Shown piece after piece: positions 1 to 40,084 of a DNA stretch of 40,084 bases (its first letter is position 1; each line of letters begins with the position of its first letter). The notes beneath the pieces are model-generated. The model made no database searches. It was given only the letters and a program-made list of their open reading frames with translations, and had not been told where the DNA came from. The position numbers and the translations under genes are program-made. The DNA comes from a virus. The stretch lies in IMG/VR virus record IMGVR_UViG_3300025009_000235, positions 1 through 40,084 of that record; one strand, given 5' to 3'.

Positions 1-492
1 GGGAACAGCCACGGAGCGGCCATCTGGGGCGGTCGTGGCGGTTACAGCACACACGTTCTGCATCCACTCGTCACCGGTGCCAGGCACATAGTTCGAGGTA
101 TCGTACTCACCACCCAGCACATTTTCTGTCACGATGTTGTTGTTACCACCGGTCAGATCAATGTACTTAGCAGTTGAACGTACCTTACCGAAGATGTTGC
201 CCTTGATGATCGCGCTGTTCAGCGGGGAGTCGATGTGGGTGACGTTCCCAAAGTCGGATGTGTCAGCCGGGAAGATGTTGTTGAGGATCTTCCAGTTCAG
301 AGGATTGGCCACGGCGGTGCTGGTGTTGATGATCGCGGCGGCGCTGAATTGAGACAACTCGCAGCCATCAACGGTCACGTTGTAGCAACCGCCATTGTCT
401 GCGATAAAGTTTTGACCAGCCATTCCCCGAACGCCTTCGAACCTGGCATGAGAGGCGTCGTACTCAGCCTCACCCGAAAGTGCGTTGCGTTT
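1..492. repeat. Left copy of 492-bp terminal repeat
   Basis: Bases 1-492 align without any gap to 39593-40084, with 18 substitutions (about 96 percent identity). The changes are at 100, 118, 127, 169, 175, 178, 187, 268, 301, 330, 333-335, 342, 361, 391, 460 and 463. Read in the beta-helix frame on the minus strand, every change is synonymous, including a serine codon switched from AGC to TCT at 333-335. The repeat either closes a circular genome assembled from two co-existing variants, or marks two tandem paralogous genes at which the contig broke. Confidence 0.9.
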
Positions 493-933
493 CAGTAGAA
501 ACGCTGGTGCATCCACAGGGGCATCCACGGAGAAATTGAGGAACTGCCAGCCGCGTCCGCGAACTTCAAGCAATGGCGTTGCGGTGGTTGGGCTGGCAGG
601 AGCGCGCCACATTGACCCGCCTGGGTCATAACCAGTAGCAGGCAGATCCGGGTGATGCAGGAATCCAGTGCCGCAAATGGTCACGTCAAACACGAGATTC
701 GAGCCGATACATTCTTCACGAATGTCACCACGGAAGTAGATTACTCCGCCGGTTTGAACAGCTGCGAGGGCTTCGGTCATGGTCTTGTACGCGTTCTCCC
801 AGGACAGACCGTTACCAGATGCATTGACCCCGGGATCCACAAAAAGTGGATCCACGGGGAGGTTGTACGCAAGAGCCGCGAAGTTGTCATTCACAGCCTT
901 GAGCAAGCCATTAGGGGTAACGGATTTCATCAT
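1..933 (-). CDS. Beta-helix-like structural protein (N-terminal 311 codons; 3' end beyond window edge)
   Basis: The protein has short turns rich in Asn, Gly and Asp (NNIF, GNIFGK, TENVLGG) at intervals, as in right-handed parallel beta-helix (pectate-lyase-like) proteins. The N-terminus carries a VDPGVNASGNG-type segment often seen before such folds in phage appendages. The start is the first of two adjacent ATG codons at 933, whose ATGA overlaps the stop of the gene upstream, implying translational coupling. The frame is open to base 1. If the window ends are joined, the gene finishes at 39578 and is 315 residues long. Its place in the head operon, between the capsid genes and the connector, suggests a virion surface or capsid-decorating protein, possibly binding a polysaccharide. 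No catalytic motif was recognised. The fold call is moderate and the role is inferred. Confidence 0.7.
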   Translation of the reverse strand, partial: MMKSVTPNGLLKAVNDNFAALAYNLPVDPLFVDPGVNASGNGLSWENAYKTMTEALAAVQTGGVIYFRGDIREECIGSNLVFDVTICGTGFLHHPDLPATGYDPGGSMWRAPASPTTATPLLEVRGRGWQFLNFSVDAPVDAPAFLLKRNALSGEAEYDASHARFEGVRGMAGQNFIADNGGCYNVTVDGCELSQFSAAAIINTSTAVANPLNWKILNNIFPADTSDFGNVTHIDSPLNSAIIKGNIFGKVRSTAKYIDLTGGNNNIVTENVLGGEYDTSNYVPGTGDEWMQNVCAVTATTAPDGRSVAVP

Positions 934-1139
934 TTACCTGCCTTTTTGGGTTCGGTTGCCTTTTTGGGTTCTGCAACCGCTTTGGGAGCCACAGGTTCTG
1001 GTTCCTTTACCGGGTCTGTTACCGGTTCCTTAACAGGTTCAGGGACCGCGACAACCTGTTCGTACCCCGCCCGTTTCAAACGATCAATCTCGGTCTTGCT
1101 TTCAACCTCGATTGTGATACCTTTTTTAGAGAGCTTCAT
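930..1139 (-). CDS. Small head-region protein with charged Pro/Glu/Lys/Val tail
   Basis: This 69-residue protein has a short N-terminal module (MKLSKKGITIEV, then IDRLKRAGY) followed by a low-complexity tail of repeated Pro-Val-Lys-Glu-Pro units. Small proteins with the same KxGxxxEV...RLKxAGY opening are common next to phage capsid genes, and their function is not known to me. The ATG at 1139 is preferred to an upstream ATG at 1163 because GAGG lies 5 nt before it and the family-like residues begin there. The stop overlaps the beta-helix start (ATGA). The tail is probably disordered. Confidence 0.75.
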   Translation of the reverse strand: MKLSKKGITIEVESKTEIDRLKRAGYEQVVAVPEPVKEPVTDPVKEPEPVAPKAVAEPKKATEPKKAGK

Positions 1140-1426
1140 TTTTCCTCGTTTTCTTATGCTCATCCCGGTGATGCTTGGGGCAAAGCCAGATTATTTCAAG
1201 CGGCTTTGTGTAATCGGGGTGATGAGCTTCTACCCTTCCATCAATAAAGCCACAATCGCGACATGGTTGCTTTGACAAATCGCCTCGATCTATAGCTTTT
1301 TCAACCTCAAATCTTGCAGAGAGTTTTGTACTATCTCTTTGTTTCTTATATTCCCGAAAGTAATCGTTCCTATTTCGGCTTCTCTCTTTTGCTTTGAGGT
1401 CCCCAAGTACCGGTTTTGAATGTCAT
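1126..1426 (-). pseudogene. HNH-type zinc-finger endonuclease, frameshifted
   Basis: Translation from ATG 1426 gives MTFKTGTWGPQSK and then stops after 18 codons. The +1 frame continues with a basic Arg/Asn/Lys-rich stretch and then a typical small HNH pattern: CRDCG, VEAHHPDY, and LCPKHHRDEH, ending at TAA 1128-1126. Removing one A from the four-base run at 1387-1390 joins the two frames into one protein of about 99 residues with the usual domain order. The gene lies directly after the major capsid gene and overlaps the start of the next one. It may be a real pseudogene, a sequencing or assembly indel, or, less likely, an unusual +1 frameshift. The HNH call is good; the broken state is certain for this sequence. 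Confidence 0.75.
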
Positions 1427-1432
1427 AAATGG

Positions 1433-2323
1433 TTAAGCTTTCTTGTGGAGATAGATGCCATTGACTTTGTTGTCGTACACAAAGGCATCGTGATACAGGC
1501 GATACTGCCACAAGTGCCCATCGCTGAGCTGGTTGACGTCCGGGTTGAAGTATTTCACCTGGTTGAGTTTGATCGGCTGGCAGACAGCGGGGGGGTGGAT
1601 GATCATGAAGTTGATGTCCTTGCCAGTGCTCGAGGTCTTGGTGAACCCGCCTGCATCACTCGAGGATCCAGCGTTCAGGGTCACTTCGGTGTAGAACCGG
1701 GTCTGAGGTACGGCGATGATCTCGGTTGATTCCAGGAATTTCACAGCGCGGTTGAGGCTCTGATCATTCCCCCAGGTGCGGGTCATGGCACCCTTCAAGA
1801 GTTCGTTGAGAGTGTGGGTGATGTAGAGCTTGCGTCCTTCTTCCGGAACTTCGTCCTCGGAAAGGGCAAGATTGCCGGCGTCGATGGCAGCCAGAACATC
1901 GGCTGCAGCGGAAAGAGTTGTCGGAGAACCAACAACGTTTCCAGCGTCCGCGGCGTACTTGGCAAAGCGGACCGCGTCGAGTTCAGGAGCAACGTGCACG
2001 CGCATCCATTCCGTGATCAAGTTGCCCAGGACCAGTCCGAGGCTTTCTTCGTTGTCCATGCGATCCAGGGTGAATGCACGACCACGCTCGATGGAGAGTT
2101 GCATTGTTTCCCAGGCCGCGGTGATGTCGCCAGCAGGATAACCTGTGGTACGGCTGTAATTGCCAAGACCAACGGTCGACAACTTCATGACCTTGACTTC
2201 GTTCGCGTTTAAGAACGAAGGGGCTTCGGTCATGGCGTCCAGAATGGCGGTTTTGCTTTGCTGTTTGTAAACAGTGTCAATAAGTTTCAAAAACATTGTT
2301 ACGAGTGCGATTGATTGAGTCAT
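1433..2323 (-). CDS. Major capsid protein
   Basis: This 296-residue protein forms the icosahedral shell. Its identity comes from its length, its place directly after a GP20-type scaffold, and the protein family seen in phages with A118/SPP1-like head modules: an N-terminal helix region, a segment with GDITAAWETMQL and RAFTLDRMDNEE (E-loop and spine region), and a C-terminal half with HTLNELL and INFMIIHPPAV. It starts at ATG 2323 with AGGA about 8 nt upstream, 12 nt after the scaffold stop. No N-terminal scaffold fusion or protease site is visible. The HNH relic follows immediately. Confidence rests on family resemblance and synteny. Confidence 0.88.
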   Translation of the reverse strand: MTQSIALVTMFLKLIDTVYKQQSKTAILDAMTEAPSFLNANEVKVMKLSTVGLGNYSRTTGYPAGDITAAWETMQLSIERGRAFTLDRMDNEESLGLVLGNLITEWMRVHVAPELDAVRFAKYAADAGNVVGSPTTLSAAADVLAAIDAGNLALSEDEVPEEGRKLYITHTLNELLKGAMTRTWGNDQSLNRAVKFLESTEIIAVPQTRFYTEVTLNAGSSSDAGGFTKTSSTGKDINFMIIHPPAVCQPIKLNQVKYFNPDVNQLSDGHLWQYRLYHDAFVYDNKVNGIYLHKKA

Positions 2324-2334
2324 TTCCTATTTTC

Positions 2335-2919
2335 CTATTCCTGTGGCCACTCTTTTAGGCCCGCGCCTTTAAGTAAAGCAGCCTCAAATGTTGAAGTTTT
2401 TGTGGGCGTTCCTTTGGCTCCGGTAACGATCGAGGGAATTTCTTCTTCCTCGCCATCACCAGCCGGTTCAAACAGGTAATCTTTTTCTTTCTGAAGCGGT
2501 TCGAGTTGCTCTTTGAGGCCGACAAAGGTACCGTCCTCATTGAGTTTGAGACCGTCAAGTTTCAGGTGAGCTTTTACAGCTACAACGTCCTTGACTTTGG
2601 CAGCGGTCAGTCCTTTTTCAAGGGCAGCTTCAAATGTGCGCTGTTTGGTCTCGTTGGCGTGCTGGGTTTCCAGTTCCTTGTATTTCGTTTCCCAGTCACC
2701 AACAGCCTTTTTCAGATCTTCCGGCTTCATGTCTTCGAAGGACTTGATCTGCTTTTTCGCTTCCTCAAGTTGCCCCTGGACGGCTTTCAGATCGTCACCG
2801 GCTTTTGTTGCTGTGGTTTTGTGTGATTCCAGGTCAGAGCCGTGTAAAGCCATAATTGCATCAATGACCTTTTCGTCCGCACCTTCGCCTAACAACTTTT
2901 TCAACTCTTCACGTTTCAT
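2335..2919 (-). CDS. Phage scaffold protein, GP20-like
   Basis: This 194-residue, highly charged protein starts MKREELKKLLGEGADEKVIDAIMALHG, has a long coiled coil over roughly residues 30-100, and ends in a short helical tail (FEAALLKGAGLKEWPQE). That architecture is typical of the minor structural protein GP20 family of capsid scaffolds: a GADEKVIDAIMALHG N-terminus, a coiled coil and a conserved C-terminus that binds the capsid protein. It lies just upstream of the major capsid gene. It would guide procapsid assembly and then leave the shell. The ribosome site is a purine run (AAGGGAAAGGG) ahead of ATG 2919. Confidence 0.88.
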   Translation of the reverse strand: MKREELKKLLGEGADEKVIDAIMALHGSDLESHKTTATKAGDDLKAVQGQLEEAKKQIKSFEDMKPEDLKKAVGDWETKYKELETQHANETKQRTFEAALEKGLTAAKVKDVVAVKAHLKLDGLKLNEDGTFVGLKEQLEPLQKEKDYLFEPAGDGEEEEIPSIVTGAKGTPTKTSTFEAALLKGAGLKEWPQE

Positions 2920-2959
2920 GATTACCCTTTCCCTTCCAGTTCACACTACGATTTGATTA

Positions 2960-3003
2960 CGCGGTTACGTCCGCGGCGTGTTGAATGGATGACGCTCCAT
3001 TCA
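2960..3003. promoter_or_regulatory. Two adjacent perfect hairpins between minor head and scaffold genes
   Basis: The 154-bp gap 2920-3073 has no convincing gene. It holds two perfect inverted repeats: CGCGG (2960-2964) with CCGCG (2971-2975), and TGAATGGA (2982-2989) with TCCATTCA (2996-3003), each with a six-base loop. There is no T-run after either, so they are not standard terminators. They could be RNA processing or stability elements that set expression of the scaffold and capsid genes. Function unknown. Confidence 0.5.
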
Positions 3004-3073
3004 GGCGAATTGGTGATATGTAATTACAAGATAACTTCTAATAGGGAGCTGAGCAATTGCGTAATTTTACAGG

Positions 3074-4201
3074 TCAGATTTGTTCGCGGATCCGCTGCCT
3101 ATCAAGTGAGGTCTGTTTGACGAAATCTCGCATTTTGGCTTGATATTCTGCCACTTTATTTAGCGCATTGACTGCCTCGACTGAATACCCCTGACCCGCG
3201 GCATTGAGCGCCTCATAACGCCTTTTCCAATTTCGGATTTGGCGCTCGTATTTTCTCTGAATCTGCAGTGCCTCGTACACGGTCATTTCCTTGCCCTGGT
3301 AGGTTACGGTCTCATTGGCATAATCATCCAAAACTGCCTGGTCGTATACGTTTTGAGATAGACCTTCAAAGAATGGGTACATGCTGTGACGGCAGTTATA
3401 TCCCCCGAGACCTTCGCCTGTGCCTAGTCCGGTTGTCGCAAAAAGCGGCTTATATTTGGCACTCGTGCCACTAATTGAGTAGACTTGACCCTGCCAACTC
3501 TCATGGTTCATTGGACCTTCGCCCTTGTTACGGGCACCAATATGAGCACTCACAGACATCAAATCAGTCCCCATTTCCTCGGCTCTTTTGAGTTGTAACT
3601 GCATAGCCGTGTTAGAAACTCCGGTTAGTACCGCGCGCCTTACGGCTGTTTCCATAAAGTCAACCCGGTTCGCATAACTGACCGCGCTAATACCTTTATC
3701 CGCTAAGTTGGTTACAGCCTGGCGAATAGCTTGATCGTATGAAAACGCGCCTGTTATCACTTCCTGATATGCAGTGTCCACAACATCAATAAACAGATTC
3801 TGCACATCCATCGCCGTAGTGCGAGTAAGGTTCCTCAAGATTCCATTAGTTTTTTGAAGCCCAATTTGAAACACTTCTGCCATCGCAGGTGATACTTGTT
3901 TTGGGTTTAAGCCAGCTAATTTATATAGTTTGTTGTCAAATTCAATGGATTGCACGCCGGCTTTTTTAAAGAGGGTTTTTAGTTCTATTTCGCTCAGACC
4001 CGTTAGTTTTGATATTCTCTCAATTGCAGCATCGTAAGCTAATCCGCTTTGTTGAAGCCTGTTTAATTGCCATGCTGCCGTATCAGTAACCTTACCCATT
4101 TTTACAAGTCTGCGAATAATATCCAAAATTACCGCATCTTCAAAGTCGCGGTAAAGTTTGATGATTGGCTCCATCAAAACATCAAGTTGATCAAGCAGCA
4201 C
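3074..4201 (-). CDS. Minor head protein (phage minor capsid protein 2 type)
   Basis: This 375-residue protein sits between portal and scaffold, where the minor head (SPP1 gp7-like) protein is expected. The N-terminus (LYRDFEDAVILDIIRRLVKMGKVTDTAAWQLNRL, here cited in pieces) matches the LY..LE..I..DI.RR..K.G..TDTA.WQ pattern of that family. The C-terminal half has the GHNCRH-like motif as GGYNCRHSMYPFF near residue 275, typical of the family. The start is GTG 4201 with GGAGG nine bases upstream, inside the end of the homing endonuclease gene, so the two genes overlap by 11 bp. It probably binds the portal vertex inside the capsid. Confidence 0.85.
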   Translation of the reverse strand: MLLDQLDVLMEPIIKLYRDFEDAVILDIIRRLVKMGKVTDTAAWQLNRLQQSGLAYDAAIERISKLTGLSEIELKTLFKKAGVQSIEFDNKLYKLAGLNPKQVSPAMAEVFQIGLQKTNGILRNLTRTTAMDVQNLFIDVVDTAYQEVITGAFSYDQAIRQAVTNLADKGISAVSYANRVDFMETAVRRAVLTGVSNTAMQLQLKRAEEMGTDLMSVSAHIGARNKGEGPMNHESWQGQVYSISGTSAKYKPLFATTGLGTGEGLGGYNCRHSMYPFFEGLSQNVYDQAVLDDYANETVTYQGKEMTVYEALQIQRKYERQIRNWKRRYEALNAAGQGYSVEAVNALNKVAEYQAKMRDFVKQTSLDRQRIREQI

Positions 4202-4961
4202 TTCGCTTTTCCTCCCAATACCTTTTTTTAGATTCTGACATATGACGCTTCGCCTCTTCCGAATGCTTTTTTCCAGTTCTGGTTAGTGACATCTTTACTC
4301 TTGTTTCTTCAGAGGCTTGATATAACCCACGTTTACCTTTATTCCATGGGTCGCGCCCTATTGTTCGTTTATTTCCTAAAAGTGATTTACTTATTTTTGT
4401 TTTCGTTTCTTCAGACAACTTATAGCCCATTTTGTGTACGCGGTTCTTACTAGACTCGCTCATTTTTCTGCGTGATTCTTCAGAAAATATTCTTCCAGTA
4501 CTGTTTTTAGCCATTACTATTTTTGCTTCTTCTGATCGTATTTTCCCTTTATTTGATTGACCTATTCTTCGTTTATGTTCTTCGGAAAAAACACGCCCTT
4601 TTCCAGCTTCACTTACTTTTTTCCTTGTTTCAAGTGAATGTTTTACTCCAAGTGGACTTCCGGCGGTAAGAGAGATGTTGTACGACGGGTGAACCGCATT
4701 TATGTGGTTTTGTTCTTTTGAAATTAACAAGTCTTTATCGCAATATTCAATCACGGAAAACACAAAGTTTTTTTCTCCGTATTTGTTCCAAGCTCTTTGT
4801 AAATATTGAGAGTGATGTTTCCCTTTTTGTAAGTCTCTAAGGTGTTCGTTTCTTCTTTTGTTTAAATTCAAACTACTGCCAATATACCTATGACCATTCA
4901 AGGTATTGACGATTTCATAGACGCCGGAATTTAAATTGTTTTTAGGTTGGGGTATAATCAT
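4191..4961 (-). CDS. GIY-YIG homing endonuclease with NUMOD3 repeats
   Basis: The 256-residue protein has a GIY-YIG nuclease domain in its first 90 residues: GVYEIVN, HRYIGSS, a basic RRNEHL motif with the catalytic Arg, a Glu in SKEQNHI and a closing Asn in PSYNISL. After it come several copies of a NUMOD3-like DNA-binding motif (SEEHKRRIGQSNKGK, SEEAK, SEESRRKMSES, SEETKTKIS). The start is ATG 4961 rather than 5036, because the extra 25 codons cover a promoter-like box and a hairpin, and GAGG lies ahead of 4961. It is free-standing, not in an intron: there is no space for a group I core and both neighbours are intact. It would cut an allele lacking the insertion and spread itself. Confidence 0.88.
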   Translation of the reverse strand: MIIPQPKNNLNSGVYEIVNTLNGHRYIGSSLNLNKRRNEHLRDLQKGKHHSQYLQRAWNKYGEKNFVFSVIEYCDKDLLISKEQNHINAVHPSYNISLTAGSPLGVKHSLETRKKVSEAGKGRVFSEEHKRRIGQSNKGKIRSEEAKIVMAKNSTGRIFSEESRRKMSESSKNRVHKMGYKLSEETKTKISKSLLGNKRTIGRDPWNKGKRGLYQASEETRVKMSLTRTGKKHSEEAKRHMSESKKRYWEEKRSAA

Positions 4962-4991
4962 GTCGTTGAGCGCCTCGAACGCTTGACCATT

Positions 4992-5030
4992 GAGCCGGAC
5001 GGTTATCCCCGTCGCGGCTCTCTTATTATA
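4992..5030 (-). promoter_or_regulatory. TATAAT box and bulged hairpin leading homing endonuclease gene 1
   Basis: On the minus strand a perfect TATAAT (5030-5025) is followed after 4 nt by a hairpin. The outer stem is 5020-5015 with 4997-4992 (GAGCCG/CGGCTC), there is a single unpaired C at 5014, the inner stem is 5013-5009 with 5002-4998 (GACGG/CCGTC), and the loop has six bases. Exactly 15 nt separate the hairpin from GAGG (4976-4973). No good -35 box is seen. The layout repeats at 33551-33601 ahead of the second endonuclease gene. Confidence 0.65.
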
Positions 5031-5035
5031 CTTCA

Positions 5036-6463
5036 TTACGCTCCTTCAAACATGTTTTCTTTTTCGTCCTGGGTAGCTTGCTCACTGTCAATTTCAGCGA
5101 TTTTCTTTTTCGCAGTGGCTTCATCTTCGCCATAGTTGCGCATCCTGAATTCCACGCGCCCCATGATCCTTTGCCCCACCACTCGCAGATCCTGCTGGAA
5201 TTGAGCATCTTTATCAACAACGACACTGTCATCGTATCCAAAGACAGCGGAGTATTTCCCGGGTGTTTCAAGCCTATTGAGCGTTGCCCACACATCCATT
5301 GCGTACACGAGTTGGTTCAAGCAGGTTGTGAGAGCGTTCTGCATGCCCTTCACAGTGGCATAGGTGCGCTGCTTACTGATCTTTATCTCGGTCGCGGTCT
5401 TACTCTCGACCTGTGGGTCTGAAATGGTGCCATAAGCCAGTCCGCAGTTGTATTCAATCTTTTTCAGAATGGCATCCAGCCCGGAAAGAATTGACGCCTC
5501 TCGGAATTCTGGACTGAATTCGTGGAAGAATCCATCCTCTCCAATGGATTGTGAGGAGTTACTCAGCGCCCGGTACAGCCTCTTGTCCGGGAGAATCGGT
5601 TTGCCTTCATCGTCACGGTCGTATGCCAGCACATCAGCGAAAATAGCGCGCTTGCCTGATTCGAACTCCCACAACAGATCTGACCACAGCGTGTCAGCCT
5701 GTTTGATCAAGTCCACGGCGCGCGCGTAGCAGCTCACACCAAGCGGACTGGTAGGATCAACGTTGTTAGCTTGGGGAAAACGATAATAACCGTAAAGAGG
5801 TGCCTTTACCTTGATGATCGCTGCCTCTGGCTTCAATGATGCCCAGGGTTCGAATTCGGTCAACGGGATCTCACGTCCAATGTCAGAGGTGGAGTTCGCC
5901 TTAAACGCAATGTTCTTGATCGTGACCATTTCTTTTGTGGAATCAAAAACGTGCCACTCCAACCTGGTGAAATACTCTTTCCCCTGCACACGTTGATCAA
6001 CAAAGATACAGGAGGTGACGTTTCCATTCGCATCAAAAGCCACTGGCATAAACTGGTCAGCCTGGACGAAATCGACATCGATCTCTTTGCCATTGGGGAA
6101 CGGCTTCATGATCAACCCGCCTTTGGCATTGCCATACTCAACCATCTGCCTGAGTTTTGACAACACCTTATCTGCTTGAGATTGCAGATACACTGCCCGG
6201 GTTGAATCGCCTTCGATCTTCACCGACATCTCAATGGTTACGAGGTTGGCCAACTCACCAGCGATCGAGGCGGGTAAGTTCATCGACTTTACGTACTGAT
6301 TCAGCCACGATGCCTGGTTCTTGTACATGAGCGACCACGTTTCAAGAGCTGCGCTCATTTCCGACGATATCGCTACATCCACGCTCAATTTACTCTTAAC
6401 AGTCTCACTTGATAACATTTTCCACACTCCCTTTATCCAATTTATTACCTGGTCAAATATCAT
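5036..6463 (-). CDS. Portal protein (SPP1 gp6 / A118 type)
   Basis: This 475-residue protein forms the dodecameric DNA gate at the capsid vertex, contacting terminase during packaging and the connector later. The family pattern is clear: a short N-terminal region, WSLMYKNQASWL, a wing/clip region with GGLIMKPFPNGKEIDVDFVQADQF, the PLGVSCYARAVDLIKQAD helix, and a C-terminal stem helix with KTATEIK and acidic tail. It starts at ATG 6463, overlapping the integrase gene by 11 bp, with GAGG upstream. It ends TAATG, where the downstream gene probably once began before the homing endonuclease gene entered. Confidence 0.9.
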   Translation of the reverse strand: MIFDQVINWIKGVWKMLSSETVKSKLSVDVAISSEMSAALETWSLMYKNQASWLNQYVKSMNLPASIAGELANLVTIEMSVKIEGDSTRAVYLQSQADKVLSKLRQMVEYGNAKGGLIMKPFPNGKEIDVDFVQADQFMPVAFDANGNVTSCIFVDQRVQGKEYFTRLEWHVFDSTKEMVTIKNIAFKANSTSDIGREIPLTEFEPWASLKPEAAIIKVKAPLYGYYRFPQANNVDPTSPLGVSCYARAVDLIKQADTLWSDLLWEFESGKRAIFADVLAYDRDDEGKPILPDKRLYRALSNSSQSIGEDGFFHEFSPEFREASILSGLDAILKKIEYNCGLAYGTISDPQVESKTATEIKISKQRTYATVKGMQNALTTCLNQLVYAMDVWATLNRLETPGKYSAVFGYDDSVVVDKDAQFQQDLRVVGQRIMGRVEFRMRNYGEDEATAKKKIAEIDSEQATQDEKENMFEGA

Positions 6464-7484
6464 GGACTACCTCACTCTTCAGATATTCTTTCATTGCATC
6501 CAGCTCTTTCCACTCGCGGTCCTTGCTGGTGAGGTCGTTATAGATCTTATACATCTCACTCGATTTCCATCCCATCAGCTCAACGATCAGATCGCTCGGC
6601 AGTCCCATCCGGGTGAGAAACGTCACCGTGTAATGCCTGAAGGCGTGAGCGTATACATTCACACCTAAAAACGTTTCCCATTCCGGGATCCAGTTACGAA
6701 TTGTCGATGTGGTTGCTGGTACACCATCGTGCCTGATAAACAGGTAGTTATGCGATTGGCCTGTTTGGCGCAGGATCTCTTCCCGCTCGGCCATCCAGGA
6801 CGCGTAATACTTTTCAAAAATTGATTTGATGATGTATTTGTATTTCAAATCCCCGCTTTTTGTTCTGCCTTTGGTCTTGATCATTTCCGTGGTCTCGATG
6901 AAAACGCCGGAGTAAACCAGGTTATTCATGTCGATGATATCCGTCCGGAACCGGATCAGCTCGCTGGCTCTCGCGCCGCTTGCAACAGCCAACGCCACCA
7001 GGCAGGCTTCCTGTTCTCGGTTGGTGTCCATCAGGTGCTGCAGTAATTGGTTCACCTGGTTCTCCGAGAGGATCGTCTTCTCCCTGGCGGCGCTCAATGG
7101 CATGGTTTCAATGACCTTCAGTATTGCATTCCGAAAAGAGGGATACATATCATCCAGGTACTTCTCGATGAAATTACTCATGGAAGAGAGGCAGGACCGC
7201 ATCCGGTTGAACCTCGCGGAATTCCACTGCAGCTCATTCACGCAAAAGTTGAAATACTCGGCGAATTCCAGCTTGCGGATATCCACAAAGAACTTATTCT
7301 CCAGGTGATCAAGAACATAGACAAAGAAAATATTCAGATCTGACCGGTATCCATCCACGGTTCCTGTTGCGGACCGGATATCCTTTTCACGCAAAAAACT
7401 TTCCATCAAGCTGATATTCTGCGGATTGATCCTCGCCATTTTTTCTGGAGTCGTGGTCACATTTCGGATCGTTACTCTGCTCAT
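6453..7484 (-). CDS. Tyrosine recombinase inside the packaging operon
   Basis: This 343-residue protein has an N-terminal SAM-like DNA-binding domain (residues 20-140) and a catalytic domain with ASGARASELIRF (first Arg), HAFRHYTVTFL (His-x-x-Arg), MGWKSSEMYKIYND (third box, with Trp in place of His, and the nucleophile Tyr). All residues needed for strand exchange seem present. Its ribosome site AAAGGGAAA precedes ATG 7484, and it overlaps portal, so it is co-expressed with late genes. Since the lysogeny region has a large serine recombinase, this enzyme is unlikely to be the main integrase. It may resolve genome dimers, invert or swap neighbouring cassette genes, or be a domesticated XerC/D-like enzyme. 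Those roles are inference. Confidence 0.85.
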   Translation of the reverse strand: MSRVTIRNVTTTPEKMARINPQNISLMESFLREKDIRSATGTVDGYRSDLNIFFVYVLDHLENKFFVDIRKLEFAEYFNFCVNELQWNSARFNRMRSCLSSMSNFIEKYLDDMYPSFRNAILKVIETMPLSAAREKTILSENQVNQLLQHLMDTNREQEACLVALAVASGARASELIRFRTDIIDMNNLVYSGVFIETTEMIKTKGRTKSGDLKYKYIIKSIFEKYYASWMAEREEILRQTGQSHNYLFIRHDGVPATTSTIRNWIPEWETFLGVNVYAHAFRHYTVTFLTRMGLPSDLIVELMGWKSSEMYKIYNDLTSKDREWKELDAMKEYLKSEVVHDI

Positions 7485-7505
7485 TTTCCCTTTTTAATGA
7501 CTATT

Positions 7506-8486
7506 TTATGCAACCGTGAACAACGTTTCCCCGTCCGTGTTTCCACTCGCGGTTAACGCTCCCTGTGTTATTGTCACAGCAACCACAGCATTACTCGTCA
7601 ACGGGGTCACTGTGTACGTTCCTGCCGCTGTGTCATAAACAACTGTGGCAGCGGCATCCAGTCCAGTATTCAGCCAAATTGTGAAGCGTTTAGTGACAAT
7701 GTAGCCAATCACAGTAATTGTTCCTGATTCTGGAATTGTCCAAACGTCCTGCTCTATGATTTTAGGACACCACGTAGCCTCTGGAATCACATTATCATAA
7801 CCATGAAGCCATCTGCTAGGGTCTCCTGTATCTGTAAAAGACGCTGCATAATTAGTCATTGATGCGGTATCAAGTATTGTCTTAATCCTGTTGCTATGAA
7901 CCCACGGCACGATTGTGTCCTGTTTGTCGTGGTACAGGTACAGAAATCCGCCTGAAAAATTGGTAATCGCAACTGTCGCATCCCTTGCATAATATTTATC
8001 AGGTACATTGGTTGGAGTGTCTCCTATGGCAGTGGCAACGGCGGCAGGGTATCCTGTTCCTCCGTTCTGATACCATCCATCGGTTGCGTCACGCCCATAG
8101 TCACTCATGCCAAAGTATTCAGTTATGACATTAAATGTGTCAGGAAACTTACTGGCAACTGCAAAGGCATTACCACCACCTGCACTCAATCCAAAGAAGG
8201 CGGCTTTTGTAGGACTTACCCACCTGGAAAACCGTGAACGAATTGTCGTAAGCGCGTCATAATAATCGTAAATCTCTCGTGCGCTACAATCGTTTGCGCC
8301 TGTCGCGCTGTTTCTTCCGCGTAGACCCACAGAAACAACAAACAACCCATAAGACGCCAGTCGTTTTAATGTGGTATCTCCAAAGCTGGTCACGTCACCA
8401 TTCCATCCGTGACCAAGAAGTAAAATAGGCTGATTGGCAGTGTTTGAATAACAAACTCTTGCAATAAGATTCGTAATGGCTGTCAT
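7506..8486 (-). CDS. Alpha/beta-hydrolase (esterase-like) with C-terminal Ig-like extension
   Basis: The 326-residue protein has the alpha/beta-hydrolase core: LLLGHGWNGD (oxyanion region), a nucleophile elbow FGLSAGGGN near residue 120, a candidate acid in YHDKQDTIVPW near 205 and a candidate base in RWLHGYDN. This fits prolyl-oligopeptidase-like or polysaccharide esterase enzymes. The last 80 residues look like a beta-sandwich with Thr/Val/Ala repeats. It starts at ATG 8486, directly after the upstream stop (TAAATG), with AGGAG five bases before. No signal peptide is seen, so it is more likely a virion enzyme that deacylates host surface polymers than a secreted one. Substrate unknown. Confidence 0.75.
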   Translation of the reverse strand: MTAITNLIARVCYSNTANQPILLLGHGWNGDVTSFGDTTLKRLASYGLFVVSVGLRGRNSATGANDCSAREIYDYYDALTTIRSRFSRWVSPTKAAFFGLSAGGGNAFAVASKFPDTFNVITEYFGMSDYGRDATDGWYQNGGTGYPAAVATAIGDTPTNVPDKYYARDATVAITNFSGGFLYLYHDKQDTIVPWVHSNRIKTILDTASMTNYAASFTDTGDPSRWLHGYDNVIPEATWCPKIIEQDVWTIPESGTITVIGYIVTKRFTIWLNTGLDAAATVVYDTAAGTYTVTPLTSNAVVAVTITQGALTASGNTDGETLFTVA

Positions 8487-9437
8487 TTATACTCCTATCG
8501 CACTTGAATATGTCTGGTTGATAGCTGTATATGGTAAAGCTGCCATTGCGGTTGAAATTGCCAATACTTGTGGTGCGGTTAGTTCGGCATTGTATATTGG
8601 GAGAGCCTGTATTTTTCCTGCCCAAAAGTAACTGGCAGTTCCGTTGTAGTTTTGACATCCAATATAGTTTTCGTGTGTGGAAATACCGTCTCCGGCCCCA
8701 ATAGTCCCATCAACCGCCGACCCATTTTGATACCCTGTGGCTTTAGATAGCCCAATCACACCAGATGTGTAAGTGGTTGCGGCTAACGCGAGATTTGCAC
8801 CATTGCCAAAATATGCAACTCCGCTCAATGCGGGAAAAAGACCGAATCTCTTGTTTCCAGCAGCATCAGTTCTACTTCCAAAAATACTTCTGGTGTCAGT
8901 TGTTAGTCCATCGCTAAACCTAATTAAAAAGCCCCAGTTATACGAATTTACTGCAATTCCAGTCAATAAAAATTGTGAACTTCCGTTGAATGTCCAGCCA
9001 GTTGCCGCGTCAAATGTCGGTGCGGCAGTTGCGGTTAAGTCATACGTGCCTGGATTTGCTAAATTTATATAACTTGCGGCAATGTTAGCAGCCCCCAAAG
9101 GTTGATATGCTGCCACACAAACAGACGGAGACACACCACCGTACAAATACCACGGAGACACAAAATTATATGCAGTAAGGTTTCCACTCAATGCGGATAT
9201 TGCTATTGCAGTAAATGAGTATCCCGATTTTGTCGCGGTTAGATTGCCAGTTGTGCCAGCAGGAACGGCGCTAATGGTGTAATTTCCACTCGCATCGGTG
9301 GTCGCGCTGTATGCTCCAAGCGCTACGGTAACATCGGCAACATTGGATACACCATCGAACACGTTACCGCTGATGGAATAAGTGGTCGCCTTCTTCCCCC
9401 CCAACATCCCCAGCACAATCATCTTTGCTATATCCAT
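8487..9437 (-). CDS. Virion-like surface protein: carboxypeptidase-regulatory-like domain plus LamG-like domain
   Basis: After a short N-terminal segment the protein has a beta-sandwich of the carboxypeptidase D regulatory type at about residues 20-90 (ISGNVFDGVSNVADVTVAL, TTDASGNYTISAVPAG), then a concanavalin-like LamG domain (WTFNGSSQFLLTG, WGFLIRF, then WAGKIQALPIYNAELT). Such domains bind sugars. The start is ATG 9437, not the longer 9470, because GAGGTG precedes it and the first 11 residues of the longer form are Cys-rich and atypical. It is in line with the esterase gene, with no gap. I infer that the two act together at the host surface. Confidence 0.75.
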   Translation of the reverse strand: MDIAKMIVLGMLGGKKATTYSISGNVFDGVSNVADVTVALGAYSATTDASGNYTISAVPAGTTGNLTATKSGYSFTAIAISALSGNLTAYNFVSPWYLYGGVSPSVCVAAYQPLGAANIAASYINLANPGTYDLTATAAPTFDAATGWTFNGSSQFLLTGIAVNSYNWGFLIRFSDGLTTDTRSIFGSRTDAAGNKRFGLFPALSGVAYFGNGANLALAATTYTSGVIGLSKATGYQNGSAVDGTIGAGDGISTHENYIGCQNYNGTASYFWAGKIQALPIYNAELTAPQVLAISTAMAALPYTAINQTYSSAIGV

Positions 9438-9470
9438 GCACACCTCACATAAAATTCTAAGTTCACGCAA

Positions 9471-10097
9471 TCAATCAATGTATTCGCCTTTTAATTTCAG
9501 CGTCAACGTGGTTGTGCCGGGGCTGGTAACTGCCACTGCCACCAAATAGGCATACAGCGTGGTGGCTGGGCATGAATACGCCAGGTACTCGCGCACCGTG
9601 GCAATATTGAACGCCGATACCGGAGCCAGGTAATCAGCCGCCAGGATCGGAATCACACCCTTGCACATGGCAATATCTGCCGCCACCATCGTCCCAGGTG
9701 CATTATCTGCAGCGGGAGTAGCAATATCCGACGGGAAAAAGAACAGGTTGTACGGGATGGCCGCCACACCTGCCAGCGTGAGCTCATAGATAAATCCGCG
9801 CTTGCCCGCAGCGGAAACGGCATTTGGTATCGTGATCAGCCCACCAACAACATCACCAATGGTATAGACCCCATTCGTCACGGTCAGTGGAATTGAGATC
9901 TCAAAGCCAGATCCTTTTACCGGAACAGGTGCAGCCCTCAACTCGGCATCAGTCAAACCACCCTCAGCCGTTACGGTTCCGCTTATTGGCAGGGGGTAGG
10001 TTTCGTCGATCTGGTTACCGTCCTTGTCCAGGATCGTTACCGCTTGAGCCTGTGTCCCGTTTTCGTTTGTATCAATTCCTTTATTTAACAAAGTCAT
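9471..10097 (-). CDS. Unknown beta-rich protein, probably virion-associated
   Basis: This 208-residue protein begins MTLLNKGIDTNENGTQAQAV and has Ala/Val/Gly/Thr-rich beta-strand composition without long helices, transmembrane segments or a signal peptide. Its opening (ILDKDGNQIDETYPLPISGTV) resembles proteins in tail-fibre and head-decoration clusters, but I do not recognise a named family. A strong AGGAGG lies 6 nt before ATG 10097. It is the first gene of the cassette between terminase and the tyrosine recombinase, followed by the LamG-like and esterase genes, so a structural or attachment role is likely. Confidence 0.65.
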   Translation of the reverse strand: MTLLNKGIDTNENGTQAQAVTILDKDGNQIDETYPLPISGTVTAEGGLTDAELRAAPVPVKGSGFEISIPLTVTNGVYTIGDVVGGLITIPNAVSAAGKRGFIYELTLAGVAAIPYNLFFFPSDIATPAADNAPGTMVAADIAMCKGVIPILAADYLAPVSAFNIATVREYLAYSCPATTLYAYLVAVAVTSPGTTTLTLKLKGEYID

Positions 10098-10142
10098 TTT
10101 GACCTCCTAAGTCAACTTGATTCATTTATCTCTTATCCTGGG

Positions 10143-10166
10143 CACCAATGCAATTGGTGAATTTTT
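10143..10166 (+). terminator. Terminator-like hairpin, plus orientation, between terminase and cassette
   Basis: A perfect seven-base-pair stem (CACCAAT 10143-10149 with ATTGGTG 10153-10159, three-base loop) is followed on the plus strand by AATTTTT. In form it is an intrinsic terminator for plus-strand transcription, though no plus gene lies upstream, so it could block antisense transcripts. On the minus strand it is only a hairpin after the terminase stop. Confidence 0.4.
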
Positions 10167-10174
10167 ACGAGTCA

Positions 10175-11896
10175 CTATTGCCCCCGCCTTCGCCATATCA
10201 GGTTCGTAGCGTAGCGCGTGTCATCAATAGCATCATCCCCAACGTCCGGGAAGGCGCTCATGTATTCTCCATCCTTGTTTTTCAGGTACTCGTATTGTTG
10301 GAATTGTTGCGCGTGAAGCGGTGCGCGCACGGGATCAATGTGTATTTTCGCCAGTGACTGCAGCCACTTGATGGAGTATTCGATGCTGTCTGGACCCTTT
10401 TCAGCACCGATCACGTTTGCTCCATATTCCCTGAAATCCGCGATCGATTTGGGTTCTGCGCTGTCGGGAATGATCAATCCCTTGTGATCGATTAATCCCT
10501 TGTGATCGATTAATCCCAATCTCGTGAGCTCATCGTACACCTTGCGATTGCCCATTTTGGTACAGTTGAATTCAGCGAAAATATAGAGCTCGTGCCTGGT
10601 CTTGTCGTAATGCATCTTCCCAAATGAGAGTGGGTGAGGGAAGTAACCCCAGTCCAGACCGCGGAGGATGTTATCGAATTCCGCTATTGCGGCGTCGGTT
10701 ATGGGGTTGATGTCAAGGTTCTCAAACACGGCTCCACCAGTGCCCGTAACCTTGCCCAGGTATTCATGCTCGTAAGCCAGGAGGTTGACTGTCTTAAGGT
10801 GTTCTGCTTCATTCAGGAAGGTTTGACCAAGCCAGTCCCTGGGCACATCAATGTAAGTCGAGTGGTGCTGAAGCTGATTCTCTTTAGGAATGAGTGCGTA
10901 TTTGTTTACCCAGTTCAAAGCCGTGGGTGGGGGGTTGTAGGTCTTGAAATTCCATGCCAGCTCGCCACCTCGGAAAACGGATTGCTCGATTTTACGGATA
11001 GCTTCTTGCCCATGGAATTGGTCAAGCTCCTCAAACCAGCCAACACCAATGTATCCAAATGACGGCTTGATGGATTTGATCATTTCCGGTTTATCCGCAC
11101 CCCTGAAATATATCTTTTGGTTTGTTGGCAGGTATTCCATTTCAAGAGGAGAGGTCATGCACTTCCACTGATCAGCCCGCCCCAGGACATTCACAGCCCA
11201 AACCAATTGAGAATATACGGAATCGCGCAAGGTATTGGCAACCTGTCTCATTGCCAGCGCGTGAATGTTGGGGTTGTTTTCAATCAATAGGATAATGGCT
11301 TCGGATGTGAAACTGGATTTTGTTGAACCCCGCCCGCCTTTGAGCAGGTACTCGAAATGCTTGCCTTCTTTGACATCCCTGTATACATTGAAAAAACTTG
11401 GCGCTAAGAGGTCAGCGGGAAGGTTTGTGAGTGTGTTGGAAACCGCGGGAAGATCAGAATCAGGTTGTTCAAGTCTGTGATATTTCCCAAGCGTTTCAAG
11501 TGCAGCACGGGAATCATGCAGCTCAACTTCAATCCATTCATCTTCCCACGGCTCAGCGTGCTTTCCCTTCCCCTCAAGCCGGCGTGTTCTTTTGGTTTTT
11601 ATCTTCTTGATCAGGTAAAAGTATTGTTCGGCTTCGGGATCACTGAAATCAAAATAGCAAAAACCCTCCTCGGTTATGCGGATGAATTTGAATGTCGTTG
11701 CCCTAGCCATACCTGAAAGGCGCGATAAGATCTCGCTCTTTGGCATGGCCATTTCATCTAGGCGACGGGAAATTTCTGCCTTAACCTTAGGGTTTCTTAT
11801 TAAAATTGAGGCAGCAACACTGCAATTCTCCCTCGTTGTTTTTTGGTGCAACCGCTGATATGCTTCAGTGCCGTTCATATTGCACCTGAAGTACAT
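10175..11896 (-). CDS. Terminase: small-subunit-like domain fused to large subunit
   Basis: The 573-residue protein packages DNA into the procapsid. Residues 1-145 match a terminase small subunit (GTEAYQRL, SVAASILIRNPKVKAEI, SRAALETLGKYHRL). The rest is a large subunit of normal size: Walker A GGRGSTKS at 187-194, Walker B GWFEELDQ near 280, and an RNase H-like nuclease with LRGLDWGY, IIPDSAEPKSI and DDAIDDTRYA. The first ATG in frame is at 11896 with a poor ribosome site, yet the frame is open back to 12025 without ATG, GTG or TTG. The residues just before the ATG (KEFKELAFVD) fit the family's N-terminus, so the true protein may begin upstream through a frameshift. A six-residue tandem duplication precedes the DSAEPKS motif. 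Confidence 0.9.
   Translation of the reverse strand: MYFRCNMNGTEAYQRLHQKTTRENCSVAASILIRNPKVKAEISRRLDEMAMPKSEILSRLSGMARATTFKFIRITEEGFCYFDFSDPEAEQYFYLIKKIKTKRTRRLEGKGKHAEPWEDEWIEVELHDSRAALETLGKYHRLEQPDSDLPAVSNTLTNLPADLLAPSFFNVYRDVKEGKHFEYLLKGGRGSTKSSFTSEAIILLIENNPNIHALAMRQVANTLRDSVYSQLVWAVNVLGRADQWKCMTSPLEMEYLPTNQKIYFRGADKPEMIKSIKPSFGYIGVGWFEELDQFHGQEAIRKIEQSVFRGGELAWNFKTYNPPPTALNWVNKYALIPKENQLQHHSTYIDVPRDWLGQTFLNEAEHLKTVNLLAYEHEYLGKVTGTGGAVFENLDINPITDAAIAEFDNILRGLDWGYFPHPLSFGKMHYDKTRHELYIFAEFNCTKMGNRKVYDELTRLGLIDHKGLIDHKGLIIPDSAEPKSIADFREYGANVIGAEKGPDSIEYSIKWLQSLAKIHIDPVRAPLHAQQFQQYEYLKNKDGEYMSAFPDVGDDAIDDTRYATNLIWRRRGQ
10481..10516. repeat. Tandem 18-bp duplication inside the terminase nuclease domain
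   Basis: Two identical 18-bp units (10481-10498 and 10499-10516) encode a repeated GLIDHK peptide just before the conserved DSAEPKSI segment. The identity at DNA level points to a recent slippage event, or to an assembly artefact. The frame is kept. Confidence 0.85.
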
Positions 11897-11915
11897 ATCT
11901 ACAAAAGCGAGTTCC

Positions 11916-12218
11916 TTAAACTCTTTTGCGCTTTGCGGTTTCGGCTTCGGGCTTGTTGTAGATGGGGTTTTTGGTAAGCTCGTGTCTTCGGTGGGTATTG
12001 GAACCGCCTTCCGGTTGCTCGGCTTTCAATGAGGATTGCAAGACTGATTTGACTTGCTTTAATACTTCAAGGTTCGCCTTGATTTCAGCGAACCTACCTG
12101 CCACTTGCGAAAACTCTATTTGATATTTCAGGATCTGTTGGCCAACCCGTTCGAGTAACTTTACTTTTCCGCCATAGTCCAGAGCCAAAATATCAACATC
12201 GGATAACTTTTCCGCCAT
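11916..12218 (-). CDS. Small coiled-coil protein upstream of terminase
   Basis: The 100-residue protein is mostly helical (VKLLERVGQQILKYQIEF, FAEIKANLEVLKQVKSVLQ) and ends in a basic tail (KRKRV). I do not recognise a family. Its place before terminase would fit a DNA-packaging accessory protein. It starts at ATG 12218 after GGAG. Its stop lies in the sequence GTT TAA GGA, and a +1 slip there would enter the terminase frame 20 nt before the terminase ATG. That possible fusion is speculative. Confidence 0.7.
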   Translation of the reverse strand: MAEKLSDVDILALDYGGKVKLLERVGQQILKYQIEFSQVAGRFAEIKANLEVLKQVKSVLQSSLKAEQPEGGSNTHRRHELTKNPIYNKPEAETAKRKRV

Positions 12219-12233
12219 GCGTTCATCACTCCG

Positions 12234-12307
12234 ATCCGGTTACGACTATCAAGGGGAATAAGGGATAGTTTGCTGATTGAGCGTGCCTTGCGTGTTCATA
12301 ACCGGAT
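12234..12307. other. Nested dyads upstream of terminase region, candidate packaging site
   Basis: ATCCGGTT (12234-12241) pairs perfectly with AACCGGAT (12300-12307), enclosing CTATC (12246-12250) and GATAG (12264-12268). The region is noncoding and lies just before the coiled-coil and terminase genes, where cos or pac sites are often found. Nothing in the sequence proves packaging. It could equally be an mRNA structure. Confidence 0.35.
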
Positions 12308-12323
12308 AGCAATGCTCCTCTAG

Positions 12324-12346
12324 CCCCCGCTTGCCTAAGGCGGGGG
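12324..12346. repeat. GC-rich palindrome (REP-like)
   Basis: CCCCCGC at 12324-12330 pairs with GCGGGGG at 12340-12346, and the stem can extend to nine pairs around a five-base loop. No T-run follows on either strand. A similar short palindrome is at 18733-18748. They resemble bacterial extragenic palindromes. Confidence 0.5.
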
Positions 12347-12368
12347 ACGAGGAAAGGAGGAGAAAAGA

Positions 12369-12749
12369 TTACCCGGGAGAATCTTCCGAAGCTGTGATAG
12401 CCTTCGCCGTTTTTGAAGAAACATCCGCCGTGATTATGGGATTAGCCACTGTACCAGAAGCGCTCAATTTGTCGGTATTGTGGAATGAAGTTCCCAGGAA
12501 TACGGATGCGAAAACAGATGCGACGATAGCGAAGTAGGGCGCAATTGCCAATAGAACAGCGGCGGGCACGAATGTGATGACACAGAACGCGCCAACAGCC
12601 AATACAACGCATACCCCAAAGAATACCCATCGTTTGTTTTCAGGATCCACAATGGCTTTATACCATTTCATCCTTTCGAGTACCCATGAAGCAACGGCAG
12701 CGGCTCCACCAGCGGTCAACAACAACATCAAAAAATCATTCAGACTCAT
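12369..12749 (-). CDS. Membrane protein at head of late operon, holin candidate
   Basis: This 126-residue protein has a hydrophobic N-terminal helix (FLMLLLTAGGAAAVASWVL), a short charged stretch, and two more hydrophobic segments (WVFFGVCVVLAVGAFCVITFV and VLLAIAPYFAIVASVFASVFLG, cited as overlapping regions). It ends in a soluble Thr/Ser/Ala tail. Three membrane helices and small size fit a class I holin, but it lies far from the endolysin, and a second small membrane protein sits next to that enzyme. It is the first gene after the promoter-like site at 12798-12826. Confidence 0.7.
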   Translation of the reverse strand: MSLNDFLMLLLTAGGAAAVASWVLERMKWYKAIVDPENKRWVFFGVCVVLAVGAFCVITFVPAAVLLAIAPYFAIVASVFASVFLGTSFHNTDKLSASGTVANPIITADVSSKTAKAITASEDSPG

Positions 12750-12778
12750 AGCAACTCCTTTTGAATAAAAAAAATAGA

Positions 12779-12826
12779 TGTACTCTGTACACCTATCAAG
12801 ATAAATTCAAATGACGCCCGTGACAA
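12779..12826 (-). promoter_or_regulatory. Candidate late promoter with downstream dyad
   Basis: On the minus strand TTGTCA (12826-12821) and TATCTT (12803-12798) are 17 bp apart. A perfect dyad, TGTAC/GTACA with a three-base centre, sits at 12779-12791, just past the expected start of transcription. It separates the last early gene from the first late gene, so it is a candidate late promoter. The LuxR-type protein encoded just upstream is a candidate to bind the dyad. This link is inference. Confidence 0.5.
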
Positions 12827-12839
12827 TTATGTAATTTTG

Positions 12840-13085
12840 CTAATCCAGCTCAAGCTGTGATGGTTCCGGTAAATGGACTTCGATACTGACAAGATCCAGC
12901 TCCCGCGCAACCCCCACCAGGTGCTGTGTGGATTTTGCCCCCAAACGCCTGCAGGTCGAATAGATATAACCCCTGACCGTGCGCACATTGATCCCGAGCC
13001 TGTGCGCGATGGTCTTGGGCTGCTCCCCATTCGCAAAAAGCTGCAAGACCTCTTGCTGCCGTGGTGATAACCTGGGCTGCTCTAT
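12840..13085 (-). CDS. LuxR-type helix-turn-helix regulator, likely late-gene switch
   Basis: The 81-residue product is little more than a LuxR/GerE HTH: LSPRQQEVLQLFANGE, TIAHRLGINVRTVRGYI, STCRRLGAKS. There is no receiver or ligand domain. The first ordinary start in frame is TTG 13046, but that would remove half of the first HTH helix. The frame continues upstream to an ATA codon at 13085, which overlaps the stop of the VRR-NUC gene (ATAG) and has AAGGCGGG just before it. I list this longer form; the start codon is therefore uncertain. As the last early gene, directly ahead of the late operon, it is placed like a late activator. Confidence 0.75.
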   Translation of the reverse strand: MEQPRLSPRQQEVLQLFANGEQPKTIAHRLGINVRTVRGYIYSTCRRLGAKSTQHLVGVARELDLVSIEVHLPEPSQLELD

Positions 13086-13414
13086 TTTCCCGCCTTATCA
13101 ATCGCATCCAACAACTTGATCGCATCATCAACGTCATAGGCAATCAGGGGATAACCGCCTGCGTCCCGCACCATGCGCAGAAATTCAAGTTGCTCCGGCG
13201 TTGGCTTGCCCTTGCCATATTTCACTTCGATAGCCAGGTAACAGGCACGGTAAAGACCGATTATGTCCGACGTACCCTTTTCAGCACCCCTTATAACGTT
13301 GACGACGCCGTTACTGCCTTTGAATACGGCGGCGCCGCTGTTCACCCTGGTTGCCACTCCACCCCGGAACCGGATAAGGTCAAGAATTGCAGATTGGGTT
13401 TGTTGTTCCGTCAT
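13082..13414 (-). CDS. VRR-NUC domain nuclease
   Basis: This 110-residue protein is a single VRR-NUC (PD-(D/E)xK) domain: an N-terminal helix (TEQQTQSAILDLIRFRGG), GTSDIIGL with the catalytic Asp, AIEVKYGKGKPTPEQ with the Glu-x-Lys pair and the conserved Gln helix, and a final GGYPLIAYDVDDAIKLL. Such stand-alone phage nucleases are thought to resolve branched DNA or act in replication and recombination. It overlaps both neighbours by 4 bp, so it is made in one operon with them. Confidence 0.88.
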   Translation of the reverse strand: MTEQQTQSAILDLIRFRGGVATRVNSGAAVFKGSNGVVNVIRGAEKGTSDIIGLYRACYLAIEVKYGKGKPTPEQLEFLRMVRDAGGYPLIAYDVDDAIKLLDAIDKAGK

Positions 13415-14193
13415 GGTATCCTCTTGAACTCAATCACCCACACCCACGGATTTGACTCCCACGAGTATCCGCGTTTGGCATTGATGGAATCCCAAAGGTC
13501 ACGGAATCTATCACGATTGCACAGATGCTCATGCCCACTGCAATGCGTGCAGTATGGCGGTAATGCGTACTGGCAATTTTCAATTCCCTCAGCCATGATG
13601 TCTGAATCGGAGATCTCCTGCACCCGCTCCACCCTGACTTTGACAATTTCCAGCGTGAGCCGGCTTGCCCAGCGTGGCATGAAGATTGAGGGTTGCCAGG
13701 GCAAAGGCGACTTATCAGCTGACCAGATGTAATTACCTTCTTCGTCTTGTTCACAGTTGCTCTTTTTCAGGTATTTCTCGGCATTCCAATTAACTCTTTC
13801 AAACCATTCCTCATAGTTGGGGGCAAATTCTCCGCTGCGGTTTTCTTCACATATTGCGCCGTCAGCTTTGTATTGAAAATCCATTGGCATACCTTCCCAG
13901 AAGGATGCAATTTTCCATGTTTCCCTTACCCACAACCTGTCACCTGGTTGACCGTAGGGACAATGAAGCGGATAAGTTTTGTCTTCCCAGCAACCATCAC
14001 CCCTTCTTGCCTGAAGCACAATGCCGCTTGCAGGAACATCGGTGCAATAATTACCCACTTCAAGACCTGACCAGCCAAAGTTCAATCCGGGTTCTCTGGC
14101 TTTGAATTTAGCAATTCTCCTGGTCTGAGTTTTCCTGCCTTCCAGGATCGCCTTCACCATTTCGCCACTGAATAAGATCGGTCGCTCGGTCAT
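13411..14193 (-). CDS. Conserved phage protein with ASCH/PUA-like features
   Basis: The 260-residue protein opens with ERPILFSGEMVKAILEGRKTQTRR and carries PGDRLWVRETW, MPRWASRLTLEIVKVRVERVQ and a closing NPWVWVIEF. This set is typical of a widely spread phage protein that starts with an ASCH/PUA-like fold and is often labelled as a morphogenetic protein without real evidence. The core binds nucleic acid in related proteins; the function here is unknown. It overlaps the genes on both sides by 4 bp. Confidence 0.75.
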   Translation of the reverse strand: MTERPILFSGEMVKAILEGRKTQTRRIAKFKAREPGLNFGWSGLEVGNYCTDVPASGIVLQARRGDGCWEDKTYPLHCPYGQPGDRLWVRETWKIASFWEGMPMDFQYKADGAICEENRSGEFAPNYEEWFERVNWNAEKYLKKSNCEQDEEGNYIWSADKSPLPWQPSIFMPRWASRLTLEIVKVRVERVQEISDSDIMAEGIENCQYALPPYCTHCSGHEHLCNRDRFRDLWDSINAKRGYSWESNPWVWVIEFKRIP

Positions 14194-15017
14194 TTTTCCT
14201 CCGGGAACTCATTCCATATTTGACCATCCAATATCCTGCCAGCCGTCTGTTTGCCAACTCTTCCCATTCTCAAGCCATTCGAGACAATAGAATGCGATAC
14301 ATTGGCTTCAAAATCTACAGGTGCCCATTCTCCCCATTGCTTGAAAAGGAAAGGTACACCCGCGCTCACGCATTGATCCCGCAGTGACCTTGCCCAGCTC
14401 GGATGCATCGGTCGTGCACCCGGACCGCTCTCCCCGCCGCAGATTATCCAATCAAGATAATTACCCAGTGTCAAACCGCCTTTTGAATGAGTGAGACAAA
14501 GGTAATGCCCGAGATCCACCGCCCCAAGCATCGGCTCAACAGACACAAACCTCAGCGCAGCTGGCGTCTGCAATAACAGCGGGGTCCTTTCCTCGGCCGT
14601 CTTTTGATCCTCAACACTCACTCCCAGCCAGATATTGTCAAATACTCTTGACATGCAACCGGTCAGCATTTGATCGACCCATTTCTGCATCCGATCCGGT
14701 CTCTTGGTGAGGATCATAAACGTGTGCCTGGTGGAGAGAAACATTGCTTCCCAAACGTGCTCTATGAACTCATCCGGTACATCCTCGTGGAAGAGATCGC
14801 TCATCGAATTCACGAACACCCGCGCCGGAGCCTTCCACTTTTCCGGATCACTCAATCTCTCCGGATGCAGCTGCACCTCACTGAAAGGTTTGCCCTGGTA
14901 AAACCGGTCATACATCCGCTTGGCATAACAATGTGCGCAGCCCGCGCTTACCGGCGTGCATCCAACAACCGGATTCCACACCCGATCTGCCCATTCAATT
15001 TTCGTTTTACCGCTCAT
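14190..15017 (-). CDS. DUF5131 (phage Gp37/Gp68) family protein
   Basis: This 275-residue protein matches the Gp37/Gp68 family: TKIEWADRVWNPVVGC, a three-cysteine motif CX6CX2C followed by YAKR, VFVNSMSDLFHEDVP, and FMILTKRPDRM, with GGESGPGARPM near the end. The cysteine set suggests an iron-sulfur cluster, perhaps radical-SAM-like, but the reaction is not known. It is typical of phages and some integrative elements. It pairs with the ASCH-like gene just downstream, a common arrangement. Confidence 0.88.
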   Translation of the reverse strand: MSGKTKIEWADRVWNPVVGCTPVSAGCAHCYAKRMYDRFYQGKPFSEVQLHPERLSDPEKWKAPARVFVNSMSDLFHEDVPDEFIEHVWEAMFLSTRHTFMILTKRPDRMQKWVDQMLTGCMSRVFDNIWLGVSVEDQKTAEERTPLLLQTPAALRFVSVEPMLGAVDLGHYLCLTHSKGGLTLGNYLDWIICGGESGPGARPMHPSWARSLRDQCVSAGVPFLFKQWGEWAPVDFEANVSHSIVSNGLRMGRVGKQTAGRILDGQIWNEFPEEK

Positions 15018-15259
15018 GCTCCCTCCCGCTCTCTCTTTGCTCTTGCCCTGGCCGCTGTTTTTGAATCACAAGGTTCACATCCTGGCTTATTGTGTAATTG
15101 GGTAAAAAACATAACCGAATCCTCAACGTACAGGGGAGATCCGCTCACCCTTACAGCATCCCCACATGCGCAGTACATTCTGACGGTCATAGAATTGATG
15201 AACGCGGTGTCCATCTGAACTGATTTTGTATCTTCTGAGCTTAATCCTCTTCCAGCCAT
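15014..15259 (-). CDS. Small Cys-rich protein, putative zinc-binding
   Basis: The 81-residue protein has CACGDA and, later, CEPCDSK, giving two CxC/CxxC knuckles that could hold one zinc ion, and a basic Arg/Ala/Lys tail. I do not recognise a family. It overlaps the DUF5131 gene by 4 bp. Confidence 0.65.
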   Translation of the reverse strand: MAGRGLSSEDTKSVQMDTAFINSMTVRMYCACGDAVRVSGSPLYVEDSVMFFTQLHNKPGCEPCDSKTAARARAKREREGA

Positions 15260-15294
15260 TTTTTTCTCCTTTTTCGTTTCTACAGAAACAGGGA

Positions 15295-15828
15295 TTATTT
15301 CCCTATCTCAACAACCTGACCATCAATAAACTCACTCTCACCTGGTGGAAGTAAGTTGCTCATCATGGCCGTTTCACTCCATAGTTGCGAAATGGTTTGA
15401 TCACCTTTTGCAAGCATGAATGGCATGAGCGGAGCGTATCCAGGGGAAAGACGCTGTTGAAACCACATCCCGTCAAAGGCAATTTTCATCATGTACAAGG
15501 CCATTTTCAGGCTTTTCTCTTTGTTGTTGTATTTCCTCACCGGCAAGGCGGCGATATCAATCCGACCAGGTACAAGACCGCCGTTCGGGGTTTCAAGGCT
15601 GTAATGGATCCTGAATCCTTCCCGCTCAACGGCCCCGATTTGGAATAATCCTTTTTGGAAACCGGTAACCATCCCGCCCAACCGGCTGATAGATGCCGCG
15701 ACTTCGGATTTCAAGGTTTCCAAAGATTTTGATGTCGCCTGACCCTGCCAGCCCGACTCGCTGTTTGTGTCCTCGTAACAAGGAACTGAGACATCATTTT
15801 TTGGTTGTTCAGGAATAAAGCTGGTCAT
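15295..15828 (-). CDS. Unknown early protein
   Basis: This 177-residue protein is soluble, with a charged N-terminal region, a central strand-rich part (REGFRIHYSLETPNGGLVPGRIDIAALPVR) and a helix (LKMALYMMKIAFDGMWFQQRL). The middle part resembles small phage proteins of unknown function in replication modules. It follows the gene upstream with a 4-bp overlap. No motif allows a functional call. Confidence 0.7.
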   Translation of the reverse strand: MTSFIPEQPKNDVSVPCYEDTNSESGWQGQATSKSLETLKSEVAASISRLGGMVTGFQKGLFQIGAVEREGFRIHYSLETPNGGLVPGRIDIAALPVRKYNNKEKSLKMALYMMKIAFDGMWFQQRLSPGYAPLMPFMLAKGDQTISQLWSETAMMSNLLPPGESEFIDGQVVEIGK

Positions 15829-16022
15829 TTCGTTATCCTTTCCTCAATGGCAGCAATCTCTTTCCAGATCCGGTCTTTGTTGGTCACGTACCAGGCATGG
15901 CCGTGACGTCCTACAATTCGCATTCTCAGGATTTTTAAGGCTTCATCGTGTCCGACAGCCTTGAAATTCGCGCCATAATCCTTGAATAGTTCTCTTGGTA
16001 GGGTGGATATTTTTGTGATCAT
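15825..16022 (-). CDS. Small unknown early protein
   Basis: The 65-residue protein starts at ATG 16022, chosen over 16097 because GAGGAG lies just upstream and the longer form would overlap most of the helicase C-terminus. It is mixed alpha/beta with a charged C-terminal helix (RIWKEIAAIEERITK). It overlaps the helicase gene by no more than its ribosome site. Function unknown. Confidence 0.65.
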   Translation of the reverse strand: MITKISTLPRELFKDYGANFKAVGHDEALKILRMRIVGRHGHAWYVTNKDRIWKEIAAIEERITK

Positions 16023-16032
16023 TTTCTCCTCT

Positions 16033-17355
16033 TTACTGATACTGATTCGTCTGCTTTTCCAACTCACCAAATTGAGGGAAGTTAGCGCGCCTGACAAGCT
16101 TCAAAGTCTCGCTGCTGTCGCCTTCCCTGAATTTACCAAACGATAGATTGACAATATTCTTACCTTTGTTCTCCCTGGATTCATCTTTGGTGATAAACAC
16201 AGCCACGTCCGGGTCATATCCTGTTTTTGTGTCACCGGATAATGCTTCCATGCCTGGGTTGTCGCTGTATCCCGCCTTATTCATGGTGTGGATCAAAATT
16301 CCCGCGACATTCAGATCCATGCAGGTGTCGTGTAAAGCGGAGCCCATAATCCCTATGCGCTCAAATTCCTTGCCACCTGGATGCTTGTCTTTCATCTTGC
16401 CCAAATAATCCACCAGAAACCAGTCAATGCAATGTTCCTGCTTTAGCCTGGTGATTTCAGACCGTAATGAGGCAGTGGTCCAACTGGTGGAATTCGAGAT
16501 AAAAATAGGCAGCTTTTCCATCGTTGCGATTGCGTTTCCTATTGCGATCATTTGGTTGTCATTCACGTACCCTGACTTCATACTCCGAGCTTCTACCTGG
16601 GATTCATTCGATAATGCCCTGCGGAGGGTGTTAATCATCGACATTTCTAATTCAAAGATAACGCCCGGATGCCCCGCCTTCGCCATGTTGAACGCAATCT
16701 GTACAGACAATAAGGACTTCCCTAATCCAGGTTCACCCGAAATCATGAAGGTCTCCTGGCGTTGTATACCCCCCGTGATCCTATCCAGTCCTGCAATTCC
16801 AGTTGATAATCCAAATATCGCTTTTGGATCGTCACGTCTTTTTTGAATATCATCCCATAATGCGCCTAAGCCAATCCCCAACGGCTCCGTTTTATTTTCC
16901 GTTTTCAGAGATTTAAGAACGGTTGAAATGTGATTAGGTACAACCGTGTCAATATCAACCTGGTTATCGTATGCAGACTTCGCTAAACTTGTCGCCGCCT
17001 GAATGAGTAACCGCCTCTTGGAATAATCCTGCACAATCTTGGCATAATGCTCACCGTGCAAACTGGAAGGGGTATTAGTAACCAATCCGATCAAATACCC
17101 TTGTCCGCCTATCTCAGTTAATTTACCGTCCGCGTCTAATTGCTTCGACAGGGTAAGGAAGTCGATTTCAATATGATTTCGAAACATTGTCTCAATCGCA
17201 CCCCATATCCACTTATTGCGAATAACGTAAAAATCCTCGGACGTGACAAAGGGAGCAATCTCCCTGTATGATTCCGGGTTGACCAAAACACTGCCAATTA
17301 CCGCGTCCTCGGCATCCCTGGAATATGGTTGTTGGTTGACGTTGATTTCAGACAT
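16033..17355 (-). CDS. dnaB: Replicative DNA helicase, DnaB type
   Basis: This 440-residue helicase unwinds DNA ahead of the phage replication fork as a ring-shaped hexamer. The N-terminal DnaB domain spans about residues 10-110 (DAEDAVIGSVLVNPESY). The RecA-like motor follows, with Walker A GEPGLGKS near 210, FELEMS, and Walker B WFLVDYLGKM near 317. The C-terminal finger ends LVRRANFPQF. Compared with bacterial DnaB it is slightly short, usual for phage forms. It follows a replication initiator-like protein and a 57-residue gene, overlapping the latter, so the three are probably co-expressed as a replication module. Confidence 0.92.
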   Translation of the reverse strand: MSEINVNQQPYSRDAEDAVIGSVLVNPESYREIAPFVTSEDFYVIRNKWIWGAIETMFRNHIEIDFLTLSKQLDADGKLTEIGGQGYLIGLVTNTPSSLHGEHYAKIVQDYSKRRLLIQAATSLAKSAYDNQVDIDTVVPNHISTVLKSLKTENKTEPLGIGLGALWDDIQKRRDDPKAIFGLSTGIAGLDRITGGIQRQETFMISGEPGLGKSLLSVQIAFNMAKAGHPGVIFELEMSMINTLRRALSNESQVEARSMKSGYVNDNQMIAIGNAIATMEKLPIFISNSTSWTTASLRSEITRLKQEHCIDWFLVDYLGKMKDKHPGGKEFERIGIMGSALHDTCMDLNVAGILIHTMNKAGYSDNPGMEALSGDTKTGYDPDVAVFITKDESRENKGKNIVNLSFGKFREGDSSETLKLVRRANFPQFGELEKQTNQYQ

Positions 17356-17521
17356 TGAGATACCTGCATATCACTGAGATTATGTAATCGTATTCGCTGC
17401 CCTCAGCGTCAATTTCCATCAGGCATAATCGTTTTGCGGATTCGTAAGTCTGCCAGTCGTTACCTTTTGACTTGTATCCGTTACTCGTTAGTATTTCGAT
17501 AACCCGCGCTTCAATGTCCAT
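17348..17521 (-). CDS. Small unknown protein between initiator-like and helicase genes
   Basis: A clean 57-codon frame starts at ATG 17521 (MDIEARVIEILTSNGY) and ends at TGA 17350-17348. It overlaps the upstream gene by 11 bp and the helicase start by 8 bp, as is usual in this operon. The product is acidic and mixed alpha/beta (ESAKRLCLMEIDAEGSEYDY). Its placement would fit a helicase loader or helper, but no family is recognised. Confidence 0.65.
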   Translation of the reverse strand: MDIEARVIEILTSNGYKSKGNDWQTYESAKRLCLMEIDAEGSEYDYIISVICRYLNV

Positions 17522-18263
17522 TATTTTTTTCTTTCCCTATCACACCATCAAAGGTTGAAATTACAGAATTTGGTGTGTGAAAATTAAGCGGTATCTTTTT
17601 CATTTCAGCGATTGCGTATTCCAGTAGACTCTCAGCCTCGCCTATGTCGTTGTCCACCTGGAATAGCATGTGCCGGACCGGTTTGTACCAAAGGGTTTGA
17701 TTCTTTGCGTACTCCGTCGGCATCATCTTTATTCCGGTGATCTCGGTAAACTTGTTAATCATTCGATCTTCAAGTTCATTGTTCTTGGAAGGTTTGGGTT
17801 CTTCTTTTGAAGGAGCATTCTTGCCGGATGGTTTTTCCGGCGTATTATCTTTACTTAACTTACCTTTACTTAACTTAACCCGTTTTTTTCCGTCAACTAT
17901 CCGACAACTATCCGGATTAAATCCGGGTATTATTGATGCTGGCTCGCGGTCTTTTCGTAGTCCAGTTTGGTGTTTTTCAAAGTTTACGAGCTGAATATAT
18001 CTATCGTTTTCGTCCTCGTAATAAATAATTAATCCTGCGTTTTGCCATGAAATTGCGAGGTTTTCCATAAACTCTATTGAAATGTTGCCATTTTGTCTCG
18101 GGAAAACAAGCGACTTTAATACGGCGGGATCTCCGTTTACTCTTCCTTCGCGGTCAGCATGAGGTATCAGCCACGAAAACCCTAACATTGACCAGGGGTC
18201 TTTGAGGTCATTTACCCTTTTATCAATCGTGATCTGCTTACTCAAAAATCTACCTTTAGCCAT
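17511..18263 (-). CDS. Replication initiator-like protein (phage replisome organiser type)
   Basis: The roughly 250-residue protein has an N-terminal winged-helix-like region (ITIDKRVNDLKDPWSMLGFSWLIPHADREGRV, in part) of the sort found in phage replisome organisers, with VNFEKHQTGLRKDR after it. A disordered Lys/Ser/Pro linker spans about residues 130-165, and a C-terminal alpha-helical part follows. It lies just upstream of the DnaB gene, the usual order of initiator then helicase. The start at 18263 (MAKGRF) is favoured over 18269. It probably binds the origin and brings in the helicase. The origin itself was not identified. Confidence 0.75.
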   Translation of the reverse strand: MAKGRFLSKQITIDKRVNDLKDPWSMLGFSWLIPHADREGRVNGDPAVLKSLVFPRQNGNISIEFMENLAISWQNAGLIIYYEDENDRYIQLVNFEKHQTGLRKDREPASIIPGFNPDSCRIVDGKKRVKLSKGKLSKDNTPEKPSGKNAPSKEEPKPSKNNELEDRMINKFTEITGIKMMPTEYAKNQTLWYKPVRHMLFQVDNDIGEAESLLEYAIAEMKKIPLNFHTPNSVISTFDGVIGKEKNNGH

Positions 18264-18314
18264 ACACAACCTCTTTAACGCCAGAAGTCCACCCCACGCG
18301 CTTACGATTTCTTG

Positions 18315-18707
18315 TCACAGCAACCTATCCTGTCCTGGAAGTGGGCGCAAGGCTTCACGACCGTATAAGCGTTCTATTTTTCTTCCCATTGCCGCGGTCT
18401 TTTCTAACAACGCCATTGCCCTGTTGTGCTCGGAGTGATAAAACGATACCGCAGGTATTGGGTCGTTGTCGGCTGTCCATACTCCGCCGGTTCCAACGTC
18501 TGTAAGAATTAGTAGGTTGCCTTTATCGACGGTATTGATCTCGTGGATTACAGCTCGTAAACGCCTTCTGAATGTAGCTGTGAATTCACCGTATACCTGG
18601 GCGGTTAGGTCCTCAACCGAAATTCGATTCTGTTCTCCCTGGTGCCCACTGAGTGCATGTTTCACCGCGGCAATGTCTCTATCGCTTATTTGTGGAATGT
18701 TGGCCAT
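18315..18707 (-). CDS. Unknown early protein, mostly helical
   Basis: This 130-residue protein starts at ATG 18707 after AAGAGG; a longer frame to 18809 has no good ribosome site and would overlap the gene upstream. It is mostly helical, with a possible winged-helix segment (ISDRDIAAVKHALSGHQ, FRRRLRAVIHEINTVD) and a charged C-terminus. Such a fold would suit a DNA-binding role in the replication module. The family is not recognised. Confidence 0.65.
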   Translation of the reverse strand: MANIPQISDRDIAAVKHALSGHQGEQNRISVEDLTAQVYGEFTATFRRRLRAVIHEINTVDKGNLLILTDVGTGGVWTADNDPIPAVSFYHSEHNRAMALLEKTAAMGRKIERLYGREALRPLPGQDRLL

Positions 18708-18732
18708 GTGAAACCTCTTGCCGGTGTATATG

Positions 18733-18748
18733 CCCGCCGGCAGGCGGG
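18733..18748. repeat. Short GC palindrome (REP-like)
   Basis: CCCGCC (18733-18738) pairs with GGCGGG (18743-18748) around a four-base loop in the gap between two small genes. There is no T-run. It is similar in kind to the palindrome at 12324-12346. Confidence 0.5.
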
Positions 18749-18753
18749 TAGAT

Positions 18754-18960
18754 TTATTTAAGATCTGGGTATTTCTCACCACAAAACGGGCAGAACGTAG
18801 CAAAAACATGTATCGGTTTTTTCTTTACAGCCAAGTCTCTCTTTTCGGTTAATACCTTTGCGTTGGGAATAGTGCCGTGAATTCCAAACGATTGAGAAAT
18901 AACCATGTTGTGTCCGCCTTCTTTCAGTTGCGCATTCAGCTTGTCAATGCAATCGCACAT
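18754..18960 (-). CDS. Small Cys-rich protein, putative zinc ribbon
   Basis: The 68-residue protein has CDC near the N-terminus and CPFCGEKY near the C-terminus, which together could bind zinc like a ribbon. Between them is a short basic strand region. The family is not recognised. Small zinc-ribbon proteins with a C-terminal CPFCG are common in phage early regions. Confidence 0.7.
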   Translation of the reverse strand: MCDCIDKLNAQLKEGGHNMVISQSFGIHGTIPNAKVLTEKRDLAVKKKPIHVFATFCPFCGEKYPDLK

Positions 18961-18974
18961 ACCAACACTCTCCT

Positions 18975-19166
18975 TTACTTACAATATTTGAATTTGTACT
19001 CGGCAACTGTAATACCCAGGCGCCGGGCACGAAGGAAAACAACGGCGTCGTGCTGAGACAGGTGCTTCACGGTCTCTTTTTCAGACCTGCTCAACAGCGG
19101 CGCGAAAAGACTGACTTGCTGTTTGCGGAGTTTCTTTATCCGTGACATCGATAGTTTTTTAGCCAT
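18975..19166 (-). CDS. Small basic protein, unknown
   Basis: This 63-residue protein is very basic (MAKKLSMSRIKKLRKQQ) and then helical, ending in Lys, Phe, Lys and Tyr residues. The pattern DAVVFLRARRLGITVAEYK resembles a small DNA-binding helix pair. Function unknown. It follows the gene upstream by 8 bp. Confidence 0.6.
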   Translation of the reverse strand: MAKKLSMSRIKKLRKQQVSLFAPLLSRSEKETVKHLSQHDAVVFLRARRLGITVAEYKFKYCK

Positions 19167-19174
19167 TGGTCAAC

Positions 19175-19684
19175 TCACAACAGGTACAGCGACAGATCCG
19201 AAGCGATTGTGATCGTGGGAACGTCAATTTTCTTGACACCGGGAATTTCGGTCGCTTCGGCCAACGCTTCAAAAGGCTTCTTATCAAGCACGGTTTTGAG
19301 AACTGTTTTTGCGTTCTCCGCACACCACTTGATAACATCCTGTTCGTCGTATTCAAGGAAGTGATTCACGCGAAGGGATAACCCCATCGGTAATAACATC
19401 TTGAATTCAGCGAACGCAGCGGCGCGTTGGTTTTTATCCATGCCCTCAATGGTTTCGGTGATCACACTGGCTTTGCTTGCTTTGATGGCAGTCGTAAGTT
19501 CGTCGACCTTCGCGGAGTATTCAGCCAGTGCATCCTTGGATTCAGCCAGGTTCTTGAAAGCGGGAGTTTCTTCAAGATTTTCTTGAAGTCTTTTCACCAC
19601 TTCGGCTTGAATGGCTGCCAGCTTGCGCAAACTGGCTAATTCCTTTAATGCTTCCGATTGAATTACAGTAGGTTGATCCGTCAT
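19175..19684 (-). CDS. Coiled-coil early protein
   Basis: This 169-residue protein has a long N-terminal coiled coil (about residues 10-75: KELASLRKLAAIQAEVVKRL) followed by a helical, mixed-charge domain with LRVNHFLEYDEQDVIKW and a beta-rich end. The plan recalls host-nuclease inhibitor Gam-like proteins, but no diagnostic motif supports that, so it stays unassigned. The start at ATG 19684 has GGAGG ahead of it. Confidence 0.7.
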   Translation of the reverse strand: MTDQPTVIQSEALKELASLRKLAAIQAEVVKRLQENLEETPAFKNLAESKDALAEYSAKVDELTTAIKASKASVITETIEGMDKNQRAAAFAEFKMLLPMGLSLRVNHFLEYDEQDVIKWCAENAKTVLKTVLDKKPFEALAEATEIPGVKKIDVPTITIASDLSLYLL

Positions 19685-19707
19685 AGTTCCTCCATTTCAT
19701 AGATTTT

Positions 19708-19899
19708 TTACTTGCAAGATGCCAGGATTTGAGAAGTGATCGCCTCCGGGCATAGTTCCTGAATTAGCAGAAGTTTGGGTATTACTCTAAGTAACTCGCA
19801 TATTGCCTCCTCTCTTCGTGTCGATCTGATAGCCTATGCTGGTTACGGCTCCAGCTCCAGACGCTTTACCAGTAAATGAACTCTGGACGATTTACTCAT
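19708..19899 (-). pseudogene. Degenerate small frame with two internal stops
   Basis: One frame reads MSKSSRVHLLVKRLELEP, then TAA (19845-19843), two codons, TAG (19836-19834), and then 41 coding-like codons to TAA at 19710-19708. The last part (REEAICELLRVIPKLLL, then IQELCPEAITSQ) looks like an amphipathic protein helix. It has no ATG, GTG or TTG, only an ATA at 19803 downstream of AGAGGAGG. This may be a decaying gene, or a 31-residue gene with a rare start, or chance. The rest of 19685-19930 shows nothing else coding. Confidence 0.3.
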
Positions 19900-19930
19900 A
19901 GGGTTTTATTTTGGCGGCTGAGATTTGAAC

Positions 19931-20080
19931 TCAGTGAGCTTTTGGATTCCCATAACGGTTAGGTTTCCGTCTGCCTTGACTTACTCCATAGGGTATGAGA
20001 CTTCCTGAGAGTCGCTCTTCTCGCGTATATGTGTGTTCCCACCCGGTCGGCTGGATCTTAAATTTGCCTTCCGTTTTCAC
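19931..20080 (-). CDS. Possible 49-residue basic protein
   Basis: GTG 20080 opens a 50-codon frame to TGA at 19933-19931. The product is basic and Gly/Arg/Tyr-rich (MKTEGKFKIQPTGWEH, SLIPYGVSQGRRKPNRYG). Codon pattern and composition look coding, but the ribosome site is weak (GGCGG directly before) and no family is recognised. It occupies the only long gap of the early operon. Its stop codon falls in a small stem that looks like a tRNA T-arm. Confidence 0.45.
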   Translation of the reverse strand: MKTEGKFKIQPTGWEHTYTREERLSGSLIPYGVSQGRRKPNRYGNPKAH

Positions 20081-20101
20081 ACCGCCGCCAATATTTAATT
20101 T

Positions 20102-20350
20102 TCAAAGACCTAATGCCGCGTTTTTCTTCCCGGATTCCCAGGACACGGCGCTAAACCGGGCTACGTAAGTCCGCGTGGATTCGTTGACTTCAATCACTTC
20201 GCCCATAAGCACGGTGTCATAGAGGTTTCTTGATGCCTTAACCATTTCACCAACAAGGGGCAAGGCAATGTCACTTCTGACATAGATAGGCGGGGTGGTG
20301 ATGCGGTGCCCGTCAATCTTTGGGGTCTTGGTGAAGTTGATCAGTCTCAT
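20102..20350 (-). CDS. Small unknown early protein
   Basis: This 82-residue protein starts at ATG 20350, which overlaps the previous gene's stop (ATGA). It has strand-rich character (HRITTPPIYVRSDIALPLVGEMV, then EVIEVNESTRTYVARF) that suggests a small SH3-like or OB-like barrel. Function unknown. Confidence 0.65.
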   Translation of the reverse strand: MRLINFTKTPKIDGHRITTPPIYVRSDIALPLVGEMVKASRNLYDTVLMGEVIEVNESTRTYVARFSAVSWESGKKNAALGL

Positions 20351-20595
20351 GATTGGGGCTCGCTGTTGCAAAGGAATGTGGCAGCTCGCAAAACCGTGAC
20401 TTCTTTCCGAAGGTCGTCAATCTGTTGCTTTTGCTCGTTGGCAATGGTGAGCACGTCAACAAGGATTTCCAGCACCGAAAAATCAACACTCGTTACCCTG
20501 TCAATATTGACTACACTAGGCGCTACTTCTGGCTCACCTGCATATTTCGCCATGAGTGCAATTACTTTCATTGTGGTTTGTTGAAGATCTGCCAT
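20347..20595 (-). CDS. Small helical early protein
   Basis: The 82-residue protein is helical with a coiled-coil segment near residues 45-70 (VLTIANEQKQQIDDLRKEVTVL). No family is recognised. GGAGG lies five bases before ATG 20595. A long hairpin sits just upstream (20611-20646). Confidence 0.65.
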   Translation of the reverse strand: MADLQQTTMKVIALMAKYAGEPEVAPSVVNIDRVTSVDFSVLEILVDVLTIANEQKQQIDDLRKEVTVLRAATFLCNSEPQS

Positions 20596-20610
20596 GTGTC
20601 CTCCGCTCCT

Positions 20611-20646
20611 TGCCCTGGCCAGTCTCTAGGGAAACCAGCCAGGGCA
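20611..20646 (-). promoter_or_regulatory. Intercistronic hairpin near a ribosome binding site
   Basis: TGCCCTGGC (20611-20619) pairs perfectly with GCCAGGGCA (20638-20646), and flanking CTCCT/AGGAG can extend the stem on the minus-strand RNA. The extension hides one Shine-Dalgarno-like AGGAG of the next gene, but a second GGAGG remains free. There is no T-run, so it is not an intrinsic terminator. Confidence 0.45.
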
Positions 20647-20661
20647 TAAAGGAGAAACGAC

Positions 20662-21759
20662 CTATCCGCCGCTACCTTCAGCGGGTACGTCCAGGGTGGG
20701 CTGTCCTGCTCGTTCCAGTCTTTCACCTTCGGGAACTGCAAGCAGGATCTTGAGCGCTTCGAGTTTGTACTCACACTGTTGCTGAGTGGCTGCATCCAGG
20801 TGGTTTTCCTTGAGCATTTTCGAGATCCCGATTTTCTTCCCTTCGAGCTCTTTGTTGCTCAGGTTCCCGTAACGCTCACCTTCTTTTCCGGTAACGTCAC
20901 AGGCTTGCTTATAGGTCATGACGTAGTTTTTATGTGTGCTGGTCTTGACTTCAACGGGTTTTACTTCAACCTGTTTTACGTCTGTGTATTCACCCTGGAC
21001 AAAATCTTCCATGTCCTGGGTGAAGTAATCACTGGCATTGGTGGTGATCAATACCATTGCAACCAGGCTGCGTTTTTGCGCCATTTTGTCGATCGTGTTC
21101 ACCTGGTCAGCGGGGTCATGGTTGGGGACTGCATACAACTTCCCGCCAATTTCCCACGCGTCCATTTCCCCGTTCTTGGTCTTTTTCTTGACCGAAACAG
21201 CGGTACCATTTGCAATTGCATCCTTAAACTGTTTCCAGTAAGCAGCAGGTTTGCCATATTTACCGCTAGTCTCGGCCTTGTCGATTGCGAACCCGAATTC
21301 TGATATCTTGCCATCGATGAATTCAAGGGTTGATTTATCGACATTAGCGGGGATCTCGGCTTCATTCATCCAACGATAGCGGTATTTCTTTTCCCAGGAA
21401 TTGCAGGAACCAACACCCTCACCGACCAGTTCACCGTTCCTGAATCCCTGGCATTTGTATTCACGGAAAAAGAAAGGTTCCCCACCGTGATCCTTACCGG
21501 TCCAATCATTCACGGTTTCTTGAATGACAAAAACTGGACGAATACCAAAGAAGGTGCTCAGTTTCTCAGCGCCAGGCTTAAGCAAAGTTGGTTTATTGGT
21601 TCCAGGGATTTCTCCGAAGTCCTGGTCTTTCTTGAGAATCTTTGACACGAATTCAGCAAAGGCGTTGTACCGTGCCAGTGCCTGGCCAATGTCAGCAACC
21701 GGAGCTATAAAACTGTTGCCTTCTCTTACAGATAGTGAATTACCGTTTTCGTTCGTCAT
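20662..21759 (-). CDS. Conserved phage protein of recombination/ssDNA type, function unknown
   Basis: This 365-residue protein starts at ATG 21759, chosen because GGAGGAG is directly upstream. It has YNAFAEFVSKIL, GTNKPTLLKPGAEKL, FFFREYKCQGFRNGELVGEG, FGFAIDKAETSGKYGK, and NTIDKMAQKRSLVAMVL with DYFTQDMED. I recall similar proteins in phages and genomes of Chloroflexota, Cyanobacteria and others, next to replication genes and without a proven function. KPGAEKL and the KMAQKRSLV motif recall RecT/Sak-type annealing proteins, so single-strand annealing is a reasonable guess, but not shown. Confidence 0.7.
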   Translation of the reverse strand: MTNENGNSLSVREGNSFIAPVADIGQALARYNAFAEFVSKILKKDQDFGEIPGTNKPTLLKPGAEKLSTFFGIRPVFVIQETVNDWTGKDHGGEPFFFREYKCQGFRNGELVGEGVGSCNSWEKKYRYRWMNEAEIPANVDKSTLEFIDGKISEFGFAIDKAETSGKYGKPAAYWKQFKDAIANGTAVSVKKKTKNGEMDAWEIGGKLYAVPNHDPADQVNTIDKMAQKRSLVAMVLITTNASDYFTQDMEDFVQGEYTDVKQVEVKPVEVKTSTHKNYVMTYKQACDVTGKEGERYGNLSNKELEGKKIGISKMLKENHLDAATQQQCEYKLEALKILLAVPEGERLERAGQPTLDVPAEGSGG

Positions 21760-21778
21760 TTCTCCTCCAACTTTTGAA

Positions 21779-22126
21779 CTAGGGTATAACGGGGACTTCT
21801 GCCCCCGGTGTTTCACTTATTACTGGCATTACCTTCCGTCCGCAAACTGCACAGCGTTCGCACGTGTCGTCGATGTGCTCACCACCAACAAGGCGGATAC
21901 TGCCAGCCTCATAGCGATTGGGGTGATTCTCTTTCCAGCAGCGATAAAGTGAATGCTTGGCGTGCTCGAGTTCAATACATTGCCTGGCTGCACTTTCAAT
22001 CTCAGCCTGTTCGCAATTGCACCTGGACACATGGAAAAGGTGATCCCATGCCCGGTCAAGCGCAACTGAAGCCTCAAGGAATGCCAGCTCTTCATCGCTT
22101 ACCTGGTTATTCTTCTGATCTGTCAT
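21779..22126 (-). CDS. Small Cys-rich early protein
   Basis: This 115-residue protein is helical in its first two-thirds, with CNCEQAE and QCIELEHAK, and ends in a zinc-knuckle-like CERCAVCGRKV followed by a Pro/Val tail. The start at ATG 22126 lies within the end of the next gene upstream. Function unknown. Confidence 0.65.
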   Translation of the reverse strand: MTDQKNNQVSDEELAFLEASVALDRAWDHLFHVSRCNCEQAEIESAARQCIELEHAKHSLYRCWKENHPNRYEAGSIRLVGGEHIDDTCERCAVCGRKVMPVISETPGAEVPVIP

Positions 22127-22442
22127 GTGCTTTCCTTTCCGCATCCAGCTTCTCTTTTGACACCAGGTAGATCTCTTGCCAGGTCATGACCTCAGGATCC
22201 GGATACTTAAGCGTCATTTCATCTATCCAGTCATTGAAGCTGTCCATGCCCATCAGCGTCTTCAATTCCTGATCAACCTTTTGCGTGAAGTATTTCCAGA
22301 TTGGATTCTCAGGCTCGTTCATGATCAGGCTCATGAAACGGGCGTCTCTTGTCGCTTCCCGCTCTCTGTCGCTGAGCAATCGACCCTTTAGATCCCGCTT
22401 GCCCAACATCCAATGACTGAGGTTGTGCCGGTTATCGCGCAT
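22107..22442 (-). CDS. Small unknown early protein
   Basis: This roughly 111-residue helical, charged protein starts at ATG 22442, chosen because GAGGA lies seven bases upstream; a longer frame to 22511 overlaps a small membrane gene in another frame. It has WKYFTQKVDQELKTLMG and MTWQEIYLVSKEKL. Function unknown. Confidence 0.6.
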   Translation of the reverse strand: MRDNRHNLSHWMLGKRDLKGRLLSDREREATRDARFMSLIMNEPENPIWKYFTQKVDQELKTLMGMDSFNDWIDEMTLKYPDPEVMTWQEIYLVSKEKLDAERKAHDRSEE

Positions 22443-22542
22443 GGCCGCGTCCTCTTCGTGCATTCCTGGGCTTACGTTCCACCAACCACGTGATGGCGAG
22501 CAGGGGTACAAACAATATGAATCCGAATTCGATAACTCCCAT
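22432..22542 (-). CDS. Tiny membrane protein (36 residues)
   Basis: ATG 22542 (in a TAATG overlap with the stop of the gene upstream, and after AGGAG) opens a frame to TAA 22434-22432. The product has one membrane segment (FGFILFVPLLAITWLV) followed by a very basic tail (ERKPRNARRGRGHAR), giving a topology with the tail inside the cell. It overlaps the next gene's start by 11 bp. Small early membrane proteins of phages often affect host physiology or superinfection; the role here is unknown. Confidence 0.6.
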   Translation of the reverse strand: MGVIEFGFILFVPLLAITWLVERKPRNARRGRGHAR

Positions 22543-22793
22543 TAGCTGACTCCTACTTCGTAGAGCATGCTTTTTGCCAGGTTGATCCGGCGCACGCGCT
22601 CAGATTCAAGCCACATCTGGTAGCGGTCAAGTAAATCCATGGCTTTGAGAGAAAACGCCAGGGCACCGGTCACAATCTCTGTGCCTTCGACCACTTCCAG
22701 GTCCTCATTCAAGGTCTCGGTCTTGTTGAGGCAGGACCAGTTGTGAGCTGGTTCAAAAATCAATTCAGTGGTTACTTTGAAGTCCTGGCTCAT
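22542..22793 (-). CDS. Small unknown early protein
   Basis: This 83-residue protein starts at ATG 22793 in an ATGA overlap with the gene upstream. It has a strand-rich first half (DFKVTTELIFEP, TEIVTGALAF) and a helical second half with LDRYQMWLESERVRRINLAKSM. Function unknown. Confidence 0.6.
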   Translation of the reverse strand: MSQDFKVTTELIFEPAHNWSCLNKTETLNEDLEVVEGTEIVTGALAFSLKAMDLLDRYQMWLESERVRRINLAKSMLYEVGVS

Positions 22794-23086
22794 TGCTGCT
22801 CCTTCACAGATGCAGACATTTCCTCTGCTATCTTCGCGGCGGATTTGCCAACGCACTGAGCTGCGGATAATAGATTGGCGGCTTTGTGTGAGAGGTCATT
22901 GATCAACGCCAGGCGTCGGTAAATTTCAGCATCCGACAACCCGCCCCGAAGGATTTCAAACAAAAATTTCTGTTGATCTGCAAGGTGCATTTTCGCTTCG
23001 TCAACGATTCTGTTTGCAGCTTCTGGGATGGGTATTCGAGTATCTTTCACGGTTTTTTCCGGGTTGGTTTGGGGTGTGATGTCCAA
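22790..23086 (-). CDS. Small helical early protein
   Basis: The 98-residue protein is entirely helical after a short disordered N-terminus (EAANRIVDEAKMHLADQQKFL, LSHKAANLLSAAQCVGK). Second gene of the early operon. Function unknown. Confidence 0.6.
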   Translation of the reverse strand: MDITPQTNPEKTVKDTRIPIPEAANRIVDEAKMHLADQQKFLFEILRGGLSDAEIYRRLALINDLSHKAANLLSAAQCVGKSAAKIAEEMSASVKEQQ

Positions 23087-23113
23087 GTCATTCCTATAAT
23101 GTTGGCTACAAAG

Positions 23114-23332
23114 TTAGTCACGACCCAATTGAGGATCTGTGAGCACAACCTTTTCATCCTTGATGATTCCAACGATGGGCACAGCAACCGGATTCCTTGA
23201 TGCCCATTCCCGGATAATGTGACGAAGGGCAGCAGAACGCCCAGGATTTGCCAGATCCTGGTTGTGTTGGTCGATGATTGAAAGGTCTGTTAAGCCGAGC
23301 ACGAACGATGCGGTTTCATATTCTTTTGCCAT
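23114..23332 (-). CDS. First early-operon protein, possible ribbon-helix-helix type
   Basis: This 72-residue protein starts at ATG 23332 after GAGGATAT, about 30 nt past the expected start site of the early promoter. Its helix with RSAALRHIIREWASR is compatible with a ribbon-helix-helix DNA-binding protein. Lying divergent to the repressor, it is in the position of a Cro-like gene. The DNA-binding assignment is weak. Confidence 0.6.
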   Translation of the reverse strand: MAKEYETASFVLGLTDLSIIDQHNQDLANPGRSAALRHIIREWASRNPVAVPIVGIIKDEKVVLTDPQLGRD

Positions 23333-23351
23333 ATATCCTCTTTCAACAGTG

Positions 23352-23369
23352 TGTTTCTTACTAGAAACA
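23352..23369. promoter_or_regulatory. Operator O1, perfect 18-bp dyad
   Basis: TGTTTCT (23352-23358) and AGAAACA (23363-23369) form a perfect palindrome around four bases. It lies at and just past the -10 box of the early minus promoter. A bound repressor dimer would block transcription. Two related sites lie at 23413-23430 and 23446-23463. Confidence 0.7.
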
Positions 23370-23397
23370 TAATAACAAATAAATTATGGATTGTCAA
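23369..23397 (-). promoter_or_regulatory. Early promoter, minus strand
   Basis: TTGACA at 23397-23392 (full consensus) and TATTAT at 23374-23369 are spaced by exactly 17 bp. It drives the long early operon below 23332. Operator O1 abuts its -10 box. This is the best promoter match seen in the window. Confidence 0.8.
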
Positions 23398-23412
23398 TAG
23401 GTTTCAACATAT

Positions 23413-23430
23413 TGGTTACCATAAGCAACG
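23413..23430. promoter_or_regulatory. Operator O3, weaker match
   Basis: Read on the minus strand this 18-bp site matches O1 and O2 at about 11 of 18 positions each. It lies between the early promoter and the repressor start, where a third operator would be expected in a lambda-like switch. Confidence 0.4.
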
Positions 23431-23445
23431 GATTTTATGACAAAA

Positions 23446-23463
23446 TGTATCTTATGAGAAACG
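23446..23463. promoter_or_regulatory. Operator O2, overlapping the repressor start codon
   Basis: This site matches O1 at 14 of 18 positions (TGTATCTT then GAGAAACG). It covers the repressor's ATG at 23454 and would allow the repressor to control its own expression. Confidence 0.55.
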
Positions 23464-23789
23464 ATTTTGGGAATTGGTTGAAGTTGGAGAGGGAGAAACG
23501 CGATTTAACACAGGCGGACCTGGCGAGGCTTGCATCAGTAAATCGAGCTGTAATCAACAAAATTGAGACTGGCACAAACCCGACACCTGAAACGCTTCGA
23601 TCAATTGGAAAGGGATTAAAAATACCTCTGGAAAATATTTTCCGGGCAGCCGGAATATTGCCCGAGGTATCAAAAAGCAGCAGCCAAAAGGATGATTTGC
23701 TATATTTGTACGATCAACTAAAAAAAGAGGGACAGGAAGATCTGGTTACTTATGCTCGTTTTCTCCTGGAGAAGCAGGAGCGCGCTTGA
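23454..23789 (+). CDS. XRE-family repressor (cI-like)
   Basis: The 111-residue protein has an N-terminal XRE helix-turn-helix (residues 5-65: LKLEREKRDLTQADLARLA, VNRAVINKIETGTNPTPETLRSI) and a short helical tail that may dimerise; it lacks a LexA-like cleavage domain. Such repressors hold the lysogenic state. It diverges from the early operon and shares a control region with it. The start is ATG 23454; a possible ATG is at 23445. No Shine-Dalgarno is visible, so it may be translated from a very short or absent leader, as with some phage repressors. Absence of a peptidase domain means RecA-triggered self-cleavage is not expected. Confidence 0.88.
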   Translation: MRNDFGNWLKLEREKRDLTQADLARLASVNRAVINKIETGTNPTPETLRSIGKGLKIPLENIFRAAGILPEVSKSSSQKDDLLYLYDQLKKEGQEDLVTYARFLLEKQERA

Positions 23790-23949
23790 TCACCAGGGTA
23801 ATTTCCCAGAAAAGAATCCGAACAGTAATAAATCTGGTAGTATCAAATTTGAATCTCATTGAGGCCCCATTTCAGGAATCGGCAAATAGTGTAGTAAGAT
23901 TATAGAACAGTATTTCTAATAAAGCAACTTAAAAAAGGGAGGGTTTCAA

Positions 23950-24531
23950 ATGAAAAACAAAATGCAATTACTGGTCGCGGTTTTAGTTCTTACCCTGGTT
24001 GTTTTGGCATGTGGTTCCAGCTCAGATCCCGGTGTCCAAGTCAATACCCCGGCGTCGGGTTCAGGAAATGATCAACCAGCTGCAGCTGCCACAGCGCAGC
24101 CAGGTACGGCTCGCAGTAATCCCGCTCCCGCGGGGTCAGAGGTGGTCATGGACGACATGGCGTTTCAGATACTGAGTATAGTCCGTCCAGCCGATACGGT
24201 TGTTGCATCCGGAAATATGCTCAACACCACACCTGAACCAACGCAAGAATATTTATTCATAGAGGTTCAGGTTACGTGTAAAAAATCAGCAGATGAAAAG
24301 TGCTCAATAAATCCGGTTTTTTCGATGAATGCCCTCGGCTCGAAAGGGGTAGAGTATGACCCAGAAATATTCCTTGCCGGAGTAGAAAAACTATTAGAAG
24401 CCACGGAATTTTATGGCGACGCCGTCATTACCGGGTACATTCCATTTATTGTGAGCAAAGATGAAACAGGTTTTGTCCTGGTGTACGATCCGATCCTGGG
24501 AGATAGATTCTACCTGGCAATTCCGGAGTAG
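23950..24531 (+). CDS. Lipoprotein, DUF4352-like, probable lysogenic conversion gene
   Basis: The 193-residue protein has a lipoprotein signal: a basic start, a hydrophobic run and a lipobox ending VLAC, so the mature protein would be anchored at Cys20-21. A low-complexity Gly/Ser/Ala/Pro linker follows, then a beta-sandwich domain with YLFIEVQVTCKKSADEKCS, characteristic of DUF4352-type immunoglobulin-like proteins. A strong AAGGGAGGG precedes ATG 23950. Between repressor and integrase, it is probably expressed in the lysogen and may alter the cell surface or block superinfection. Those roles are inferred. Confidence 0.8.
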   Translation: MKNKMQLLVAVLVLTLVVLACGSSSDPGVQVNTPASGSGNDQPAAAATAQPGTARSNPAPAGSEVVMDDMAFQILSIVRPADTVVASGNMLNTTPEPTQEYLFIEVQVTCKKSADEKCSINPVFSMNALGSKGVEYDPEIFLAGVEKLLEATEFYGDAVITGYIPFIVSKDETGFVLVYDPILGDRFYLAIPE

Positions 24532-24543
24532 ATAAACTTTTAA

Positions 24544-24657
24544 ATGCCCCTCTATTATCGTCATAAACAGGATGTGATCGCAATCCTGGTGCTTGCCGGG
24601 ATTATTCTGGTTGTTATTGCGATCGGGATTATTATCGTAAAACTATTAGGTTATTGA
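24544..24657 (+). CDS. Tiny membrane protein (37 residues)
   Basis: ATG 24544 opens a 38-codon frame to TGA 24655-24657, between the lipoprotein and the recombinase. It codes for a short polar start (MPLYYRHKQD) and one long hydrophobic helix rich in Ile and Val (VIAILVLAGIILVVIAIG). It overlaps neither neighbour, with gaps of 12 and 3 bp. Ribosome site is weak. It may act with the lipoprotein in the envelope. Low-level certainty that it is expressed. Confidence 0.55.
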   Translation: MPLYYRHKQDVIAILVLAGIILVVIAIGIIIVKLLGY

Positions 24658-24660
24658 TCC

Positions 24661-26253
24661 ATGAACTCCCAGCAACCTTTTTCTCCAGGCTCACAAGTTG
24701 TTGCCTATGTCCGGTACTCGGGCGGGGTGGAGCAGGGGCTCAAGGATAGATCCACCACGGAACAAACTCACGAGATACAACAGTTTTGCGATAAAAACGA
24801 CCTGATCCTGTACCGGGTGTTCGAGGACGCCGGCATTTCCGGAACCTCCACAAAAGGGCGTGATGCCTTTTTCGAGATGATCAACTATCTCAAATCCCGA
24901 CCAAAGCCAGATGTAGCGGGGGTGATCATTTGGTCATTATCCAGATTTGCCAGGGATCTCAACACTGCCCAGCTCTACAAGGCGGATCTGCGCCGGCTTG
25001 GGTACACCATCTTCAGCCTGACTGAACAATTTGAGGATAGCGCGACCGGAATCCTTTTTGAAACTCTCATTGACTGGAAGAACCAGATGTACAGCGAAGA
25101 GACAGGTGCCCATGTTGCCAGGTCATTACATGCAAATTTCGAACAGTTCAAGGTCCTGCCTGGATTGCCCCCACGCGGACTAATGCGAATACCAGTTGAA
25201 TTACCACCCAAAAAAGATGGATCAAAACGGATCGGTCACCGTTGGGAATTGGACCCGGTCACGGCGCCCATGATCCAACGCGCTTTTCAGATGAAAGCGG
25301 ATGGCGCTCATAATTTCGAGATCAAAAAAATATTGCCATTCTACAAAAGCGATGCCTCTCTTTTCGATCTATTCAAGCGCAGGATTTACTACGGCTCCAT
25401 GACCTATGGCGGGATTACCATCGATGATTACTGCCAACCGGCCATAACCAAAACACTTTGGGACCAGGTGCAGGAGGTGTGTATGAAAGAGAAACGTCAA
25501 ACCGCACGAGCTGGCAAGTTCTCCACAGCCAATATCCGCCTGTTATCCGGGTTGCTCATTTGCCCCCAGTGCTCCAGGAAGATGTTCGTCTGCAGGCGCA
25601 CCACAAAAGGGAAGGAATATTCCAGTTACCGCTGCAGCTCATGCTCGGGTCAGACATATCCTTGTGGCAAGGTTGAAGACGCGGTTATGGCTCAGGTCCA
25701 GAGTGAGATCCTGATCGAAAAGAACATTGACATGATGATAGCTCTGTACCGGGAAGAATTGAACGCGACCAAGCCAAAACAGAAAGGTAAGGCGCCTGAC
25801 TATTCCGCTCAACTTGTTACGGTAACGTCAAAAATTGAGAGAGTTGCCGAGGCAATCGCGGAGATGGGTGCCAATGAGCCGCTCCGGAAGAAACTGGAAG
25901 ACTTGCAGATGCAGCAGCAACTTATCCGGGAAAAGCAGAGTGAGCACCTGGCATTCACAGCCACTGGCAATGAAGTGATCAGCAACGCCAAAGAGAATAG
26001 CCTCAGCATCATGGACATAATTAAAGACAAAAACGCGCCGCTCGATATTCAGAGGGACGCGCTGATGCTGTTTATCAAAGAAATCGTGCCTACCAGTAAG
26101 ACAAGTGCTTTGATTCGTTACCATCTACCCGAAGGCAATCTGCCTACCCAGGATTACCCGGCTGGCGGTGGTGGTTGTGCGTCGAACAGTGTGCCTCCAC
26201 ATAGACGCGGTCAATACGCTCAACTTATCACAGAATCGCTGGTTACCTGGTGA
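24661..26253 (+). CDS. Large serine recombinase (phage integrase)
   Basis: This 530-residue protein integrates and excises the phage by recombining attP and attB. The resolvase catalytic domain covers about residues 12-155: YVRYS with the nucleophile Ser20, then IIWSLSRFARDL with conserved Arg residues. A recombinase domain follows (about 165-270), then a zinc ribbon (LLICPQCSRKMFVC, YRCSSC) at about 295-340 and a coiled coil at about 380-430. The last 30 residues are Gly/Pro/Ser-rich and unlike family members, as often happens when attP is near the 3' end. It is placed in the lysogeny region after the repressor, so it is the likely integrase. Confidence 0.9.
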   Translation: MNSQQPFSPGSQVVAYVRYSGGVEQGLKDRSTTEQTHEIQQFCDKNDLILYRVFEDAGISGTSTKGRDAFFEMINYLKSRPKPDVAGVIIWSLSRFARDLNTAQLYKADLRRLGYTIFSLTEQFEDSATGILFETLIDWKNQMYSEETGAHVARSLHANFEQFKVLPGLPPRGLMRIPVELPPKKDGSKRIGHRWELDPVTAPMIQRAFQMKADGAHNFEIKKILPFYKSDASLFDLFKRRIYYGSMTYGGITIDDYCQPAITKTLWDQVQEVCMKEKRQTARAGKFSTANIRLLSGLLICPQCSRKMFVCRRTTKGKEYSSYRCSSCSGQTYPCGKVEDAVMAQVQSEILIEKNIDMMIALYREELNATKPKQKGKAPDYSAQLVTVTSKIERVAEAIAEMGANEPLRKKLEDLQMQQQLIREKQSEHLAFTATGNEVISNAKENSLSIMDIIKDKNAPLDIQRDALMLFIKEIVPTSKTSALIRYHLPEGNLPTQDYPAGGGGCASNSVPPHRRGQYAQLITESLVTW

Positions 26254-26438
26254 TTTTCAAGATTCCGAGATTTTGAAACTATAGCTTGCTACGATGCCCG
26301 ATTATGCCAAAAAACAGCATAGAATTTCGTTTCTACTCATTATTATGGGTATTTGGTCGTGTAAAACGTACCTGATTTTTTCACAGAGTAATTTCCAGCT
26401 TATTACACTATTCCAGTTAATGGTATAGTGGAAATCCA
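26254..26438. other. Intergenic region after recombinase, possible attP
   Basis: This 185-bp gap has no convincing gene. It contains the short inverted repeat TTTCAA (26255-26260) and TTGAAA (26273-26278), close to the recombinase stop, and a promoter with a dyad at its right end. Large serine recombinases usually act at an attP lying beside their gene, so it is the best place to look for attP. No core can be assigned from sequence alone. Confidence 0.4.
26406..26430 (+). promoter_or_regulatory. Extended -10 promoter with embedded dyad
   Basis: TGGTATAGT gives an extended -10 (TGn plus TATAGT at 26424-26429). The dyad CACTAT (26406-26411) and ATAGTG (26425-26430) overlaps it, so a bound factor could block it. 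The expected transcription start is only a few bases before ATG 26439, implying a leaderless transcript. Confidence 0.5.
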
Positions 26439-26693
26439 ATGCCCCTTAATACCGAACTTCCCCCGACATACGCAATTATCAAAGTAAAGAAATTCACCCT
26501 GAAAGATGGGAAGATTGATACCGTTTCTGTAGAAACGTCTTATTCCCTACTGTCAATTACCCACAAGATGCTGCTTACCAGAGACGACCTGGTTTCTTTT
26601 CTTAGATCCGGGGAGCAGGTGAGTTATCTGGGAACTCCATGGATTTTGGAAGATGATGGTCTAATACTTCCAGTCGAAAAGATGATCACTTAA
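26439..26693 (+). CDS. Small unknown protein with its own promoter, likely lysogen-expressed
   Basis: The 84-residue protein is mixed alpha/beta (YAIIKVKKFTLKDGKIDTVSV, LLTRDDLVSFLRSGE, SYLGTPWILEDDGLILP). I do not recognise a family. It is on the plus strand with the lysogeny genes, stands opposite the lysis operon and converges with it, overlapping the last 8 bp. The promoter directly before it leaves no room for a leader. It is a candidate superinfection or host-modifying gene. Confidence 0.7.
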   Translation: MPLNTELPPTYAIIKVKKFTLKDGKIDTVSVETSYSLLSITHKMLLTRDDLVSFLRSGEQVSYLGTPWILEDDGLILPVEKMIT

Positions 26694-27036
26694 TTAAACC
26701 GGTCTTGATGAAAAGAATAATCAAGGCAATAAACTGGGCAACGAATTGGGTGATAAACACCAACGCAACCGCCCAGAATCTGGCATCAGTTGTCGCTTTC
26801 TTTGCCTTAACTTCTTTTTGGATTTCCTTATTTTCTTCTTCTGCTTTTTTGTTTATTTCCTTGTATTCTTTTTCGTCTTCGTCCTCATTGCAGTGCCTGT
26901 TCTCAATTTCCGTAACCCGGTCCAGCAGCCCTTTTTTACCATTCCCCATCACAGCTTTTTCCAAACCCATTACGGTTTTTTCGATCACTGCTACGCTGGT
27001 TGCAATCTTTACGATCATCTCGGTGTTAGTTGCCAT
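26686..27036 (-). CDS. Small membrane protein next to endolysin, holin or lysis accessory
   Basis: This 116-residue protein has a long N-terminal amphipathic coiled coil (IVKIATSVAVIEKTVMGLEK, then EKEYKEINKKAEEENKEIQK) and one C-terminal membrane helix (FWAVALVFITQFVAQFIALIILFI). The plan resembles XhlA-like proteins that act in phage lysis, where a single helix anchors a coiled coil. It follows the endolysin after 8 bp, the usual spot for a holin-type protein. Its ribosome site is GAGGTG. Confidence 0.7.
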   Translation of the reverse strand: MATNTEMIVKIATSVAVIEKTVMGLEKAVMGNGKKGLLDRVTEIENRHCNEDEDEKEYKEINKKAEEENKEIQKEVKAKKATTDARFWAVALVFITQFVAQFIALIILFIKTGLIK

Positions 27037-27044
27037 AAATCACC

Positions 27045-28640
27045 TCAGTGCAAATCGGGATGCGCAAGCCACAGCTTGCCAAGCTTTTCTGATTCAGTTA
27101 ATTCAACAGGTGGAACTACAGGAATGAGACTGAATGCAACCATCCGCAGCACCTTTTCATACCGCGATTTGAGATCCACAACTGCTCCATCCCAGGTATC
27201 CATAATGACATAGCCATTGGAATTCTTGCCATTAATGACTACCCAGTGTGGCTCCAGGGAAGTGGTAGACGGGTTGTGATCCACCTGTGCAAGTACCGGT
27301 CTCCCACTCAGTAAAACTGCGTCGATCCTGGCTTCAGTTACCAGCGCCGTGTCCTTGATAAAGTTATCCCAATCGACCACAATATTCGGGTTGATTTTTG
27401 TTACAGCGTCCCACACGATAAGAGCGCCCTCAAACCCGCCATTGTTTTTTAAGTCCTGGTTAAGCTTCCCGGGATTTGGAACGCGCCCGGTAAGGAATGC
27501 GATCACTGCATCGACACCAGAAACTGCGCAGCCGTCACTGCCGATTGTGAGTTCTGAATTACCCAGTTGATCATTATTCCACCTGTCGTCATTCTGACTG
27601 GATGATGGAACCGCCAGCACCGGGATTATCACTGTCGGGGGGGGTTCAACAATCGGAGGATCAATTCTCTGCATGTAAGTTGCATACACCCACTGCCCGT
27701 CACCAATCCGGTACCAGCCATTACTGATCTCATAGACCAATCTTTTTTCACCGTTCATCAGGTATCCAAAAACTGCTGCACTTCCATTTGGTAGTTTCCG
27801 GATAGTCAGACTTTTGGCAGCGGTACACTGTGCCCAGAATCCATCAGTTACCGGAGGAGCTGGCGGTTCTGGGATGGTGGCACCACCTTTGAGTAACTCA
27901 AATTCCTCTTTAGACTCCATCCAGATGTTCAGGTCCAGCGCTTTTGACTCCATACCATAAAGAACGCCGTCCCCGGATCCGTTATCATCAACGTCACCAT
28001 CACTTGTGTACTGCCACATTAGGATTTTTCCTGTCCAACCCTTTGCCCTCACTGCATCTTCAACAGATTCAAGGGAGCGTTCTACCCACTGCCAGTCTAC
28101 AACCATCATTTCGTTGTACCAGGCAACCCATAACGGGCGGTTCCTGAACCATGCACCAAACCACTCCAGTAGCCCAAGAGAACAGTAAATACCATTCGTT
28201 TTGCCATTGAGCGCGTCCATCCGTTCAAGGAATGCCCTGGCTATCTTTTGTGCCCTGGTTGCATAATTCGTAATCGGTGCGGCTGTAGCGGATGTCGCAT
28301 TCTCAATATCCAGGAATACATAATTGTCGCTGTCTCCCTTGATTTTGTTCCAGCAATTATCCGCCTGAGCCTTGCCCCACGCCTCATCGGTCATGCCATA
28401 AGCAGAAGATCCAGCGTTATAGTTTGAGTAGTAATCCATATACCAGTAAGCAATTCTGAAAACGTGTGGCTTGGCATTAATCCAATTCGCTGAAAACTTT
28501 GGGTCAATCGTCATTCCCGCCCCGACTTTAATTACTGCAAAGTAAGGGTGCATATTCATTGCCTCACCCCACCGAATACTACCCTGGTGTTGAGAAACAT
28601 CAATGCCTTTTATTGGAAAATTACCAAATTTTAGTCCCAT
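27045..28640 (-). CDS. Modular endolysin: GH25 muramidase, SH3-like domain, C39-like peptidase
   Basis: The 531-residue enzyme degrades the cell wall at lysis. Residues 1-250 are a GH25 lysozyme: GIDVSQHQG with the catalytic Asp, VIKVGAG, FLDIENATS with the Asp-x-Glu pair, and MWQYTSDG. A Pro-rich linker leads to an SH3-like domain (about 265-330: WAQCTAAKSLTIRKLPNG). A second Pro linker leads to a C39-like papain-fold peptidase (about 345-510) with GSDGCAVSG (nucleophile Cys) and EPHWVVINGK (His) followed by YVIMDTWDG. It has no signal peptide, so release likely needs a holin. Two catalytic domains in one protein let it cut both sugar and peptide bonds. Confidence 0.9.
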   Translation of the reverse strand: MGLKFGNFPIKGIDVSQHQGSIRWGEAMNMHPYFAVIKVGAGMTIDPKFSANWINAKPHVFRIAYWYMDYYSNYNAGSSAYGMTDEAWGKAQADNCWNKIKGDSDNYVFLDIENATSATAAPITNYATRAQKIARAFLERMDALNGKTNGIYCSLGLLEWFGAWFRNRPLWVAWYNEMMVVDWQWVERSLESVEDAVRAKGWTGKILMWQYTSDGDVDDNGSGDGVLYGMESKALDLNIWMESKEEFELLKGGATIPEPPAPPVTDGFWAQCTAAKSLTIRKLPNGSAAVFGYLMNGEKRLVYEISNGWYRIGDGQWVYATYMQRIDPPIVEPPPTVIIPVLAVPSSSQNDDRWNNDQLGNSELTIGSDGCAVSGVDAVIAFLTGRVPNPGKLNQDLKNNGGFEGALIVWDAVTKINPNIVVDWDNFIKDTALVTEARIDAVLLSGRPVLAQVDHNPSTTSLEPHWVVINGKNSNGYVIMDTWDGAVVDLKSRYEKVLRMVAFSLIPVVPPVELTESEKLGKLWLAHPDLH

Positions 28641-28652
28641 TTTTTACCTCTT

Positions 28653-29273
28653 TTATAGATAATGAATAATTTGTCCTGCAATCTCACTCATCTCACTCAA
28701 AATATAGTCAAATGTAAGTTTAGGTCTATTTTCAGCAGTGACATTGTCTGAACTGCTATATCTGTTGAAATTTGTTGTTTCAACGGTATGTCTCAAAACC
28801 ATTCCATAGTTTTGTGTGTCAATCCATTTTTGAACAATACTGGCAGGGATATCTATATCGTACGAACCCGTCCCTGTTATTGCCACACTTCCAAGAACAG
28901 CGGAAAGATAATCGTTTCCATCAGACCCCGCTCCCCCAGTTGTCCAGTCGCTTCCAGTTTTCCAAATATTCCATGTTGCCTGTCCTTCTACCCAATCCAG
29001 CAAACACTCGTATAGGGCTAATGTTCTTGCAACACTGTATTGCTCACAATAAATCGTAATCTTTGGTGAACCTACCACAGTAATGCCGGGTTCGGGCGGG
29101 TTTTCTCCTTTTGATAAATCGAATTTTAGTAGCCCTCGAAGAGGCAGGCTACTTCCAATAAATAGTCCAACGGGTATATTGACAAGAGTTCCATAATTGG
29201 TAGTGGGAGTATCTTGATTTATATAAGTATCAATCCCATCTGCTTCTGCTGGTTGTGAGGTGTAGGTTATCAT
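28653..29273 (-). CDS. DNRLRE-like beta-domain protein, likely tail or fibre component
   Basis: The 206-residue protein has a jelly-roll-like domain with DTYINQDTPTTNYG at the N-terminus and GLLKFDLSKG, ATWNIWKTGSDWTTGGAGSDG and QKWIDTQNYGMVL, which fit DNRLRE-type carbohydrate-binding domains. It ends in a short basic region. Being at the end of the tail module, it is probably an adhesin for the host surface. Confidence 0.75.
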   Translation of the reverse strand: MITYTSQPAEADGIDTYINQDTPTTNYGTLVNIPVGLFIGSSLPLRGLLKFDLSKGENPPEPGITVVGSPKITIYCEQYSVARTLALYECLLDWVEGQATWNIWKTGSDWTTGGAGSDGNDYLSAVLGSVAITGTGSYDIDIPASIVQKWIDTQNYGMVLRHTVETTNFNRYSSSDNVTAENRPKLTFDYILSEMSEIAGQIIHYL

Positions 29274-29987
29274 TTACTGAGGACTCCACTTAAAGAGAAT
29301 GTACAACCCTTTGGCAGCAGTTGTGTGAATTGCGTCAATATCCACCGCAATGATATCGTTCGTCACGACGTCGTCTTTTGTGGTGTCAATCACCGCCGGG
29401 GTTGCTGCTGTAAGGGTAGATGTCTCAGTCGAGTCAAACGTCATCTTGGTAGACAGCATATCAACTGCATCAGTCTTATTACGAACCTGCACATCCATTG
29501 TTCCTGTAACGCCCGCCGTATTCACCCATCCGGTTACCCCGGTCAGATTGTGATTGTTCAATCTCGCGGGAATCGGGAACTCAATAACTCCGTCTGCGAT
29601 CGCACAACTAGACAGTGGAGCCACTATTATTACAGTGAATTCGATATCGCCGATGCCAAGTGTAGCTTTGATATTCGCCCATGACAGACTTTTCCAAGCA
29701 CTCGCTACCGAGTCCCATAGGTTTATCACATCAGCATCAACCGGGGTGGTTTTTGCATCATGACCTTCCACGTTTACGGCGTCGTCAACCGCGTCTAGTC
29801 CATCTTCGATATTATTCATCCTTGCAGCAGTTAAAGAAGTTCCTGCCTCAGCCACTTCTGTTGCAAGTTCTATTTTTACGTCTGAATGAATTGGTGTGTC
29901 ATCTCCTTCATTGACGTTATATAAAGGATCCTCGACTAAAATTTCATCGGCCCACACAGGATCGTTTTTTGTAAATAATTTTGCCAT
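29274..29987 (-). CDS. Tail fibre or baseplate-associated protein
   Basis: This 237-residue protein has an N-terminal helical region ending AARMNNIEDGLD, typical of trimeric tail-fibre connectors, a low-complexity segment (HDAKTTPVDADVINLWDSV) and a C-terminal beta domain with AIHTTAAKGLYILFKWSPQ. The stop abuts the next gene. An attachment role is likely from composition and position. Confidence 0.7.
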   Translation of the reverse strand: MAKLFTKNDPVWADEILVEDPLYNVNEGDDTPIHSDVKIELATEVAEAGTSLTAARMNNIEDGLDAVDDAVNVEGHDAKTTPVDADVINLWDSVASAWKSLSWANIKATLGIGDIEFTVIIVAPLSSCAIADGVIEFPIPARLNNHNLTGVTGWVNTAGVTGTMDVQVRNKTDAVDMLSTKMTFDSTETSTLTAATPAVIDTTKDDVVTNDIIAVDIDAIHTTAAKGLYILFKWSPQ

Positions 29988-29990
29988 CAG

Positions 29991-30308
29991 TTATCCTTCC
30001 TTTTGCGGGCATTCGAAAAGATCCAGCCCTAAAATTCCTTTATCACGTTCGATAGCTTCCAACCGCAACTGAACTTCTTTTCTGAAATTGCCGTTCAGCC
30101 TAAGAGACGGATGTTCTTCAAGCAGTTTGTTCAGCGAATCCAACCCGGCACATTGCGCATACAGGTCCTCTTGGTAGTAGTTAATTGTCGGAGTTGGTAA
30201 TAACAGCGGTTCAACCTGCACTTGGTCCGGAAGCGGCGGTATAAACAAAACGGATGCTGCTAATACTACACAAAAGACTAAAGTAACTATGGCGGGCATT
30301 TTCATCAT
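29991..30308 (-). CDS. Membrane-anchored small protein, unknown
   Basis: This roughly 105-residue protein starts with MMKMPAIV, followed by a membrane helix (LVFCVVLAASVLFI), a Pro-rich stretch and a charged helical region with LNKLLEEHPSLRL. It might be a lysis accessory or an inserted conversion gene within the tail module. The first ATG at 30308 overlaps the stop of the upstream gene (ATGA). Confidence 0.65.
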   Translation of the reverse strand: MMKMPAIVTLVFCVVLAASVLFIPPLPDQVQVEPLLLPTPTINYYQEDLYAQCAGLDSLNKLLEEHPSLRLNGNFRKEVQLRLEAIERDKGILGLDLFECPQKEG

Positions 30309-30940
30309 TCTCCTATCGACATCCATACAACATCAACCACAAATGTTACCGTACCTGTAAATAGTGGAAACAAACTCAATCCGGTTTTAGATGGCTGTGT
30401 TGCAATACCAAGACCCCCTGGGCTCCCGCTTATCACTAAAAGTGGAGAGGCAAGCGCAACCGGTTTGTTGGTATAAGCAGATGGAAATGTAATAGACACC
30501 GAACTTCCGGAGCCGGAAGTAACAGATAACCTTGCCACGCCTACATAAATTTTGGGTGACGAGACAGCATAATCAGTAGTACCCTGTGTATTCCAATCCG
30601 TTGCACTGCCTCCCTGTCTACTAGTAACAAGCCCGCCCCATTCAGGCGCGTCAGCTCCAGAATTCATTTTTAATATTTGGCCGGCTGCACCTTTTGTTAA
30701 TCTCGCTAATACTCCAGCAGCAGATGCATAAAATAGATCACCAGCTGCTTGATCCGTCACTATCGCTTGCCTAGCCGTCTCAGTGGCTAATTTTAGTGCG
30801 TCTGCAATCGATACAACCTTAACTTTATTTATATCGAGAGGCTCGCTAGCGTCATAAATCAATAGATAATCGCCAACTGCTGTAGCTGTTAGAGTGGTGT
30901 CCCCACTTGCGATCAGTTCACTGAATTTTCTAATAACCAT
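30305..30940 (-). CDS. Tail fibre-like protein
   Basis: The 211-residue protein begins with a helical FSELIASGDTTLTATAVGDYLL segment and has repeats of fibre type (GDLFYASAAGVLARLTKGAAGQILKM, then GADAPEWGG). These are common in phage fibres and receptor-binding proteins. The C-terminal part is a beta domain with a Ser/Gly-rich segment. It overlaps the membrane-anchored gene. Confidence 0.75.
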   Translation of the reverse strand: MVIRKFSELIASGDTTLTATAVGDYLLIYDASEPLDINKVKVVSIADALKLATETARQAIVTDQAAGDLFYASAAGVLARLTKGAAGQILKMNSGADAPEWGGLVTSRQGGSATDWNTQGTTDYAVSSPKIYVGVARLSVTSGSGSSVSITFPSAYTNKPVALASPLLVISGSPGGLGIATQPSKTGLSLFPLFTGTVTFVVDVVWMSIGE

Positions 30941-30948
30941 AATTCACC

Positions 30949-32313
30949 TCAATATGCTCTAAATCCATTATTCCTGATCAAGTCCGCGCCACTTATCGCT
31001 ATTCCGGTTCTTGCGCGTCTCACTGGATGCTCGACTGGCGGTATATAAACCGGTTCGATCCCTCGAATATCCGTAACCTGTAAATATCCACCTATCAAAT
31101 TCATTTCCATTTTCTGAACAAATCCCAACACTGTCTTGTTGTAGACCGTGTTGGATGAAACTATATCCAATGGTTTGACCGTTGACGGTAATAGCGTAAA
31201 AGTCTGCTTGTATCGTTGGCGATAATAATCCCTTACCCGGTCCAACACGGTCTGAGCATATGCCTCGCTCACCATCGTGGCTTCTGAAATTATCAGGGCG
31301 TTTTTATTGGCATATTCTGTGAGACCTGTTTCGAAAAATAAAAATGACCTTTTACTGTCAATCCACGGATAACCGGTTATTGTGACCTGCCCCGCCTCCT
31401 GCATGACGAGCCTTAACGAGTTGGGGGAATCGAACGTGTATTCCCCGGATACTTCAAGTTCTGCATCGTCTTCAAAAGCAAATATTGCATCGTCTTCAAA
31501 CCCTAAAACAATTGGAGTAAACCCCGGACCGTCAACAACAATATCATAATAAGGCTGATCGAAAATTATCTTGTGTTGGCCTGCTTCCAGATATTTATCG
31601 AATATTGTCCGTATTTCGGTGCCAACAGTGTAGTTATGCGAGACCAGTTCAATGCTCGTAACTACTTTCAACAGTTCAATAGGTTGACTGCTTAGTTTTT
31701 GGGGATCGCTAACTCGCATATCGAATGTTCTATACGGTAGGTTTATCGGTGTAATAATAACCTTATCGCTCCTCGAACACGACGCCACGGCCCCTGCCGC
31801 AAAGCATATTTGCTGCAGAGCGCTACGAAAATCTCCCGGCGGGATCCAGCCCTGGATTGTCACGTCTTTGATGGAATCGTCGACAGAAAAAACAATGCCC
31901 TTAGACAGTAAAACCTGATTTAGCACTATCAATAAAGAAGTGGGCACAGACCAAAAACCGCCGTCGTAATCTGTCTTTGACATGGCTCCTATTGCGTCAA
32001 AAGCCCTAAACTCTAAAGTGTAATCATTCGTGTTTACAAATGTATCCAGATAAAACTTGCCTAAGTAATAAGAGACACCGTCTATGCTCTCGTAGCAGTC
32101 AACTGGCAGTCGCTCAGACAAAACGCAGTCGCTTGAAAATACAGATAAGGCCGGATCGGAGTTATATACCTTTACTTCTAGAACATTGTAGGGCAACTCA
32201 ATACTGATAGGGTTTACTTCTTCCACCAGGGACGCTGAAATTACGTCCTCACCAGAAAAGGTGTAAGACGTTGATCCTACAATTAAAACTATCCTCGGAT
32301 TAGTTATGCTCAT
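30949..32313 (-). CDS. Tail protein (distal tail or baseplate)
   Basis: This 454-residue protein resembles the tail-associated or baseplate hub proteins that follow tape measure and distal tail genes, with beta-rich N-terminal (VLIVGSTSYTFSGEDVISAS) and middle domains (TLEFRAFDAIGAMSKTDYDGG) and a C-terminal VEHPVRRARTGIAISGADL. In siphophages this gene forms the tip that carries fibres. No catalytic motif is seen. Overlap of 4 bp with the upstream gene. Confidence 0.75.
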   Translation of the reverse strand: MSITNPRIVLIVGSTSYTFSGEDVISASLVEEVNPISIELPYNVLEVKVYNSDPALSVFSSDCVLSERLPVDCYESIDGVSYYLGKFYLDTFVNTNDYTLEFRAFDAIGAMSKTDYDGGFWSVPTSLLIVLNQVLLSKGIVFSVDDSIKDVTIQGWIPPGDFRSALQQICFAAGAVASCSRSDKVIITPINLPYRTFDMRVSDPQKLSSQPIELLKVVTSIELVSHNYTVGTEIRTIFDKYLEAGQHKIIFDQPYYDIVVDGPGFTPIVLGFEDDAIFAFEDDAELEVSGEYTFDSPNSLRLVMQEAGQVTITGYPWIDSKRSFLFFETGLTEYANKNALIISEATMVSEAYAQTVLDRVRDYYRQRYKQTFTLLPSTVKPLDIVSSNTVYNKTVLGFVQKMEMNLIGGYLQVTDIRGIEPVYIPPVEHPVRRARTGIAISGADLIRNNGFRAY

Positions 32314-32690
32314 GTGGCCTTTGGAGACTGCGCAATAAAATTGACCGTAATACTAGCCCAGTCAGTTGTTAATGACTTCCATTTTCTTAGCTGTCGTTTT
32401 ACACTCGAAAAATAAGCAATAAAAGTAAATGGCACGCCATCTGAGTCAGGCACCGTAACTGTATGGAATTCCACTGCCTCTGTAAGCTTTGCCCAAAACA
32501 GCGGGTATGCTGTTTTTTCGGATGCGGTCATTGGTCTGCCAATTTTTAGTTGTTGATTATGATATGTACCAATCAACTCCCGATGCAATACGCCATCTGC
32601 GGTCCGCTCTGCGAATTTATCCAGAAAATCACATGATTCTGAAAGTTCAATAATCGGTACGTCGAATTCAGTCCCGTCTATGGTAATCAT
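32310..32690 (-). CDS. Distal tail-type small protein
   Basis: The roughly 126-residue protein starts at ATG 32690 (MITIDGTEFDVPIIELS), overlapping the end of the homing endonuclease gene (ATGA). It has LIGTYHNQQLKIGRP and DGVPFTFIAYFSSVKRQLRKW, as in small baseplate-proximal tail proteins. Before the endonuclease insertion it probably followed tape measure directly. Confidence 0.75.
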   Translation of the reverse strand: MITIDGTEFDVPIIELSESCDFLDKFAERTADGVLHRELIGTYHNQQLKIGRPMTASEKTAYPLFWAKLTEAVEFHTVTVPDSDGVPFTFIAYFSSVKRQLRKWKSLTTDWASITVNFIAQSPKAT

Positions 32691-33523
32691 TTTGCATACC
32701 TCCAAACGAATCCGCCAGCGGCTTTCTTTTTGCCCGTGCGACACGCGGAAATTACTTTCCAATTAGTTCCTGTTGCTAGTCCCGCTTTTTTGGCACTGTC
32801 AAATGTGGCAATATAGACACCATCTTTTGTGAATTGTGATACGGGTTTTTCCCTCAGAAACGCAAGTATCGTTTTGTGTGATTGAGAAACGTTATAAGCT
32901 TTGTTTCTCGCCGGATCTATGTCTTTATTGCCCTGGTCGGCATAACGCCATTGATATCCGCACGCCAATCTTCTTTTTCCCTTGCAACAATCAGAGATGT
33001 GAGAAGCCCTCCCCGTAGCTAACATAACGGCGTTTTGGCTTGGAAACGTTTGAATATATACTCCGCTTTCAGTATATTGATTGACGGGTTCGCTATTCCC
33101 TAGCGATATTCTCTGTTTGGTTGTGTCGCTTCGACGCGTACCATAGAAATTATGCTTTTCGCCCCGTTTCGAAAGACTCATTTTTGATTTAGTTTCGTCC
33201 GAGACTACCTTGTTGGCGTTTCCACCAAGCTCTAAGTTGTATCCGTTGGGTTTTAATGAGTTATATTCTGCAATATATTTGATTTCTAGCATATTTAATT
33301 GATCAATTTGACATACTTCTATAATTTCAAAAGAGAAGTTTTCTACACCATACTTATCAATGGCGTTATGAATAAAATAATTATGCTGTTTGCGTTCCCC
33401 ACTTTTGTGTTCCTTAAAACGTAAATTAATACGCCGGCTCTGTCCTATATAGACCATTCCGTTGATAGTATTCGTAATTTTATAAATACCGCAATTGGGG
33501 GATTGTGTTACAATTTCGTCCAT
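32687..33523 (-). CDS. GIY-YIG homing endonuclease with NUMOD3 and NUMOD1-like repeats
   Basis: The 278-residue protein has a GIY-YIG domain in its first 90 residues: GIYKITN, MVYIGQS, the basic RRINLRFKEH with catalytic Arg, a Glu in EIKYIAEYN and a closing Asn in GYNLELGG. A NUMOD3-like segment (SDETKSKMSLS) follows, then two repeats of NUMOD1 type, with PVNQYTESGVYIQTF and PVSQFTKDGVYIATF, each ending in a Trp-Arg-Tyr-Ala sequence. Start ATG 33523 has a strong GGAGGTG; a longer frame to 33616 would translate the promoter-like and hairpin leader. It is free-standing between tape measure and a tail gene. It shares the leader layout of the other endonuclease gene but little sequence. Confidence 0.9.
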   Translation of the reverse strand: MDEIVTQSPNCGIYKITNTINGMVYIGQSRRINLRFKEHKSGERKQHNYFIHNAIDKYGVENFSFEIIEVCQIDQLNMLEIKYIAEYNSLKPNGYNLELGGNANKVVSDETKSKMSLSKRGEKHNFYGTRRSDTTKQRISLGNSEPVNQYTESGVYIQTFPSQNAVMLATGRASHISDCCKGKRRLACGYQWRYADQGNKDIDPARNKAYNVSQSHKTILAFLREKPVSQFTKDGVYIATFDSAKKAGLATGTNWKVISACRTGKKKAAGGFVWRYAK

Positions 33524-33550
33524 CAGAACACCTCCGCGTGTTTTGGTCAC

Positions 33551-33601
33551 GTACCCGGATGTTTGCGCATCGCGGGTACACTTATTGATAGAGAAATTAT
33601 A
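33551..33601 (-). promoter_or_regulatory. Extended TATAAT box and bulged hairpin leading homing endonuclease gene 2
   Basis: On the minus strand TGGTATAAT (TATAAT at 33601-33596) is an extended -10 box. After 16 nt comes a hairpin: outer stem 33579-33573 with 33557-33551 (GTACCCG/CGGGTAC), one unpaired C at 33572, inner stem 33571-33568 with 33561-33558 (GATG/CATC), and a six-base loop. Exactly 15 nt separate the hairpin from GGAGGTG (33535-33529). The geometry and 15-nt spacing match the leader at 4992-5030. Confidence 0.7.
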
Positions 33602-33612
33602 CCACAAGGCGG

Positions 33613-35517
33613 TCATGATGTAGCGCCTCCAATAATTAAACTTGCACCAATTCTGTCGTTTTCCCGGATTATTTCAGGCCTCAAGACCCTGATCAATTCC
33701 GACATGGATCCGGCAAAGTTGATTGTGACGTTTTGATTATTCTGGTTTGCCGATAATCTTTCGTCAATAATTTCGCGCAATAATCCCTCTGGGGTTTCAA
33801 TATTGCGTTGAGACTTCTGATCCCCAAGCACTGCCAGGAACTTTGAATTCGGAGGTATTACCGCGCCTTTTGCCAGGAGCGGGATCTGAGGAGCTGTAAC
33901 AGTTGAAATTGGTTTCCATCCCGGGAAAACCGATCCCGCTGAGTTCGCGGCACCGATCAGGTTATTGAGTCCGCTTACCGCGCCCCTCAGCATGCCATTG
34001 AGCAGGCCGATAAGCCCATTGATGATCCCCTTCACGAAATTTTTTATACCCGTGAATATGGTCTCGAATTTCGTTTTTACCCAATCCAGTGCAGTTTTGA
34101 ATGCGTCTTTGATTGGATTCGTAACATGTTCTGTGAACCATGCCTTGACCTTGCCCCATATTTCTATAACCTTAGTCCAGGCATCGCCGGCTTTGGTCTT
34201 GATAGAATTCCAGGTTTCGGTAAAGAAGTTTTTAATTGGATCGGTGACATTCGTTTTGAACCACTCCTTGACCTTGCCCCAAATCTCAATTATTTTTTGC
34301 CAGGCTACAATTGCGAAGACTTTTATTTTCTCCCAAAGGTCCGAAAAGAATTGCTTTACATCGATCCATGCCTGTTTGATCCAGGCACCAGCGTCTGCCA
34401 CTGCCTGCTTGATCCAGTTCCAGGTATCGATCGCAGCTTGCTTTATCCAATTCCAGACATTTGTAATAGTATTTCCGGCTGCAACCACGACTGAAAGGAT
34501 CCAGTTCCAGGTATCGATCGCAGCTTGCTTTATCCAATTCCAGACATTTGTAATAGTATTTCCGGCTGCAACCACGACTGAAAGGATCCAGTTCCATGCA
34601 ATTTCTGCATAATACTTGATATCGAACCAGAGATTATCAAAAAACAGATCAATTTCATGGATCCAACCCTTTATTTTTTCAACCGTTTCAAGAATCTTTG
34701 GGTCGATATCCACAGCCTGCATGACTATGTTTCCACCAGCTCCACCGCCCCCGCCTGATTCTTCCTGAGGTTCTTCCATCTGCAGCACATTCAATTGATC
34801 AAATGCTGCCAGGGCACCTTTAGCTGCTTTGGTCATTTTCTCGGTATTTTTCGCTGCTTGTCCCGTAGCATTGGCTGTCCCTTGCGCACTCCCGGAAACA
34901 TACTGCATTACCTGTTTTTGACCAGTGAGAGCTGCAATGAACATCGACACGTAATTTATGGCTTTTACCAGCCAGTTGATCACGGTCATAAGCGCGGGTG
35001 CAATTGCAGTGAGTATTGTCGTGCCCAAAGCCATCATTGACCCCTTAAGGGTATCGAAGGCAGTCTTTAGTTCCAATACCTTGCTGCGATATGCTGAGGT
35101 CACATCCAATGACTTATAAAGGGTATTAGTGAATTTTTGAGCCCATGCGAAAATTGCAATTCCAGCGAGGACAAGGATTGCAACAATTGCGGCGATTGCG
35201 AGCGCAATTCCAACCACTGCCACAACAACGGCGGCGGCTGTGGCGACAACGGTTCCTAAAGCCATTGCTGCCCCCGCTGCACCAGTAATTATTTTCCCAA
35301 ACAGTGCCTTCATCGCAGGAGACAATTTGCTGGAATATTGAACCGCTGTAAGCATTTTTGCGCCTATTTTTGCCACGCCGGTAATATAGGAATCGTAAGT
35401 TTTTATCAGGCTTTTTTGTACTCCAGCCATTGACTTGTTTATTCTTGCCAAGCCTCGATTAAATCCACCGGAATCTATGCTCGTATCGAAGCGGATGCTT
35501 CCGTCATAAGCGCTCAT
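33613..35517 (-). CDS. Tape measure protein
   Basis: This 634-residue protein sets tail length and helps DNA ejection. It has the typical make-up: a charged, helical N-terminus, a hydrophobic stretch of Ala/Val/Ile (about residues 65-130), a long Trp/Ile/Lys-rich repeated helical region (about 290-480, with WNWIKQAA and TWNWI repeats) and a C-terminal part with GMLRGAVSGLNNLIGAANS. Its length is short for this family, predicting a tail of around 95 nm by the usual 0.15 nm per residue; that is only an estimate. It starts at ATG 35517 in an ATGA overlap. A perfect 87-bp duplication lies in the repeat region. Confidence 0.9.
   Translation of the reverse strand: MSAYDGSIRFDTSIDSGGFNRGLARINKSMAGVQKSLIKTYDSYITGVAKIGAKMLTAVQYSSKLSPAMKALFGKIITGAAGAAMALGTVVATAAAVVVAVVGIALAIAAIVAILVLAGIAIFAWAQKFTNTLYKSLDVTSAYRSKVLELKTAFDTLKGSMMALGTTILTAIAPALMTVINWLVKAINYVSMFIAALTGQKQVMQYVSGSAQGTANATGQAAKNTEKMTKAAKGALAAFDQLNVLQMEEPQEESGGGGGAGGNIVMQAVDIDPKILETVEKIKGWIHEIDLFFDNLWFDIKYYAEIAWNWILSVVVAAGNTITNVWNWIKQAAIDTWNWILSVVVAAGNTITNVWNWIKQAAIDTWNWIKQAVADAGAWIKQAWIDVKQFFSDLWEKIKVFAIVAWQKIIEIWGKVKEWFKTNVTDPIKNFFTETWNSIKTKAGDAWTKVIEIWGKVKAWFTEHVTNPIKDAFKTALDWVKTKFETIFTGIKNFVKGIINGLIGLLNGMLRGAVSGLNNLIGAANSAGSVFPGWKPISTVTAPQIPLLAKGAVIPPNSKFLAVLGDQKSQRNIETPEGLLREIIDERLSANQNNQNVTINFAGSMSELIRVLRPEIIRENDRIGASLIIGGATS
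34411..34584. repeat. Two perfect 87-bp tandem repeats in the tape measure gene
   Basis: Bases 34411-34497 and 34498-34584 are the same, and a third partial copy begins at 34585. Each encodes 29 residues with an AAIDTWNWI helix motif. The complete DNA identity points to a recent in-frame duplication that lengthens the tail ruler by 29 residues. Confidence 0.9.
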
Positions 35518-36098
35518 GCTTGCCTGCCTTCCAATGCCTGGTCAAATATTTCGTCCATTTCGATCTGCTCAGGCGTGCGCGTGTCGGACTGACCAATCTC
35601 AAAAATATGCCCCAGCTCACGCGCAAAGTCGTAATCTTCCTTACTGCCTTTTCCACTGAAAATGCGTTTTCTCAACGCCGTAAGATTGCAGAAGAATGTC
35701 TCACTGCCCAGATCCATGAACAGGGCAATAAATTTCCACCAGTGCATATCCTTTTCCTTGTCCAGGTCGATTCCATGGGTTTGTTTGAAAGCGGCGAAAA
35801 TATAGTTCGCATCCTTAGCCCATGAGAATAATCGCTCAGGTTTTTCGTCAGATTTCTCACCGTCACCTTCAACCGCCCCATCCAGAAACTTGATCGCCAT
35901 TTCCATGGCTTTTTCAGTGTTATCTGGTTTTACCGGGTACATGACCTGCAGCAGGATCATTTGCTTTTCTAAACCAGTCAGCTCTTCATCCTCAAATGCC
36001 ATAACAACTTTCAGGCAATCCCGAAAGTTCGTATTAACGGCATATTCCCTGCCTTCAACTTCAACTGCATCCGGCAAGATATCGGTGAGGATGCTCAC
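35514..36098 (-). CDS. Gp15-family tail assembly protein
   Basis: The 194-residue protein resembles phage Gp15 proteins: NTNFRDCLKVVMAFEDEELTG, DANYIFAAFKQTHGIDL, HWWKFIALFMDLGSETFF and an acidic end. It lies just before tape measure, where tail assembly chaperones sit. It starts at GTG 36098, overlapping the TAG of the gene upstream. The role is chaperoning tape measure or tail tube assembly. Confidence 0.8.
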   Translation of the reverse strand: MSILTDILPDAVEVEGREYAVNTNFRDCLKVVMAFEDEELTGLEKQMILLQVMYPVKPDNTEKAMEMAIKFLDGAVEGDGEKSDEKPERLFSWAKDANYIFAAFKQTHGIDLDKEKDMHWWKFIALFMDLGSETFFCNLTALRKRIFSGKGSKEDYDFARELGHIFEIGQSDTRTPEQIEMDEIFDQALEGRQA

Positions 36099-36544
36099 TA
36101 GCGAATTACCCTTCCGTGTTTTTTGGAGATGTACCGGTTCGTTTTTTCAGAACGTGCTTGCTGGATAAAGGGTGTAATACCCTCGAAGAACTGCCCGATC
36201 ATTTCAAAGTCAAGAGAATCTCGGAACACGGTCTTGCTGGTTCCGACTCCGAATAATTCATCGATCTTTTCGAAGATGAATTCGCAAACTTCCCTGGCAA
36301 AAGCAATGCCATTTGCAAATTGAACAGGAACCCCTTCTGCATCAACCAGCTCGTTTGCCTTATCCAACTCAACCGCCTTAGCTTCATATTCTTTCGTCTT
36401 TTCCTGGAACTCCTGATAGACCGCATAGAAGCGTTCTGCAAAGGCCACATCAGCGGGATTGAAAGAGATCTCACCCGTGACATTGCCTTCATCGTCCTTG
36501 ATCGCGATCCGTTTAATACCAGACTTGAGTACAAGTTCGTCCAT
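36098..36544 (-). CDS. Tail assembly chaperone-like protein
   Basis: This 148-residue, mostly helical protein has an acidic coiled coil (AVYQEFQEKTKEYEAKAVEL) and DELFGVGTSKTVF plus a C-terminal basic tail. It is the first gene after the intrinsic terminator and the tail-tube genes and just before the Gp15-like gene, so the two probably act together as tail chaperones. No -1 frameshift site of the usual type is apparent, because the two genes are separate and overlap by one base. Confidence 0.75.
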   Translation of the reverse strand: MDELVLKSGIKRIAIKDDEGNVTGEISFNPADVAFAERFYAVYQEFQEKTKEYEAKAVELDKANELVDAEGVPVQFANGIAFAREVCEFIFEKIDELFGVGTSKTVFRDSLDFEMIGQFFEGITPFIQQARSEKTNRYISKKHGRVIR

Positions 36545-36558
36545 GTGTTATTCCTTTC

Positions 36559-36586
36559 AAAAACCCGACCCTTGCGAGCCGGGTTT
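36559..36586 (-). terminator. Intrinsic terminator after the tail-tube genes
   Basis: On the minus strand AAACCCG (36586-36580) pairs with CGGGTTT (36567-36561) around a 12-base loop, and a run of five T follows (36563-36559). It sits five bases past the second tail-tube gene. It would reduce transcription of chaperone and tape measure genes, so that tail-tube protein is made in excess. Confidence 0.8.
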
Positions 36587-36590
36587 CAAA

Positions 36591-37370
36591 TTATGAAGCC
36601 GCTCTGGTTATGTCGATGTTGTAGACCACGGTTTCATCACCAACCACAACTTCAATGGTCAGGTGATTCACCCCAACTTCCAGAGCTGCGGGATCTCCCT
36701 GGGCAACCTCGATACTGTCGCCATCATATTGAGTGATGGTTGCGCCTGCCAGTGTTGAGTCCATAGTCACGGTATCAGTTGCGTTCGACACGGAGCCTGC
36801 GTACCAAAGCCAGGACTTATCTGTGGCGAAGAGAGGAGTGAGGGTTACTGACCCGATCACCATAGTCGTGAGGACTGCATCAACCGGCGTTTCCACAAAT
36901 TCAGCGGTCGGGGTTGGATTGAACCCGCCATAAACAGGGTCACCGATGAAGTTGATCGTGTAATTGATCTCTGCCGGCTTTCCGCCGTCACCACCAAAAT
37001 CATCCACCTGGATACTCACACGCTGTTTTTCAGCATAGTAGAATCCGAGCGCAGCACCCTCGTAAACATGGACCGTAACCAGCTCAGCTTCTGCAGCATC
37101 CAGAATGTCCCGAGCCGTGCGCATGGCATTGATGAAATCAAAAACCGCATCACCCTTTTTTGCCACTTGTTTGATCGGGAGCGTGGGGGCATAGGAATCG
37201 ACTGAAACTCTGGCATTGTCTTCAGTGATGATCGTCTCTTTTGTAGTCTCTGGGTTCATTTCTGTCTTGGCAGAAGCGATACCAGTACCCATCAAGGACC
37301 ATGTTGGCGATAGCAATGTGCCAGTATTCAGGAAATGTCTTTCCTGACTTCTCTTGATTGTTACTACCAT
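36591..37370 (-). CDS. Major tail (tube) protein paralogue with C-terminal Ig-like domain
   Basis: The 259-residue protein has an N-terminal 160-residue part closely similar to the tail-tube protein encoded just upstream (shared EMNPETTK, TEDNARVSVDSYAPTLPIKQ, FGGDGGKP). A C-terminal part of about 95 residues resembles a cadherin-like beta-sandwich, ending VYNIDITRAA. Such domains stick out from the tail surface. It starts at ATG 37370 and is followed by the terminator. It may replace some subunits in the tube and display the Ig-like domain. Confidence 0.88.
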   Translation of the reverse strand: MVVTIKRSQERHFLNTGTLLSPTWSLMGTGIASAKTEMNPETTKETIITEDNARVSVDSYAPTLPIKQVAKKGDAVFDFINAMRTARDILDAAEAELVTVHVYEGAALGFYYAEKQRVSIQVDDFGGDGGKPAEINYTINFIGDPVYGGFNPTPTAEFVETPVDAVLTTMVIGSVTLTPLFATDKSWLWYAGSVSNATDTVTMDSTLAGATITQYDGDSIEVAQGDPAALEVGVNHLTIEVVVGDETVVYNIDITRAAS

Positions 37371-37378
37371 GTCACCTC

Positions 37379-37861
37379 CTATGAGGCTGTAAAGGCAAGT
37401 GTTGAGGCGTTGAAGGTTCCGGCGGCGGGATCGCCAATGTAATTGATGGTGTATTCGATTTCAATGGGTTTTCCACCATCTCCACCGAATGTATCGATCT
37501 GGATGCTTACCGTCTGCTTGCGAGCAGGATATGCAGTGGGTCCGCCGGTTTCATACGCGTCGACTTCAAGGATGTCAGTTTCCGCATCCTCATTGACCGC
37601 ACGCGCTTTTCGCAGGGCATCAATGAACTCAAAAATTGCGTCGGCGTTCTTTGCGATCTGTTTGATCGGGAGCGTTGGGGCGTAGCTGTCAACAGACACC
37701 CGGGCGTTATCCTCGGTGATGTCGGTTTGTTTGGTGGTTTCCGGATTCATTTCCAGCTTTGCGCTGGCCACACCTGACCCCATGCGCACATAAGTTGCCG
37801 TGCTGGAGGGTGTGGTATTCATGAAGTACCGTACAAGTGAAGTCTTAATTGTGTCGACCAT
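37379..37861 (-). CDS. Major tail (tube) protein
   Basis: The 160-residue protein is the short member of the tandem pair: MVDTIKTSLVRYFMN, ASAKLEMNPETTKQT, TEDNARVSVDSYAPTLPIKQIAK, and GGDGGKPIEIEYTINYIGDP. It has the size of a basic siphophage tail-tube protein, which stacks as hexamer rings. It comes 8 bp before the longer paralogue and after the minor capsid 3-like gene. Confidence 0.88.
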   Translation of the reverse strand: MVDTIKTSLVRYFMNTTPSSTATYVRMGSGVASAKLEMNPETTKQTDITEDNARVSVDSYAPTLPIKQIAKNADAIFEFIDALRKARAVNEDAETDILEVDAYETGGPTAYPARKQTVSIQIDTFGGDGGKPIEIEYTINYIGDPAAGTFNASTLAFTAS

Positions 37862-37880
37862 TGTTCCTCTTTCTAGCCTG

Positions 37881-38300
37881 TTATGGCTCTTGTTCGAACG
37901 TTAATTTGCATTGGATCTGATAGATTGCGGTTTGGGATTCTCCCTGTTCATACAGGGCACCGCCAAGAGTAGCCTCGATCTTCGTTGCGGTCTGACCTGT
38001 ACCAAGAGTAGGAAACGTCCCGGCATCGGTTTGCGCTTCAAGCCAGTCAGCAAACTCTTCAAAGAATTCGCTGTTCGCCAATCTCGTGGCATCGTCGGCG
38101 GTCATTACTGAGGATTGCAGGGCAAATGGATATTCGCGTACTGAGGATCCGTCGATGTCTTCTGTAACGATCCTTTGCCCAGGTATGGGGATGATCCCGT
38201 ATTCAACAGTGTCGGGTCCAACCTTATCAATCCAAACCGATGTGGATTCAAGCCCGGAGTAGGTCTTGATGAAAGTCTGCAACGCGCTGATTATGCTCAT
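37881..38300 (-). CDS. Minor capsid 3-like protein (tail terminator type)
   Basis: This 139-residue protein has YPFALQSSVMTADDATRLANSEFFEEFADWLEAQT (in part), matching the FFEEF..WLE pattern of the phage minor capsid protein 3 group, which act as tail terminators or head-tail joiners. It follows the minor capsid 2-like gene with a 4-bp overlap. Confidence 0.8.
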   Translation of the reverse strand: MSIISALQTFIKTYSGLESTSVWIDKVGPDTVEYGIIPIPGQRIVTEDIDGSSVREYPFALQSSVMTADDATRLANSEFFEEFADWLEAQTDAGTFPTLGTGQTATKIEATLGGALYEQGESQTAIYQIQCKLTFEQEP

Positions 38301-38692
38301 TTACCGCCTCCGGTAAGTCTTCGTGCCCCTGCAAGGATTGTGTGTTTCCAAACAGCCATTGCGTTTTCAAACCAGAACGGGCCGCGCAATGTTCCCGTGG
38401 TGCTGGGTGTTTTCCTGGGTGTGTAGTATCGCTTGCGGGAGTAAGGAGCTATCCATGAGACAACTCCCTCGCCTGGAACGGTCCCCAGCTGCCCGGATTT
38501 GATCAGCATTCCCGTGAGCAAGGGCGTGTATGGTTCACACACCCTTAAAACTTCTGAGTCCACGAAAACCTGCGCTGCTGTAAATTTCCTTTGATACTTA
38601 GGCTGAAAGTTGGTATTAAACCTCAACTCGGCCTTGCCATTTGGCATGACGATCACGGATCCGCGTGGAGTTTGGATTATTGGAGGGGTCAT
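38297..38692 (-). CDS. Minor capsid 2-like protein (HK97 gp10-type head-tail joining)
   Basis: The roughly 131-residue protein starts at ATG 38692 in an ATGA overlap. It has AAQVFVDSEVLRVCEPYTPLLTGMLIKS, the PYxPxxTGxLxxS signature of the family, and RYYTPR with GPFWFENAM. These proteins join head and tail. Its order 1-2-3 with neighbours is the standard one. Confidence 0.85.
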   Translation of the reverse strand: MTPPIIQTPRGSVIVMPNGKAELRFNTNFQPKYQRKFTAAQVFVDSEVLRVCEPYTPLLTGMLIKSGQLGTVPGEGVVSWIAPYSRKRYYTPRKTPSTTGTLRGPFWFENAMAVWKHTILAGARRLTGGGK

Positions 38693-39138
38693 TTTGCCCC
38701 CAATTCCCAATGCCTGAGCGCAACAGAACCCATGTCAAATGTGTCGACACTCGTGATCACAAGCACATCATCGTATTTGGCTTTTAGACTCGTTACAGTG
38801 AATGCAGGCACTTCAGCTACCGCAGGCGGGCCTACAACAGCGGGTACTGCGGCGTGGATCTCGTCTGTCACGGTTCCCTTGACAATGACATCCCCATCCT
38901 GCAGCGTCCATTTTCCTGTCTTTGTAGCCAGTGCTTGCCAGGCTTTGGGCTTGAGATAATCTCCCCCAAGAGACATGGGTATGAACACTCTCGCAGTGTT
39001 CGAGGAGAGGGCACCAGTTCTCATGCCATTGGCAGCTTTGCGGTTCTCCCACTGCACAGGTCCAGGAATAACAGTTCTCTGGTACGTTTCCGTGCCAGAG
39101 ATTTTGTTATAGAGGGTCATAGTTGTGTTGGTGATCAT
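38689..39138 (-). CDS. Minor capsid 1-like protein
   Basis: The 149-residue protein has TMTLYNKISGTETYQRTVIPG and WENRKAANG at the N-terminus, and ends SVALRHWELGAK, as in phage minor capsid protein 1. It overlaps both neighbours by 4 bp, consistent with head-tail connector genes made together. Confidence 0.8.
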   Translation of the reverse strand: MITNTTMTLYNKISGTETYQRTVIPGPVQWENRKAANGMRTGALSSNTARVFIPMSLGGDYLKPKAWQALATKTGKWTLQDGDVIVKGTVTDEIHAAVPAVVGPPAVAEVPAFTVTSLKAKYDDVLVITSVDTFDMGSVALRHWELGAK

Positions 39139-39554
39139 GCATCCTCTGAGACTTGACCGCCGTATTCACCACTTGCAAAACCAGTAAAGAGCAAGCCTGT
39201 ATTCCCAAGATAGAGCCTGGCGGCGTTCAACTGCTTCTGCTCATTCGCCAGCATGTTGCGGCTGTTCTTGTTGTAGGTCACCGACCGGCTGCCAGCACTT
39301 TCTGCAGCTACTCCGTCAAGGTTTCCAGCGAGTTCTTCTTCCTGGATCTCCTCAGCGACCGCACATACCGCGTTCTGGATGGCTGTAACAGTTGCTTCGG
39401 GTGTATCGGCTGTGATGATGGCGGCGGCGCGGTTAAAGGTTATGTTGTCGATCACAGCAGAGGCGCGAAGTGCCAGGCGCGCGAAGTCGGCTGAAGCAAT
39501 GGCAGTACCCAGGTACGTGGTACTGTAATACGTGTAGTCTGCGTAAGCTGCCAT
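39135..39554 (-). CDS. Head-tail connector protein (gp6-like adaptor)
   Basis: The 139-residue protein is helical: YADYTYYSTTYLGTAI, FARLALRASAVIDNITF, then AVCAVAEEIQEEELAG. That fits the gp6/gp15-like adaptor that binds the portal. Its place before the minor capsid set agrees. It starts at ATG 39554 after a doubled purine run (GATAAAAGG units) in the short gap to the beta-helix gene. Confidence 0.8.
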   Translation of the reverse strand: MAAYADYTYYSTTYLGTAIASADFARLALRASAVIDNITFNRAAAIITADTPEATVTAIQNAVCAVAEEIQEEELAGNLDGVAAESAGSRSVTYNKNSRNMLANEQKQLNAARLYLGNTGLLFTGFASGEYGGQVSEDA

Positions 39555-39577
39555 TGCTTATATCCCTTTTATCCCTT

Positions 39578-40084
39578 TTATCCAGCTGCAGCGGGAACAG
39601 CCACGGAGCGGCCATCTGGGGCGGTCGTGGCGGTTACAGCACACACGTTCTGCATCCACTCGTCACCGGTGCCAGGCACATAGTTCGAGGTGTCGTACTC
39701 ACCACCCAGGACATTTTCGGTCACGATGTTGTTGTTACCACCGGTCAGATCAATGTACTTGGCAGTAGAGCGTACCTTGCCGAAGATGTTGCCCTTGATG
39801 ATCGCGCTGTTCAGCGGGGAGTCGATGTGGGTGACGTTCCCAAAGTCGGATGTGTCAGCAGGGAAGATGTTGTTGAGGATCTTCCAGTTCAGCGGATTGG
39901 CCACGGCGGTGCTGGTGTTGATGATCGCGGCCGCAGAGAATTGCGACAACTCACAGCCATCAACGGTCACGTTGTAGCAACCACCATTGTCTGCGATAAA
40001 GTTTTGACCAGCCATTCCCCGAACGCCTTCGAACCTGGCATGAGAGGCGTCATATTCAGCCTCACCCGAAAGTGCGTTGCGTTT
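39578..40084 (-). CDS. Beta-helix-like structural protein (C-terminal part; 5' end off window)
   Basis: This is the C-terminal 168 codons plus stop (TAA 39580-39578) of the gene whose N-terminal part is at 1-933. Where they overlap, 164 codons, the proteins are identical even though 18 bases differ. The protein ends VAVPAAAG. The repeated Asn/Gly turns of a beta-helix are clear (NNIF, GNIF, ENVLGG). Either the two pieces are one gene cut by linearisation of a circle, or they belong to two near-identical tandem genes. Confidence 0.8.
   Translation of the reverse strand, partial: KRNALSGEAEYDASHARFEGVRGMAGQNFIADNGGCYNVTVDGCELSQFSAAAIINTSTAVANPLNWKILNNIFPADTSDFGNVTHIDSPLNSAIIKGNIFGKVRSTAKYIDLTGGNNNIVTENVLGGEYDTSNYVPGTGDEWMQNVCAVTATTAPDGRSVAVPAAAG
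39593..40084. repeat. Right copy of 492-bp terminal repeat
   Basis: Aligns end to end with 1-492, differing at 18 third-position or synonymous sites. See the left copy for the list of changes. If the circle is closed here, the genome length is 39,592 bp. Confidence 0.9.

Follow-up and report, generated by a model that had tools for sequence, protein, structure and literature searches.

Here we show that the leaders of two GIY-YIG endonuclease genes in a 40,084-nt stretch of viral DNA (the window, by which the whole of that stretch is meant) belong to a large, widespread and undescribed family of two-hairpin elements that is absent from Rfam 15. The structure of these leaders is established by covariation, they are members of inserts, and they are associated with nuclease genes. 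The leader probably acts as a mobile 5' regulatory RNA, conserved and noncoding, that restrains translation initiation, with its first hairpin as the recognition element; promoter activity, repression and a binding partner are what we infer.

RNA control of homing endonucleases is known mainly from relatives of T4, case by case. If one homologous, covarying leader spans nucleases of unrelated folds, the control module is itself mobile, and the leader becomes a marker with which such genes can be found and their starts corrected; in some annotated phages it lies upstream of the annotated start or within an annotated ORF. It also poses a testable question, namely what reads a bulged-C hairpin across Arthrobacter, Streptomyces and enterobacteria.

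Two leaders in the window

Leader 1 (4953-5024) and leader 2 (33515-33582), both on the minus strand, were read directly for their parts. They precede two genes assigned by Pfam to GIY-YIG/NUMOD3 endonucleases, gene 1 (4191-4961, minus) and gene 2 (32687-33523, minus), whose proteins are 32-34% identical. Leader 1 has a TATAAT sequence resembling a -10 box (5025-5030, minus), close to the left boundary of the insert, then hairpin H1 (4992-5020, minus; GAGCCG-C-GACGG GGATAA CCGTC-CGGCTC), 15 nt, GAGG and the ATG at 4961-4959; in a relative (L008) the conserved leader begins at the G preceding TATAAT. Leader 2 repeats this order, with TATAAT at 33597-33602 (minus), H1 at 33551-33579 (minus; GTACCCG-C-GATG CGCAAA CATC-CGGGTAC), 15 nt, GGAGG and the ATG at 33523-33521. 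Each H1 has a single bulged C, is identified by sequence, folding, a bulge scan and the covariance model R1 described below, and ranks among the most stable one-base-bulged hairpins in a scan of the whole window.

An earlier note, made from the sequence alone, had pointed to these common parts (TATAAT, bulged-C hairpin, ribosome site and ATG) and to outer stems that differ yet still pair. Direct reading bears out both observations, and the folds are better than those of shuffled sequences (z-scores of -3.5 for leader 1 and -3.0 for leader 2). The motif CCGCGAYG..CRTCCGG occurs at two places in the window, both of them the leaders, and in none of 100 dinucleotide shuffles, a post hoc comparison in that the motif was picked after being seen. 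R1 retrieves leader 1 with 58.3 bits (E 1e-14) and leader 2 with 43.1 bits (E 1.8e-10), and its search of the whole window gave no convincing third copy. The 15-nt spacing, taken to be fixed in the note, is common to the two window copies and is not fixed in the wider family.

The stretch from hairpin to ATG had been regarded as a plain spacer; it is instead a second covarying hairpin, H2. In leader 1, R1 alignment, family covariation and folding place H2 at 4959-4991 (minus), where it holds GAGG (4973-4976) and the start codon. In leader 2 the R1 alignment places it at 33521-33550 (minus), with an AACAC/GTGTT stem, GGAGG (33531-33535) in the loop and upper stem, and its end at the ATG. The claim that the element sits upstream of, and not over, the ribosome site is false for the leader as a whole, because the Shine-Dalgarno sequence (SD) lies within H2, which extends to the last base ahead of the start codon.

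A covarying family of two-hairpin leaders

A scan of viral contigs with the pattern TATAAT..CCGCGAYG..CRTCCGG matched 37 stretches, nearly all with an identical order of parts. A second pattern, which dropped TATAAT and required a conserved TGRCC after the hairpin, matched at least 119 stretches in viral contigs and at least 119 in bacterial genomes, some of these being chance matches in GC-rich coding DNA. Filtering for an outer stem and for a start codon with an SD gave 132 distinct leaders. R1 was built from 82 aligned leaders (about 100 relatives) and, run over 100 chosen loci, returned 105 matches at E <= 0.01; retrieval by pattern is biased towards the CCG/CGG core of H1, the E-values of the model are rough, and the metagenome contigs are fragmentary. 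Covarying copies are numerous in front of genes of the HNH, GIY-YIG and endonuclease VII types. No Rfam 15 family matches the window or its relatives, the only hits being two tRNAs in one locus, and no description of the leader was found in the open-access literature searched.

The leaders share a purine-rich 5' end, H1 with its bulged C, and an abutting H2 that starts where H1 ends and extends to the base preceding the start codon. Among the 82 leaders, pair changes on both sides were counted in 269 cells, compared with 98.7 in shuffled alignments and 28-70 in controls with slid partners, and when mutual information was computed for all column pairs with no structure supplied, the top ranks were all H1 or H2 pairs. 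The pair formed by the R of TGRCC and the Y before the start codon is G-C in 45 leaders, A-U in 44 and G-U in one, with non-pairs in 3 of 93. The AUG bases face a conserved CRU; since the facing bases are nearly invariant on both sides, pairing of the AUG is consistent with the alignment and not proven by covariation. In copies of the window leader 2 type, where ATG directly follows GA, the register is shifted and the U of AUG faces the R. The SD is mostly AGGAG or GGAGG, and lies in the H2 loop or the upper 3' arm.

Of 104 members 103 have the bulged C of H1, and a C.A mismatch close to the H2 base occurs in 86 of 103; it should be borne in mind that the search pattern itself included the bulged C and that the fixity of the CCG/CGG core is partly an effect of that pattern. 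HNH relatives fetched by protein alone have the leader directly at the start codon, with compensated changes in the H1 core (GAGTC/GACTC and GGCGG/CCGCC, for example) and the bulged C kept; in Gordonia phage Archis the core is CGG/CCG. Fold predictions give H1 in all copies tested, whereas H2 competes with other folds in some and is, taken alone, only marginally stable in several members.

Two other readings of the leader sequence were tried and rejected. Its length modulo 3 is not conserved across 128 leaders and in-frame openness is only slightly raised, so it is read as noncoding and not as coding sequence; a comparison for mimicry of rRNA matched nothing in the E. coli rrnB operon. In the two leaders of the window the reading frame stays open from the interrupted gene's start. 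In both cassettes the host gene's start codon (window 33614-33616; L330:3591-3593) continues in frame across the leader and on into the endonuclease gene, from which an N-terminally extended endonuclease could, judging from these frames, result. Common to phages, Streptomyces and ColpVC plasmids is a weak conserved element that follows the ATG at a near-fixed distance (about N6-9, then TAYC or ATAACA).

Inserted cassettes and genomic neighbours

Occupied sites in the window and in L330, which is from the same contig as L008, were compared with the loci L331-L340. Cassette 1 interrupts the minor capsid protein 2 gene (3074-4201, minus; Pfam), and in L330/L008 it lies about 22 nt inside the original 5' end of that gene. 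In the empty relative L331 the gene starts with ATGCTCACTGCCAACTTTCTTGACC, while L330 reads ATGCTCACTGCCAACTTCCTTG, then TGAGGTATAATAAGAG followed by H1, H2 and gene 1; by the same comparison, the 3' end of the cassette supplies the capsid gene with a new RBS and a GTG start. The window copy of cassette 1 has since lost its left flank up to the promoter. Cassette 2 interrupts a tail gene (32310-32690, minus) a few bases past its original ATG, and ends by giving the next gene a new GGAGG and ATG from the 3' end of gene 2; in six relatives the tape measure gene is followed directly by the tail gene, with neither gene 2 nor leader. The third case is a pair of Gordonia phages, Archis with the cassette and Malachai without it, in which the left edge falls about 10 nt before H1 and a promoter-like TTGACA lies in the flank, outside the cassette.

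Across these comparisons the leader is missing from empty sites and present together with the nuclease gene. It is inside the insert in all three cases examined, and the -10 box is inside in two of the three. Comparison of the sequences shows the leader to be part of the nuclease cassette that was inserted, and places it at the left edge. More widely, TANAAT occurs in 16 of 53 viral leaders that had not been selected for it, against 1.7 expected, and almost always 20-25 nt before H1. A -10 box inside the cassette may provide promoter activity, in which case H1 would lie near the transcript 5' end.

About 58 of 71 downstream genes in viral contigs encode nucleases of unrelated folds (HNH, GIY-YIG, endonuclease VII and AP2/NUMOD forms), an approximate count that combines Pfam and PHROGs tallies with a per-protein check of 20 unclear cases, 13 of them nucleases, and inspection of the rest by eye. 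The other viral neighbours include BRO, integrase, methyltransferase and clamp-loader-like ATPase genes, as well as a TnpB-like gene whose leader is doubtful; no consistent metabolic gene, such as might point to a metabolite-binding riboswitch, follows the leaders. Annotated phages of Arthrobacter, Gordonia and Mycobacterium have the leader at HNH or GIY-YIG genes, and a Rhodococcus plasmid has it before an HNH gene. When HNH relatives were retrieved regardless of leader, 6 of 31 had one, including all five closest. The leader is absent from all 79 relatives of the L054 GIY-YIG gene and, beyond the phage group to which gene 1 belongs, from the relatives of that gene, which excludes GIY-YIG homology alone as its source; as most GIY-YIG relatives are without it, these genes do not require it.

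Leaders are also found away from nucleases. Three Streptomyces genomes have 10, 5 and 7 copies before small proteins to which neither Pfam nor NCBIfam gives a family name, and XRE/DUF5753 regulator genes are among the neighbours of these small genes. ColpVC plasmids of enterobacteria have one leader upstream of rep (E about 5e-12), in which the bulged C is retained and base pairs are altered. The idea of a travelling cassette, put forward in the earlier note, therefore stands in that the leader moves with endonuclease genes, as covarying copies and empty sites indicate, and fails as an endonuclease-only association, given the Streptomyces small genes, ColpVC and a minority of phage genes. Evenly drawn genomes have the leader in 4 of 50 Actinomycetota, counting the S. 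scabiei centre, and in 2 of 51 Chloroflexota, again with the centre counted, a rarity on which a general bacterial element was rejected.

Several details of these loci can be recorded here. In L008, the portal gene and cassette 1 are separated by a gene of 95 aa and by the opening bases of minor capsid gene 2 (L008:3304-3591, corresponding to window 5035/5036); the window phage is without both, exactly up to TATAAT. In Streptomyces and Nocardiopsis chromosomes (L185-L303, L307, L309, L310, L316, L317, L319) the leader occurs in several copies, preceding small proteins that have a VRPYL-like C-terminal motif, and some of these copies are close to XRE/DUF5753 regulator genes. ColpVC leaders from Salmonella, E. 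coli and Klebsiella include L352:1499-1588 and, in plasmid pB (L351), one around the record start. In pB the leader is followed by a 21-codon frame overlapping the rep start, a possible leader peptide coupled to rep.

Proposed control of translation initiation and its alternatives

In T4-type homing endonuclease genes (I-TevI/II/III, segB, Aeh1 mobE) a hairpin at the ribosome site limits or times translation, and T4 late promoters are placed so that late transcripts are without the inhibitory structure (PMC2988022). The present leaders resemble these in enclosing within a hairpin the ribosome site from which a phage homing endonuclease is translated; here H2 covaries around the SD and as far as the base that precedes AUG. 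They differ in forming one homologous family with a conserved bulged-C hairpin across unrelated nucleases, and in having TATAAT upstream of both hairpins, so that transcripts from the box would contain them and the T4 scheme does not apply. The T4 ribosome-site hairpins, which are non-homologous, are the nearest known system. A further case, seg43(25) of Aeromonas phage 25, has a stable hairpin immediately ahead of its ribosome site (PMC2988022); compared by description, it is alike in having a hairpin near a homing endonuclease ribosome site and unlike in being a single case with the ribosome site free. Hidden HNH genes of the ShiLan type, homing endonucleases that have entered a phage gene and are expressed from that internal position (PMC11855218), share the insertion of HNH into a phage gene, whereas a ribosome-site or leader hairpin is not reported there.

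The SAS/ESAS elements of cluster K mycobacteriophages are repeated at gene starts, with the SD between short inverted arms (GGGATAGGAGCCC) (Pope 2011, PMC3203893). Half of these sites have an upstream inverted repeat, and departures in the ESAS arms do not, according to the authors, favour RNA pairing (PMC3203893). Unlike the present leader, they are not tied to endonucleases; and where they place the 13-bp GGGATAGGAGCCC at the gene start, the SD and the H2 arms of the present leaders change from copy to copy in covarying fashion, with no fixed 13-mer. With R1 the best hit in TM4 is not significant (14.1 bits, E 0.029), and membership of SAS/ESAS was rejected. The weak TM4 match (L324:32397-32464) is a start-associated site before gp45, with CCCCCGC..GCGGGGG and then CTGGCCGAC; it may have arisen by chance or reflect a remote relation between the two types of element.

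In phages the leader belongs to homing-endonuclease cassettes, entering together with the nuclease gene, and has become joined to nuclease genes of unrelated folds. In the mechanism that we propose, a -10 box of its own, often present, would put H1 near the transcript 5' end; H2 would limit access of ribosomes to the start site, and the abutting H1 would be recognised by a host or phage factor, or would fix the fold. The DNA-cutting enzyme might then be produced only sparingly, or only at certain times, whichever site the cassette enters. Control at initiation fits a mobile unit that inserts into other operons and carries the gene for such an enzyme. Strong repression is not assured, because of the marginal stability of H2 alone in several members, and where H2 competes with other folds a factor or the passage of ribosomes may decide. 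Part of the SD lies in the H2 loop, a position that could expose it to ribosomes instead of masking it.

This last arrangement fits an explanation that needs no regulator, in which H1 stabilises the mRNA at its 5' end and H2 presents the ribosome site, giving a context-independent boost to expression. The position of H1 near the predicted transcript 5' end, the many members with an SD in the loop and the -10 box contained in the cassette are all consistent with it; such a device, however, need conserve neither the bulged C nor the C.A mismatch at the base of H2, and we regard it as unlikely. The fixity of these two features suggests recognition, and leader-blind matches also keep the bulged C. 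That the structure works as DNA or in homing, as a recombination edge, target or protein-binding site, is very improbable: it does mark the left edge of the insertions, but it has a single orientation, ends at a start codon with the SD in H2, covaries up to the base adjoining the ATG, and occurs in multiple Streptomyces copies before small genes. A chance likeness of the two window leaders, or their recent duplication within the window phage, would account for there being only two copies in the window, and is refuted by the wider family, homologous leaders being present in unrelated phages; the outer stems, moreover, differ and still pair, and the divergence of the two proteins also argues against it. 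We give it practically no credence.

Beyond restraint of initiation, the leader might represent a new class of riboregulator, in which a factor common to distant bacteria reads the bulged-C hairpin and which phage homing endonucleases, ColpVC replication control and Streptomyces genes have adopted as a portable switch that keeps genes low; this extension is tentative.

Other features of the window were also noted. Its ends (1-500 and 38890-40084) are similar and hold related ORFs (134-352 and 39690-39977), as a repeat or terminal redundancy; the tape measure gene contains a tandem repeat of about 87-99 bp (34411-34509, 34498-34596), and the phage has tyrosine integrase and serine recombinase genes (6453-7484 and 24661-26253).
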